A stretch of 64,000 nt of DNA from positions 7,736,793 through 7,800,792 of the forward strand of contig NC_083570.1 of the NCBI RefSeq assembly GCF_027579695.1, given 5' to 3'. Of this stretch, positions 1 through 64,000 are shown piece by piece. The DNA comes from Neoarius graeffei. Its lineage: Eukaryota > Chordata > Actinopteri > Siluriformes > Ariidae. Within the stretch, counting starts at the first letter, position 1. Each line of letters begins with the position of its first letter. The notes under the pieces were generated by a model, which made no database searches, was not told the DNA's origin, and was given only the letters and a program-made list of their open reading frames with translations. The position numbers were made by a program, and so were the translations under genes.

Positions 1-1660
1 AAATACAAGTTTCTTTTTTTTCAAAATAAATTATATTTCTTTTTCAATAATAAACTTATGTCATTATAAAAGTCTATGTAAAAGTTTTTAATTTTAATAT
101 CTAATTGTTTATTTATCATTTTTTGAATAATTATATCATGAAAGTTTGTATATTTGATACAATCTAGAAGCAGGTGTTTGACATTCTTTTACACTACAAG
201 TTGGACACTGATTGGAGGGTTTTTTTAAAAAAAAAAAAAGAAATTGTGTATGATTCAGTAGATATTTTCCAAATCTCAGTCTTGTAATTCTCCTGTGTTT
301 GTTTCTGTCAGAATATGTGGTATGTGTTGCAATATTTGGTTCAAGTTGGTCGAAGAATCTCCCAGTTTGGCAATTTTCCCATCCGTCTTGCCATATTGGA
401 AAAATAGCATCTTTGATATGTTTTGTGATATCAGAAGTGATAAAAGGGTAATGAATGTCACAATAGGTTTTATTTACTGATCTTTTGGCCAATTTATCAG
501 CTATTTCATTTCCTTTAATACCCACAGGAGCTGGAATCAAAAAACAACCTTACCACCCATAAGATAAAACTTGTACATAAGATATCGGAAAGCTAATAAT
601 TCTGTCATTATCTTCCTTTTGAATTTTTTGTAAGGCAGACAAGGAATATCAGAAAATATCACACTTTGAAAGCGAGGTTTATCAATAAGAACTTCCAAAA
701 CATTTGTAATTGCTAGTAACTCAGCTCTAAAAATAGTACCATTTGAGATTTTATAATCTTTTTGAATATTTTGACTTGGAATTACAACGCCAGATGCACA
801 ATCAAAATCTTTATTTGAACAATCAATAAATATATCTAAGTGTTGATTGTATTTGAGTTGAATGTTTTCTAATGCCGATTGTAACATGCAGCAACTACTA
901 TCCTCTTGTTTAGAGATTTTAGCGACTAAATCCAAGTCAACTTTTGGAGATTGGGATTCCCAGAATGGAAAAGGATCAACCAAAGGATTACAAGCTGGAA
1001 CCGGAAGATTATTAACCAAACGAACAACTTTAGAAAATATAGGACGAAAGTGAAGATTAAGGTCACAATTTTGTTCTTCAAAAAAACATTTTTTTTTTGT
1101 TGGATGATCTTCAAAAGATCTATATTTAATTGCACTTTGAGTTTGTTTGAATTCTCTTCTTAGGTCCAAAGGTATAATCGAGCAGTCTATCTCCAAAACA
1201 GAGATAGGAGTACATTGAAGAGCACCAGTGCAGATTCTAAGGCATTGATTTTGAATAACATCTAATTGTCTTTTCCTAGAAATACATGCAGTATCATAAA
1301 CTTCCCAACCATAATCATCTCATCTCATCTCATTATCTCTAGCCGCTTTATCCTTCTACAGGGTCGCAGGCAAGCTGGAGCCTATCCCAGCTGACTATGG
1401 GCGAAAGGCGGGGTACACCCTGGACAAGTCGCCAGGTCATCACAGGGCTGACACATAGACAACCATTCACACTCACATTCACACCTACGGTCAATTTAGA
1501 GTCACCAGTTAACTTAACCTGCATGTCTTTGGACTGTGGGGGAAACCGGAGCACCCGGAGGAAACCCACGCAGACCAACCATAATCAAGACATGATAAAA
1601 TTAAAGATTTATAGAGACTGATCATTGTTTCTTTGTCAATACCCCACTTGAGATTTACTA
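1..1660 (-). mobile_element. 3' part of an I/Nimb-like LINE (RT thumb and RNase H)
   Basis: Reading leftward, the frame starts near 1660 with a reverse-transcriptase thumb motif (SLYKSLILSCLDYG, about 1640-1578). A SINE interrupts it (1318-1574), and it resumes into an RNase H domain, seen as IFIDCSNKDFDCASG and, at 498-540, PVGIKGNEIADKLAK. RNase H with the GNEiADklAK motif at the C-terminus is typical of the I clade (I, Nimb, Outcast). The frames at 537-1196 and 136-540 are separate, so at least one frameshift lies between them and the copy is dead. Positions 1-135 are A/T-rich and are probably its 3' untranslated end. The 5' part (endonuclease and most of RT) is absent; beyond 1660 the sequence changes character. 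The exact clade is an inference. Confidence 0.75.
1318..1574 (-). mobile_element. tRNA-derived SINE, truncated, inserted in the LINE
   Basis: Same SINE family as the copies at 12413, 16095 and 52888, here reversed. It starts with the (ATCTC)n tail and the body 'tatctctagccgctttatcc' and lacks the tRNA-like head. A 13-bp direct repeat ccaaccataatca flanks it (1305-1317 and 1575-1587), a clear target-site duplication. Removing the SINE plus one repeat joins the LINE frame at LDYGW, so the SINE landed after the LINE. Confidence 0.9.
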
Positions 1661-1770
1661 ACACACCTGAAGGGTTCACACTTCCTGTCTGTTTCTTGTG
1701 TTGAAAGGCAGTCAGCATCCTTATTATTGCATTGCTGCCACCTTCTGGATCAATTCCTTGCACCATTATA

Positions 1771-3390
1771 AAGTGTCTTGCAAAAGTATTCATCCCCCTT
1801 GGTGTTTGTCCTGTTTTGTCACATTACAAGCTGGAATTAAAATCGATTTTGGGTGGGTTAGAACCATTTGATTTACACAACATACCGTACCAACCAATTT
1901 AAAGGTGAAAATTGTTGTTTTATTGTGCCACAAGCAATAATTAAGGTGAAAAAACAGAAATCTGGAGTGTGCATAGGTATTCACCCCCCAAAGTCAATAC
2001 TTTGTAGAGCCACCTTTTGCTGCAATTACAGCTGCAAGTCTCTTGGGGTATGTCCCTGTTAGCTTAGCACATCTAGCCACTGGGATTTTTTCCCATTCAT
2101 CAAGGCAAAACTGCTCACACTCCTTCAAGTTAGATGGGTTGCGTTGGTGTACAGCAATCTTCAAGTTATGCCACAGATTCTCAATTAGTTTGAGGTCTGG
2201 GCTTTGTTCAAGCCATTCCAAGACATTTAAATGTTTCCCTTTAAACCACTCCAGTGTAGCTTTCGCAGAATGTTTAGGATCATTGTCCTGCTGGAACGTG
2301 AACCTTCATCTCAGTCTCAAACCTCTGGCTGACTCAAACAGGTTTTCGTCCAGAATTGCCCTGTATTTAGTGCCATCCATCTTTCCTTCAGTCCTGACCA
2401 GCTTTCCTGTCCCTGCAGATGAAAAATATCCCCACAGCATGATGCTGCCACCACCATGCTTCACTGTAGGAGTGGTGCTCTAAGGATGTTGGGTTTGCAC
2501 CACACTTGGCATTTCCCATGATGGCCATAAAGACCAATTTTAGTCTCATCTGACCAGAGAATCTTCTTTCATTTGTTTGAGGAGTCTGCCACATGCTGTT
2601 GGGCAAACTGCAAAAATGTTTTCTTCTCATTTTTTTTTTCTGTAAGTAATGGCTTTTTTCTGGCCATTCTTCCATAAAGTCCCACTCTGTGGAGTGTACA
2701 GCTTAAAGTGGTCCTATGGACAGATACTCCCATCTCTGCTGTGGATCTTTGCAGCTCCTTCAGTGTTATCTTTGGTGTCTTTGTTGCATCTCTGATTAAT
2801 GCCCTCCTTGCCTGGTCTGTGAGTTTTGTTGGGCAGGGCCTTCTCTTGTCAGGTTTGTAGTGGTGCCATATTCTTTCCATTTTGCTATAATGGATTTAAT
2901 GGTGCTCCGTGGGATATTCAAAGTTTGGGATATTTTTTTTATAACCCAACCCTGATCTATACTTCTCCATAACTTTGTCTCTGACCTGTTTGGAGGCTCC
3001 TTGGTTTTCATGTTGCAGAGTCAGGGATCTTCCAGAACAGGTTGATTTATACGGATGTCATGTGACAGATCATGTGACACTTTGATTGTACACAAGTGGA
3101 TCTTAATCAACTAATTATGTGACTTATGAAGTGAATTGGTTGGAGCAGCTCTTATTTAGGGGTTTCACACGAAAGGGGGTGAATACCTATGCACACTCCA
3201 GATTTCTGTTTTTTTTTTCATCTTAATTATTGTTTGTGTCACAATAAAACAACAATTTTCACCTTTAAAGTAGTCGGCATGTTGTGTAAATCAAATGGTG
3301 CTAACCCTCCAAAAATCCATTTTAATTCCAGCTTGTAATACAACAAAACAGGACAAACACCAGGGGGATGAATACTTTTGCAAGGTACTG
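1771..3390 (-). mobile_element. Tc1-family DNA transposon, decayed autonomous copy
   Basis: The ends are inverted repeats of the type CAGTACCTTGCAAAAGTATT, flanked by TA at 1769-1770 and 3391-3392, the Tc1/mariner target. The 1.62-kb length is normal for the group. Long subterminal repeats (about 1790-1990 and 3170-3390) are present. Transposase pieces lie on the minus strand in order: an N-terminal paired-like helix-turn-helix (2796-3011, MKTKEPPNRSETKLWRS), a central part (2569-2880), the catalytic region (2388-2675) and a C-terminal part ending in EQSPDLKLIENLWHNLK (1994-2221). The pieces lie in different frames, so several frameshifts separate them and the enzyme cannot be made. Confidence 0.93.
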
Positions 3391-3423
3391 TACAGCGGCT
3401 TGCTGACATCCTGACCTCAGTAT

Positions 3424-3575
3424 TAAAAGCTTCTGTCTGAAAATGAGTTCAGCACAGAAACTCCATCACTGGGGGAAACTTTATTCTCCTGTGCTCTTAT
3501 CTTTTATTCTGCAAAGCTTTGATTGTAATATTTGAATAAAAATCCCAAACTCACAGATAAACCTGGATTTATAAG
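3424..3575 (-). repeat. Inverted copy of the DNA at 34258-34403
   Basis: About 145 bases here are the near-perfect reverse complement of 34258-34403, which lies 0.5 kb downstream of the TRIM gene. Both contain 'ataaacctggatttataagg' or its complement and 'cagcacagaaactccatcac'. It may be a TRIM 3'-flank duplicated in reverse, or a fragment of an unrecognised dispersed repeat. The match stops at 34403, where L1 sequence begins. Confidence 0.7.
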
Positions 3576-3579
3576 GTTC

Positions 3580-4163
3580 TATTAAAAAAGTAAATTTGAT
3601 TAAATGAAACACAACATGCATTTAATACAATTCAATACAACCTCTCTCTCTTCTCTCCAAGTCTTCATAATGGATCAGCACCAGAACATTAGTGCATTGA
3701 TGTTAGCTGGACTTCCTGCACATTTGCACCACCTTGATAACTGAAGCTTGATTGTATATTTTCTGAATCACTGAATGAAACAATTTCAGCTGTATGTAAT
3801 TCGGCTAAAGAGGAGCAAAAAACAAACAAACAGTGATGAGCCATTTGGGAGCTGAACAAGTCGATTCTGACTGTAAATAGATGATCAGTCCATATTATGT
3901 GCAACATTTTGGAATCATTGTTAAATTCACTGCTTATTCATGCAGTGTGACGTCTTTACGATACACAACAAGATCTGTTTTTTGTCTTGTTAATTTCGAG
4001 AGAGAGAAAAAAGGAGGCTGGTGAGGGAACGACTCACTTATAGCTGCTATAACGTAAGTGACAACAGGCTCTAACTCATTTCATGGATGTTCCACAACAT
4101 TAAATGTAGATATAAATGGATAAAAAGTATGATGTGTCATTTTGTACACTGACAAATACAACA
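3580..4163. other. No gene recognised
   Basis: A/T-rich sequence with only short chance reading frames. No splice-flanked coding exon, terminal repeats or known repeat body could be recognised here. Confidence 0.5.
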
Positions 4164-4476
4164 CCAATTCCAAAAAATTTGGGACGCTATGTAAACTGAA
4201 AATAAAAACAGAATGCGATAATTTGCAAATCATGGAAACCCGATATTTCATTGGAAATAGGACAAAGACAACAGATTGAATGCTGAAACTGAGAATTTTT
4301 TTTTTAAAATAAATGCTAATTTTATATTTGATGTCAGCAACAGATTTCAAGAAAGGACAGGGGCGTGTTTACCACTGTGTTGCATCACCTCTTCTTTGAA
4401 CAACGCTCTGTAAACGTTTGGGAACTGAGGAGACCAATTGCTGTAGTTTTGAAAGAGAAATGTTGTCCCACACTGA
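4164..4476. repeat. Fragment of a common fish DNA-transposon end
   Basis: The stretch beginning 'acaccaattccaaaaaattt' and containing 'gcatcacctcttctttgaac' matches, from memory, a terminal region dispersed in many fish genomes. I tentatively link it to the ISL2EU/IS4EU group but am unsure of that name. No transposase frame or second terminus is present, so it is a fragment. Confidence 0.5.
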
Positions 4477-4850
4477 AAAAAAAAAAAAACCTGTCAAAAA
4501 ACGGTCAATGACTGGCAGCTACGGCTGCCAAACAAAAACCATAAAATTAAGGTAAACTATCCTAATTCAACTTAAGTCCAGAAACATTACTTTTACAGAA
4601 ATTTTCATTAAATGGTCTGCAGAAAAATACCATTATTTTACAGATTTTTCCTAAATTATTACGATCAAACGCTTTTAATAAAGGGACAGTGCTAAGAGTT
4701 CTGCGGAAAAATGCTGTTATTCTACACATTTTTGCTAAATTATTATGATCAAACTCCTTTAATACGCCTTAAAAACCACATTAAAAAAACTGTATAACTG
4801 GCAGGTACGACTGCCAAACAAAAACCCTAAATATTTTCACTGTTAATTAT
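4477..4850. repeat. Internally duplicated repeat with 'actggcaggtacgactgcca' motif
   Basis: Two related halves are visible. The motif 'actggcagctacggctgcca' at about 4509-4535 recurs as 'actggcaggtacgactgcca' near 4797-4816. The block 'ctaaattattacgatcaaac' near 4650 recurs near 4735. This looks like an imperfect tandem duplication inside a non-coding element. Confidence 0.55.
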
Positions 4851-5789
4851 TCTCAACTTGAACTTAATTACAAACAAAATACACACCACTGTTGATTCTA
4901 AAACCCCTTTAATTAATGTATTGAGTTGTACATTTACATTATCAACCAATTATTCACAAACAGTTCTTCAGAGCCCCCCAGGAGGAAATGAAAAACTAAA
5001 AATTCTATTTCTCCATATGTGTATCTTCTCTGTTAACGGTACTATCTCACCTTTGAAACAGGTGGAGAGCTTTTGGGCTGAGGGGGTTGTGGTCTGTTGT
5101 TTTTTAGCTTGCATTTTCCATTTCAGTTTTGTTTTCCACATCATTCTCCTGACCCTTGGGGGCTCTGTATACTGTCATTCTGATAATATTTGTAGTATTT
5201 GTGGACAAGCATTACATTCTTGATTTAGAACCCTAAATATACAGTGTACTACTAAGCAAAATCAAAACATACCACAAAAGGTCAATGAATCTGAAGTGAC
5301 AGTGTAACGTAGCAGAAGAAGAATCCTCCTCCAAATTTCCAGAAATCAGCTGGATCTTTGGTGCATCTGGTGGTGGGGAAAGGAAAAAGGAAAAAGTAAG
5401 ATCTACTGAAATGTCCTTACTATAAAAAGTAGATTTTTTTTTTTTTTTTTACCATTTATTTAAACAGCCAGGAGGAGTTTGCAGTTTGCTATTTGGGGGT
5501 GTGACCTTTTTTTCTTTTTTTTTTTGCAACTTTCTAAAATAAAAGCCATAAGTGTGTCACTACACCCTATGGTTTAATTGATTAAACCTGATATGGGGTT
5601 TGAATCCCACCTCTGGCAGGACAAACAAACTTCTTTTCTTTCAAACATATTTAGTTTGTTTAAAACTGCAAGTGAGAGACAAACTTAGTTTGTTTCTTTA
5701 AAACACAAAATTAGCAACGGATTTTGTGTCTTTCAGACTGAAATAAAAACAGGATAACGCTGATTGTTCATTAGTGAGAAGACATGTAT
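4851..5789. other. No certain gene; one weak exon candidate and poly-T tracts
   Basis: Mostly A/T-rich, with poly-T tracts near 5425-5450 and 5508-5525. The 121-codon open frame at 4858-5223 has no recognisable family and no codon signal. On the minus strand an AG preceded by a pyrimidine-rich run (about 5390-5369) opens a short frame reading TKDPADFWKFGGGFFFCYV, treated as a candidate exon. Confidence 0.35.
5283..5368 (-). other. Candidate terminal exon of an unknown host gene
   Basis: Minus strand: a pyrimidine-rich stretch ending in CACCACCAG comes just before a frame reading CTKDPADFWKFGGGFFF, then CYVTLSLQIH and a stop. The protein family is not recognised. Its composition is unlike the surrounding A/T-rich DNA, which is the only reason to list it. 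It could be a chance frame. Confidence 0.2.
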
Positions 5790-6735
5790 ATATGTATTGT
5801 TAATGGAAAGAGACAAATTATTTTTTGATCCTGTTTGAATTGAGCCTTGATTCACAAATACAGTATATCGATGTTGTCGATTTAAAAGATAAGTTTGCTA
5901 GTCAGGGAAGTTGAAGTTTATTGTAAAACTATTGAAGTAAAAGCCTGTGAAAATACGTAATTATAAAGACAACTCACATAAGTGACGTTGTCTTGTTCAG
6001 CATTCACAGAAAGCCAGTCCTACAAGCAGCTCTCACGGACTTAAAGGGATGGTTCGGATCTTTTGACATGAAGCTGTATGACATCCTTATTAGCAGTGTC
6101 GTGCATCAACAGTGACTTTCCCCCTACTGCGTCCTGTGAGCAGAGTTCCGGCCCGGTCTTGGTGTTGAAATACGTAGTTCCGGCTGGTTGGCTGGGGTCG
6201 CAAAAATAAAGCGTTTTGCTTCTCAAAACAATATGCATTCAAAAGAGTAATACATTTGTATCACAAAACCGTGTGAACACTGTACACACTGTAAACAGGT
6301 GCGGCTGTCGGCAGCATAGGTTGGCAGGCGGCATTTCAACACCAAAACCGGCCGGAACTCTGCTCACAGGACGCAGTAGGGGGAAAGTCACTGTTGATGC
6401 ACGACACTGCTAATAAGGATGTCATACAGCTTCATGTCAAAAGATCCGAACTATCCCTTTAACTGACTAACTCTTCTTTCACAGTGCTGCAGCTCTCAAC
6501 AACAGCAGACTTGTAGTCATTTTCATCTCTTTTAATACTTTTCCCCTCATTATGTGTCGAGCTAACGGCTATGTCGCTGTTAATGACTATGGTTCTTTAC
6601 TATATCTACGACAAGCTATGACTTTCTTTACTTGTAAAATCATCTTTTAAATTGACAAACATCATATGTGTGATTCACGGCCCAATTCAAACAGGCTCAA
6701 GAAATAATTTGTCTCTCACCATTGACTGCCATACA
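5790..6735. mobile_element. Foldback (inverted-arm) element enclosing a MITE
   Basis: Arms at about 5790-5905 and 6605-6735 are inverted copies; both contain 'gagacaaattatttyttgat' and the 'tttgaattgrgcc' block, with somewhat lower similarity inward. No coding capacity is visible. The true outer ends were not found. A separate TTAA-flanked MITE sits between the arms. Confidence 0.65.
6045..6458. mobile_element. Kolobok/T2-type palindromic MITE with TTAA target
   Basis: The outer roughly 115 bases at each end are inverted copies of each other (AGGGATGGTTCGGATCTTTT against its complement ending ATCCCT). TTAA occurs on both sides (6041-6044 and 6459-6462). Ends reading TTAAAGGG with a TTAA duplication are known from the T2/Kolobok MITEs of frogs and fish; piggyBac also uses TTAA and is the alternative. 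It is non-coding and about 414 bp long. Confidence 0.8.
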
Positions 6736-7849
6736 AACCTTTTCTGAAATAAGGTCCCATGGGGCACACCGGAAGGAGCGTGACTTCGGCTCATGGTAAA
6801 ACTATTTACAAATCTGTGCGGAGAGTTGTGTCTGTATCGATTGTAAATGTGAAAAAGAATCACAAGCACACAAATCACCACACACATTTGAAAATCTTCC
6901 GCGGCAGAAGTGTAGCAAAAGTCACGTGTGAAAAGAGCCAACTGAGAGGCCCATGTGAGTTGTAACTGATGTCTTGTTTGTATTTCCAGCTCTTGGAGCA
7001 AAACACTTTGACTTTTCCACCAAGGCTTTAAAAGATTTGTCTACACTTACAGATCTCCATCATAATGTAAGGGATAGTGGAGAACATTGACTAATATCTT
7101 GCCTTACAGTATATATCGCAGTGGATACTTACTAATGGTAGACTTGTCTCTCCGTTGGGTGCCTGTTCTCTGATGTAAACCTTGTTCAAACGCTTGATCT
7201 ACAAAAAATATAAGCAAATTTCTCATCATTAGCAGTTATCAGTGTTGGAAATGAGAATGTAAAAATATTAAGAAATAAACAGGCAGTTACACATACATAA
7301 CACACATACATAAGGCCAAATATAACATCTCTGTAACATCTCTCCAAGACAAGCATAAGCCTTATCATATACTGTATTTCTGTGTAATTTAGGGGGGAGC
7401 TAATGTAAAAATCTTCAAAGCAGTTTGATATCAAAGTCCAGTGTGTAGTATTTTGTGGTATTTAGTCCATATAGGGCACCTGAAAGAAATGGAATATAAT
7501 ATTCATATGCTGTTTTTCTTAGCATATAACTGCATGAAAATAAGCATCATCACCTTGCCTTGACGAGCGTCTCTGGAATTATAATGAGAAGTATCAGTGA
7601 ATTTATATAGTATGTATATAAGTACATGTAATTTAACATAAATGTTGATTCATTCCAACTTGGATGTATTGCTAGGTATTCATTAAGTGAATAAATATCC
7701 ATTAATCAAGCAGTTACTGTTTTTGTTCTCCGTCGAAATCCCACAACTCGGATTCAGTCAAAATAAAATGGCAAGCAGATGTAAAATAATCCAGGTAATA
7801 ATCCAGGTAATCCATTAGTGGTCAGATAGTCCACTAGTGGACTGACTGA
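6736..7849. other. No certain gene; one spliced-exon candidate
   Basis: Holds no recognised family. A possible minus-strand exon lies at 7134-7199. A fragment beginning near 7436 ('ccagtgtgtagtattttgtg') resembles a dispersed fish repeat. The tandem words 'ataatccaggtaatccatta' and 'gtccactagtgg' near 7790-7845 are simple local duplications next to the hAT end. Confidence 0.4.
7134..7199 (-). other. Candidate 66-bp internal exon of an unknown host gene
   Basis: On the minus strand a polypyrimidine run ends in TTTTTTGTAG, followed by 66 bases open in one frame (IKRLNKVYIREQAPNGET, then SLPL) and a strong donor GTAAGTATC. Exact multiples of three, a good acceptor and a good donor together are unusual for chance. 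The family is not recognised and no partner exon is proven; the candidate at 5283-5368 is on the same strand downstream. Confidence 0.3.
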
Positions 7850-8874
7850 CAGGGTTGCCAGAAACTGCTGACGTTCTCCAGCCCAAAATATGTTCAAAAC
7901 CCGCCAACATGCACTTAAAACCGCCCAAAATGTAAAATGTACTTGATGCCTATCTTGTAAAGTAAAAATATGCAGCTAAAGTCCAGTATACTATTTGTAA
8001 ATCGAACAAATAGCAACATGAGCCCATCAGTGCTGGAGGTGAAGAATCTGCTGTCTGGTACTCGGCTCCGTGGGGTTCAATCAGATTATAACTCTGCAAT
8101 CATCTGCTGTGTTCTGAATCCTACATGCACCAGTAGGTGGCGCACACGCATAATATTATGTAGGCTATGTTAGGCTACGATGCATATCTAACATCTGCAT
8201 TGCCGAGGTTATTTATTTTTTATTTATTTATCTTTTTTGTTTTATTAATTTTATAGGCCTAGTTATTCTGCTTAATTTATTTTTGTCTACATCCATGTAT
8301 TTTCTTCATCTGTTATACTGATTTTTGTGGATTTGTTAGATTGTACCTGTTTTATATACTTCAATTAAAAAAAAGTGAGGCTGCGATGCATGGCTGAATG
8401 TAACATGAGAAGAGAAAATGGAGAATGGATTGCGTCATTCTTATTTACTAGTTTATGAGTTCAGTTTCTGCACTACATTACACACATTCATATTAGTCTT
8501 ACAGTTACATCGACTTTTTTTTGTTTAAATAATACTTAATGAGATTAATGTTTATCGTTAATGATTAATTTAGGACAATGCTCGATTTTGGTTGTTTAAA
8601 ATACCTAAGGGGTGCTGGGTAAACTAGGTCTCTGACTTGCCTCAGTTGACCAAAGAGAGCTGTTTTTCCTGATTTCCTTCGCATATTCAAGAACATCATT
8701 CGGCTTAGGTGTTTACATTCTCTCCCATCTCTGCTTTCTAGTGGGAGTGAAACTATATAAACATCTGATAAAAACCCGCCGAACTAACGTCAAACCCGCC
8801 CAATTTTTGTCGACCAGCCCAAGCCATTTTCACCCGCAAAGTAGAATTCAAAACCGCCCAATCTGGCAACACTG
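7850..8874 (-). mobile_element. hAT MITE (ends CAGNGTTGCCAGA), copy A
   Basis: The left end reads cagggttgccaga and the right end complements as cagtgttgccaga. The flanks ctgactga (7842-7849) and ccgactga (8875-8882) form an 8-bp target duplication with one difference, as expected for hAT. About 1.0 kb, non-coding. It is in reverse orientation relative to copies B (15917) and C (61819) and is the only one of the three with both ends, because DIRS DNA cuts off the other two. Confidence 0.88.
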
Positions 8875-10137
8875 CCGACTGACGCTCGCGCCGTATCCAG
8901 AGCCATAGAGATCTACCGATCGCTCTGCCGGATCCAACTGACGGATTTTCAAAAAAGAAGGCGCGCGCACAGTTGTCACTGGCCAGTTTTCATGATGAGA
9001 GCCACTTCAACCAATCACATTCAAAGCAACGTGGTATCTTTTTCTTTATCGAGAAAAGGTGATAAAGAAAATAAATTTTTATTTTTATTTGTAGGCTGAT
9101 CAGTTCCATAAGCATCTCTCTCTCTCTGTCGCACACTATATACTGCATTATGTGTAAAGCACTATATAAACAAAGGTGAGTTGACTTCACTTAATTTAAG
9201 CAAAATATCAAACGCATCAATATTTTACTCGCATTCCAGAATCTGGACATCATTTAGGTTTTCATGGCGCTGTCATTTTCACTGTGCTGAACAGCACATA
9301 AAGGGCTATTCCAGTTCAGTGCAACACAATAGATAGACATTATTTTAATCTACATTGGAATTTATAAATGCTAACCCACTCATAACTTTTTATTTCATCA
9401 TCTGAATTCAAGCTTTACCCATCCACAAGTTTACCGATTGCACGTGAGCGCGCCACCGCCCTGTTTCTGACCGCCCCTTCCCCCGCACGTGACGCGGCCA
9501 GACAGCCAACCGGAAGACGCGCCAGATGTGGCTCCGCCCTCCAGAGAGAGCCTGACCGACGCTCAGAAGGGAAGAAACAAAGCCAAGTGTATATGACAGC
9601 ACTGTGTCAACTCGCCGCCGCCGGGAACTTTTCTAACTACTCCGCATATTAGAATATAAATGTTTATTGAAGCTGCTTATAAAGCGAGTTTGCGAGCAAT
9701 TTAAACAAGCCAGCCATCAGTGCATGCATCATTCTTTGTGATAATTCACATCCATTAGGCATTTCCAGTATTGTTGATGGGTAACATTTGAAAAGATTGA
9801 ACTCAGTATCGCACCCTATTTTTCCCTGATAATTCTACACTGTGAACAACGAACTCATGTTAAATTAGTCGAATAAAAATCAACCAGACAAACGTTGCTG
9901 TCCATAAATTCCAGCACAAATAGTGTCCATTTCAAAAAGGCACAAACTTCTAAAGTAGATAAACAGCGTCTTAAAGCTGTATATCGCAGTTTATAGTCAA
10001 AGTCTAGAGCAGCTTTTATCTGCATCAAACAGTCATAACTTTAATAGATATTTGATAGATTGGAGCCGCTTAGTCCTTTTTTACCTGTTGAAATAACTGA
10101 AATTCACTGCTGACTACAATCATATAGATCCTAACGT

Positions 10138-10240
10138 GTGGGAATGGTTTAAGGTCAAACAAATAGCAGTTGTCATGGGTCAAACACTTTCACGGATAAG
10201 GAAACAAGAACAAAAGGATCTGATTGATAAAATTAATACA
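10138..10240 (+). mobile_element. L1 ORF2 linker fragment, block copy A
   Basis: Encodes WEWFKVKQIAVVMGQTL and then SRIRKQEQKDLIDKIN, which matches the L1 copy at 35760-35850 (GKKLSRIRRQEQKDLIDKIN). In L1 this lies between endonuclease and RT. It is cut on the right by DNA resembling a hAT end (caggcacgtgcacacatagg). The same fragment is in copies B and C. Confidence 0.7.
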
Positions 10241-10589
10241 CAACCAGGCACGTGCACACATAGGGCTTTAGGGGTGCTTGAGCCCCTGCCCTTTTTGCCT
10301 CGAATTAAATGTTGCCCTTTTAAATCTGCTTGTTAACTTGTTTGGCTGGGTGACCATTCTCATAGCAGCAACACTGATAAGGCAGTGGATCTGTCACTGG
10401 TAGGAGTGGATCAGTGTGGCCCTCTGATGGACCCTTTCCACTGATGGATGCGGTAGAGAGGGGTCAGAAATTATACAACAACAAATGGGCTACAGTTACA
10501 CCGAAAATGTGCACTTACTGTATTTATAAACTGTATTACGCATCATGCAAATGTAAAACAAACACGATGAAAAAAACTGAAGCATCATC

Positions 10590-10800
10590 TTTAATCAAAA
10601 TATATTTATTTAATCATCTTTAATAAAAATATTTACTAAAAACAATATCATCTAAATATTTACGAATAATAAAAATCTTAATATTTACAAATAAAATTAT
10701 CAAAATATTTACAAGTAATAAAATAATAAATCAAAATATTTACAAATGAAATAAAAATTAATTTACAGGCGTTAAAATAAGGAACTTAACCAAAATATAT
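10590..10800. repeat. A/T-rich degenerate repeats downstream of BTG copy A
   Basis: Many imperfect repetitions of a word like 'aaatatttacaaataat', ending in 'ccaaaatatatccaataaat'. It lies in the 3' flank of the gene and is likely transcribed as 3' UTR if the polyadenylation signal is distal. Shared with copies B and C. Confidence 0.75.
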
Positions 10801-10951
10801 CCAATAAATTGGATATATACGTGCAGCGAGACCAGTCATTAAAATCATCGTTTAAAATGTCAAACAGATGTGGGCCAGATGTGCTGAGAGATTAGCTGGA
10901 GACGGTCATCACAGAGTTGAGATGAGTCTCCAGCGGCAGTGGTGTGGACTC

Positions 10952-11680
10952 CTACAGCACACCTATGGACCCGTTCTCCCCGATCCGGTAGGACACTTCG
11001 TAGGGGTCGACCCACACTGTCAGCTCACACGGTAAGAGGGCGCGAACCTGCTCCATGCTGAGACCACTGGTGTAAGCAGCCTTCCCTACTAGCGGCTCCA
11101 TCCTGCGATTGATTCTGAGGCATCGATATCCCGAACCTCTGAACGGTGCGGCAGGGAACCAGTGGTGCTCATAATGCTCTGGAATCAAAGAAAACAGACT
11201 TTTAAAAACTCTGTTCAACTCGCAGATTGTTTTAAGAATAGATTTGTTATTAGAATATCATGACTATCATTCACTTGGGATGAGGCTCTCGAGAAAGGCA
11301 GCATTTCTGGGCAGTGTTAATGCTCCCGAGATAAAAATCTGTCCGCCATTAAATCTAGGTCTTTATACATCACTGACTTTAACTGAATGCCACACTAATA
11401 AGCTTTCCCTTTTTCTCAGACCACAGCAAGGAGTCGGTATAATTGTAAAGGTATTTGTCCATTTCAGTGAAAACGAAAAAGAAGTAGATCGAATAAAGAC
11501 TAAATATGATGTGGATCCTTTTGTCAGAAGTCACAGGTGTGTAATGTGGTGTTTAATCTCACCTCCTAACGCCTCTTCCAGAGAACGGCTGAAGTGTTGG
11601 AGCTGTTTTTCGGACAGAGGTCCTCTTCCTCTCAGTAATCCGGTGATGAAGGTCACCGCTGTGGTCACCTCGACTTTCAT
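10952..11680 (-). CDS. BTG/Tob-family antiproliferative protein (APRO domain), copy A
   Basis: Two coding exons: 11563-11680 (ATG at 11680) and 10952-11178, joined by a GT-AG intron, give 114 codons. The product is essentially a bare APRO domain. Exon 1 encodes [19 protein letters not shown]; the join reads [13 protein letters not shown]; box A reads [16 protein letters not shown]; box B reads [19 protein letters not shown] and the protein stops at SIGVL. BTG1/2 run on past this point, so the C-terminus is unusually short. BTG proteins bind the CAF1/CNOT7 deadenylase through these boxes and slow cell division; the tryptophan and aspartate of box B are retained. Closest in feel to the fish 'maternal B9.10-like' genes. 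A 5' UTR exon ends at 11809 with a perfect GTAAGT donor. Its frame is complete, so it may be active. Confidence 0.9.
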
Positions 11681-11808
11681 GCTGAAATATTTTCGTAAAC
11701 TGCAAAATATCATACGATACAGACGGTCATGCGATTAGTGTGTGTCGTGTTAGTAGATTATTAAAACTTAAAAAAAATACAAATCACAGTTAGTACAAGG
11801 TGACTTAC

Positions 11809-11951
11809 TCGGAAGGAGAAGATTAAACCGCTGATAGCCGCTGATGAATTGCTGATAAGTTGCTGATGATCGCTGGAAACTCGCTGTTACTCGCTGTGAA
11901 GGTTTGTGTCGCTCTGAAGCTCTGTGTGGATGTGTGGCTCTTATATAGCTG
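11809..11951 (-). promoter_or_regulatory. TATA promoter and 5' UTR exon of BTG copy A
   Basis: Reading leftward, ctgcagctatataagagcc (about 11955-11937) gives a good TATA box. About 130 bases further is the 5' UTR exon, with repeated words agcgag/cagcg/atcagc, ending at donor ccga|gtaagt. Sequence and spacing are the same in copies B and C. The start of transcription is inferred, about 30 bases past the TATA box. Confidence 0.7.
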
Positions 11952-12049
11952 CAGATTTTGAAACATAACTAATTAAACTGTTTTCATTTAAACTAATTAA
12001 ACTGTCTTCTTTTAAACTAATTGAACTAATGAAATTGTCTGAATCATGT

Positions 12050-12090
12050 GACCTGGGTTTTCCCCTAAACTTTAGGGGAAAACCCAGGTC
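12050..12090. promoter_or_regulatory. Perfect 20-bp-arm hairpin upstream of BTG copy A
   Basis: The left arm gacctgggttttcccctaaa (12050-12069) and its exact complement (12071-12090) are separated by one base. The hairpin lies about 100 bp upstream of the TATA box, beside a GA microsatellite. Copy C has a looser version at 57955-57996. Copy B lacks it. Role unknown. Confidence 0.8.
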
Positions 12091-12114
12091 ATGTGACCAG
12101 GTGACATCAGCGCC

Positions 12115-12115
<1 letters not shown>

Positions 12116-12145
<30 letters not shown>

Positions 12146-12146
12146 C
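12116..12146. repeat. (GA)n microsatellite
   Basis: About 14 GA dinucleotides next to the hairpin upstream of BTG copy A. The matching site of copy C (57914-57930) is a shorter CT tract in the opposite orientation. Confidence 0.95.
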
Positions 12147-12177
12147 ATCCTGATCGCTCTGTGTTGCTCAGTAGCCC

Positions 12178-12377
12178 ATTCATTCAGTACGTTTACATGC
12201 ACATCCAAATCGAGCTGCTGTCGGTAATCGAGCAAAGGGTCCCAGCAGGGGTGCCAGAGATATCCAATCCTACATGCCCAAGTGAAATCGGGCTATTGTG
12301 CAAGGTGCATTGTGCACCCGAGCCACACGTGGCGCTACACGCCCCATCGTGTTGGCACACTTCCGATTGTCGTCATT
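12178..12377. other. Spacer between the two inverted BTG blocks
   Basis: About 200 bases not shared by the flanking blocks. The words cagtacgtttacatgcacat and gagctgctgtcggtaatcga recall a dispersed fish MITE. No gene is seen. It is the centre of the inverted duplication. Confidence 0.6.
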
Positions 12378-12412
12378 AGTTCAATTAGTTTAAAAGAAGA
12401 CAGTTTAATTAG

Positions 12413-12782
12413 TGGCACGGTGGTGTAGTGGTTAGCGCTCGCCTCACAGCAAGAAGGTCCTGGGTTCGAGCCCCGGGGCCGGCGAGGGCCTTTCTGTGTG
12501 GAGTTTGCATGTTCTCCCTGTGTCCGCGTGGGTTTCCTCCGGGTGCTCCGGTTTCCCCCACAGTCCAAAGACATGCAGGTTAGGTTAACTGGTGACTCTA
12601 AATTGACCGTAGGTGTCAATGTGAGTGTGAATGGTTGTCTGTGTCTATGTGTCAGCCCTGTGATGACCTGGCGACTTGTCCAGGGTGTACCCCGCTTTTC
12701 GCCTGTAGTCAGCTGGGATAGGCTCCAGCTTGCCTGCGACCCTGTAGAGGGATAAAGCGGCTAGAGATAATGAGATGAGATG
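12413..12782 (+). mobile_element. Full-length tRNA-derived SINE upstream of BTG copy B
   Basis: The head resembles a tRNA, with A-box-like tggtgtagtggttagcgc and B-box-like gggttcgagcccc. The body contains 'gtttcctccgggtgctccgg', and the tail is a (GATGA)n-type repeat. The target duplication agtttaattag occurs at 12402-12412 and 12783-12793. It lies about 55 bp upstream of the TATA box and carries an internal RNA polymerase III promoter. Absent from copies A and C. Confidence 0.95.
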
Positions 12783-12828
12783 AGTTTAATTAGTTTAAAT
12801 GAAAACAGTTTAATTAGTTATGTTTCAA

Positions 12829-12977
12829 AATCTGCAGCTATATAAGAGCCACACATCCACACAGAGCTTCAGAGCGACACAAACCTTCACAGCGAGTAAC
12901 AGCGAGTTTCCAGCGATCATCAGCAACTTATCAGCAATTCATCAGCGGCTATCAGCGGTTTAATCTTCTCCTTCCGA
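12829..12977 (+). promoter_or_regulatory. TATA promoter and 5' UTR exon of BTG copy B
   Basis: ctgcagctatataagagcc holds the TATA box at about 12838-12846. The 5' UTR exon ends at 12977 with donor GTAAGT; the intron runs to the acceptor ttttgcag (12978-13089), and the next exon carries the ATG at 13109. Identical in layout to copy A. Confidence 0.7.
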
Positions 12978-13108
12978 GTAAGTCACCTTGTACTAACTGA
13001 GTGATTTGTATTTTTTTTTAAGTTTTAATAATCTACTAACACGACACACACTAATCGCATGACTGTCTGTATCGTATGATATTTTGCAGTTTACGAAAAT
13101 ATTTCAGC

Positions 13109-13837
13109 ATGAAAGTCGAGGTGACCACAGCGGTGACCTTCATCACCGGATTACTGAGAGGAAGAGGACCTCTGTCCGAAAAACAGCTCCAACACTTCAG
13201 CCGTTCTCTGGAAGAGGCGTTAGGAGGTGAGATTAAACACCACATTACACACCTGTGACTTCTGACAAAAGGATCCACATCATATTTAGTCTTTATTCGA
13301 TCTACTTACTTTTCGTTTTCACTGAAATGGACAAATACCTTTACAATTATACCGACTCCTTGCTGTGGTCTGAGAAAAAGGGAAAGCTTATTAGTGTGGC
13401 ATTCAGTTAAAGTCAGTGATGTATAAAGACCTAGATTTAATGGCGGACAGATTTTTATCTCGGGAGCATTAACACTGCCCAGAAATGCTGCCTTTCTCGA
13501 GAGCCTCATCCCAAGTGAATGATAGTCATGATATTCTAATAACAAATCTATTCTTAAAACAATCTGCGAGTTGAACAGAGTTTTTAAAAGTCTGTTTTCT
13601 TTGATTCCAGAGCATTATGAGCACCACTGGTTCCCTGACGCACCGTTCAGAGGTTCGGGATATCGATGCCTCAGAATCAATCGCAGGATGGAGCCGCTAG
13701 TAGGGAAGGCTGCTTACACCAGTGGTCTCAGCATGGAGCAGGTTCGCGCCCTCTTACCGTGTGAGCTGACAGTGTGGGTCGACCCCTACGAAGTGTCCTA
13801 CCGGATCGGGGAGAACGGGTCCATAGGTGTGCTGTAG
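13109..13837 (+). CDS. BTG/Tob-family antiproliferative protein (APRO domain), copy B
   Basis: Coding exons 13109-13226 and 13611-13837 (118 and 227 bases) give 114 codons, the same as copy A. Donor gcgttaggag|gtgaga and acceptor ttgattccag|agcatt are intact. The protein differs from copy A at one noticed site, HWFPD in place of HWFPA. Box A ([13 protein letters not shown]) and box B ([16 protein letters not shown]) are complete. The expected role is binding CAF1/CNOT7 of the CCR4-NOT complex in cytoplasm and nucleus to restrain proliferation. The gene faces copy A head to head; the TATA boxes are about 890 bp apart. A/T-rich repeats follow, with an AATAAA-like word near 14173. The intron is as well conserved as the exons, which points to recent duplication or gene conversion. 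Confidence 0.9.
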
Positions 13838-13974
13838 GAGTCCACACCACTGCCGCTGGAGACTCATCTCAACTCTGTGATGACCGTCTCCAGCTAATCT
13901 CTCAGCACATCTGGCCCACATCTGTTTGACATTTTAAACGATGATTTTAATGACTGGTCTCGCTGCACGTATAT

Positions 13975-14190
13975 ATCCAATTTATTGGATATATTTTGGT
14001 TCAGTTCCTTATTTAACGCCTGTAAATTAATTTTTATTTCATTTGTAAATATTTTGATTTATTATTTTATTACTTGTAAATATTTTGATAATTTTATTTG
14101 TAAATATTAAGATTTTTATTATTCGTAAATATTTAGATATTATTTTTAGTAAATATTTTTATTAAAGATGATTAAATAAATATATTTTGA
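13975..14190. repeat. A/T-rich degenerate repeats downstream of BTG copy B
   Basis: About eight imperfect copies of 'tttgtaaatattttgat', with length variation against copy A and copy C. Probable 3' UTR or 3' flank. Confidence 0.75.
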
Positions 14191-14547
14191 TTAAAGATGA
14201 TGCTTCAGTTTTTTTCATCGTGTTTGTTTTACATTTGCATGATGCGTAATACAGTTTATAAATACAGTAAGTGCACATTTTCGGTGTAACTGTAGCCCAT
14301 TTGTTGTTGTATAATTCTGACCCCTCTCTACCACATCCATCAGTGGAAAGGGTCCATCAGAGGGCCACACTGATCCACTCCTACCAGTGACAGATCCACT
14401 GCCTTATCAGTGTTGCTGCTATGAGAATGGTCACCCAGCCAAACAAGTTAACAAGCAGATTTAAAAGGGCAACATTTAATTCGAGGCAAAAAGGGCAGGG
14501 GCTCAAGCACCCCTAAAGCCCTATGTGTGCACGTGCCTGGTTGTGTA

Positions 14548-14650
14548 TTAATTTTATCAATCAGATCCTTTTGTTCTTGTTTCCTTATCCGTGAAAGTGT
14601 TTGACCCATGACAACTGCTATTTGTTTGACCTTAAACCATTCCCACACGT
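14548..14650 (-). mobile_element. L1 ORF2 linker fragment, block copy B
   Basis: The same short L1 piece as in copy A (WEWFKVKQIAVVMG on the minus strand), next to the same hAT-like end. It was already in the block before duplication. Confidence 0.7.
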
Positions 14651-16094
14651 TAGGATCTATATAATTGTAGTCAGCAGTGAATTTCAGTTATTTCAACAGG
14701 TAAAAAAGGACTAAGCGGCTACAATCTATCAAATATCTATTAAAGTTATGACTGTTTGATGCAGATAAAAGCTGCTCTAGACTTTGACTATAAACTGCGA
14801 TATACAGCTTTAAGACGCTGTTTATCTACTTTAGAAGTTTGTGCCTTTTTGAAATGGACACTATTTGTGCTGGAATTTATGGACAGCAACGTTTGTCTGG
14901 TTGATTTTTATTCGACTAATTTAACATGAATTCGTTGTTCACAGTGTAGAATTATCAAGGAAAAAATAGGGTGCGATACTGAGTTCAATCTTTTCAAATT
15001 GTACCCATCAACAATACTGGAAATGCCTATGGATGTGAATTATCACAAAGAATGATGCATGCACTGATGGCTGGCTTGTTTAAATTGCTCGCAAACTCGC
15101 TTTATAAGCAGCTTCAATAAACATTTATATTCTAATATGCGGAGTAGTTAGAAAAGTTCCCGGCGGCGGCGAGTTGACACAGTGCTGTCATATACACTTG
15201 GCTTTGTTTCTTCCCTTCTGAGCGTCGGTCAGGCTCTCTCTGGAGGGCGGAGCCACATCTGGCGCGTCTTCCGGTTGGCTGTCGACGCTGTCTGGCAGCG
15301 TCACGTGCGGGGGAAGGGGCGGTCAGAAACAGGGCAGTGGCGCGCTCACGTGCAATCGGTAAACTTGTGGATGGGTAAAGCTTGAATTCAGATGATGAAA
15401 TAAAAAGTTATGAGTTGGTTAGCATTTATAAATTCCAATGTAGATTAAAATAATGTCTGTCTATTGTGTTGCATTGAACTGGAATAGCCCTTTATGTGCT
15501 GTTCAGCACAGTGAAAATGACAGCGCCATGAAAACCTAAATGATGTCCAGATTGTGGAATGCGAGTAAAATATTGATGCGTTTGATATTTTGCTTAAATT
15601 AAGTGACGTCAACTCACCTTTGTTTATATAGTGCTTTACACATAATGCAGTATATAGTGTGTGACAGAGAGAGAGATGCTTATGGAACTGATCAGCCTAC
15701 AAATAAAAATAAAAATTTCTTTTCTTTATCACCTTTTCTCGATAAAGAAAAAGATACCACGTTGCTTTGAATGTGATTGGTTGAAGTGGCTCTCATCAAG
15801 AAAACTGGCCAATGACAACTGTGCGCGCGCCTTCTTTTTTGAAAATCCGTCAGTTGGATCCGGCAGAGCGATCGGTAGATCTCTATGGCTCTGGATACGG
15901 CGCGAGCGTCAGTCGGCAGTGTTGCCAGATTGGGCGGTTTTGAATTCTACTTTGTGGGTGAAAAATGGCTTGGGCTAGTTGACAAAAATTGGGCGGTTTT
16001 GACGTTAGTCCGGCGGGTTTTTATCAGATGTTTATATAGTTTCACTCCCACTAGAAAGCAGAGATGGGAGAGAATGTAAACACCTAAGCCGAAT

Positions 16095-16455
16095 CTCATC
16101 TCATCTCATTATCTCTAGCCGCTTTATCCTTCTACAGGGTCGCAGGCAAGCTGGAGCCTATCCCAGCTGACTACGGGCGAAAGGCGGGGTACACCCTGGA
16201 CAAGTCGCCAGGTCATCACAGGGCTGACACATAGACACACTCACATTCACACCTACGGTCAATTTAGAGTCACCAGTTAACCTAACCTGCATGTCTTTGG
16301 ACTGTGGGGGAAACCGGAGCACCCGGAGGAAACCCACGCGGACACGGGGAGAACATGCAAACTCCGCACAGAAGGGCCCTCGCCGGCCCCGGGGCTCGAA
16401 CCCGGACCTTCTTGCTGTGAGGCGAGAGCGCTAACCACTACACCACCGTGCCGCC
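16095..16455 (-). mobile_element. Full-length tRNA-derived SINE in block copy B
   Basis: Reverse orientation: the tail (ctcat)n comes first, and the tRNA-like head ends in 'ccaccgtgccgcc'. The target duplication cctaagccgaat is at 16083-16094 and 16456-16467. Copies A (near 8708) and C (61985) have the empty site, so the insertion came after the duplication. Confidence 0.96.
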
Positions 16456-16917
16456 CCTAAGCCGAATGATGTTCTTGAATATGCGAAGGAAATCAGGAAA
16501 AACAGCTCTCTTTGGTCAACTGAGGCAGGTCAGAGACCTAGTTTACCCAGCACCTCTTAGGTATTTTAAACAACCAAAATCGAGCATTGGCCTAAATTAA
16601 TCATTAACAATAAACATTAATCTCATTAAGTATTATTTAAACAAAACAATTTCGATGTAACTGTAAGACTAATATGAATGTGTGTAATGCAGAAACTAAA
16701 CTCATAAACTAGTAAATAAGAATGACGCAATCCATTCTCCATTTTCTCTTCTCATGTTACATTCAGCCATGCATCGCAGCCTAACTTTTTTTTTTAATTG
16801 AAGTATATAAATCAGGTACAATCTAACAAATCCACAAAAATCAGGATAACAGATGAAGAACATACATGCAGGGCCGCTGACAGCTTTGGCTGGGCCCCGG
16901 ACAAAATGCTCTGAATG

Positions 16918-16962
16918 CCCCCCCCCCCCCCCCACACAATCCTCCCGGGCCAACCCCCCCCC

Positions 16963-16993
<31 letters not shown>

Positions 16994-16994
16994 A
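16918..16994. repeat. Poly-C tracts followed by (CA)n
   Basis: Runs of C with two short breaks, then about eight CA units. It sits just inside the hAT left end and may be a sequencing or assembly weak spot. The apparent poly-proline frame across it is not a gene. Confidence 0.95.
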
Positions 16995-17578
16995 CCTCTC
17001 TTATCCCAGTCTCTACTCACGCGATATGATTTTTAATATTTTTTTTAAACCTCATGTTTTATTTAAAAAAAAATACAACAATTCCACCGATTTCGTAACG
17101 TTTATTGAAGTGTAGCTGATAAGTAACGTGACAAAAGCAACAGGTAGAACATCCTTGCAGCCTGTTTAGCCTTACTTGACGCACAGGTCGGAACGGTAAT
17201 TGGCACGCGTGTGCGCGTAATCTTATGGAAAACAAAAGTGTCCTGTTTCCCTCTCGCAACGGACAAGGTGAAAAAATAGCCTATATGTTTCATTAGGCTA
17301 CATTTAAAAAAAACATAACAAGGTCGGCTCAAATATCAAATAGCCTAATTTAAAAAAAAAAAGAAAAAAGCGAATGCACATCAGCGGCGTGGGAGAAGGA
17401 TCTGCGCTGCTCCTGAATAAAGAAAGAAAAAGAGGAAATTACGATTTAAATAAGATCAAACAATATGACTATTTAAAAAGACTATTAACAAGGCCAGTAC
17501 TCACTTAATGGGAAAAGTGACACTTCCCTTCGGTCACAATTTTGTGGATGTCGGGCGACAGGGATGTCACTTTTATCC

Positions 17579-17977
17579 TCATGCAGTTCTCAGGTTTGTA
17601 TTGGTCAGACGGTTCCTCACGTGTGTTTTGATTGCGTTCATTGAAGAAAAGCTTGACTCACACGTGTAGGTAGATGGAAACATCGTCAGCACATAAAGGG
17701 CAAGTTTCTTAATCCCCGTGTACTCCTCCGAGCATCCGATCCAGAAATCCTCCACGGAATGCTCACTAAACGCATCACGGACGAGGGAGCTTGTCTGGAA
17801 ATCAATGAGCTCCAACTGAAATGTTGCCTCGTCTAACGAGCTGATGTTTTTTTTCGCCAGTGAGGAGAATTCCTCGCTTCGGATGGAGAATGGGTCGCGG
17901 ACAAAACCAACGATTTCCCTTGGGACACATGTTGGAACCGTGACTGAAAGTTGGCCTGTAGCTTTTGACAACGACAT
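17579..17977 (-). pseudogene. hAT transposase C-terminal (dimerisation) fragment
   Basis: 132 codons. The C-terminal part reads FWIGCSEEYTGIKKLALYVL, then MFPSTYTCESSFSSMNAIKT and HVRNRLTN, the classic hAT dimerisation signature (alternating hydrophobics with a cysteine-bearing 'ESSFSSMN'). The N-terminal zinc finger and catalytic core are absent on this side; the L2 insertion lies just upstream. A remnant of the autonomous parent, not a working enzyme. Confidence 0.85.
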
Positions 17978-18009
17978 TTTGCATCGATAGCTAGCAATCT
18001 TCAGCTAAT

Positions 18010-21000
18010 CATCTACATCTAAAGCGCTAATGGTTAATGAACTCATTACTGATCAGGAGTTTAATGTACTGTGTTTAACAGAAACATGGATTAAGCCAAA
18101 TGAATATATAGCATTAAATGAAGCGAGTCCTCCTGGATACAGTTATATACACCAGCCTCGTCTAACTGGCAGAGGAGGAGGCGTCGCGGTTATTTATACA
18201 ATTATCTAGGTGTAACACACAAACCTGGTTATAAATTTAATACATTTGAAGTTCTTCATACTCATATAATGTATGTAGCCTCGAAAAATAAGTCTACCCA
18301 GTTAATTCCATTGCTTATTATTTACAGGCCCCCGGGGCCATATTTTGAGTTTCTTTCTGAATTTGCAGATTTTATCTCAGATTTGGTTATTTCCTTAGAC
18401 AAAGCTTTAATTGTCGGAGATTTTAATATTCACTTCGATAACCCAGAAGACCCTTTAAAAACAGCGTTTGTGTCCATCTTAGATTCAGTCGGGATTAAGC
18501 AGAATGTCATAGGACCGACCCATAATGGTGGTCACACCCTTGATCTAATACTAACATTCAGATTAAACGTAGACAATATAGTCATACTTCCACAGTCTGA
18601 AGTTATCTCAGATCATTGTCTCATCTCATTCAAACTATGTCTGAGTAATAATATATGCACCTCACCACGCTACTGTATTAAACGTACTTTCACGTCAACT
18701 ACTGCACAGAGCTTTATAAATGATCTCCCAGAGCTGTCAACTTTGATTGGGTCACTGTCAGCCCCTGCAGAACTCGATCAGGCAACTGAATGCTTAGAGT
18801 CAACATTCCGCCATACTTTAGATAATGTAGCTCCTCTAAAAAGGAAAATGGTCAGAGACAAAAAATTAGCACCCTGGTATAATGATGACACTCGCACATT
18901 AAAACAGACCACTCGAAAATTGGAACGTAAATGGCATCAAACAAAATTGGTAGTGTTCAAATTAGCTTGGAAGGAGAGCTTCCTGAAGTATAGAAAAGCT
19001 CTTAGTGCTGCGAGATCAACATATTTCTCCTCCCAAATAGAAGACAACAAAAATAATCCTAGATTCCTATTTAATACTGTAGCAAAATTAACCAGGAATA
19101 AGTCCACTATCAACACATGCACACCTGCAGTATGTAGTAGCAACGACTTCATGAATTTTTTTAATGACAAAATTGAGAATATCCGACAAAAAATTCAAAC
19201 TACTAATTTAAGGTTAGACAATGAAAGTGACCTTGTAGTTAACAATATAACTGTATCAGATCATCAGTTAGAATGTTTTACTCCCCTAAAAGAAACTGAA
19301 TTACTTTCATTAATCTCTACATCAAAAGCCTCAACTTGCGTACTAGATCCCTTACCGACACATCTATTCAAACAGATAATGCCTGGAGTAATTGAACCGC
19401 TTCTAAAAATAATAAATTCTTCTCTTATGATTGGCTATGTACCCAAATCCTTTAAACTAGCAGTTATCAAACCCCTGATTAAAAAACCTGACCTTGATCC
19501 CTGTCAGCTGTCCAATTATCGGCCAATATCAAACCTCCCCTTTATCTCCAAGATCCTTGAAAAAGCTGTGGCACAGCAGTTATGCTCATATTTACAAAGG
19601 AATAACATCCATGAAATGTATCAGTCAGGATTTAGACCTCATCATAGCACAGAGACAGCACTGGTTAAAGTAGTAAACGACCTACTGTTGGCGTCTGATC
19701 AGGGCTGTGTCTCGCTACTTGTGTTGCTTGACCTTAGTGCAGCATTTGATACCATTGATCATTCCATTCTTCTGGATAGACTAGAAAATGTTGTGGGAGT
19801 TAAGGGAATGGCCCTCTCCTGGCTCAGGTCTTATCTAACTGATCGTTATCAGTATGTTGATATAAATGGTGATATTTCTAGACGTACCAAGGTAAAGTTT
19901 GGTGTTCCACAAGGTTCTGTCTTGGGTCCACTGCTTTTTTCTCTATATATGTTACCTCTGGGCGATATTATTCGTAAACATTGTATTAGTTTCCACTGTT
20001 ATGCTGATGACACACAGTTGTATGTCTCTGCAAAACCTGATGAGAGACACCAGCTTAATAAAATTGAGGAATGTGTTAAGGATATTAGACACTGGATGCT
20101 TATAAATTTCCTTCTGCTTAACTCTGACAAGACTGAAGTACTTGTGCTAGGACCACATACAGCTAGAAGTAAGTTTTCTGATTACACAGTGACTCTGGAT
20201 GGCCTTTCTGTTTCTTCACGTGCAGCAGTAAAAGACCTCGGAGTGATTATTGACCCCAGTCTTTCATTCGAAACTCACATTGATAACATCACCCGGATAG
20301 CTTTCTTTCATCTCAGAAATATTGCAAAGATAAGAAATTTAATGTCATTGCATGATGCAGAAAAACTAGTCCATGCTTTCGTTACCTCCAGGTTGGATTA
20401 TTGTAATGCCTTACTGTCTGGATGTTCCAATAAGTGCATAAACAAGCTCCAGTTAGTTCAAAATGCCGCAGCAAGAGTCCTTACTAGAACTAGAAAATAT
20501 GACCACATCACGCCTGTCTTATCCACACTGCATTGGCTCCCAATCAAATTTCGTATTGATTATAAAATACTACTATTGACCTTTAAAGCACTAAATGGTC
20601 TCGCACCACAGTACCTGAGTGAACTTCTGCTCCTCTATGACCCGCCACGCCTACTTAGATCAAAAGGTGCAGGCTATCTGCTGGTACCTCGTATAGTGAA
20701 GGCTACATCAGGGGGCAGAGCCTTTTCTTACAAAGCCCCACTGTTATGGAACAGCCTTCCAAGTAATGTTCGGGAATCAGACACAGTCTCAGCATTTAAG
20801 TCTAGGCTGAAAACATATCTGTTTAGTCAAGCCTTTTGTTAATGGTGTTTATGAGGTAAAGGAGTAGATCTGGAGGGTCCTCAGACATAGAGTGTTTTGG
20901 TAAACTGGGATGTATGGATGCTGTCAGTCCCCACTCGCTTGCTCACTCGAGTTTGTTGACGGTGTAGTGGCTGGCTGCTTTATGTCCCGGGGCTCCCTCA

Positions 21001-21990
21001 TGCCTGTGTTACCTTCTGGCTCTCTCCTTTTAGTTATGCTGTCATAGTTAGTTGCCGGAGTCCCTGCTTGTACTCGGTGCAATATGTATACTGTTCCTAC
21101 TTATTCAGGTGACATTGGGCATACCTAACCACCTGTGTTTTCTTTCTCTCCCCCCCACCCCAAATCTGTCCCTCTGAGTTACATGGAGCCAACAGGAAAT
21201 TTTTTGGTGGAGACGGTGGGGACCTCGACTGGCTATCGTAGCCTGCAGGGAATTGGCCGTCAGACATTCTGTCGCATGTCCCAGACCCGGTGAAATGTAA
21301 CTGAATTGTCTTGGCCAGGCCTAAGGGTCCCATCTGCATCTCATCATTGCTGAGGAGTGTGCTCCCATCACCCAATCAAGCATCCAGCCAGAGCAGGTCA
21401 TGATATATTTTTTACCATATTAACATGCCATTGTGTGTTATGCTTGATGTAAAGACTCTCGTCTCTGCGAGCCTACCACACAGATTTAATACTTGTCATT
21501 TTTAGGGCATACCTAACAACGTGTTTTCTTTCTCTCTCTCCCCCCCGCCCCCCATCTGTCCCTCTGGGTTGCATGTTGATCCTGGGATTGGGATGCTGGC
21601 CTCTTCTGCCCCTCGGACCTGCTTGGTCCATCCTGGTGCCCTGTGTCTGGTCGGAGTTTTATCGCCCCGCTCCTGTGAAGGACGGCCCCATGAGGACAGT
21701 TGAGGGTTATACCTGTTAAAACTGTTAATATTATAGTCAGGCTGTCTGTTGTTGCCCAAATGAGGGTGGTTCCCTTTTGAGTCTGGTTCCTCTCGAGGTT
21801 TCTTCCTCATGTCGTCTGAGGGAGTTTTTCCTTGCCACCGTCGCCACAGGCTTGCTCATTGGGGATAGATTAGGGATAAAATTAGCTCATGTTTTAAGTC
21901 GTTCAAATTCTGTAAAGCTGCTTTGCGACAATGTTTATTGTTAAAAGCGCTGTACAAATAAACTTGATTTGATTTGATTTGATTTGATCT
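18010..21990 (+). mobile_element. CR1/L2-clade LINE, 5'-truncated, near-complete ORF2
   Basis: Begins inside the apurinic endonuclease (VLCLTETWIKPNE from 18030), continues through RT, and ends with the L2-type 3' terminus 'aaataaacttgatttgattt' followed by TTGAT repeats. The 3' UTR is about 1.1 kb and T/C-rich. A short word, atctaca, occurs at both edges (about 18009 and 21988) and may be the target duplication. The 5' part with ORF1 is gone. The long intact RT frame shows it is young. Confidence 0.9.
18269..20842 (+). CDS. L2-type ORF2: endonuclease C-part, reverse transcriptase, C-terminal domain
   Basis: 857 codons without a stop. Early residues finish the endonuclease (IYRPPGPY near residue 20, [11 protein letters not shown] near 50, SDHCLISF near 115). 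RT follows from about residue 390 with [19 protein letters not shown], then [42 protein letters not shown] and the catalytic [11 protein letters not shown]. The C-terminus has [20 protein letters not shown] and LRTFLFSQAF-like residues typical of L2. The true upstream start is in another frame: the endonuclease part from 18030 (with [10 protein letters not shown]) needs a one-base shift near 18210 to join, so the enzyme lacks an intact N-terminus. It acts in target-primed reverse transcription when whole. Confidence 0.92.
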
Positions 21991-22199
21991 ACACGTCATC
22001 CAAAAGAATAAACAACCGGCAATTGTATATATTAGTTACGGCAGGTTGCTCGGCAGATCGCCTGTTTCATGAGAGACGCCAGGAGATGCAGCAGTCGGCA
22101 TAATAACAGCGCACAGAAGCAAATTAATGTTTTAAATTAAATGAAATTAAATGCATTTAAAAAGTTAAATAACGTTTATTTTTAATATAATAGAAAAAA

Positions 22200-22488
22200 A
22201 TAATAACAACTTTTTTTCCCCCATTAGAAAAGAATGGCCATGGCCCGCAATGCCATTGTCAGAAAAATTTGGCCCGGGTCCAAACTTAATTGCCGACCCC
22301 TGCAATAAAGGCAAAAGATCTAGAAATCATTTATTGAATGCAAATATAGCACATTTCTCCCCCAAATCAACACATTTTGAAATGAAATAAAATAATCGCA
22401 ACTTCATGAGAGCCCAGTTCTGGGGCCCCCCCCCCATTCCTGGGCCCGGGACAACATACCCGTTTGTCCCCCCCTGTCGGCGGGCCTG
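22200..22488. other. Right end of the hAT element, non-coding
   Basis: Contains 'atggcccgcaatgccattgt' and a C-rich terminus with 'cccctgtcggcgggcctg'. No gene. The 'attgccgacccctgc' phrase near 22285 resembles another hAT end and may mark a further small insertion. Confidence 0.5.
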
Positions 22489-23214
22489 CATACATGGATG
22501 TAGACAAAAATAAATTAAGCAGAATAACTAGGCCTATAAAATTAATAAAACAAACAGGATAAAAAGATAAATAAATACAAAATAAATAACCTCAGCAATG
22601 CAGATGTTAGATATGCATCGTAGCCTAACATAGCCTACATAATATGATGCGTGTGCGCCACCTACTGGTGCATGTAGGATTCAGAACACAGCAGATGATT
22701 GCAGAGTTATAATCTGATTGAACCACACGGAGCCGAGTACCAGACAGCAGATTCTTCACCTCCAGCACTGACGGGCTCATGCTGCTATTTGTTCGATTTA
22801 CAAATAGTATACTGGACTTTAGCTCCATATTTTTACTTTACAAGATAGGCATCAAGTCCATTTTACATTCTACCAAATCGCAGTGACGTACTTCCGGTTA
22901 ACATGAGATGCCCACGCGCGCCGCCGTGAGTCAGTACAACGTTGGACGCCGTGGAGTTCAGAGCTGTCTTGTGGTCTTCCTTCCAGAGCTGGGCTTTTTT
23001 TTTTTTTGGATTAAATTCGGTTTTATACAGGTAATTGATATTTATGGATATATTATATTCCTTTTCTTATAGTTTCTATGATTTTTTTTCTGTTAGAAAT
23101 TTCCGACTTCTTTATGTTTTGGGAGTTGTTTTATTAATGTTAGTCACATGGACTCGTATTACTTCACGAGAGCTTTCATACCTCAGTTGGTGTAAAGCCT
23201 AACGAGGAACTTTA

Positions 23215-23420
23215 GGGAAGTAAGTGATAGTTCCCTTAAAAGATTCACTAAGAAGGGTAAGTAAGTGATAGTTTCCCTACAGTCTAAATTCGTAATACTG
23301 TTATTCTACTTAAAAGTCGACAATGTCATTAAAATTGGGAATAAAAAAGGGAAGTAAGTGTTAGTTCCCTAGCAAAAAAAAAAAAAGGGGGAAAGTAAGT
23401 GATGGTTTCCCTACAAATGA
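23215..23420. repeat. Four spaced hairpin words, GGGAAGTAAGTGATAGTTCCC type
   Basis: Copies near 23216, 23259, 23350 and 23391 share the core aagtaagtgatagtt, bounded by ggga/tccc that can pair. Spacing is irregular. The same four occur in the second DIRS copy (63075-63275). They belong to the element leader; function unknown. Confidence 0.75.
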
Positions 23421-23570
23421 TCCACAGTCGTATGAATTTTGGGAAACACTACGTTCATAATCTTCGATCTAGCTTTGCTTCGAAGAATATTCAATGAGTG
23501 GCGTACAACTCTGCTGTATGGATGCTCCAAACGGAATTTCGTTGTTCTTTTTTGAGACAATGACAATAAA

Positions 23571-23683
23571 TATTCAGAATCTGAATAAGACTTGTGAATT
23601 CCTATTCACACTACATATTTCTTGTTCAGATTCTGAATCTGAATAAGACTTGTGAATTCCTATTCACACTACATATATTTATT
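23571..23683. repeat. Tandem duplication of about 60 bp in the DIRS leader
   Basis: 'cagaatctgaataagacttg' followed by 'tgaattcctattcacactac' occurs twice, just ahead of the gag-like start codon. Also present in the copy at 63433-63541, so it pre-dates the copying. Confidence 0.85.
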
Positions 23684-23703
23684 ACTTTTTCGCGGCAATT
23701 AAT

Positions 23704-24627
23704 ATGTGTGACCCAGGAACCTCAACTGAAACCACATCCTCAGAAGATTTGAAAACGTCTATATCTGCCATGTTTTCAGAGATGAAAACTGATCTGAAAC
23801 AACATGTAGAACAGTTTGTTGCGACTGCCATCGAAAACTACGCTTATAATGAAGATTTCTGGAGTGATGAAGAGGAGGAATCTGACGGGAATATCTCTAA
23901 CGCAGATCTTGCTGGTGACTTAGAAAAATTTCTTTCTCAAGATAAAGATCAACAGAAAGAGAAAAATGCTGCCGCAAGCGAGTTCCAGGACCTCGCCCAG
24001 GAGTTTGCCACAAGTGAGAAAACAAGCCCACCAATCGATGACGATCTGGTGAAGATCATAGATGGTCTCATCAATGACAAACTACCCAAAGCAAAACTCG
24101 ACGAGCTTACTGACAAATATGCCAGACCGGAAAATTGTAAGCTCTTACTGGCTCCTAAGACGAACAGGACTGTGTGGACTCAGCTTAAAGACAACACCAA
24201 GAAAGCAGATACTGGAATGCAGAGATGTCAATGGATGTTTTTAACTGCAGCTTATGCTATCCTTGATGCCTCGAAAACAGCATCCAGAGAAATGAAAACC
24301 AAACTAGTCCATGCTTTGGTGCTTATCCTGTCTGGCAATAGAGAAATCAATCTGAAGAGAAGAGAGCTGCTAAAGACAGATCTCAATGCCCAGTACAATG
24401 CTTTATGCAATGCCTCAACTCCTATTACAACAGAGTTGTTTGGTGATGATGTGGGGAAAGAAATTGATGCAGTGACCAAAGCAAACAAGTTGGGGGAAAA
24501 AAGCTTATACCCCCTAGGAAGAGTCGTGGTTCACGCTTTCAGCCCTATGGCCAGGGAAGGTCTTCAGATCGCTTTGGCTCAGCGAGGGGTCGTTATGGCG
24601 GCCGAGGATTCAACAGGCCTTTTTTAG
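23704..24627 (+). CDS. DIRS gag-like frame (fossil element part)
   Basis: 307 codons starting MCDPGTSTETTSSEDL. Acidic and glutamine/lysine-rich N-terminal third, then a helical middle part (KLVHALVLILSGNREINLKR). DIRS elements carry such an ORF1 whose protein is thought to bind the element RNA. No zinc knuckle is seen. Assignment rests on position ahead of a DIRS RT. Confidence 0.7.
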   Translation: MCDPGTSTETTSSEDLKTSISAMFSEMKTDLKQHVEQFVATAIENYAYNEDFWSDEEEESDGNISNADLAGDLEKFLSQDKDQQKEKNAAASEFQDLAQEFATSEKTSPPIDDDLVKIIDGLINDKLPKAKLDELTDKYARPENCKLLLAPKTNRTVWTQLKDNTKKADTGMQRCQWMFLTAAYAILDASKTASREMKTKLVHALVLILSGNREINLKRRELLKTDLNAQYNALCNASTPITTELFGDDVGKEIDAVTKANKLGEKSLYPLGRVVVHAFSPMAREGLQIALAQRGVVMAAEDSTGLF

Positions 24628-24727
24628 GGGAAAGATACGCCGACCGCAGGAGGACGTCGGCGAAGTCCGCATCCTACAACAAGAGCACTCAGAATTAACT
24701 CCTCCACAACAGGTCAGCTATGATAAC

Positions 24728-26093
24728 TTGATAAATATGCTACTCGGGTCACAACAGCCTTTTATAGCTGGGCAAATAAGCCGTTATTTGAAGGAATGGA
24801 GAAAGATCACTATGGATCCTTACATTTTGCAATGTGTAAGCAACTGTCCCATTGAATTTGACTATGATCCCCCCTGTATCCAAAATGTCACTAACTATGA
24901 GCATAAATTCTCCCCAGCTCAACAAGAGGCCATTGGCAATGAAATGGAGACATTTTTGAACAAGCATATTATTGAGCCTGCAGTCCCAGAACCAGAAGAA
25001 GTTATTTCACCCATTTTTGTTACCCCCAAAAAAGAACCAGGAACGTTCAGGGTTATATTCAACCTTCAATCTCTGAATGACACGGTTACCTACCACAAGT
25101 TTAAAATGGATACTGTTGAATCAGCTATCAAATTAATGAAACAAGGATGTTACATGTCATCTATAGATTTACGCGATGCTTATTATTCAGTCCCCATCGA
25201 GCCCCAGTTTAGGAATTACCTCAAATTTGTCTGGAGGGGTAGATTGTTCCAATATACGGCACTGCCCATGGGTTTATCCAGCAGCCCTCGAATATTTTAC
25301 CAAGATTTTGAAACCGGTATTTGCCACCTTGCGATCCCAGTTTGGACACTCGTGTCTGGGATATATCGATGATTCATTTTGTACTGCAGATACACTTGCT
25401 CTATGTCAAGAAGCCACCTTGCATGCGGCCCAGTTATTCACTAAGCTTGGTTTTGTTGTACATCCCACCAAGTCTGTATTTCATCCCTGTCAGTCTTTGG
25501 AGTTTCTGGGATTTGTTTTAGATTCTGCCCATATGAGAGTCACTATTCCAGAGAGAAAAGTATCCAAAATTGTGAGTTTGTGCCAGAATTTTCTACAGGA
25601 CAAACTTTTCACCATTCGCGAGGTAGCTTCGCTTATTGGAACTCTTGTCTCCAGATTCCCTGGGGTTGAGTTGGGACCGCTACATTATAGATCCTTAGAG
25701 CGAGATAAAGACATTGCCCTACGTAGAGCTTTGGGCAGTTTTGATGACTGCATGTCCTTATCGAAAGAAAGCCGAGTAGAGTTGAACTGGTGGATATGCT
25801 CCATCCCTCACAGTTCTCGAATCATTGACCATGGGGTGCCGGAGGTTGTCCTTAACACTGATGCTTCTGGAAGGGGATGGGGTGCTACTTCGGGCAGTTG
25901 TTCTACTCAGGGTTTGTGGTCGCCTGAGAAGGCTTCTTACCATATCAATGTTTTAGAATTATTGGCTGTCAAATTGGGCTTAAGAGCTCTTCTTGATCAA
26001 ACTCGAAATCAACACATCCATATCACTTCAGACAATACCACGACAGTGACCTACATTAATACCATGGGAGGTTGTAGGGCTCCAGCTTGTTGA
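24728..26093 (+). pseudogene. DIRS reverse transcriptase and RNase H region (fossil)
   Basis: RT motifs FVTPKKEPGTFRVIFNLQSL, YMSSIDLRDAYYSVPI, ALPMGLSSSPRIF and YIDDSF, then RNase H with VVLNTDASGRGWGA and ITSDNTTTVTYINTMGG. These are DIRS-like RT/RH signatures. The region is spread over more than one frame; treated as a fossil. Confidence 0.85.
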
Positions 26094-26202
26094 CACCATT
26101 GCAAAAGATATTTGGTCATGGGCGGTAGAACGTGAGAACTGGCTGTCCGCAGCGCATGTAGCTTGAATTCGAAATACCACTGCAGATCATTTATCACGCC
26201 AG

Positions 26203-26994
26203 TTGAACCCTGAGGTGGAATGGGAACTGAGTCCTAATATATTCAGGAAGCTTACGCACTGTTTTGGTGTTCCTGATATTGACTTGTTTGCAAGTAGACT
26301 GAACCACAAGGTTAAGTCCTACGTGTCATGGAAGCCTGACCCGCACTCAACATGTATAGATGCTTTCTCTGTAAATTGGGGAGAATTTGCTAATGCCTAT
26401 GCTTTTTCCCCCGTTTTGTCTAATTGGCAGGTGCCTTCAGAAGGTCACCCTAGAGCAAGCCACCTTGATCATTGTTGTCCCAATGTGGAAAACGCAAGTA
26501 TGGTTCACCAATTTACTAAGGCTGTTGATCGATCGTCCTCGAGTTGTCCGAGTGACCAAGGGAATCCTCTCAAACCCACTGCACGGCAAGGTCCATCCAC
26601 TGAGTCCCAAACTCCATCTTCTGGTATGCAGAATATCAGGAAGGAGTTCTCTAAGCACAACATACCTTCAGAAATTATCGAGGTCCTCCTATGTGCCTGG
26701 CGAGACGGAACACAGAAGCAATATAACGTCTACCTGCACAAATGGACCCAGTTTTGTTTACAAAGGAAAGTGGATTCCATGCAGCCCACTGTGAATGATG
26801 TGCTCGAGTTTCTCCACGATTGGTACAAGAAGGGCTTAGTCTATTCCACTATGAACACAGCGCATTCAGCTTTATCTAATTATTTAATGGGCACACCCTT
26901 ATCTGGAACTCGTTATACTGTGGCCAAATGTGATTTAACCGCATACACTTCATGGACAGAAAGAAAGGACAAAATGGGAAAAGAAAATAAATGA
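26203..26994 (+). pseudogene. DIRS tyrosine recombinase, N-terminal part (fossil)
   Basis: A segment typical of DIRS, PDIDLFASRLNHKVKSYVSW, precedes a SAM-like recombinase N-terminal domain (WTQFCLQRKVDSMQPTVNDV, FLHDWYKKG, MNTAHSALSNYL). The catalytic half is not in the window. Fossil. Confidence 0.75.
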
Positions 26995-27689
26995 CCTGAA
27001 ACCCTTCGAATCTCACTTTGGGACAGGACCAGTTTAGGGCTAATAATGAGGTAAAACAATTCAATAATGATGTGATTTCAAACAGGGGATGTCAACAGGT
27101 GATTGTAGTCATGATTCGGTAAAAATCAGGACCCAGGAAAGGCCCAGTCTGTCCTCGAACGGCAACATTATAAAATGGTAAACGCTTTACTGTCCCAACG
27201 TTTTCTGATTTGAGGTTGTGGATATGCTGGTCATGATTACATCTTTTTTAAAAGTATTTAGTCTCTTAATATTATTCTGGTCGTTCTAGTGACTCCATAG
27301 TTAATGTGATGTTCCACCATGTGGGTACTCTGCTCGAGATACCTGTATGAACCTGAAGGGAATCGACTACATACACATCCACTTTAAATGAATAAAGAAG
27401 GCCACTCTTTAGTCATAACATGGCTGCAGAAAGAAGCCGCTCCAGTCACCTGATCAGCAAAACTTGATAAAAGAAGAAGGATTTGTGAATGAAAACAGAC
27501 AACGTACAGGCAGCCCCAGAAATACCACCAGCTGATTTGGGCAGCAAAATTGTGATTAAAATCAAGAAAAGCAGCTGAGAAACAGCAGCAAGTCTTGATC
27601 TCGATGAGAATTAGCAGATACAACTTGATGAGATACGATTCAAATCAGGACCATGGAGCATGGGGACAGAGGAAGAGTAACGCTGCAGA
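26995..27689. other. No gene recognised between the DIRS fossil and the Tc1 relic
   Basis: Mixed-composition sequence with only short frames. No terminal repeats or SINE body recognised. The two-sided boundary of the DIRS copy is not visible here. Confidence 0.5.
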
Positions 27690-28065
27690 AACCATTCATC
27701 AGCCTCAAGAAGAAGAAAATAAAGGTGACATCTGCAAAAGAAACACAGCAGCTTCTGGAGAAACATCTTATTTTCAGATGAATCCAAACTGAACTTGGAT
27801 GGATGTGGTGGTCGAGTGTTTGTGTGGAGAAAGCCAGGAGAAGAATTCCAATCAAACTGCAGTAAGGTACGATAAAGCACGGAGGAGGCTGGGGCTGTTT
27901 CTCCTACAGCGCTGTTGGTGAGCTTGTGTTCAATAACGGCGTCATGAACTTTCAGAAATCTGCAGAGAAATGATTCAACCAACAGAAGTGGATTTTTCAG
28001 AAGGATAATGAACCAAAGCAGATGACTGACAGCGATAAACATGTCTCTGCCAACCGTACTGAACA
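27690..28065 (+). mobile_element. Relic of a Tc1/mariner transposase
   Basis: Translating across frames gives faint Tc1 signatures: DESKLNLDG...GRVFVWRKPGEEF (near 27777-27845), the tryptophan-rich 'EEAGAVS' region, GELVFNNGVMN-like words (27915-27955) and a decayed FFRRIMNQSR in place of FQQDNDPKH. Many changes have accumulated; it is much older than the Tc1 copy at 1771. It lies just upstream of the TRIM gene. Confidence 0.7.
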
Positions 28066-28674
28066 CAGTTGTACACAATTATACACAAAATATACAGATA
28101 AAAAAGGAAAAGTTTCCTGTAACTTGTTTAAATGATCAATAAAACATCATCTTTTTATCATCTAAACCTTTATCTTTCTGGCTGCTGAGTCATTAATATC
28201 GCGACGTTCTCTTCTGCATTTCCTGGACAGAAAGTTTCTTCCTGAATTCGACAAGAAAGAGGAGGGAATGTGTGAATTAGTGAAGGTCAGAAGTGTGTGT
28301 TGTGATGGAGAAAACAAAAGAGATGGATTGTGTTTCTGTTCAAACTCTTTAGATGAAGAGAGTTGGACTTCCAGATTTTTCTGAATGTTGTTTTTTTTTT
28401 TTCACTGTGTTTTTTTGGACATTTTAGTGGAGTCCACTGAATCAACGTTCATAAAATGTCATGAAATTAATCCTAACCAGTGCAGCTACATGGGTTATAT
28501 TTCTGCACTGAAAGGAGATGAAATGGTTAATAGAGGAGTGTTCATGACCTCTCTGTGTTTGTGCTCCTCTTCTTCCTATCACTCTCTCTCTTTCACACAC
28601 AGGACCAGGAAGTGACTCGTCATTTCAGAGAAAACAAAACTGATCTCTCTCTCTTTCGGTGTGAGTTCAGGAAA

Positions 28675-30663
28675 ATGGCTGAGGCCAGTATTTCAGTAGA
28701 TCAGCTTTCTGTGGACCAGTTCATGTGTCCAGTGTGTCTGGATCTCCTGAAGGATCCGGTGGCTATCCCCTGTGGTCACAGTTTCTGTAAGGCGTGTATT
28801 AATGGCTTCTGGGATCAGAAGGGCGTCTACAGCTGTCCTCAGTGCAGAGATACTTTCACTACAAGGCCTGTTCTACGCAGAAACAACATGCTGGCTGAAG
28901 TGGTGGAGAAACTGAAGAAGACTGAAGTCCAAGATGTGGAGTGTGATTTCTGCACCGGGAGAAAAAACAAAGCCGTCAAGTCCTGTCTGATGTGTTTGGC
29001 TTCATTTTGTGAAACTCATCTGAAACCTCATCTTGAAGTTCCTGCTTTGAAAAAACACACATTAATTGAAGCCTCAGCAAAACTCCAAGAGAAGATCTGC
29101 TCTGAACATAACAAGCTGATTGAGATCTACTGTCGTACTGATCAAACCTGCATCTGTTATTTGTGCATGTTGGAGAAACATAAAGACCATGACGCTGTTT
29201 CACTTGCAACAGAAAGAGATGAGAAACAGGTGAGAACTAGAAATCTTTCCAGAATTAAATCATCTTAATTATAGTTTCCCATCTAGAAACAGGTGCTTTA
29301 GTCAGAGATATGATTTGAACTTTAATTTCAATGTGTGTCTCAATCAGAAGGATTCTGTAAAAGCTGATTAAAATTGTCTGTGTTCTGGTGAACAGAGTGT
29401 TAAATTTATCTTCAGTGATGGTGGTAATCTGGTTAGGGGTGGGTTTCCTGATAACGTTGCCCTTTAGACCTAAAGCGAGAGTTGAGAGACTCTCTTAAGG
29501 AACGACCGTTGTCTCTGTACATGCTTTTCCCGAACTCACTCGTAAGAAGGAGTCTAAAGAGAAACAGGACGAAGAGCGTCTTTGCAGTTCACGTCCCCGA
29601 TATAGGCATTAGTAGCTGCTAAAAGCAATCATATTAGACATAACTAACAGTGTCCAAGTTAACTAACTATGTGTAAACATTAGACGTGGATAAGACTATG
29701 GCAGCTTGGCGGGCAAATCCATAGAAAGTCACTTGACTAATCAGACTGCATAGAATAAAATGTTTATATCCCTCAATATGCTTCTGCAGGTGGGATGGCG
29801 AGTTTTTGTAGGCTGTGATGTGCTCCGTTTTAGGTAAACAAAGCAAACATTTAAAATGAAATGACTCTTTATTCCTCTCAGAAAAGTGAACCATGGGTTC
29901 TAGCTATCGAACCGTGGGTGTGTGCATTCCCCAGAAGAACCGCCTCCTTCCATTCTGCCATCAACTGATCGTGTTAAATAATGCTGCGGAGAAATCATTG
30001 ATCTTGATTTTATCCAGTCTATGGACGTGACGTGACCCTAGTGATTACTGATAGACTGTCTCAGTGTCACCTGCGGAAAAACCAATCACGTTTTAGAAAA
30101 GAAAAGAAAAAAACATCCACTTTCAAAGCTGCTTCATAGTAACGAGTAACGAGGACCTTGATAGAAATGTAGTGGAGTAAAAAGTACGATATTTGTCTTT
30201 CAAATGGAGTGAAGTTAAAGTCATAAGTTTCCAAAAAAAAATACTCAAAGTACAGATACTCAAAAAGTGTACTTAAGTACAGAACTCAAGTAAATGTACT
30301 TCGTTACTGTCCACCTCTGATAATTAACTCGATGTACTTGTAATGTAGAAGAAAACTAATTGAACAAAACCAGCAGATTCAACCCCAGTTTCCCCCGCTG
30401 ACTGTGAGAGTCCCTCAGAGCCGCATGCGCATTCTGTGGATTCGGCAGCGAGCGAGTCGCTCTTTGTTTTGAACGAGTGCTCCGGGTCTCTCGTAAATTC
30501 CGAGCAAACTAAAGGACGACTTGTGCTACGATGTTGTTCGGGAAAACCACGTTAGCTTGATGATGGATCTTAAGAGATCATTTAAAACTCTCTTGGCCTT
30601 AAGAGGCTTTCGGGAAACCCAGCCCAGATCAGTTAGTGAACATTTTTTTCTCTCTCTCTCTCA

Positions 30664-30714
<51 letters not shown>

Positions 30715-31022
30715 AACATAACCTTCAGAGCGAAACATGAATGTACTTTGAACTGACATTAATATGGAACCAGTTCGCTCGTACTGTATAAAAAGCTGAA
30801 TGTATTTTATTTGTCCTCAGAGTGAGTTAAAGGAGGAGCAGATGAAATCCCAGCAGAGAATCCAGGAGAAGCAGAAGAAGGTGCAGGAGCTGAAACAGGC
30901 TGTGAACACTATAAAGGTGAGCAGTGAGCAGAGACAGAGCTGCTCCTAGAAACACACACAACATGGACAACGAGTCATTTACAGTCCCAGTAAGAGAGGG
31001 AATGATAGATGAGCTTTAAATC

Positions 31023-31079
<57 letters not shown>

Positions 31080-33718
31080 TGAACAGCTCAGTGCACAGAC
31101 AGCAGTGGAGGACAGTGAGAGGATCTTTACTGAGCTGATCAGCTCCATGGAGAAAAAGCGCTGGGAGGTGACGGAGCTGATCAGAGATCAGGAGAAGGCT
31201 GAACTGAGTCGAGCTGAACGACTCCTGGAGCAACTGGAGCAGGAGATTGCTGATCTTCAGAGGAGAGTCACTGAGCTGGAGCAGCTTTCACACACACACG
31301 ATCACATCCATTTCCTCCAGGTAACACTCACTGTCTGATCTACAGAGCCAGCTGTTCCTCACACACTCTCTAAAACACCTCTCATTAAGGGAACAATAAA
31401 TGTCCCTGTCTGACATCACAAGTGGGTTTTACATTTCATTTGCTTTCTGTAGGTTTTAGCTTCTGGACGTCAGTCTCCTACATTTCCAAGACCATCATTT
31501 CACACATCCAGCATCACTGTCCATCAACATCTCTCATTTGATGGAGTGAGGAATTCTCTCTCAGATCTGAAAAAGAGACTCGAGGAATTCTGTGAGGAGG
31601 AATTCAACAAAATCCCTCCACATGGTAAGAGGAGCTGTTCCTGCTGGAGAAACACAGTGATGTGTTATTTCTTAGCGATGCTCCTGCATTCTTTTCTGCA
31701 GACACTTTTTTCACCCGACACTTTGAACTAAAACCCTGATTTAAAATGAATAAACTGACTGGATCACTTTAAACTCTTTCCATCTTTTACACAAACTCAT
31801 GTTTCCATTTTTCTCTCCACAGCTGCAGCAGTTCAGATCATTTCAGGACCAGAACCACAGAGCAGAGAAGAGTTTCTGCAATGTACATCTAACACACACA
31901 CACACACACACACACTTCTAGGCCTGTCACAATAACAAATTTTGTTGGACGATATATTGTCTCAGAAATTATTGCGATAAACGATATTATTCTTGACATC
32001 TTTTCAAGACAATTTTATGCCACTAGTAAAATAATAATGATCATGCAATACACCCTTTCATAGAACAGTAAACTTTTTAATTAAGTCAACTTATTCAATT
32101 CAACAGTGGAATGTAAACAATAAATATAAATAAATAAGCTAAAGAAATAAAACAACAATCAAACAAAACCACTCACAACAAAAACAATAAATAAAATACA
32201 ATTTATGGCTCTTAAAAATTGCACTGAAGTGAATATTAACTTGGCACAGGGTAATAAAAAGACATTCTTTTCTTCACAGGCAACATTCTGCCAATCCAGT
32301 TTCTCAAAGATTAGTACCCAGATCAACAAAAAGTGCAAAGTAACAACGTATTGCCAGCTGTCATTTGGATAAAAGTCACAACAATTAGAACGAGATAACA
32401 TGTAGGCAAGGGCGTAGGTTTGGTATTAACATTGGTGGGGACAAAAACCCAATGCCAACCCCCAGTGGTGCCAACTTCAGGTCAACATTAGAGGGTCACA
32501 ATATTTTGCTCCGTTGTGTTCCACCAAAAGAGTCTCCATCATCTCTCCAAAGGCCAGACTTTTAACATTTGAAGTTCAGAACTGTAGTAATTCATGAATA
32601 ATAATAATAATAATAATAATATGAAATCCATTTAATTAACTGCAAATCTTGCATGTGATGATGAACTCATTCTACCAATTTGCAAAGGTGTTTTCCCAGT
32701 GAATAGCGCACTGACTGTCGGGAGGGTGTATGTTCCTTTCCCTCATGAATGGAAATAAAACCCATCCGGAGCCTTAAACACTGTGTTCCATGAGGCTGGC
32801 AGGGGGAGTCGCTCTCTTCTGTGGGATCTTTAACTAGTTTTAGAATGCTAGTTTAAGCTGATATGTGATTGATCTAACGGTAAAACAGCACGAGGGCTCG
32901 AGAACTTTGACAGGTTACAATTTTACTTGGCAACAGAATGTATCTGAATTCTGATTGGTTGTTGTATCTGGATTCTGATTGGTTGTTGTATCTGGATTCT
33001 GATTGGTTGTTGTTATATTATTGCCCTTTTGTTGTGTTCTTGAGCCCAGAGTGGGGGGAGGGGGGAGTGACAGGGTTCTACAGAGAAAAGTTTTCACTGC
33101 AACCGAACTGCTGTTTTCGTGACCACGCCCCCAGCGCGGTTATTCATGTTCACATTGTTCAGTTTGTTTTTCTCTTTTATTTTAGATTTCTGTTATCTGA
33201 CTCTGGATCCCAACACGGCACATCGTCGCCTCATTCTGTCTGAGAAGAACAGAGCGGTGAGATGCAGTGAGAGAGAGCAGCGTTACTCTGATCATCCAGA
33301 GAGATTTGATTACTGGTGGCAGGTGTTGTGTAAGGAGAGTGTGTGTGGACGCTGTTACTGGGAGGTGGAGTGGAGCAGTGATGGTGATGTGTTCATATCA
33401 GTCTCATATAAAGACATCAGCAGGACAGGACGGCATGATGAGTGTCGGTTTGGAGGCAACAATCAGTCCTGGAGACTGTGGTGTTCTTCTTCTTCTTCTC
33501 TCTCTTTCTGTCACAACAGCATTGAGACTGATCTCAGAGTTCCATCAGCCTCCAGAATAGGAGTGTATGTGGATCACAGTGCAGGAACTCTGTCCTTCTA
33601 CAGCGTCTCTGACACGATGAAGCTCCTCCACAGAGTCCACACCACATTCACTCAGACTCTATATGCTGGGTTTGGGTTCGACTTGCATTCTACAGTGAGA
33701 TTGTGTGATCCAGAATAA
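28675..33718 (+). CDS. TRIM E3 ubiquitin ligase, RING/B-box/coiled coil/PRY-SPRY (finTRIM/TRIM16-like)
   Basis: Six coding exons: 28675-29229, 30821-30916, 31087-31320, 31453-31624, 31823-31882, 33186-33718, all with GT-AG borders and consistent phases, total 1650 bases = 549 residues plus stop. Exon 1: RING finger (CPVCLDLLKDPVAIPCGHSF, then CKACI and SCPQC), then B-box residues (VECDFCTGRKNKAVKSCLMC, CSEHNKL, CYLCMLEKHKDHD). Exons 2-3 (32 and 78 residues): coiled coil (ELKEEQMKSQQRIQEKQKKV). Exon 6: PRY/SPRY with FCYLTLDPNTAH, CYWEVEWSS and GVYVDHSAGTLSFYS. The 96/234-bp exons are the finTRIM/TRIM16-like plan. RING zinc ligands are present, so ligase activity is expected. The family is greatly expanded in fish and linked to antiviral defence. 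A 5' UTR exon probably joins at the acceptor before 28602. All frames are open; it looks functional. Confidence 0.92.
29436..30625. mobile_element. DNA transposon-like insertion in TRIM intron 1
   Basis: The left end reads ggggtgggtttcctga and the right end complements as gggctgggtttcccga, so the ends are inverted repeats. The interior contains the tail of a hAT-like repeat, 'ttcgttactgtccacctctg' near 30300-30318, of the 'cagaggtggacagtaacgaa' type common in fish. No coding region. Superfamily uncertain; no clear target duplication found. Confidence 0.55.
30666..30711. repeat. (CA)23 microsatellite in TRIM intron 1
   Basis: Uninterrupted CA run about 110 bp upstream of exon 2. Together with the (TG)n in intron 2 it brackets exon 2 with complementary RNA. 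Confidence 0.97.
31024..31078. repeat. (TG)27 microsatellite at the 3' end of TRIM intron 2
   Basis: The run ends only 8 bases before the exon 3 acceptor (ctgaacag). It occupies the place of the polypyrimidine tract. Confidence 0.97.
31883..33150. other. TRIM intron 5 with repeat insertions
   Basis: Starts with an (AC)n tract (to about 31915). Then comes a hAT-like left end taggcctgtcacaataacaa (from 31917), whose matching right end is seen only in the second TRIM copy near 51250. A second repeat start is 'gggcgtaggtttggtattaa' near 32410. A small (AAT)n lies at about 32598-32622. No coding exon is visible. Confidence 0.6.
32938..33012. repeat. Tandem repeat, about three 27-bp units, in TRIM intron 5
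   Basis: The unit 'gtatctggattctgattggt' plus 'tgtt' is repeated about three times, with the CCAAT-complement word attggt in each. Confidence 0.9.
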
Positions 33719-34257
33719 AAGTGTGTAGTGTTTTCTGTAAAATTCCTGCACGTTGCCACATTGTTGCTCAGCTGCACAAAAAACACTCATTTTAATATTT
33801 AAATTAAAACAGATGAATAATTTAAAATAATTACAAAAGAAAAGTTAAAAATTAACTGTCAGACAAGAAAGTCGTCAAATTTAAAAAGAAAATGATCTCA
33901 TGACCTTCGCATTATAAAGTTGTGTTTGTTTCATATTAAGCAGCGTCTCATTAAATAACTAATAAACAGTAATAAAGCCAGAACAGAACAACATTTTAAA
34001 CCTGTTCAGGTCACACTATATAAAAATAAAACATCACTTTTGGAATGAATTTGATTTTTCTGCTTGTGTTCTAAGATGTAAAATCCACATTCACTTTTTC
34101 AAATCTGAAGTTGTTTCTAAACCCTGAGATTTGATTGTAAAACATTGAACAATATTTAAACTCCATTAGAACATCCAGTACATGATCGGTTCAGGCTGCC
34201 GATGTCGTGTTCATCCCATATTCAGCCTGGATGATGATTGGCCCGCAGATAGAACCT
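33719..34257. other. 3' flank of the TRIM gene
   Basis: A/T-rich, no further exon. AATAAA-like words occur near 33714, 33807 and 34025; the first overlaps the stop codon (gaataaaag) and may serve for polyadenylation. Confidence 0.5.
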
Positions 34258-34403
34258 TATAAATCCAGGTTTATCTGTGAGTTTGGGATTTTTATTCAAA
34301 TATTACAATCAAAGCTTTGCAGAATAAAAGATAAGAGCACAGGAGAATAAAGTTTCCCCCAGTGATGGAGTTTCTGTGCTGAACTCATTTTCAGACAGAA
34401 GCA
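34258..34403 (+). repeat. Inverted partner of 3424-3575
   Basis: Near-perfect reverse complement of the stretch at 3424-3575, cut on the right by L1 sequence after 'cagacagaagc'. Includes aataaa words that could end a transcript. Confidence 0.7.
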
Positions 34404-36131
34404 AATTCAACCTTTTCCTGAGAGTTTCAGCAGCTGGATAAATATTGTTCAGTATTTTAAACTGAATTTCTTTCACTGTTTGTGAAATTGGCTGTCTAAG
34501 ATAACCACAGTGTGTATTGGTTAGCGTTCCTCCATCGTCAGTTATTCTTACTTTTATTTTTTTAAATCAGGGAATAGCTTCCATTTTAAAACATTTCTGA
34601 TTCCTTTGTTATTAGATTTTTCACCAATTTCCACTTCACCGATTTTCAATTCAGGCAGTTTGACCGACACCTTTGAATATTCAAGGGTATTTTTTATCGT
34701 GAATCTTAAGGGAGGTGGAATAGCTCTACAAATTTAATTAAATTCTCTATAGACATATTTTAAATGAAACTTTTCTACAAATGAATTAAATTGCATTAAA
34801 TGTCCATTTTCATCCATTAGATTGGTAACATCCAAAACTTTATCATTCCATTCTTGTTGAAATAAAGTCTTCCTATTAATAGAAATGGTTCTATTTTTCC
34901 ACAAGGTTAAGTACGCTCGCATTTGTGGACATTAAATAAATAATTTTGGTGAAATTGGGCAGCCTTGTCTGATTCCACGTAAAATCTTAAATTGAATAAT
35001 TGATTGGTAATCAATCATATCCAGAATCAGTCAGACGTGGTTTTGAATATATCTTCCCTTCATGAAGGCTGATTGATATTCGTCTACAAGTTTTACAAGT
35101 CCATGCTTTAGACGATTAGCAGATACTAAGGCAAGTAATTTATAATCATTGCATAGTAAGGTTATAGGTCTCCAATTGTCTAGCAACAAGAAGTCTTTTT
35201 TGGGTTTTGGTAGCAAGGTTATTAAGCCTGTCTTCATCGTCGGGGATAAACATCCTTTGTGAATGCATTCTAAAAATGCTCTATATAATTTTTTTTTAAT
35301 ATCCACCCAAAAGTATTTTAAAAATTCAGCCATCGATTCCTGGTGATTTACCATTTTTCATTTGTTTTAATGCAATTTCAATTTCTGTTATAGTTCATTC
35401 CTCATCAAGTGTATGTTTGTCTTCATCCATTTTTTTGATGTCATGATTGATGGGATAAAATAAGACATCACATTCTGATTTATTAAATTTAAGTTACAAT
35501 AAACGAGCCAAATTCCATCCTGTACTCATTTCTGATCTTCTATTATATTATCATTGGTCATAAGCTTACTCATTTTTTTCTGAGTTTGTCTTTGATTTTC
35601 AAGTCTGAAGAAATACGATGAACTTTTTTCACCCTGTTCGATCCATCCAGCTCTTGATCGAGTGGAAGCTCCATTTGCCATTATTGTGTACATTTCGTCT
35701 AGTTGAGACTGCAGTGACTGTAATTCTGAAATGTTTTCTAAGGATAGTTGTGTTATTTACTAATGTATTAATTTTATCAATCAGATCCTTTTGTTCTTGT
35801 CTCCTTATACGTGAAAGTTTTTTACCCATGCCAATTGCTATTTGTTTGACCTTAAACTTCAGAGGTGGGCAAACTACGACCCGCGGGCCACATCCGGCCC
35901 GTTGGCGTTTTTAATCCGGCCTGCGGAAGACAATCATATAAACACGATTGAGCAGATCTATAAACTATAAGCGTCAGTGTTATCACATAGACAGGTGTTC
36001 TAGAGATCCGTCTTTCCAGTCAATCGTATTTACGCGAGATTACATTTGCAGAGTGGTGCAGTGCGTGCCATGGAAGCCGTTCTGGCGCCCGTGCTACTGA
36101 TGATCTCGAGAACACAGGATAAAACTTTACA

Positions 36132-36373
36132 ATGAGTGGTCCTAAAAAAAGAAAAGTGGACAGTGAGTGCAGGGTGTTCAGTAAAGAATGGACAACTGAA
36201 TATTTTTTGCTGAAGTCCGATCAAAGGCTGTATGCCTTATTTGCAAAGAAACCGTTGCAGTTTTAAAGGAATATAACATCAAACAGCACTTTTCCTCCAA
36301 GCATGCTAATTATGCTAACAACCAGTCAGCGCAAGAACGGACGAATACAGCTCAGCGGTTGCAGAGTGAATGT
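36132..36373 (+). pseudogene. BED-type zinc-finger exon of hAT transposase
   Basis: Begins MSGPKKRKVDSECRVFSKEW. A frameshift near 36210 then separates it from the finger (KAVCLICKETVAVLKEYNIK with HFSSKHANYA), giving the C-x2-C and H-x5-H ligands. Ends near a GTGAGT donor at 36371. Same protein family as 56123-56400. Confidence 0.8.
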
Positions 36374-36872
36374 GAGTATTAACACTTTCTCTTTTTAAAA
36401 CTATGTTGGAGCTGTCATCAGATGGTAGTCACATGTTTACAGACATAATAATATAAAAAGTATAACTCTTAATAATTTTGGTTGTCGTGGGTGGCTGCTG
36501 TAGTGCTGGTGTTTGTTTTTAAGTACCATGTGCTTTTGGATGTCTGCTCTGCCCCTCATTTATGTCCCTGTCTGCTATTATAGGTGTGTTATGAGCAGCT
36601 GACCGTGCTTCTGCTTATATCTGTTCCTGGACTTTTGCCTGTGGAGGTTATTCTGATCTATGAGTGGCCTTTTGGAATATGAAAACCTGTTTGGACCCTG
36701 TGTTTTGATTTTTTGAGGACTGGAAATATTTCAGTGAGTGACTTTGAACCTGAAAACCAGTTTGGAGTTTTTTGCTTTCTTGAGCTGTTTTGTTTGATTT
36801 TGTGGGCTGGATGGATCCAGTGCCATACCACTGAACTGCAAACATGTTGGCATGGTGTGGTACCCAAATTGT

Positions 36873-37726
36873 TGTAGGTGGAATTAGCATTAATTAAATT
36901 ATAAATTATGTAATAATTGATAATTGAATTCATCAACTTATAAATAAGATCAGTCTCATAAAATCTTAAATTATTAATCTTAATACTCACCGTGAATGGT
37001 TACATTCAAGATTAATGGTAGCTCTGCATTAGATGGGAAACCCAGTTGTATACAAAAGCTAAATTTTGAAGGGAAAAAGGAGTTCTAAATAGTTGACCTT
37101 GTGAATAAACAACAGGAACAAGTAAAATGTAATTCAATTTGATTAGCTTTTATTTGTCTACTACTCACTAATAATAATCTCACAAAATACATTCAATGTC
37201 GGGCAAAGGTAATAACAAGACAAAACAATGGAACAATTACACCTGGACCATAAATTTGAGGAAAAGAGAGAGAAAGAGATAGGAAAAGAGAATCCCTTGT
37301 GTGTGCGTGTGTGTAGAGGTGTGTGTGTGTATGACCTAGCTTGTCGTTAGCTAAAACAAAGGAATGTTAGCTAAAACAAAGGAATGTTAGCTAAATAGAA
37401 CAAAGGATTAGCTCTGTGGCTAATGTGTGCTTTGTGTAGGTATCTGTGGGCAGATGCTAATGACTAGCCACTCTGGCAATGCTTAAACAAAATGGCGGTC
37501 AGTGCCTAGGTGTCGTATCACAGGTAACTCAATGAGGGAGGTAACAAAATGGCGTCGGGAAATATGGCGCCTGCAGGCCTAGTCGAGAACACAAGCCTAC
37601 CAGCTAGCGTATCACCCTGAGGTAGCTAGCAATAAGTTGCTAAGGAGAATCTGACCATGTTACAGCTGGATACAAACACTGTACTTAACAACAATTTCCA
37701 AAAGACTATCTAGGCAAAGAACTCAA

Positions 37727-37758
<32 letters not shown>

Positions 37759-38588
37759 AGAGTGTGTGTGTGTGAGTGTTGGATGGAGAGGACTAGGCCT
37801 TGTAGCAGTCCAGCCTCGGAGCTTAAAATAACAAACTTGTCGCTGCGCTGCTAATCAGATAGGGAAGCTAGCGATGGAGTTAAGGAAAAATATCATGCAA
37901 GATACCCTGTCTAACAAGTTCAAAGAAAAAAAACAGAACCAAAACAAACAATAAAAACAAACACCTTCCGTGTCTGAGTGGGTATGCTAAACAGCTCAAA
38001 GCTTAAACATGACCCTAACAACCATCTGAATAAGCTACAAATTAAAATTTGCCCAAGTGCCTACTCAATGCGATGGAAGTTCGTTCTCCGATGTCCGCGC
38101 TGAGGGTCGCGGTCCGAGGAGAGGAGGTTAGCGGCGAGTTGCGTCCAACCATGGCTAACAAAGCAGGGAGATGGAGGCCTAGCTGGCCCACAGTGCTTCG
38201 GGAGAAACCTCCGGTGATGCGTCGACGAGAAAAGGCTGAGAGGAGCGAAGCTGTCCGCGAATGCCTCTTAGCGTGGAAAACTACTTAACTGTAGTTAAAC
38301 TTTGCAAAGGTTTAGAATTGAAACCACTATATCACTGAAACTTAGCGGGTCGTTCAAAAGTTCGGCCGAAACTAATTTGAACAGGCTGTTCTCAGACAAT
38401 AGCGGTTAGTCTCAACACTGTAGGCGAGTGTGCCAACAGTCCGTCCGACCACTCCAGTAGCCAGAACACGAGAGGGCGAACCGAGGCGCTCTCGATACAG
38501 TTAAAGCAGTTCCACTTTACGTCACCTCCGGGTGGAGCGCGCAAGGAATTGTGGGATCGTTATAGGGGGCGCTGGCAAGTTACCAACA
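36873..38588. mobile_element. LTR-like fossil (solo-LTR candidate) inside the hAT
   Basis: Starts TGTAGG and ends CCAACA, with ttgt on both sides (36869-36872 and 38589-38592). Removing it restores the tandem-repeat unit it interrupts (ggtacccaaattgttgaact). About 1.7 kb, non-coding, with GA/GT microsatellite at 37735-37777. The LTR reading is an inference from TG...CA ends and the short duplication; no internal region is present. Confidence 0.5.
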
Positions 38589-38707
38589 TTGTTGAACTGC
38601 AAACATGTTGGCATGGTGTGGTACCCAAACTGTTGAACTGCAAACATGTTGGCATGGTGTGGTACCCAAACTGTTGAACTGCAAACATTTTGGAATGGTG
38701 TGGTACC
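38589..38707. repeat. Tandem repeat of a 41-bp unit, three copies
   Basis: The unit 'ttgaactgcaaacatgttgg' + 'catggtgtggtacccaaactg' is repeated three times; a fourth copy at about 36833-36868 lies on the other side of the LTR-like insertion. Confidence 0.92.
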
Positions 38708-38962
38708 TCTCCTACTAATGGTGGTTGGTTGTACTGGCAGGCTGGAAGTGGATGGTTAAAAAAAACACTCAGGTGTAAATCTACGAGTTCAGTGAAATGT
38801 ACAAAAATGATATGTACTGATATGTAATTTAGTTCAATTTAATGATATGCAATTTAGTTGTATGTATAAAATGATACAAATATACAAATACACTGGCATC
38901 CTACTCATCCTGGCAGCTCAAAGATGTAATTTAAGAATTAAGTGTGCTACTTTTCTTACTGT

Positions 38963-38965
<3 letters not shown>

Positions 38966-39022
<57 letters not shown>
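38966..39022. repeat. (TG)n microsatellite
   Basis: About 28 TG units inside the hAT element. Confidence 0.97.
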
Positions 39023-39027
<5 letters not shown>

Positions 39028-39800
39028 TTTCTGGATGGATCCAGTGCCAATCTATTGAACTGCAAGCATTTTTCTGCTCTGCCTTTGTTGACTGAGAACT
39101 AAAATAAATGTCAATCTGATCTGCATTTGGGTCTCTGTCAGTGAAGGCCTTACAATAACACTAAAGCTTTTCCGGTTTATGTTCGATATGTATGAATTTG
39201 GTGCTGGCCCAGCCCGCCTGGCAAATTTCAAAAGTCAATGTGGCCCCTGAGCCAAAAAGTTTGCCCACCCCTGTTAAACTTAAACCATTCCCATTTACTC
39301 CTATCAGACATGTCTAACTCTTCAACCTCCAAAATAAGAGACTTCACTGATCACAAAATTCACCGTTCTGTAATAAGTTGTGATTAAATTTCCAGATATT
39401 AGGAAGGATCTTATGTTGCTTAGACGTGAATAAGTTTAGACTAATTGTACAATGGTCTGTGAGTGGAGAGGCTGAAATTTCACAATCTAAAATATCATTA
39501 TACAGCTCACAAGAGATAAGCCAGTAATCTAGTCTCGAACACTGACCGTTTCCTGCAGCATTAAACCATGTATATTGAATACAAGTTGGGTTTGACGACC
39601 TCCAAAAATCAATTACATTCGTTGTTCATAAATTCAGTATAATGTGGCTGTAAACAGGTTGTGGATTCCTGTGAGGTATTCGATCTAACCATGAATCAGG
39701 GGCTATGTTAAAGTCTCCACCCATTATCACTTTTTCTGAAGTATGTGATGTTTTCCATTCGTTAACAAGTTTACTTCATTCCTCTGTTATGATTTTGGGT

Positions 39801-40259
39801 ACAAATAAGGTTCATTTGGTTGTGCTTAGAACTGTGATATTGGTGAATTGCTGCTAGAGGGAACAAAAGAGTTAACCTGTTGTAATAATAGGATTAAATA
39901 GGTGCAGTTCAATAACCACTTAACTTTAAAGATAATCGTTTACAGACCGGTCTAAAACATAGAAATCAGATTAAAATTCAAAAGGAGAGGGAGAACTTTA
40001 TAAATTCATCCATCTTAGGTAGATTATCTAACTGAATTATACTGCATTACAGTGAAACAACTTTGTGTGAGAAGAGTGAGTTGGTACTCTCTATTGCCTG
40101 CAAGAATTTGAGACGGTATGTTTTCATTTCTGTATGTTCTGTTTTATATTCAGTAAAGTGCCGGCATTTCCATTTGCAATCCCTGGTTTCTGGTCTGACT
40201 CTCACTTGTCTACCCCACTCTAATAGAACCTAGAACTGGTCCAGTAGCTTCTCGAGTAT
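39801..40259. other. No gene recognised
   Basis: Non-coding. The stretch ending 'tctggtctgactctcacttg' (40188-40207) has the look of an LTR R/U5 region, but no paired end or target duplication was found. Confidence 0.4.
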
Positions 40260-41987
40260 CAGGGAATTGATAGCGGTGCTACACAGGCACTTACGGATGT
40301 TTGTGCAGGGGAGAGTGGGAGAAGCAAACTGGGAACAAAGCCAAATCACAGGATGAGAATTGTAGTGAAAATACAGGCAAGGGTTGGTCGATCGGCAAAC
40401 AGAGCAATGTAGGCAGGACGAGAGAACGAGGTAGAGAAAACGAGAACAGGGGTGGAAATAACTAGAAAGCAGGCAGAAGGTAACCGGCTCGATACGACAG
40501 GAGTGAACACTGAACGATACTTTGCAACTCGGGAGAATGTGAGAGAGGCTTAAGTAACTGGGCTGATGACTCAAACGAGAGACAGGTGTAATTAATAAGC
40601 AGGTGATAGAGGGCGCTGTGGTTCTTGGGAGTTGTAGTTTTGAGAAGCCATGTTTGTAGTTTGTTTTGAGCTGTCACTCTCAACGCCATTACTGACAGCA
40701 GGCACTTATGGATACAAGCACAGGAGAGAACAGGGGTGTCGCAAACTGCAGGCTGAGGCAAATACGAAGAGCAAGAATCATAGTCAGGAATAGACCCCGA
40801 AGCCGCCGCCAGGCGCCGCTAAAACCGCCATTTAGAATTTGAGCCGCCGCCAGCCAATAATTTTGTAAGCCAATTTGAGCCGCTATCTAATAAAATTTGG
40901 CTGAGCCACTAAGAATTGTGTACATCAAATAATGGGTTTATCCACATCATGAGCTACAAGAAAAGTGACACAAACATGATCAACTGTACACACTAGTAGT
41001 AACACAATAGAGACGTATAGGCATACACTGTAGAGATTTAGAACTGATATCACAGCACAGAGAGCCACCACAAGCTTGCCGTTGTGACTACCTGTCTGGC
41101 TTCCCGCCCCTCACACCGTTACCACGATACACTGGGGAACCCACCCAGAGCATCAATCGACTCCGATATCGACGAGATGGCTGCATTCTTTGCTGCTGCT
41201 GAGGGAAAGTGTAAAGGTATTTTTTTTTTGTTTGTTTGTTTCACATACTTCGAGATTGATAAAAAAAAAGTACTCCACCACTCTACTTTCATCATAGTAA
41301 GATAGCTGCCAGTCCTTCACTGGTCATTGCTAGTGAGAGTAGATAGCTAGATGCCTTCCTCGAACAATCCAGATTAGCTTATTATTAGCAGTGAACTACA
41401 ATCTTGCTAGATTTATATTTACAGTGAAGTAAGAGACCAGGGGACCTGTGGTAATTTGCTATTTATTCCCCCCATTTGTTTGATCCGTTTGCCCGGATAT
41501 ATGCCACACAGTGACGTCCAGTATCAGCCATTTGTAGCCATAAACATTTTGGTGGCTGCAGCAGCCATTAAGGTTTTGGCTGAGTCAGCTAGCCAGCCAA
41601 TAATTTCATCAGCCAGCCATTATCCTGAAAACAAACGGCTTCGGGGTCTAGTCAGGAACAGGCAGAGGTCAGTCGAATGGCAAACTGAGCAACATAGGGA
41701 AAACAGTAAGACAAAGTCGAGAGTAAACGCAAACACTGGTCAATACAGGAAATCAGGCAGAAATCAAACGACTCGGTAAAGCTGGGCACAGAACACTAAA
41801 CAATACTTCGCACTGGCAGTCTGTGAGAGCTGAGTGTATATAGGCGAGGTGATCACTGATGCATGGGAGACAGGTGATGTAATTATAAGTCAGGTGATAG
41901 AAGGCACTGTAACTCTTGGGGACTGTAGTCCAGAGTGGCCATGTTTGGAGGCTGCTCTGAAATCATGTTTTCAGCGCCGTTACTGAC
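40260..41987 (-). mobile_element. Two tandem LTR-like fossil repeats, the second split by a hAT MITE
   Basis: Copy 1 spans about 40280-40704 and copy 2 about 40705-41987 minus the MITE. Both start at the right with TGTCAGTAACGGC-like words (complement of gccattactgaca at 40694-40704 and of gccgttactgaca at 41975-41987) and include 'gagacaggtg' and 'gcaggtgatagagggcgctg' type blocks. Copy 2 has a TATA-like word on the minus strand near 41840. They look like LTR promoter regions of a gypsy-type fossil. No coding part remains. Confidence 0.55.
40791..41650. mobile_element. hAT-type MITE (TAGACCCCGAAGCCG ends)
   Basis: Inverted ends tagaccccgaagccg at both sides and the exact 8-bp duplication gtcaggaa (40783-40790 and 41651-41658). 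About 860 bp; internal 'gccgccgcc' and 'cagccagcca' simple words. Non-coding; it interrupts the LTR-like repeat. Confidence 0.9.
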
Positions 41988-42471
41988 ACTCCTCTGCGAC
42001 CCATTCCCCACAGTCAGTTAATGTGAGTAATCTTTTCATCAAATACTATTTTCATTATTATTAGCTTTATTTTGAAATGACATTTGTATTTTATAGTTGC
42101 TTACCCCTAGCTGTCTGTCTCATACTGATGGGATAGTGGTTAAATACTGACCTCTAGTGGTGACAGGTGGAACTGCTTGTCTCTCACAGTTTTGGAGATT
42201 GAAGCAGCGGTAAATTGGATGTAAACAGTGCTTAGACGGAATTAATTATTCATGCTTCAGTGAACGTTCTAAATCAACACAGATTGATAGAGATTACATC
42301 TGCCTCCTTGTAAATGTTATCAGTGTATTTTGTGTTGCTGTTTATGTTGATTTGAGTGCATTGTTGTCTAAGTTTTGGAAAGACACGTGAGAATAGCTAA
42401 AATTCCATCTCTCCCCACACTAGCATTACCTCAACCTATGCTGCCCTGCGGAGTCCCAACCTTTTGCTGTT
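41988..42471. other. No gene recognised
   Basis: Contains 'cctcaacctatgctgccctg' near 42430, which has a weaker relative at 43580-43600 on the far side of the next hAT. Otherwise non-coding and unassigned. Confidence 0.45.
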
Positions 42472-42479
42472 TGTGCCAG

Positions 42480-43470
42480 CATGGGCAGCGCCAGGGGGGG
42501 AAAAGTTAGAACAATTCTAGGGGCCCAGCACTGCCATGGGGCCCTTTAATAAGACTTTTGAAATAACAACAATGCAATATTCCATCTGGTAAAATGAGCT
42601 AATTGAACAAGGTTGTCTATTTCTTGAGTTCTTCAACATATTGTCATTTAACCCTCCCCCTTTTGCAAAATGGTACGGTCCAGTTCTCGTAGAAGCGCGA
42701 TGCGTTAAATCTGTGTGCTGATCAGTGCAACGCTACTTGCTGCTGTGTCGTGGTGCAGCAGCCAGCCAGCCAGCAGTGGAGTGCGTACAGTCTATGATCG
42801 CTAAATATGAAGAGTGGCTGTCAAAAACGTAAAGAAAGGCAGCTGAAAGCTGAGAGGGACCGGAGAGGCAGGCAACTGGTCACTCAGTTTTTCCCAAAGA
42901 AAGGTAGCTATCGCTCACATGTGTGTTCAAAATATTAGCGAATGGTAAATGAACAGTATGAACGTGGTTGGATTAGCCTATCAAGAGAACACTTTTACAG
43001 TTTGTACAGTGACATTTTTTTCCATTTTAATAACTGAACTGACTTGTGTGATAAACAAGATGAAATATTATGTTATGCTGGTGCTAATAACTAGTGCTAA
43101 TAACCAGTTTCATAACTAATGGGGTGCCCTAAATATACAGATTCAGCCTCAGGGGGACCTCCGCCCTACCAAACCACTGAACCCCCCTTTGGAGAAGGAG
43201 GTAAGCAGCAATACAACCCATAAATGCTTTAGGATTGAAGTTTTTTAATTTTAAATTAGATTTAAGTTTTAGAATTAGTCACTGACCAGTTTTCATCTAG
43301 TCCCTGGTAGGTTAATACATAAAATGTAATAACAAAGTCACAAACTCAAGGTCCATGGGCTATCAAAAGTCAAATAATGACAATAGTGCAATTGTGATGA
43401 GGGTGGGCAAAGTTGGGGGGCCCAAAATTCTCATCTTTCATGGGGCCCAAAATTTCTGGCGGCGCCCCTG
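42480..43470 (+). mobile_element. hAT element with 'ggggcccaaaatt' ends, internally deleted
   Basis: The left end is catgggcagcgccagg and the right end complements as caggggcgccgccaga. The exact 8-bp duplication tgtgccag is at 42472-42479 and 43471-43478. A short coding start on the plus strand from 42808 reads MKSGCQKRKERQLKAERDRR, then GRQLVTQFFPKK before a GT, the usual N-terminus of zinc-finger (TTF/ZMYM-like) hAT transposases. The rest of the transposase is missing. Confidence 0.88.
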
Positions 43471-43478
43471 TGTGCCAG

Positions 43479-43683
43479 GTACATATCATGCAATTTCCTG
43501 TGACATTCCTTTTGTATTTTATTTTATTCATAAATATGGCACAGTTTTGGAGACTGAGCCAGCGCATTACCGATATATTTCAACCTATGCTACCCTGCAA
43601 TGTCGCAACCTCCGCGTTCTTTGAGTGAAAACCACAACGCACACACACATGAGGGGTTACACACATACCTGAGTAGGTTACAT
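43479..43683. other. Short unassigned stretch
   Basis: Continues the flank of the hAT above and ends at the terminal repeat catacatgtcaacct of the next element. No gene seen. Confidence 0.4.
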
Positions 43684-44942
43684 ACATGTCAACCTTTGGT
43701 CAATCAAATCTGTATAACCAACCTCCAAGATCTGTATTTCCCTTATAAAATCCGTATAAGATGCAAATTAAAATAATTTACCTAAAATTTGAATGATAAT
43801 TAGCAATGATATATCCCAGTTACTTTTTATTCAATATTAATAACGATAAACCTTCAGAATGAATACAAAGTATTTTTCCAGTCTCACCTGTGAAAGGTAA
43901 TCCCATGTGATCTCGTTTGGATGGTAAACCTGTTGGTACAGTTAAACGCAGCACATGAATGAGGCATCTTTATTCTTGGCTACTGTATACCAGAGACGGC
44001 TGAAGAATCTCCACTTTGCCCCATCCAATATGGTGGCGAGGATGACGTATGATTCTACGCAGAAGGCGGCATCTATATTTATATGTCTATGACTTCACGG
44101 TTGGCGGGATTCTCGCAATGCGGTGTGCGCATGATCAAAAGTGGAACGAAGTCTCGCTACCACAAGATAACGCGCGATTTCATAAGACTCTTTACTGGCT
44201 GTCTGTTGATTACAGTACGTTTATCATCGTGGGAATTGATTATAGCTCTAAATAAATATTGAAGTTTTTTTAAAGAATCCGTATAACTTTATTTATACAC
44301 CCGTATACTACGTTTATTGAATCAAATCCGTATAAAATACGAACATTCCGTATGGAGCACTTGCATGTGACATCACAGCCGATCCAGATTGGGACAGACG
44401 CCATCTTGTCGGTCAAACGCCATATTTCCGCCTTCTACTTCTACTTCTGCTTTTACTTCTACCTTTTCTTCTGGAAAACCCTACTGTACCGGACTTCAAT
44501 ATCCACTACAACCGTATGGACTTACTGGACATGGGTTTCCAGCAGAAAATGATGGTTTGTAGCGATTTCCATCGCATGCACAACATTCCGGACGAGATAG
44601 CGAGACCAGTGGGGTCTCCGTGGATTGTTATCAGAAGCAAAGCGAAGGAGGCAGCGCCGGGAGCGGAAGCAAAAGCGAGGCTGCAGGCAGAGCCGGCCTC
44701 CATGGTAAACAACACGGACGATTTGGAATTACAGCTGGAATTACCTTATTCTATTCTATAATCGTCTGGTCAGTGCTATACTCAATACTTAAGTGACTTA
44801 CCCATCCAATGAGGATTCTTGTTTACAAGATGCCACATCTGAGTCGCTGACAAATCCTGAATTTCTGTAAAGATAACTGTCCAGAGATTTATAAGCACAC
44901 AGTGCTTCACCACTGAACAGCGAGGGAAAGTTAATGAGGTAA

Positions 44943-45234
44943 TGTAAGAGACCCTACGTGTGGGTGGAGCACAGAGGACGGCAGAACAGAGATCAGGTTT
45001 TATAAAGGGCTTTATTGCCGCACTTTTCAGTATAACAATGACAGACACACAACCGGCGTCTGGTTCAGGGCTGAGCTCCTTCTGCTCTCGCTCTCCCTCC
45101 TGATATAGGGCGCAGTCACTGGGAAGACACACAAACAGGTTAATTGCTCTCAGGTGGCGTGATTCTGCCACTTACCTTCCCTGACTCCGCCCTCCTGTCA
45201 CAGACCGGCGCTTGACCACGCCCCCGCTGCCACA
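44943..45234 (-). repeat. 3' LTR of the Gmr1-like element
   Basis: 292 bp, same as the other LTR by eye. Carries 'gggctttattgccgcacttt', whose complement holds an AATAAA-type signal (caataaag). Confidence 0.93.
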
Positions 45235-48200
45235 TACCCCCACCGCCCGACTCAGGCCGGGCGGCCGTCCGGCCTGCAGCCGACTCCCCCCCCCCTTGAC
45301 GGGAGAGGAAGTCCGCCACGACCATCTGCGCCCCCGGCCTGTGGACCACCTTGAAATTAAAGGGTTGGAGCGCCAGATACCAACGGGTGATCCGCGCGTT
45401 GGCATCTTTCATGCGGTGGAGCCACTGGAGGGGCGCGTGGTCCGAACAGAGGGTGAAAGGGCGCCCCAGCAGGTAGTACCGGAGGGCAAGAACCGCCCAC
45501 TTGATGGCCAGACACTCTTTCTCTATGGTGCTGTAGCGCCCCTCACGCACCGACAGCTTCCTGCTGATATACAGGACAGGGCGGTCCTCCCCCTCCACCT
45601 CCTGGGACAAAACCGCCCCCAGCCCTCTGTCCGACGCATCGGTCTGCAACATAAAAGGGAGAGAAAAGTCAGGGGAGTGTAGAAGTGGCCCCCCACACAG
45701 TGCAGCCTTTACCTCTGAGAAAGCCCGCTGGCACTGCTCCGTCCACTGGACCGGATCTGGTGCCCCCTTTTTAGTGAGATCAGTCAGCGGGCTGGTGACG
45801 TCCGAATAATTAGGTATAAACCTGCGATAATAGCCAGCCAGCCCCAGGAACTGTCTCACCCCCTTTTTGGTCTTGGGCCTCGGGCAGGCCGCAATTGCTG
45901 CCGTCTTATTAATTTGGGGACGCACCTGCCCGTTGCCCAAGTGGAAGCCCAGATACCGTACTTCCACCCGCCCAATCGCACACTTCTTTGGGTTGGCTGT
46001 GAGCCCCGCTCGCCTCAGCGACCTAAGGACGGCCCTCAGATGTTCGAGGTGCCGCTGCCAGTCATTGCTATAGATGATTATGTCATCTAAATATGCTGCC
46101 GCATATGTGGCGTGAGGGCGGAGGACTCTGTCCATCAGCCGCTGAAACGTTGCGGGGGCCCCAAACAGCCCAAACGGAAGGGTGACGAATTGGTGTAAAC
46201 CAAACGGTGTGGAAAAGGCCGTTTTTTCTCGGGATAGTGGAGTCAAGGGGATCTGCCAATATCCCTTCGTCAAATCCAGTGTCGAATAAAAGCGAGCAGT
46301 GCCGAGTCGATCGAGCAACTCATCAATACGAGGCATTGGGTACGCGTCGAATTTAGACACCGCGTTGACTTTTCTATAGTCCACACAGAACCGGACCGAC
46401 CCGTCGGCCTTGGGTACCAAGACCACCGGGCTGCTCCAGTCACTGTAGGACTCCTCGACGATGCCCATTTCGAGCATGGTCTGAAGTTCTTCCCGAACCA
46501 CCTTTTTTTTGTGTTCAGGTAGCCTGTAAGGGCGGCTACGCACTACCACCCCCGGGGGCGTCTCTATGTGGTGCTCTATGAGGTTAGTGCGACCGGGCAG
46601 GGGCGAGAACACATCCGAAAACTCGGTCTGCAACTGGGCGACCTCCGTGAGTTGGGTCGGGGAGAGGTGGTCTCCACAGGGGACCGGAGAGGTACGTGAT
46701 GCCAATGTCCCTTTTTGAACCTCCGGCCCCAGCTCCGCCTTCTCTGGAACTACCGACACCAACGCCACGGGGACCTCCTCGTTCCAGAGTTTAAGCAGGT
46801 TGAGGTGGTAAATCTGTAGCGCCCCACCCCTGTCCGTTCGCCTCACCTCATAGTCGACGTCCCCGACTCGCCGTGTGACCTCAAAGGGTCCTTGCCACTT
46901 GGCGATCAATTTGGAGCTCGACGTGGGCAACAGTACGAGTACCTTATCTCCCGGAGTGAACTCTCTAAGGCGCGTACCCTTGTTGTACAGGCGGGCTTGC
47001 CGTTCCTGGGCCTGCCGCAAATTCTCCTGAGTTAGGTGGGTGAGCGTGTGGAGTTTTGCGCGCAGGTCCATAACGTACTGAATTTCGTTCTTACTTTGTG
47101 AAGGTCCCTCCTCCCAATTTTCCCGCAGCACGTCCAGGATGCCGCGCGGCTTACGCCCATATAATAATTCAAACGGGGAGAACCCCGTGGAGGCTTGGGG
47201 GACCTCTCGCACTGAGAACAGCAAGGGTTCGAGCCACTTATCCCAGTTACGTGCGTCCTCACTTACGAATTTTTTAATAATATTTTTGAGGGTGCGGTTG
47301 AATCGTTCCACTAAACCGTCCGTTTGTGGGTGATACACGCTGGTGCGGATCGGCTTAATCCCCAATAACCCATACAGTTCGCGCAGTGTTCGTGACATAA
47401 ACGTAGTGCCTTGATCAGTCAGAATCTCTTTCGGGATTCCAACTCGGGAGATGACGCGGAAGAGTGCCTCTGCAATACTGCGTGCTGAGATATTGCGCAG
47501 AGGCACTGCTTCCGGGTATCGCGTTGCATAGTCCACCAGAACTAATATAAAGCGGTACCCTCGTGTTGACCGATCTAATGGCCCGACGAGATCCATCCCA
47601 ATTCTCTCAAACGGGGTCTCGATTAACGGTAGAGGGCGCAAAGGCGCTTTTGGAATGGCCGCTGGGTTTACTAACTGGCATTCGCGGCATGCCGTACACC
47701 ACCTACGGACATCGCCGCGAATCCCCGGCCAATAGAAACGGGCCATTATTCGGGCTAGTGTCTTATCCTGCCCTAAGTGTCCAGCCATGGGATTAAAGTG
47801 AGCCGCCTGGAATACCAATTCCCGGCGGCTCTTCGGAATTAAAAGCTGCGTGACTCGCTCTTTCGTTTGAGTGTCCTGCGTCACTCGGTATAATCTATCC
47901 TTCATAATCGCGAAGTAGGGGAAGGACGGGGTGGCGTTCGGCTGGAGCGTTTGACCATCGATTACTCTCACTTGGTCAAACGCATGCCGCAGAGTCTCGT
48001 CTCGCGACTGCTCTAATGGGAAATCCGCGAGGGATTCCCCAATAGAGAGAGGAGGAGCCGGCGGCTCCTCACTCTGACGCGGAGATGACGTAGACGGCTC
48101 TGTGACAGCTGCTCCCGCCAAAGCGACACCGGGACCTCCCCCTGTCAAATGGCAGGACCCACTCTCGACTAGGCGTGTCATTAAACCCCGAAATCCCGGC

Positions 48201-49573
48201 CAATCAGTCCCCAAAATTAGAGAGTGGGTAAGGCGAGGATTAACCGCCGCCTTTACTATGAATTTTTCCCCTCTGAAAATAATGTGGACCGACACCAAAG
48301 GGTAGCTGTGAACATCCCCGTGCACACATAACACCTTCACCCCTTGTGCTCCCCCCAATGCCTCGTTTTGAACCAGGCTTTGGCGAATTGAGGTCTGATT
48401 ACAACCAGAATCCACCAACGCCTGATATGTAGCCCCTTGGATACTCACCGGTATGCGATACGCTCCGGCCCGATCGAGGGCGGCCTCTGGCGCGTCGGGG
48501 ATCCGAACCACCGCGCCCACTTCCATTGCCGTGCACTGCTGTTGAAGGTGGCCCGGTTCCCCGCAGCGCCAGCAAACCGGCCCGGGCTTTCCCTCTGCAC
48601 CGGTGATCTGGGGTTCACTCACCTGAGGTGGGGGAGAGACAGACACAGAAGGGAGAAACGGGAGGGCACCGCGGGTGCGGCGGGCCGGCTGGGGGGGTGC
48701 CGGCCCCCGCCTCCGCGGAGGGGGAATGGGGCGAGGACAGGACACAGGAGGAGGGGGAGAGAGAGAGAGAGAAGAGGAGAGAAGAGATGCCATCTGCTGT
48801 CCTGCCGCCGGGACAGCCGCCAGATGATCCTCCGCCAGCTCGACTGCCTGATCCAGCGACGCCGGGCGGTGGCACTGGACCCACTCCGCGGTTCCGGCTG
48901 GTAAGCGGGCGATGAACTGTTCCAGTACCACCTGGTCGACGATTCCCTCGGCGTCGCGATCGTTGGCCCTCAGCCACCGCCAGCAGGCGTCCCGGAGCTG
49001 CTGGCCGAACGCGAACGGCCGGCCGACTTCCTCCAGTCGCAGCGCGCGGAAGCGCTGGCGCTGTTGCTCCGGTGTGCGCCCCACGCGCTGGAGGACGGCC
49101 CGGCGGAGGTCCGCGAAGGCCAGCCGGCGGTCGGCGGGGAGCTGTAGCGCGGCCAGCTGTGCCTCTCCCGTGAGCAGGGGGAGGAGGCGCGCCGCGCGCT
49201 GCTCCATCGGCCACCCCGAGGCTTCGGCGACCTGTTCAAACAACGTGATGAACGCCTCGGGGTCGTCCTGCGGGCCCATCTTGGTGACAATGAGGGGAGA
49301 CGGGCCCGCGGCCGGAGCGCTGGTGGACCCCGCCGACGCGAGGAGATGCCGGAACGCCTCGCGATCTTCCTGCTGGGCCAGCACCAGGGCTTCGAAGCGC
49401 TGCTCCTGCTCCTTTCGGAGCGTAACGAGTGCCTGGTGCTGGCTTTGCTGAGCCGTGGCGAGGGCGTGGACCAGATCGGCGAACGGGGAGGATTCCATGG
49501 GGCTGCTGGTTTGGTGCTCCACTGTCCCGGGTTTCGGCACCACTGTAAGAGACCCTACGTGTGGGTGGAGCAC
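45140..49573 (-). CDS. Gmr1-like gag-pol polyprotein (order gag-PR-IN-RT-RNase H)
   Basis: 1477 codons open; the likely start is the second methionine (MESSPFADLVHAL, about 49498), because the first lies within the 5' LTR. The frame runs about 30 codons into the 3' LTR. Domains in order: a gag core resembling the SCAN fold (about 100-250), proline-rich linker, zinc knuckle CWRCGEPGHLQQQC (about 334), protease LVDSGCNQTS (about 387), integrase zinc region (AGHLGQDKTL, CTACREC, about 595-640) and DDE core (MDLVGPLDRST, VYHPQTDGLVERFNR), then RT (VRFCVDYRKVNA, YLDDIIIYS) and RNase H (LQTDASDRGLGAVLS). Integrase ahead of RT is reversed relative to ordinary Ty3/gypsy and defines the Gmr1 group, first described from cod. 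Vertebrate SCAN domains are thought to come from this gag. Confidence 0.92.
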   Translation of the reverse strand: MLHPHVGSLTVVPKPGTVEHQTSSPMESSPFADLVHALATAQQSQHQALVTLRKEQEQRFEALVLAQQEDREAFRHLLASAGSTSAPAAGPSPLIVTKMGPQDDPEAFITLFEQVAEASGWPMEQRAARLLPLLTGEAQLAALQLPADRRLAFADLRRAVLQRVGRTPEQQRQRFRALRLEEVGRPFAFGQQLRDACWRWLRANDRDAEGIVDQVVLEQFIARLPAGTAEWVQCHRPASLDQAVELAEDHLAAVPAAGQQMASLLSSSLSLSPPPPVSCPRPIPPPRRRGPAPPQPARRTRGALPFLPSVSVSPPPQVSEPQITGAEGKPGPVCWRCGEPGHLQQQCTAMEVGAVVRIPDAPEAALDRAGAYRIPVSIQGATYQALVDSGCNQTSIRQSLVQNEALGGAQGVKVLCVHGDVHSYPLVSVHIIFRGEKFIVKAAVNPRLTHSLILGTDWPGFRGLMTRLVESGSCHLTGGGPGVALAGAAVTEPSTSSPRQSEEPPAPPLSIGESLADFPLEQSRDETLRHAFDQVRVIDGQTLQPNATPSFPYFAIMKDRLYRVTQDTQTKERVTQLLIPKSRRELVFQAAHFNPMAGHLGQDKTLARIMARFYWPGIRGDVRRWCTACRECQLVNPAAIPKAPLRPLPLIETPFERIGMDLVGPLDRSTRGYRFILVLVDYATRYPEAVPLRNISARSIAEALFRVISRVGIPKEILTDQGTTFMSRTLRELYGLLGIKPIRTSVYHPQTDGLVERFNRTLKNIIKKFVSEDARNWDKWLEPLLFSVREVPQASTGFSPFELLYGRKPRGILDVLRENWEEGPSQSKNEIQYVMDLRAKLHTLTHLTQENLRQAQERQARLYNKGTRLREFTPGDKVLVLLPTSSSKLIAKWQGPFEVTRRVGDVDYEVRRTDRGGALQIYHLNLLKLWNEEVPVALVSVVPEKAELGPEVQKGTLASRTSPVPCGDHLSPTQLTEVAQLQTEFSDVFSPLPGRTNLIEHHIETPPGVVVRSRPYRLPEHKKKVVREELQTMLEMGIVEESYSDWSSPVVLVPKADGSVRFCVDYRKVNAVSKFDAYPMPRIDELLDRLGTARFYSTLDLTKGYWQIPLTPLSREKTAFSTPFGLHQFVTLPFGLFGAPATFQRLMDRVLRPHATYAAAYLDDIIIYSNDWQRHLEHLRAVLRSLRRAGLTANPKKCAIGRVEVRYLGFHLGNGQVRPQINKTAAIAACPRPKTKKGVRQFLGLAGYYRRFIPNYSDVTSPLTDLTKKGAPDPVQWTEQCQRAFSEVKAALCGGPLLHSPDFSLPFMLQTDASDRGLGAVLSQEVEGEDRPVLYISRKLSVREGRYSTIEKECLAIKWAVLALRYYLLGRPFTLCSDHAPLQWLHRMKDANARITRWYLALQPFNFKVVHRPGAQMVVADFLSRQGGGESAAGRTAARPESGGGGMWQRGRGQAPVCDRRAESGKVSGRITPPESN

Positions 49574-49835
49574 AGAGGACGGCAGAACAGAGATCAGGTT
49601 TTATAAAGGGCTTTATTGCCGCACTTTTCAGTATAACAATGACAGACACACAACCGGCGTCTGGTTCAGGGCTGAGCTCCTTCTGCTCTCGCTCTCCCTC
49701 CTGATATAGGGCGCAGTCACTGGGAAGACACACAAACAGGTTAATTGCTCTCAGGTGGCGTGATTCTGCCACTTACCTTCCCTGACTCCGCCCTCCTGTC
49801 ACAGACCGGCGCTTGACCACGCCCCCGCTGCCACA
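49544..49835 (-). repeat. 5' LTR of the Gmr1-like element
   Basis: 292 bp, starts TGTGGCAGCGGGGGC on the coding strand and ends TCTCTTACA. Promoter region of the element; matches the 3' LTR. Confidence 0.93.
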
Positions 49836-50113
49836 GGTAATTATACACGTCCGGGTATTCCGCTGGCAGTTCAAAATCCGGTCGTGAAAACTCCGTCTGG
49901 TAAGCTATAAGGGTCACTAATCTGTAGATCGTTTATTTTATACATGTATCTAGTTATCTGTTCATTAGAAAAATGAGCCATGTAGTTCGTCGGTTGAAAT
50001 TGATCCATTCTGTACACGAGTGCAGCAGTATTCAGCAGTGTTTTTTACCGACAAGATGGCGGCTGTGTACTTTCCGGTCACGTGACTGCAAGATCTCTAT
50101 AGGTTGGCATGTA

Positions 50114-51336
50114 TGAGAGTGTGTGTGTGGGGGGGGGGGGGAGTGACAGGGTTCTACAGAGAAAAGATTTTGGCCTCCAGCTTTCAAATGAACCGCCTCG
50201 AAAACCAATCAGCTTAGCGGATGTGTGGACTCGGTGTGTGACACTTTCAAAAGAGAGGCGGAGTCACCAAACATTTCTGATCCAGAAGGCGGAAGCTGTT
50301 CTGCTTATTACGTGAAAATGTTTGATTTGATTAAAAGGTGTCTGGGCCTCGAACAATGTCCACATCACCATCGGGTTGTTGTTGTTTACATGTGTCATGT
50401 TACCCAAACTCGGTCAGGGCTCTGCAGGTCTTAACTGAAGCGCTTCAAATTAAGGGTTAGCGGGCTGCTAAAGTTTGAAGGCACTTCACAAGCAAGACTC
50501 GGTGCAATATTAACCAACATTAGCACAATCTGATATGATTTAATAATATCTTTGTGACCTTAATGAACACCAGTTGTTGTATCAAGTCGGATTGTTATTT
50601 ACATGCCACACAAACTTAGAAAACAGTCATATTCATATGTTGTCGTTTTTACACACTGAATCCGAACTGTTGTGAACTGATTAATTTTCCGAGCTAATCT
50701 AACGCTGCATACCTCAAGGACAGTTTGCTAGCTAGCAGCCGCTCACTGCATCGCAACCGCACTTCCTAATTGACATGGTAGCCGAACAGGCATGTTGTTT
50801 CCGTGACCACGCCCCCAGAGTGAATATTCATGAGTGAATTTTGCATGGTTCCGCCCAGTGGAAACCTACAGGAACCCTTTGTGTACCGCGCACGGAGCGG
50901 ATTTTTATTTTCTCCAATCAGAAATATTGGTAGGGACCCGTCCATCCCGTCCAGACCCAATTCTACACCTCTGGTCTGTACAGCGGAGCACTGTGTTGTT
51001 GTCTTTTCCCCATTCAGTGGATCCCCTGGCTGGATAACTGTTGCATGCTGGGAAGCCCCGCCTCTGACAGAGAGCCGCGCGAGATGACAGAAAACAGTGC
51101 AGTGTTTTATTCAGTCATTGGGTCAAACTAATACTCTGGAGACTTCCCTATGGAGATGGACAGCACGGGAATGCCAAAATCACGGTGGAAAAATTACCGA
51201 GTTCATTTTCATTTACCGTACGATAAGTCGGTATATCAAATATCACGACAGGCCTACACACTTCACATCAATATATTTTTGTGAAATAAACCCAACATGT
51301 TCACATTGTTCAGTTTGTTTTTCTCTTTTATTTTAG
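50114..51336 (+). other. Intron-like sequence of the second TRIM copy, with insertions
   Basis: From 50130 the sequence 'ggagtgacagggttctacag' matches TRIM intron 5 at 33057, and 'cgtgaccacgcccccag' (50801-50818) matches 33118-33135. DNA at 50165-50790 and 50820-51295 is extra relative to that intron. It ends with a hAT-like right terminus 'cacgacaggccta' near 51250. Then 'tgttcacattgttcagtttg' (51297) again matches the bases before TRIM exon 6. A run of G (50130-50143) lies at the start. Confidence 0.7.
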
Positions 51337-52887
51337 ATTTCTGTTATCTGACTCTGGATCCCAACACGGCACATCGTCTCCTCATTCTGTCTGAGAAGAA
51401 CAGAGCGGTGAGAGGCAGTGAGAGAGAGCAGCGTTACTCTGATCATCCAGAGAGATTTGATTCCTGGTGGCAGGTGTTGTGTAAGGAGAGCAGTGGTGTA
51501 GTCTACGTGATACGCAGGTATACGCCGTATGCCCACTGGAAAAGCTCAGCGATTTCCGTATACTCACTGAAGAGCTCAGTGATTTGCGTATGCGCATACG
51601 CCTACCGAAAAATATATTCGTTATTTGAACTGGCCAAACCAACGTCAACATTGTCAGATGAATGTTCCACAGTTCCATTCCTAGATGCCTGTGTCCACCA
51701 AACGCGCTTTAGCGCTACAAGCGCCTCTTCAATTCAAATCCTATGGGCTTCATTAAGAAGACGCTGACAGAGCCGACTCAGCACTCAGGGCGTTGCGAGT
51801 TGATCCAAGAGCAGAGAATTGACCCTTCCGGGAGCTCCGCCCCCCATAGCAACTGTTGCTATGTCAGTCAAGCCAGCCGTCTGCACTTGTCGTGTATGTA
51901 GCCAGTCAAATGACGTCAGAATAGAGGGGAAAGCATCATAGACGTCGCCAGACCCATTTTAGGGTAGCTCCAGCCACCCTATCTTATGGCAAAGCCACCC
52001 TATATTTTTTGCCCTTTTTTAAATTATTTATATTTTTATTTTTTTTCCCAAAAAAACCAAAGGCAGTAAAGCACTGAACATGAGCCATCAAGAACGCAAG
52101 TTAATCCAAACAACAGTTTCTGCTTGCTTATTTATTGTTTAACCCTTTAATGCGCAACATGGGTCACAAGTGACCCGGCTGCGTTTAATTTGCTTTTTAT
52201 CTCTGCAATAAATTATTTTCATGACCCCACACTCCATGAATTCCTCAATTAACTTGTTTTTGTTCATTTCAAAACTTTTTTAAATTTATATCTCTAAACG
52301 ATTTTAAATAAAAATACTTTTTTTGTCACTACCCCTCTAATGCGCAACATGGGTCACAAGTGACCCGCATTCATTTTCTATGGAGTTTTGTTGAAGGTTT
52401 AGTGTTTCTTAGCTAGTTTTTTTTTTTAATTAATTTTTCATTTAATTTACCAAGTTTCCATCACTTATTCAGTTTTTTTTCAAACATTAATTATTCTTTT
52501 CATTAATTTATGGTTACCCATTGAATTATAACACTTTTTATGTAGCTATATTATATTTGCACACATGGGTCACAAATGACCCGCATTAATTTCCTATGTA
52601 AAAGAATCAGAATTTATTTGCAGTAATAGAATAAGAATCAGAACAAGAATAAGAATCAGAATTTATTTGCAGTAATATTTGAAATTAGTTTATTTCATCA
52701 TTTAATATCAAAATTTATCATTACATATTCAGCTTTTAAAAAACAGCAATAATTATGTTCATTCCACTATGGCTACTCCATGAATTGGAATACATTTTGT
52801 GAAGCAGTACAGTGGTTGAACACATGGGTCAGAAATTACCTGTGTTGGCTAAGTGATTGTGATTAAGATAAAAAATATTATGCGAAC

Positions 52888-53265
52888 TGGCGGCATGGTG
52901 GTGTAGTGGTTAGCGCTGTCGCCTCACAGCAAGAAGGTCCTGGGTTCGAGCCCCGGGGCCAGCGAGGGCCTTTCTGTGTGGAGTTTGCATGTTCTCCCCG
53001 TGTCCGCGTGGGTTTCCTCCGGGTGCTCCGGTTTCCCCCACAGTCCAAAGACATGCAGGTTAGGTTAACTGGTGACTCTAAATTGACCGTAGGTGTGAAT
53101 GTGAGTGTGAATGGTTGTCTGTGTCTATGTGTCAGCCCTGTGATGACCTGGCGACTTGTCCAGGGTGTACCCCGCCATTCGCCCGTAGTCAGCTGGGATA
53201 GGCTCCAGCTTGCCTGCGACCCTGTAGAAGGATAAAGCGGCTAGAGATAATGTGAATGTGATGTG
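52888..53265 (+). mobile_element. Full-length tRNA-derived SINE, innermost layer of the nest
   Basis: Same family as at 12413. The head tggcggcatggtggtgtagt, B-box-like gggttcgagcccc and a short tail (gaatgtgatgtg) are present. The 13-bp target duplication atattatgcgaac is at 52875-52887 and 53266-53278. Confidence 0.96.
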
Positions 53266-53599
53266 ATATTATGCGAACCATTTCACTACAAATAACAAAA
53301 AAATAATATTCTAAAAATCTAAATCATTTCTAATAGTAATCTGATTAAAAAAGGTTGTTGGTATATTTAAAACATTAAACATTGTACATTGTACATTATG
53401 TACAGCAACTAACACTGTACACACCAATACTGAACTTCACTGCATTAGTAGCTATAGTGAGCCATGGACAACTGGAATATTAACTTTCAAACTGTGGGGA
53501 AGTGGTAAATGTAACTGAATAAAACTGATTGGGTAAGATAATATTATATTGGCATGGGCACAGGCATGTATACATTGAGAACGCGCCGAGACAGCAGTC

Positions 53600-54008
53600 T
53601 CAGTTCTTACATGTATCACAAATGACCACAGTAACTGAATGGTCCTTGCATATAGGCCGTGTGCATTTGGAGCAGGAGAGGGTGACTTTCCTATCTCTGG
53701 CAGTTGGACAAAGGCTGCATCTCTTCCTCTTGGATTTTCCTCCCTGTCTTAAGTCCTCTTGTGGATGGGTGGTCTCAGCACTCCCCCCTTTTCACACCAC
53801 ATGTAGCCATGGCCTCAGTAACATTCCTCCGGAGATGAACAGAGGTCTCCATGCGCCTGTTCATGTGAGGCATGATGAGCTCTTTGGCCAACTCCTTGAT
53901 GAAAAGCTGCCGTGCATTTGGCACACCATTCGTATAGTCAGGATGTTGTGCAGTAAAGATGGTGAAGGCGTTCAGTGCTCTGGCATGTTTTGCCAGAGCA
54001 CTGTACAA
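53600..54008 (-). pseudogene. piggyBac transposase C-terminus with cysteine-rich finger
   Basis: First part (54008-53775): ALNAFTIFTAQHPDYTNG, RQLFIKELAKELIMPHMNRR, the end of the piggyBac catalytic fold. After a frameshift the finger reads KRCSLCPTARDRKVTLSCSK, then CTRPICKDHSVTVVICDTC and a stop at 53600: paired cysteines and a histidine spaced as in the piggyBac C-terminal DNA-binding finger. The N-terminal half, with the first catalytic aspartates, is missing. Confidence 0.88.
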
Positions 54009-55632
54009 TTATCTTCAATAATAACTCTGTAACAGTTGTGTAATAAATATGTAATATTACAACTGAAAATAAATACTTACAAGTAGTTTTGCAGAAGCAG
54101 CTTTGTAAACTTCTAAAATGAGTGTCAACAGTCAGCGATCAACAGTGGTCCGACTTTAAATGTTTTCCTGACAGGAAACACTTGCAAATATCATAGTTCC
54201 TCAGAACACCAAATCTAGGTTAAATTAAAATAAACTTAAGTAAAAAAATTTTTTATGCTTCAAACATTACCTACTTTTATAAACTTTTTAAATATTGTAG
54301 GTGAAAGTATTGATTTTTTAAGGTGTAAGTGAGAAAACCATATCCATGCTTGGAATTACATTAGAAATGAATGCGGGTCACTTGTGACCCATGTCTGCAA
54401 ATTAATGGAGAAATTACAAATACATGTTTATTTATGAGATACAAAAGTAAAAATGATAAAAAATAGTTTTTGTGCATCAAACCCTACCTAATCTGTCAAT
54501 TTATAAAATATTATAGGTTTAAATGTATTGTTTCAAGAAGTTGTAAGAGAGAAAACCATGTCCTTGCTGGAAATTACATTAGAAATGAATGCGGGTCACT
54601 TGTGACCCATGTTGTGCGTTAGAGGGGTTACAATAGCTTGCGCATTAAAGGGTTAATGCAATATTATTAATATCGTTATGATTCCTCCTCATTGGCTCTG
54701 TGTCAAGCGTCACGTCGAGTGGTAGGCTAGTAGGACTTAAAAAACTACGCGGGCATTCTGCAGCAGGCGCGGTGCGGGCTTCCATTGAGTTGGATTTGTT
54801 AGCTGGTGAAGTTGCTTCAGCAAGCAATTAAATGATGAAAGCAATTTTAAAATAGAATAGAAATGGTGGGAAGTGTGTCCCCAAGGTGTGATGCTCTTGA
54901 AATAATGAATTGATTGACAGCCTTAGTAGGTGCTCTGAAAAATGTTCGGCGCGCGCTGCGCGCGCACAATACCTTTTCTCCTCTGGGTGCTAAGCTACCC
55001 CTGTCTCTCAAACCTAGTGACGTCCCTGGAAAGCATACAGGTCGTACGAAGCTATAGTTTGATGCCTGTTGCCTTGATACGAAATCATGAAACGAAAACA
55101 AACCAAGGAGGCAATGCAGACCTCAAATGCCAGAATATAAAAACACCTGTAAAGTCCTGTAGACCTTTTTTGCAGGGCTTGTGGACTAACACACTGAAGG
55201 GCATTGCGTATTTGTTAATTAAATTAATTCTTCTTTGAAGCAAACATTTGTTTTAGCACATCTAAGATGTTTTCTTGTTCATTTAAGCTGATGTGCTGAA
55301 TAGATAAGAAATGCATTTAATATGTTAAAAATATATTATTGTGTGATGTGTTTAATTTACATGTCAATATGTCAAATTTTCTTGATACATGAAAAAAAAA
55401 AACAATGATGGAAAAGACCACTTATCTTAAGTTGAACGGTGAATCAAAATTTTATAAATTTTGTACATTTAAACCACATTTGTTTTGCATACAGTAGATC
55501 TGTACACAAAACCAGTTTCAAGATGCATATTACTATGCATTAGGCAGTGATGGTGCTAATGAGGTGTTGCTTTCAGGAGGTTATCGGACAGTTACAAGAT
55601 GGATGAGTACAAGTATAACAGTATAGCCACAA

Positions 55633-55643
55633 CACACACACAC

Positions 55644-55676
<33 letters not shown>

Positions 55677-55680
55677 AGAG
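55633..55680. repeat. Palindromic microsatellite (AC)n(AT)n(GT)n
   Basis: An (ac)n run passes through (at)n into (gt)n, so the whole tract can fold on itself. Confidence 0.95.
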
Positions 55681-56122
55681 TATAAATTTTTTTCCCGGGG
55701 GGGCGTTGCATGTCAAGCACTGAGTATACACACTGCAAAAAAGTAGACTACACCACTGAAGGAGAGTGTGTGTGGACGCTGTTACTGGGAGGTGGAGTGG
55801 AGCCGTGCTGGTGTGTCCATCTACTAGGAAGTCTGTTTAGTCCTGGGGTGCCATGGTAACGGCCCGCGGGCCGGATACGGCCCGATTGGTCATCACATCC
55901 GGCCCGGTGGTTCATGAGACTTTTTTTTTTTTAAATAATAAATTAAAAATCGAATGTTTTTTGTTTTTTTTTTCGTAATGATTTTAAATCTAATGTTTCA
56001 ATTTGATTCCGTTTTCGTGTAATCCATCGGTTCGTTTTTAGCTGCTCTCTGCTTGCTGCAGCACGCGCAGGCGCAGTGACCCGGATTTAATGTAGAGTGG
56101 CGAGTTGTTGCTCGTTCACAAG

Positions 56123-56400
56123 ATGTTGTCTAAAAAGAGAAAAGTTGATTCTGAGGGTCGCATCTTTCAGGAAAAATGGAGAGAGAAATACTTTTTCTGG
56201 GAAGTAGGGGGAAAACCTGTTTGTCTGATTTGTTCGCAACAAGTGGCTGTACCGAAGGAATACAATGTCAAAAGACATCACGAGACCCACGCCGACAAAT
56301 TCACCGGGCAACGCAGGACTGGAAAGCTAAATGAGCTTGCCTCAAACCTTCAAAAACACCAAGCAGCTTTCTCAAAGTCTCGAGAGACACATGAAGGTTC
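56123..56400 (+). pseudogene. BED-finger N-terminus of hAT transposase
   Basis: Starts MLSKKRKVDSEGRIFQEKWR; the finger is CLICSQQVAVPKEYNVKRHH with ETHADKF, giving C-x2-C and two histidines. The frame is open for about 95 codons. It is joined by deletion to the C-terminal part downstream; no catalytic core. Confidence 0.85.
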
Positions 56401-56509
56401 GTTTTAATATCATACATCATCTTCAGTTCTCCTTTAATGTTAAATGCGGCTGTTTTCAAAGAGGGGTGTCTCAATATCTTTGTTGTACATTTTATTTCAT
56501 GTTGGGGCA

Positions 56510-56782
56510 GTGAAGGCGAGCTACATCAACGCGTGGGAGATCGCAAAAGTGTCCAAGCCATTTTCGGAGGGTGCATTCGTCAAGGATAAATACACATCTG
56601 TTGGAATCCAATCTTTCTATCAGTCATTGCCACCAGAGTACCCAATTATCACGGCCTTTGCCGGTAAAATACTCTGTATGTTCGGGACAACATATTTATG
56701 TGAACAGGCATTTTCAGTAATGAATATTAATAAATCGAAACTGCGTAGTCGTCTGACCCATGGACATCTCAACGATGCATGA
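56510..56782 (+). pseudogene. hAT transposase C-terminal dimerisation region
   Basis: SKPFSEGAFVKDKYTSVGIQ leads into FGTTYLCEQAFSVMNINKSK and LRSRLTHGHLNDA, the hAT dimerisation signature (CEQAFSVMN). The frame closes at 56782. Confidence 0.88.
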
Positions 56783-57513
56783 AAATAGCAACTGCCCAGA
56801 GTCTGTCCCCCAATGTCGACAAGCTGGTAAAAAGTAAAAGACTTCTGGCTTCCACATGTAAAATGTAGCTGGTATTTCTCCCCCATGTAACCTTGTGCTG
56901 TGTGCTTGAGGGGGAATAAACAGGATGGGTGTGTGGAAATATATGTGGGACTTGACCAGCAAAGTTAATGTGCCATCTGTAGTTTGTTTTTATTGGTATG
57001 TTCAGTCATATTTGGCTCTTTTAAACTAATGCTACTGGATATTTAGTCACTTGACCTATTGGTGGAATTATTTACCCTGGCACTTCTTTCTTTTGACTCG
57101 TTTAGGCCTACTTGCCAATCGTTTTAATTGGCCTAATTAGGCCTATGCATTGACATGTTTTTGATGTGCAAGATCAATAAATCTGATCTAAGTCATTTAG
57201 AGTTTACACTTGTGTTATTTGTGTCTTAGTCCATAGCATTTTTTTTTTTTTATAAATGTAGGCTACTTGCATGCTTAGACTGTCACATTTTCAGAGGGTA
57301 AATTGCTTTTGTCTGCCATCTTATTGTGCGCCTCGTTTTGAGGCTATAGCTTTACAATTCCTTTTGGGCGTATAGGCCTTCAAAAATCATATAAAATAAT
57401 GTCCTTTTGTTGAGTTAGTGTCTGGTCTTTTCAGGCCAAAAGTGTAATTCGGCCCCCAAGGTCCCACTTGAAAAAAATCTGGCCCCCGTACCAATTTCAC
57501 CCTGGCACCCCTG

Positions 57514-57881
57514 GTCTAGTCCTTCATCCTTCACCATATTCCAGTCCCCTCCCGATATTATATTTCCAGTTACATATTTAATTTTAAACTGCAAAATAAC
57601 TTCTCTAATCTCTGTAAGAAGGGTTCTGTTTTGTGCTATGTTAGCGTCCATAAACATTTCCTAAAATTAGTGTAGAATTGTCTATTTGGAGTACGCATAT
57701 TACCCAATGGCTATTGTTACTACTTTTGGTGGCAATTATTTTCCCGAGTGAGATATTGAGTAAAATTGCAACGCCTGCTGATCTTGATGTACCATGTGGG
57801 AAAAAAAAAAATTGCCTCCCCAAAGAGTTGTCCAAAACTTTGTCTGATTCCTTTGAATGGGTTTCCTGAAGTAGTACACAT
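57514..57881 (-). mobile_element. L1-like LINE endonuclease fragment
   Basis: Minus strand: LLQETHSKESDKVLDNSLG and AGVAILLNISLGKIIAT (57898-57641), then IISGGDWNMVKDEG (from 57576). These are APE-type endonuclease motifs; the two parts are in different frames. A copy distinct from the L1 at 34404, because both contain the GGD(F/W)N region. Confidence 0.8.
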
Positions 57882-57954
57882 GGGCTACTGAGCAACACAG
57901 AGCGATCAGGATGCTCTCTCTCTCTCTCAGGGAGCTGATGTCACCTGGTCACAT

Positions 57955-57996
57955 GACCTGGGTTTTCCCCAAAAGTTTAGGGGAAAACCCAGGTCA
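57955..57996. promoter_or_regulatory. Hairpin upstream of BTG copy C
   Basis: Arms gacctgggttttcccc and ggggaaaacccaggtc, separated by about 9 bases; the copy A version is tighter. The CT tract 57914-57930 lies beside it. Confidence 0.8.
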
Positions 57997-58092
57997 CATG
58001 ATTCAGACAATTTCATTAGTTCAATTAGTTTAAAAGAAGACAGTTTAATTAGTTTAAATGAAAACAGTTTAATTAGTTATGTTTCAAAATCT

Positions 58093-58241
58093 GCAGCTAT
58101 ATAAGAGCCACACATCCACACAGAGCTTCAGAGCGACACAAACCTTCACAGCGAGTAACAGCGAGTTTCCAGCGATCATCAGCAACTTATCAGCAATTCA
58201 TCAGCGGCTATCAGCGGTTTAATCTTCTCCTTCCGAGTAAG
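58093..58241 (+). promoter_or_regulatory. TATA promoter and 5' UTR exon of BTG copy C
   Basis: ctgcagctatataagagcc (TATA at about 58099-58107) and the same 5' UTR exon as copies A and B. The donor is altered by a MITE insertion from ccga|gtaagt to ccga|gtaagg. Confidence 0.7.
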
Positions 58242-58244
58242 GCT

Positions 58245-58932
58245 ACGTTTACACTAGACCGTATCTGTCTCGTTTTCTTCGCGGACGCACTGTCCGTTTA
58301 CATTAACCCCCCTGAAAAAGCGGGGAAACGGGAATCCGCCAGCGTCCACGTATTCAATCTAGATCGTATCAGCTCCGGTGCTGTGTAAACATTGAGAATA
58401 CGCGAATACGCTGTGCTGAGCTCTAGCTGGCGTCTCATTGGACAACGTCACTGTGACATCCACCTTCCTGATTCGCTGGCGTTGGTCATGTGACGCGACT
58501 GCTGAAAAACGGCGCAGACTTCCGCCTTGTATCACCTTTCATTAAAGAGTATAAAAGTATGAAAATACTGCAAATACTGATGCAAATACTGCCCATTGTG
58601 TAGTTATGATTGTCTTTAGGCTTGCCATCCTTCCACTTGCAAGTAATAAGTGATCTGCGCTGGGATCTCACACACAGCGGCTCAGTCCCGAATCGTGGCT
58701 TGTTCACTTCACTCGCGCGCTCTGTGAGCTGCGCAGGGCCGGAGTGCGCACCCTCCAGAGGGCACTCGCTGTTCAGGGCGGAGTGATTTGGAGCGCAGGA
58801 TGCCTGCGGAGCCGAGCGTATCCGCGTATTGGTGTTGCTGTGTGCACGGCTAACGGTTTTAGTGTCAACGCGAATCGTTTTAAGAACGTTAATCTGATGA
58901 TCCGCTGATTCGACGTAATGTAAACGTAGCCT
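58245..58932. mobile_element. MITE in the 5' UTR intron of BTG copy C, PIF/Harbinger-like
   Basis: The left end is ggctacgtttacactaga and the right end complements as ggctacgtttacattacg. The flanks taa/tta are compatible with a 3-bp TWA duplication with one change. About 0.69 kb, non-coding, G/C-richer than the surroundings, with further paired words 'cgcgaatacgctg' and 'gcgtatccgcgtattgg'. Absent from copies A and B. Confidence 0.75.
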
Positions 58933-59061
58933 TAGTCACCATGTACTAACTGAGTGATTTGTATTTTTTTTTAAGTTTTAATAATCTACTAACACGACAC
59001 ACACTAATCGCATGACTGTCTGTATCGTATGATATTTTGCAGTTTACGAAAATATTTCAGC

Positions 59062-59778
59062 ATGAAAGTCGAGGTGACCACAGCGGTGACCTTCATCACC
59101 GGATTACTGAGAGGAAGAGGACCTCTGTCCGAAAAACAGCTCCAACACTTCAGCCGTTCTCTGGAAGAGGCGTTAGGAGGTGAGATTAAACACCACATTA
59201 CACACCTGTGACTTCTGACAAAAGGATCCACATCATATTTAGTCTTTATTCGATCTACTTATTTTTCATTTTCACTGAAATGGACAAATACCTTTACAAT
59301 TATAGCGACTCCTTGCTGTGGTCTGAGAAAAAGGGAAAGCTTATTAGTGTGGCATTCAGTTAAAGTCAGTGATGTATAAAGACCTAGATTTAATGGCGGA
59401 CAGATGTTTATCTCGGGAGCATTAACACCGCCCAGAAATGCTGCCTTTCTCGAGAGCCTCATCCCAAGTGAATGATAGTCATGATATTCTAATAACAAAT
59501 CTATTCTTAAAACAATCTGCGAGTTGAACAGAGTTTTTAAAAGTCTGTTTTCTTTGATTCCAGAGCATTATGAGCACCACTGGTTCCCTGCCGCACCGTT
59601 CAGAGGTTCGGGATATCGATGCCTCAGAATCAATCGCAGGATGGAGCCGCTAGTAGGGAAGGCTGCTTACACCAGTGGTCTCAGCATGGAGCAGGTTCGC
59701 GCCCTCTTACCGTGTGAGCTGACAGTGTGGGTCGACCCCTACGAAGTGTCCTACCGGATCGGGAGAACGGGTCCATAG
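59062..59778 (+). pseudogene. BTG/Tob-family gene copy C, C-terminally frameshifted
   Basis: Coding exons 59062-59179 and 59564-59778. Splice sites are intact. The protein is the same as copies A and B until SYRIG; one G is lost from a run of four (near 59760), giving RTGP and a stop at 59776-59778 instead of ENGSIGVL and the ancestral stop at 59787-59789. Only the last eight residues, just past the core of box B, are replaced, so part of the APRO fold could still form. A MITE lies in the 5' UTR intron. Whether it is a dead copy or a slightly shorter active variant cannot be decided from sequence. Confidence 0.88.
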
Positions 59779-59887
59779 GTGTGCTGTAGGAGTCCACACC
59801 ACTGCCGCTGGAGACTCATCTCAACTCTGTGATGACCGTCTCCAGCTAATCTCTCAGCACATCTGGCCCACATCTGTTTGACATTTT

Positions 59888-60110
59888 AAACGATATATTT
59901 TGGTTAAGTTCCTTATTTTAACGCCTGTAAATTAATTTTTTTCATTTGTAAATATTTTGATTTATTATTTTATTACTTGTAAATATTTTGATAATTTTAT
60001 TTGTAAATATTAAGATTTTTATTATTCGTAAATATTTAGATGATATTATTTTTAGTAAATATTTTTATTAAAGATGATTAAATAAATATATTTTGATTAA
60101 AGATGATGCT
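59888..60110. repeat. A/T-rich degenerate repeats downstream of BTG copy C
   Basis: The same array as at 10590-10800 and 13975-14190, but missing the segment with 'tggatatatacgtgcagcga' present in A and B. Confidence 0.75.
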
Positions 60111-60456
60111 TCAGTTTTTTTCATAGTGTTTGTTTTACATTTGCATGATGCGTAATACAGTTTATAAATACAGTAAGTGCACATTTTCGGTGGAACTGTA
60201 GCCCATTTGTTGTTGTATAATTTCTGACCCCTCTCTCCCACATCCATCAGTGGAAAGGGTCCATCAGAGGGCCACACTGATCCACTCCTACCAGTGACAG
60301 ATCCACTGCCTTATCAGTGTTGCTGCTATGAGAATGGTCACCCAGCCAAACAAGTTAACAAGCAGATTTAAAAGGGCAACATTTAATTCGAGGCAAAAAG
60401 GGCAGGGGCTCAAGCACCCCTAAAGCCCTATGTGTGCACGTGCCTGGTTGTGTATT

Positions 60457-60558
60457 AATTTTATCAATCAGATCCTTTTGTTCTTGTTTCCTTATCCGTG
60501 AAAGTGTTTGACCCATGACAACTGCTATTTGTTTGACCTTAAACCATTCCCACACGTT
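60457..60558 (-). mobile_element. L1 ORF2 linker fragment, block copy C
   Basis: Third copy of the WEWFKVKQIAVVMG fragment, with the same flanks as in A and B. Confidence 0.7.
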
Positions 60559-61818
60559 AGGATCTATATGATTGTAGTCAGCAGTGAATTTCAGTTATTT
60601 CAACAGGTAAAAAAGGACTAAGCGGCTACAATCTATCAAATATCTATTAAAGTTATGACTGTTTGATGCAGATAAAAGCTGCTCTAGACTTTGACTATAA
60701 ACTGCGATATACAGCTTTAAGACGCTGTTTATCTACTTTAGAAGTTTGTGCCTTTTTGAAATGGACACTATTTGTGCTGGAATTTATGGACAGCAACGTT
60801 TGTCTGGTTGATTTTTATTCGACTAATTTAACATGAATTCGTTGTTCACAGTGTAGAATTATCAGGGGAAAAATAGGGTGCGATACTGAGTTCAATCTTT
60901 TCAAATGTTACCCATCAACAATACTGGAAATGCCTAATGGATGTGAATTATCACAAAGAATGATGCATGCACTGATGGCTGGCTTGTTTAAATTGCTCGC
61001 AAACTCGCTTTATAAGCAGCTTCAATAAACATTTATATTCTAATATGCGGAGTAGTTAGAAAAGTTCCCGGCGGCGGCGAGTTGACACAGTGCTGTCATA
61101 TACACTTGGCTTTGTTTCTTCCCTTCTGAGCGTCGGTCAGGCTCTCTCTGGAGGGCGGAGCCACATCTGGCGCGTCTTCCGGTTGCCTGTCGGCGCTGTC
61201 TGGCAGCGTCACGTGCGGGGGAAGGGGCGGTCAGAAACAGGGCAGTGGCGCGCTCACGTGCAATCGGTAAACTTGTGGATGGGTAAAGCTTGAATTCAGA
61301 TGATGAAATAAAAAGTTATGAGTGGGTTAGCATTTATAAATTCCAATGTAGATTAAAATAATGTCTATCTATTGTGTTGCATTGAACTGGAATAGCCCTT
61401 TATGTGCTGTTCAGCACAGTGAAAATGACAGCGCCATGAAAACCTAAATGATGTCCAGATTCTGGAATGCGAGTAAAATATTGATGCGTTTGATATTTTG
61501 CTTAAATTAAGTGACGTCAACTCACCTTTGTTTATATAGTGCTTTACACATAATGCAGTATATAGTGTGTGACAGAGAGAGAGATGCTTATGGAACTGAT
61601 CAGCCTACAAATAAAAATTTATTTTCTTTATCATCTTTTCTCGATAAAGAAAAAGATTCCACGTTGCTTTGAATGTGATTGGTTGAAGTGGCTCTCATCA
61701 AGAAAACTGGCCAATGACAACTGTGCGCGCGCCTTCTTTTTTGAAAATCCGTCAGTTGGATCCGGCAGAGCGATCGGTAGATCTCTATGGCTCTGGATAC
61801 GGCGCGAGCGTCAGTCGG

Positions 61819-62734
61819 CAGTGTTGCCAGATTGGGCGGTTTTGAATTCTACTTTGCGGGCGTAAAATGGCTTGGGCTGGTTGACAAAAATTGGGCGGGT
61901 TTGACGTTACTTCGGCGGGTTTTTATCAGATGTTTATATAGTTTCACTCCCACTAGAAAGCAGAGATGGGAGAGAATGTAAACACCTAAGCCGAATGATG
62001 TTCTTGAATATGCGAAGGAAATCAGGAAAAACAGCTCTCTTTGGTCAACTTTGGCAAGTCAGAGACCTAGTTTACCCAGCACCCCTTAGGTATTTTAAAC
62101 AACCAAAATCGAGCATTGGCCTAAATTAATCATTAACAATAAACATTAATCTCATTCAGTATTATTTAAACAAAAAAATGTCGATGTAACTGTAAGACTA
62201 ATATGAATGTGTGTAATGTAGTGCAGAAACTGAACTCATAAACTAGTAAATAAGAATGATGCAATCCATTCTCCATTTTGTCTTCTCATGTTACATTCAG
62301 CCATGCATCGGAGCCTAACTTTTTTTTTTTTAATTGAAGTATATAAAACAGGTACAATCTAACAAATCCACAAAAATCAGGATAACAGATGAAGAAAATA
62401 CATGGATGTAGACAAAAATAAATTAAGCAGAATAACTAGGCCTATAAAATTAATAAAACAAACAGGATAAATATGATATGCATCGTAGCCTAACATAGCC
62501 AACATAATATTATGCGTGTGCGCCACCTACTGGTGCATGTAGGATTCAGAACACAGCAGATGATTGCAGAGTTATAATCTGATTGAACCACACGGAGCCG
62601 AGTACCAGACAGCAGATTCTTCACCTCCAGCACTGACGGGCTCATGGTGCTATTTGTTCGATTTACAAATAGTATACTGGACTTTAGCTGCATATTTTTA
62701 CTTTACAAGATAGGCATCAAGTCCATTTTACATT
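61819..62734 (+). mobile_element. hAT MITE (CAGTGTTGCCAGA), copy C, truncated by DIRS
   Basis: Left end at 61819, preceded by tcagtcgg; it runs to 'attttacatt' near 62734 and is cut there by the DIRS element at the same base as in copy B. It has the empty sites for the SINE (61985) and hAT (62399) of copy B. Confidence 0.88.
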
Positions 62735-64000
62735 CTACCAAATCGCAGTGACGTACTTCCGGTTAATATGAGACGCACACGCGCGCGCCGTGAGTCAGTA
62801 CAACGTTGGACGCCGTGGAGTTCAGAGCTGCCTTGTGGTCTTCCTTCCAGAGCTGCGCTTTTTTTTTTGGATTAAATTCGGTTTTATACAGGTAATTGAT
62901 ATTTATGGATATATTATATTCCTTTTCTTATAGTTTCTATGATTTTTTTTCTGTTAGAAATTTCCGACTTCTTTATGTTTTGGGAGTTGTTTTATTAATG
63001 TTAGTCACATGGACTCGTATAACTTCACGAGAGCTTTCATACCTCAGTTGGTGTAAAGCCTAACGAGGAACTTTAGGGAAGTAAGTGATAGTTCCCTTAA
63101 AAGATTCACTAAGAAGGGAAAGTAAGTGATAGTTTCCCTACAGTCTAAATTCGTAATACTGTTATTCTACTTAAAAGTCGACAATGTCATTAAAATTGGT
63201 AATAAAAAAGGGAAGTAAGTGTTAGTTCCCTAGCAAAAAAAAAAGGGGGGGAAAGTAAGTGATAGTTTCCCTACAAATGATCCACAGTCGTATGAATTTT
63301 GGGAAACACTACGTTCATAATCTTCGATCTAGCTTTGCTTCGAAGAATATTCAATGAGTGGCGTACAACTCTGCTGTACGGATGCTCCAAACGGAATTTC
63401 ATTGTTCTTTTTTGAGACAATGACAATAAATATTCAGAATCTGAATAAGACTTGTGAATTCCTATTCACACTACATATTACTTGTTCAGATTCAGAATCT
63501 GAATAAGACTTGTGAATTCCTATTCACACTACATATATTTATTACTTGTTCACGGCAATTAATATGTATGACCCAGGAACCTCAACTGAAACCACATCCT
63601 CAGAAGATTTGAAAACTTCTATATCTGCCATGTTTTCAGAGATGAAAACTGATCTGAAACAACATGTAGAACAGTTTGTTGCGACTGCCATCGAAAACTA
63701 CGCTTATAATGAAGATTTCTGGAGTGATGAAGAGGAGGAATCTGACGGGAATATCTCTAACGCAGATCTTGCTGGTGACTTAGAAAAATTTCTTTCTCAA
63801 GATAAAGATCAACAGAAAGAGAAAAATGCTGCCGCAAGCGAGTTCCAGGACCTCGCCCAGGAGTGTGCCACAAGTGAGAAAACAAGCCCACCAATCGATG
63901 ACGATCTGGTGAAGATCATAGATGGTCTCATCAATGACAAACTACCCAAAGCAAAACTCGACGAGCTTACTGACAAATATGCCAGACTGGAAAATTGTAA
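62735..64000 (+). mobile_element. DIRS-type retroelement fossil, copy C, cut by the window edge
   Basis: Leader with the four hairpin words (63075-63275), the tandem duplication (63433-63541) and the start of the gag-like frame at 63565 (MYDPGTSTETTSSEDL). Nearly identical to the copy at 22870. The rest lies beyond the window. Confidence 0.88.

Follow-up and report, generated by a model that had tools for sequence, protein, structure and literature searches.

The window analyzed here, a 64,000-nucleotide stretch of the Neoarius graeffei genome (NC_083570.1:7736793-7800792, + strand), contains a complete finTRIM gene of six exons with an uninterrupted frame of 549 codons plus stop. Its exons, first intron and dinucleotide tracts are listed below by window position.

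28675..29229, + strand: exon 1 with 555 coding nt, encoding RING and B-box, from the open frame, the donor CAG/GTGAGA and the Pfam RING and B-box matches
29230..30820, + strand: intron 1, 1591 nt, from the exon limits
30666..30711, + strand: perfect (CA)23 in intron 1, 109 nt upstream of exon 2, from a sequence scan
30821..30916, + strand: exon 2 (96 bp, in phase 0 at either end), encoding residues 186-217, where the coiled coil starts
30952..30960, + strand: short AC run ACACACACA in intron 2, 4-5 units, candidate same-intron partner of the TG tract
31024..31078, + strand: perfect (TG)27 (31024-31077) plus one T (31078) in intron 2, in the acceptor part of exon 3
31087..31320, + strand: exon 3 (234 bp), encoding coiled-coil residues 218-295, skippable in frame
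31453..31624, + strand: exon 4, 172 bp, varying among copies
31823..31882, + strand: exon 5, 60 bp, donor AAT/GTACAT
31892..31915, + strand: (AC)12 in intron 5, nine nt after the donor, a minor rival partner of the TG tract
33186..33718, + strand: exon 6, PRY/SPRY (B30.2), 533 bp, from the open frame and Pfam

The 549-aa product, encoded in one open frame, has Pfam matches above cut-off to RING, zf-B_box (residues 138-177), TRIM_CC (residues 199-344), PRY and SPRY, and its coiled-coil region aligns by sequence to TRIM25 (entry 4cfg, E 1.3e-8). A search for relatives of the exon 1 protein, confined to that exon, gave nine pattern matches in bacterial and archaeal genome records, none of them a relative. 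The exon sizes (555/96/234/172/60/533) fit the organization of zebrafish ftr genes, given as 555-594/96/234/154/60/about 545 coding bp in PMC2657112, with 172 instead of 154 bp for exon 4. Since 96 bp is the ftr exon 2 size, exon 2 is normal for the family and its length is by itself no sign of regulated splicing.

Several other elements share the window. Within intron 1, inverted ends of 23 nt (78% complementary, 1158 nt apart) at 29429-30632 suggest a DNA transposon at about these positions, which would fill most of the intron and end ~33 nt before the CA tract. Extra pieces of the B30.2 exon, apparently fragments, lie at 51296-51490 and 55759-55813 (98.5% and 96.4% identical to exon 6). A 1486-aa open frame on the - strand (45140-49600) has, by eye, the order gag, protease, integrase, reverse transcriptase and RNase H; with integrase ahead of reverse transcriptase, it is reminiscent of Gypsy elements of the Gmr1 kind. 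The long frames at 18122-20842 and 23656-26994, both upstream of the TRIM gene, are what we take, by eye, to be a LINE (endonuclease and reverse transcriptase) and a DIRS-like or related element.

The (CA)23 and (TG)27 tracts are 312 nt apart, a distance made up of 109 nt of intron 1, exon 2 and 107 nt of intron 2. The CA tract starts 1436 nt past the intron 1 donor, and ACACACACA lies 35 nt after the donor start in the 170-nt intron 2. Counting its final T, the TG tract stops 8 nt short of exon 3 and thus belongs to the acceptor region of that exon. CA or TG runs of at least 10 units number four in the window, three of them within about 1.25 kb in this gene. The probability of such 3/4 clustering is 0.0044 for four uniformly placed tracts, that of a complementary pair within 400 nt anywhere is 0.037, and that of a complementary pair on either side of one of the gene's internal exons is 0.00014, all three values being post hoc and ignoring the enrichment of such repeats in teleost introns. 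Elsewhere in the window, positions 55633-55676 hold a hairpin-forming compound microsatellite, (CA)6(AT)8(TG)9.

The preliminary description had placed complementary tracts about 310 nt apart on either side of exon 2, had given this exon as 96 bp, a multiple of three, and had held that its skipping would preserve the frame; each of these points agrees with what we find, the exon being in phase 0 at both ends and the exon-2-less frame running for 517 aa plus stop. It had also spoken of a shortening of the coiled coil. Because the two chains of a TRIM coiled coil run antiparallel, a loss of 32 residues from one end would put their pairing out of register, and such a loss at the start of the coil would probably disrupt it and not just shorten it. 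A working exon-2-less TRIM protein is possible, but not likely. Excerpts of PMC2657112 describe splice and allelic variants of zebrafish finTRIM transcripts with and without B30.2, and one trout clone without the coiled coil is on record; exon 2 skipping is not mentioned in the available part of that paper's finTRIM account.

The 2.34-Gb genome was searched for copies with window positions 30600-31100 as the query. Of 385 candidates, 40 were scored. The listing has 40 places that cover all or most of the query with E below 1e-170, headed by the window copy, and 53 further short matches, mostly to the repeats. All 40 scored copies lie on NC_083570.1 between 4.75 and 10.99 Mb, and besides the window they comprise 20 paralogs taken as stretches of about 8.5 kb and 19 taken as about 0.7-0.8 kb (one stretch, L021, contains 200 N, which lie beyond the portion used for folding). 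This sample could lack copies without tracts, because the query included the tracts and only 40 of the 385 candidates were scored. Both tracts are present in 40/40 scored copies, at 40 different (CA,TG) length pairs. Perfect CA runs range from 5 to 33 units (median 16) and perfect TG runs from 3 to 33 units (median 21), with fewer than 6 TG units in 6/40 copies; L027, L042, L043, L044 and L047 are examples of copies with short TG tracts. The earlier expectation that the tracts change length easily is therefore upheld in that they are very variable between paralogs, although the comparison is one of paralogs and not of individuals.

The sequence around the tracts is far more constant. Exon 2 has 96 nt, no stop and AG/GT sites in every scored copy, and its acceptor (20 nt), its donor and the intron 2 AC run, found as AAACACACACAACA, are each identical in 40/40. 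Exon 2 matches the window copy exactly in 35/39 paralogs; for the final 100 nt of intron 1 the figure is 25/39, as it is for the opening 108 nt of intron 2. Exon 3 is identical in 27 of the 37 paralogs of equal length. Over all 40 copies it measures 234 nt without a stop in 37, the exceptions being L015 with 225 nt, L046 with 236 nt and L047 with one stop, and its acceptor AG is kept in all 40. Among the 20 gene-length paralogs, mechanical joining of exons gave an open frame of 548 residues plus stop for L010, and for L026 a frame with no stop in 561 codons whose stop codon was not recovered. The other 18 have at least one exon that does not align end to end in the stretch taken, which may reflect true loss, an insertion or too short a stretch. 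Not all copies need be functional, since only L010 was recovered complete and open.

The lengths of the two tracts vary independently. CA and TG lengths do not co-vary among the scored copies, whether counted as perfect units (Pearson 0.18, 40 copies) or as imperfect lengths (Spearman 0.22, p 0.17, n=40), nor do they in a Mantel comparison of 20 copies (r -0.07), and in the same 20 copies differences in tract length do not track flank distance (r -0.07 and -0.05). This argues against a maintained, length-matched helix.

A first diversity profile over 21 copies, with pi of 0.000-0.004 vs 0.05-0.16 around exons 4-5, had pointed to gene conversion centred on the tracts; an effect of that size did not stand, L028 having been misaligned in the flank (270 of 450 differences). 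Over the 20 copies without L028, pi is 0.0094 at the end of intron 1 (30713-30820), 0.0096 in the rest of intron 3 and 0.0095 in intron 4, and lower in exon 2 (0), in intron 2 (0.0010), in the stretch that runs from the end of intron 2 through exon 3 (0.0032) and in the 60 nt that open intron 3 (0.0033). The 3- to 10-fold lower pi over 30821-31380 may be due to sampling bias from a query lying inside the block, to local gene conversion or to constraint. Exon 4 is the most variable non-tract part compared in these 20 copies, with 27 segregating sites in 172 nt and a pi of 0.048 vs 0.0095 in intron 4. Its 57 codons include 14 variable ones with an amino-acid change and three that vary only synonymously, which suggests that exon 4, in the linker before B30.2, is under diversifying selection if the copies are functional.

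According to the preliminary description, the (CA)23 and (UG)27 tracts pair, loop out exon 2 and cause in-frame skipping or back-splicing to a circle. That the tracts can pair is supported by prediction. A fold of 721 nt has 44.1 of the 46 CA nucleotides paired with the TG tract, the intron 2 AC run retaining 8.6 TG pairs. If the CA tract is kept unpaired, at a cost of 48.7 kcal/mol in ensemble energy, the AC run has 10.5 pairs. The 436-nt region from CA through exon 2 to TG folds at -178 kcal/mol, compared with a shuffle mean of -124.2 (sd 6.0; z -9.0), and none of 100 shuffles was as good. Expected CA:TG pairs per copy range from 0 to 48.8, with at least 10 in 33/40 scored copies. Flanking duplexes are known to loop out exons in other systems, according to excerpts of PMC7404189; such exons, subject to skipping or circular RNA formation, likewise have complementary sequences in both flanking introns, but the finTRIM flanks are simple repeats and their effect on splicing is putative.

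The predicted partner of the TG tract depends on how far apart paired bases may lie. In a 1401-nt fold with no span limit, the CA:TG helix has 44.0 pairs and the AC run 8.0. Two further candidate partners proved negligible in this unrestricted fold: the intron 5 (AC)12, ruled minor with 1.5 expected pairs, and a CA run in exon 3 with 0. With a 400-nt span limit, CA:TG pairing stays at 42.8 and the AC run falls to 0.1, the exon 3 CA run pairing instead (10.5 pairs, or 11.0 when intron 1 is left out). With a 200-nt limit no CA:TG pairing is predicted and the TG tract uses only its intron 2 AC partner, which speaks against looping of exon 2. Proteins binding CA and UG would also compete with CA:TG pairing. 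When intron 2 is folded alone, 10.7 of the 12 nt of the AC region (30951-30962) pair with TG; this fold is no better than expected from its composition (z -0.91, with 46/200 shuffles at least as good). By a hand tally of the modelled states, 22 of the 40 copies have both pairings, 10 have the CA pairing only, one is intermediate and seven pair mainly with the AC run.

Varying the tract lengths in the model gave a threshold. With TG27 fixed, CA pairing is 0 at CA4, 38% at CA5 and 97% at CA6, and stays at 89-98% from there to CA30; with CA23 fixed, pairing starts at 8 TG units, there being none at 6. CA:TG pairing is thus predicted to behave as a threshold and not as a graded switch, so that changes of a few units around 23 and 27 alter nothing in the model. 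The idea of a polymorphic length switch is not borne out.

We consider that the tracts are probably ordinary hypermutable microsatellites of teleost introns within a multiplied finTRIM array, which splicing tolerates, exons 2 and 3 being normally included. While the gene anatomy, the tracts, their lengths in 40 copies and the constancy of the exon 2 splice sites and AC run are direct observations, the pairings and their threshold are predictions, and the normal inclusion of the exons, the tolerance and the protein roles below are inferred. The UG tract forms the 3' end of intron 2, between a putative branch point and the exon 3 AG, and would pair with any CA partner not otherwise engaged. Pairing with the AC run of its own intron would bridge intron 2, pairing with the CA tract of intron 1 would loop exon 2, and both may occur; hnRNP L on CA and TDP-43 on UG may take part. 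Splicing of exons 2 and 3 would most likely tolerate this pairing. Since CA/UG pairing is described as common in fish introns, complementary tracts around a teleost exon should be frequent. Against so ordinary a reading stands a fold far beyond its shuffles, and it is not evident that as many as 46 base pairs in a row, formed across an exon, would be neutral. Pairing of this kind is already described in fish. Among the matches listed in our literature search there was no publication on CA and TG repeats flanking one exon, which is no proof of absence in print.

Any effect of tract length should act first on the acceptor of exon 3, because UG lies between the putative branch point and the AG, pyrimidine content is low and the distance to the last upstream AG is variable. 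At -23 to -4, the exon 3 acceptor has 50% pyrimidine, the lowest of the five acceptors (the others having 65, 75, 85 and 90%). The last upstream AG lies 71 nt away in the window copy and 25-85 nt away (median 59) over the 40 copies, least where TG units are few, the five shortest distances being 25-31 nt. Skipping of exon 3 would remove 78 residues and leave one open frame of 471 aa plus stop. These features are what would be expected if, as at CFTR exon 9, a long UG tract weakened the acceptor, so that a longer tract gave more in-frame skipping of exon 3, through binding of a TDP-43-like protein, a branch point moved away or structure. Buratti (2001 and 2004) reportedly connected TDP-43 and TG repeats with CFTR exon 9 skipping, and the variable dinucleotide repeat in CFTR is said, after Hefferon (2004), to form RNA structures that alter splicing. 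As in the CFTR (TG)m(T)n element, the finTRIM TG tract varies in length and immediately precedes an in-frame exon's acceptor; it differs in that TG27 is longer than the common CFTR alleles, no T run follows it and a CA tract lies upstream. We nevertheless regard a CFTR-like effect as unlikely, given that the acceptor AG is kept in every scored copy and that UG tracts before acceptors are common in teleosts according to excerpts of PMC6093180 and PMC12962679.

Intron 2 could also belong to the (AC)m-(GU)n class, in which a donor-side AC run pairs with an acceptor-side UG tract and so brings the splice sites together with no need of U2AF2; the CA tract of intron 1 would then compete for UG. Excerpts of the literature put CA/UG pairing inside introns at about 10% of zebrafish introns (PMC6093180) and at thousands of introns in fish (PMC12962679), with UG near the acceptor paired to AC near the donor (PMC6093180, PMC9024468, PMC9198270, PMC12962679), and attribute the teleost class to Lin et al. 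2016 (in PMC6093180, PMC9024468, PMC9198270). What the finTRIM intron has in common with these is UG immediately ahead of the 3' splice site, a complementary CA/AC sequence and its place in a teleost gene. The AC pairing predicted for intron 2 alone, its recovery once the CA tract is held open, the modelled states of the copies and the unchanged AC run all agree with bridging. On the other side, the long CA partner sits in the preceding intron, across exon 2, while the same-intron partner has merely 4-5 units, intron 2 alone folds like its shuffles, and AC pairing nearly vanishes under the 400-nt limit; the unchanged AC run moreover says little, because neighboring sequence is nearly invariant anyway. 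Bridging of intron 2 is thus, in our judgment, decidedly unlikely. A quadruplex of the pUG type is conceivable by length, as the tract has 27 units and (GU)11.5 is given as the shortest that folds (excerpts of PMC12962679), but the complementary CA tract should compete with it, as that source notes for fish.

A further reading, which we hold to be improbable, is that the finTRIM array forms a paralog-encoded splicing series, with at least 40 exon 2-intron 2-exon 3 blocks that differ chiefly in the two tract lengths and take one of three predicted RNA states. In the first, UG pairs with both partners; in the second, it pairs with the CA tract of intron 1 alone; in the third, the AC run of intron 2 is its main partner. 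If these states were spliced differently, repeat slippage alone would let every paralog produce full-length and coiled-coil-shortened TRIM in proportions of its own, cheaply adding to the immune diversity that comes from the variable exon 4 and the B30.2 exon.

Finally, looping-out of exon 2 with skipping or back-splicing is highly improbable despite the extensive predicted duplex, given invariant exon 2 splice sites and tract lengths that do not co-vary; with the TG tract placed at the acceptor of exon 3, the sequences compared do not support the view that the tracts naturally target exon 2.

The array amounts to a natural experiment, with at least 40 near-identical blocks in one genome that differ in CA (5-33) and TG (3-33) units. 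RNA from a single animal could tell three effects apart: exon 2 looped out, intron 2 bridged, or exon 3 affected as in CFTR.

The nucleotides directly before exon 3 (31078-31086) also differ between copies: 31 of the 40 carry TCCTAACAG, with a branch-point-like CTAAC, and the window copy alone carries TCTGAACAG.
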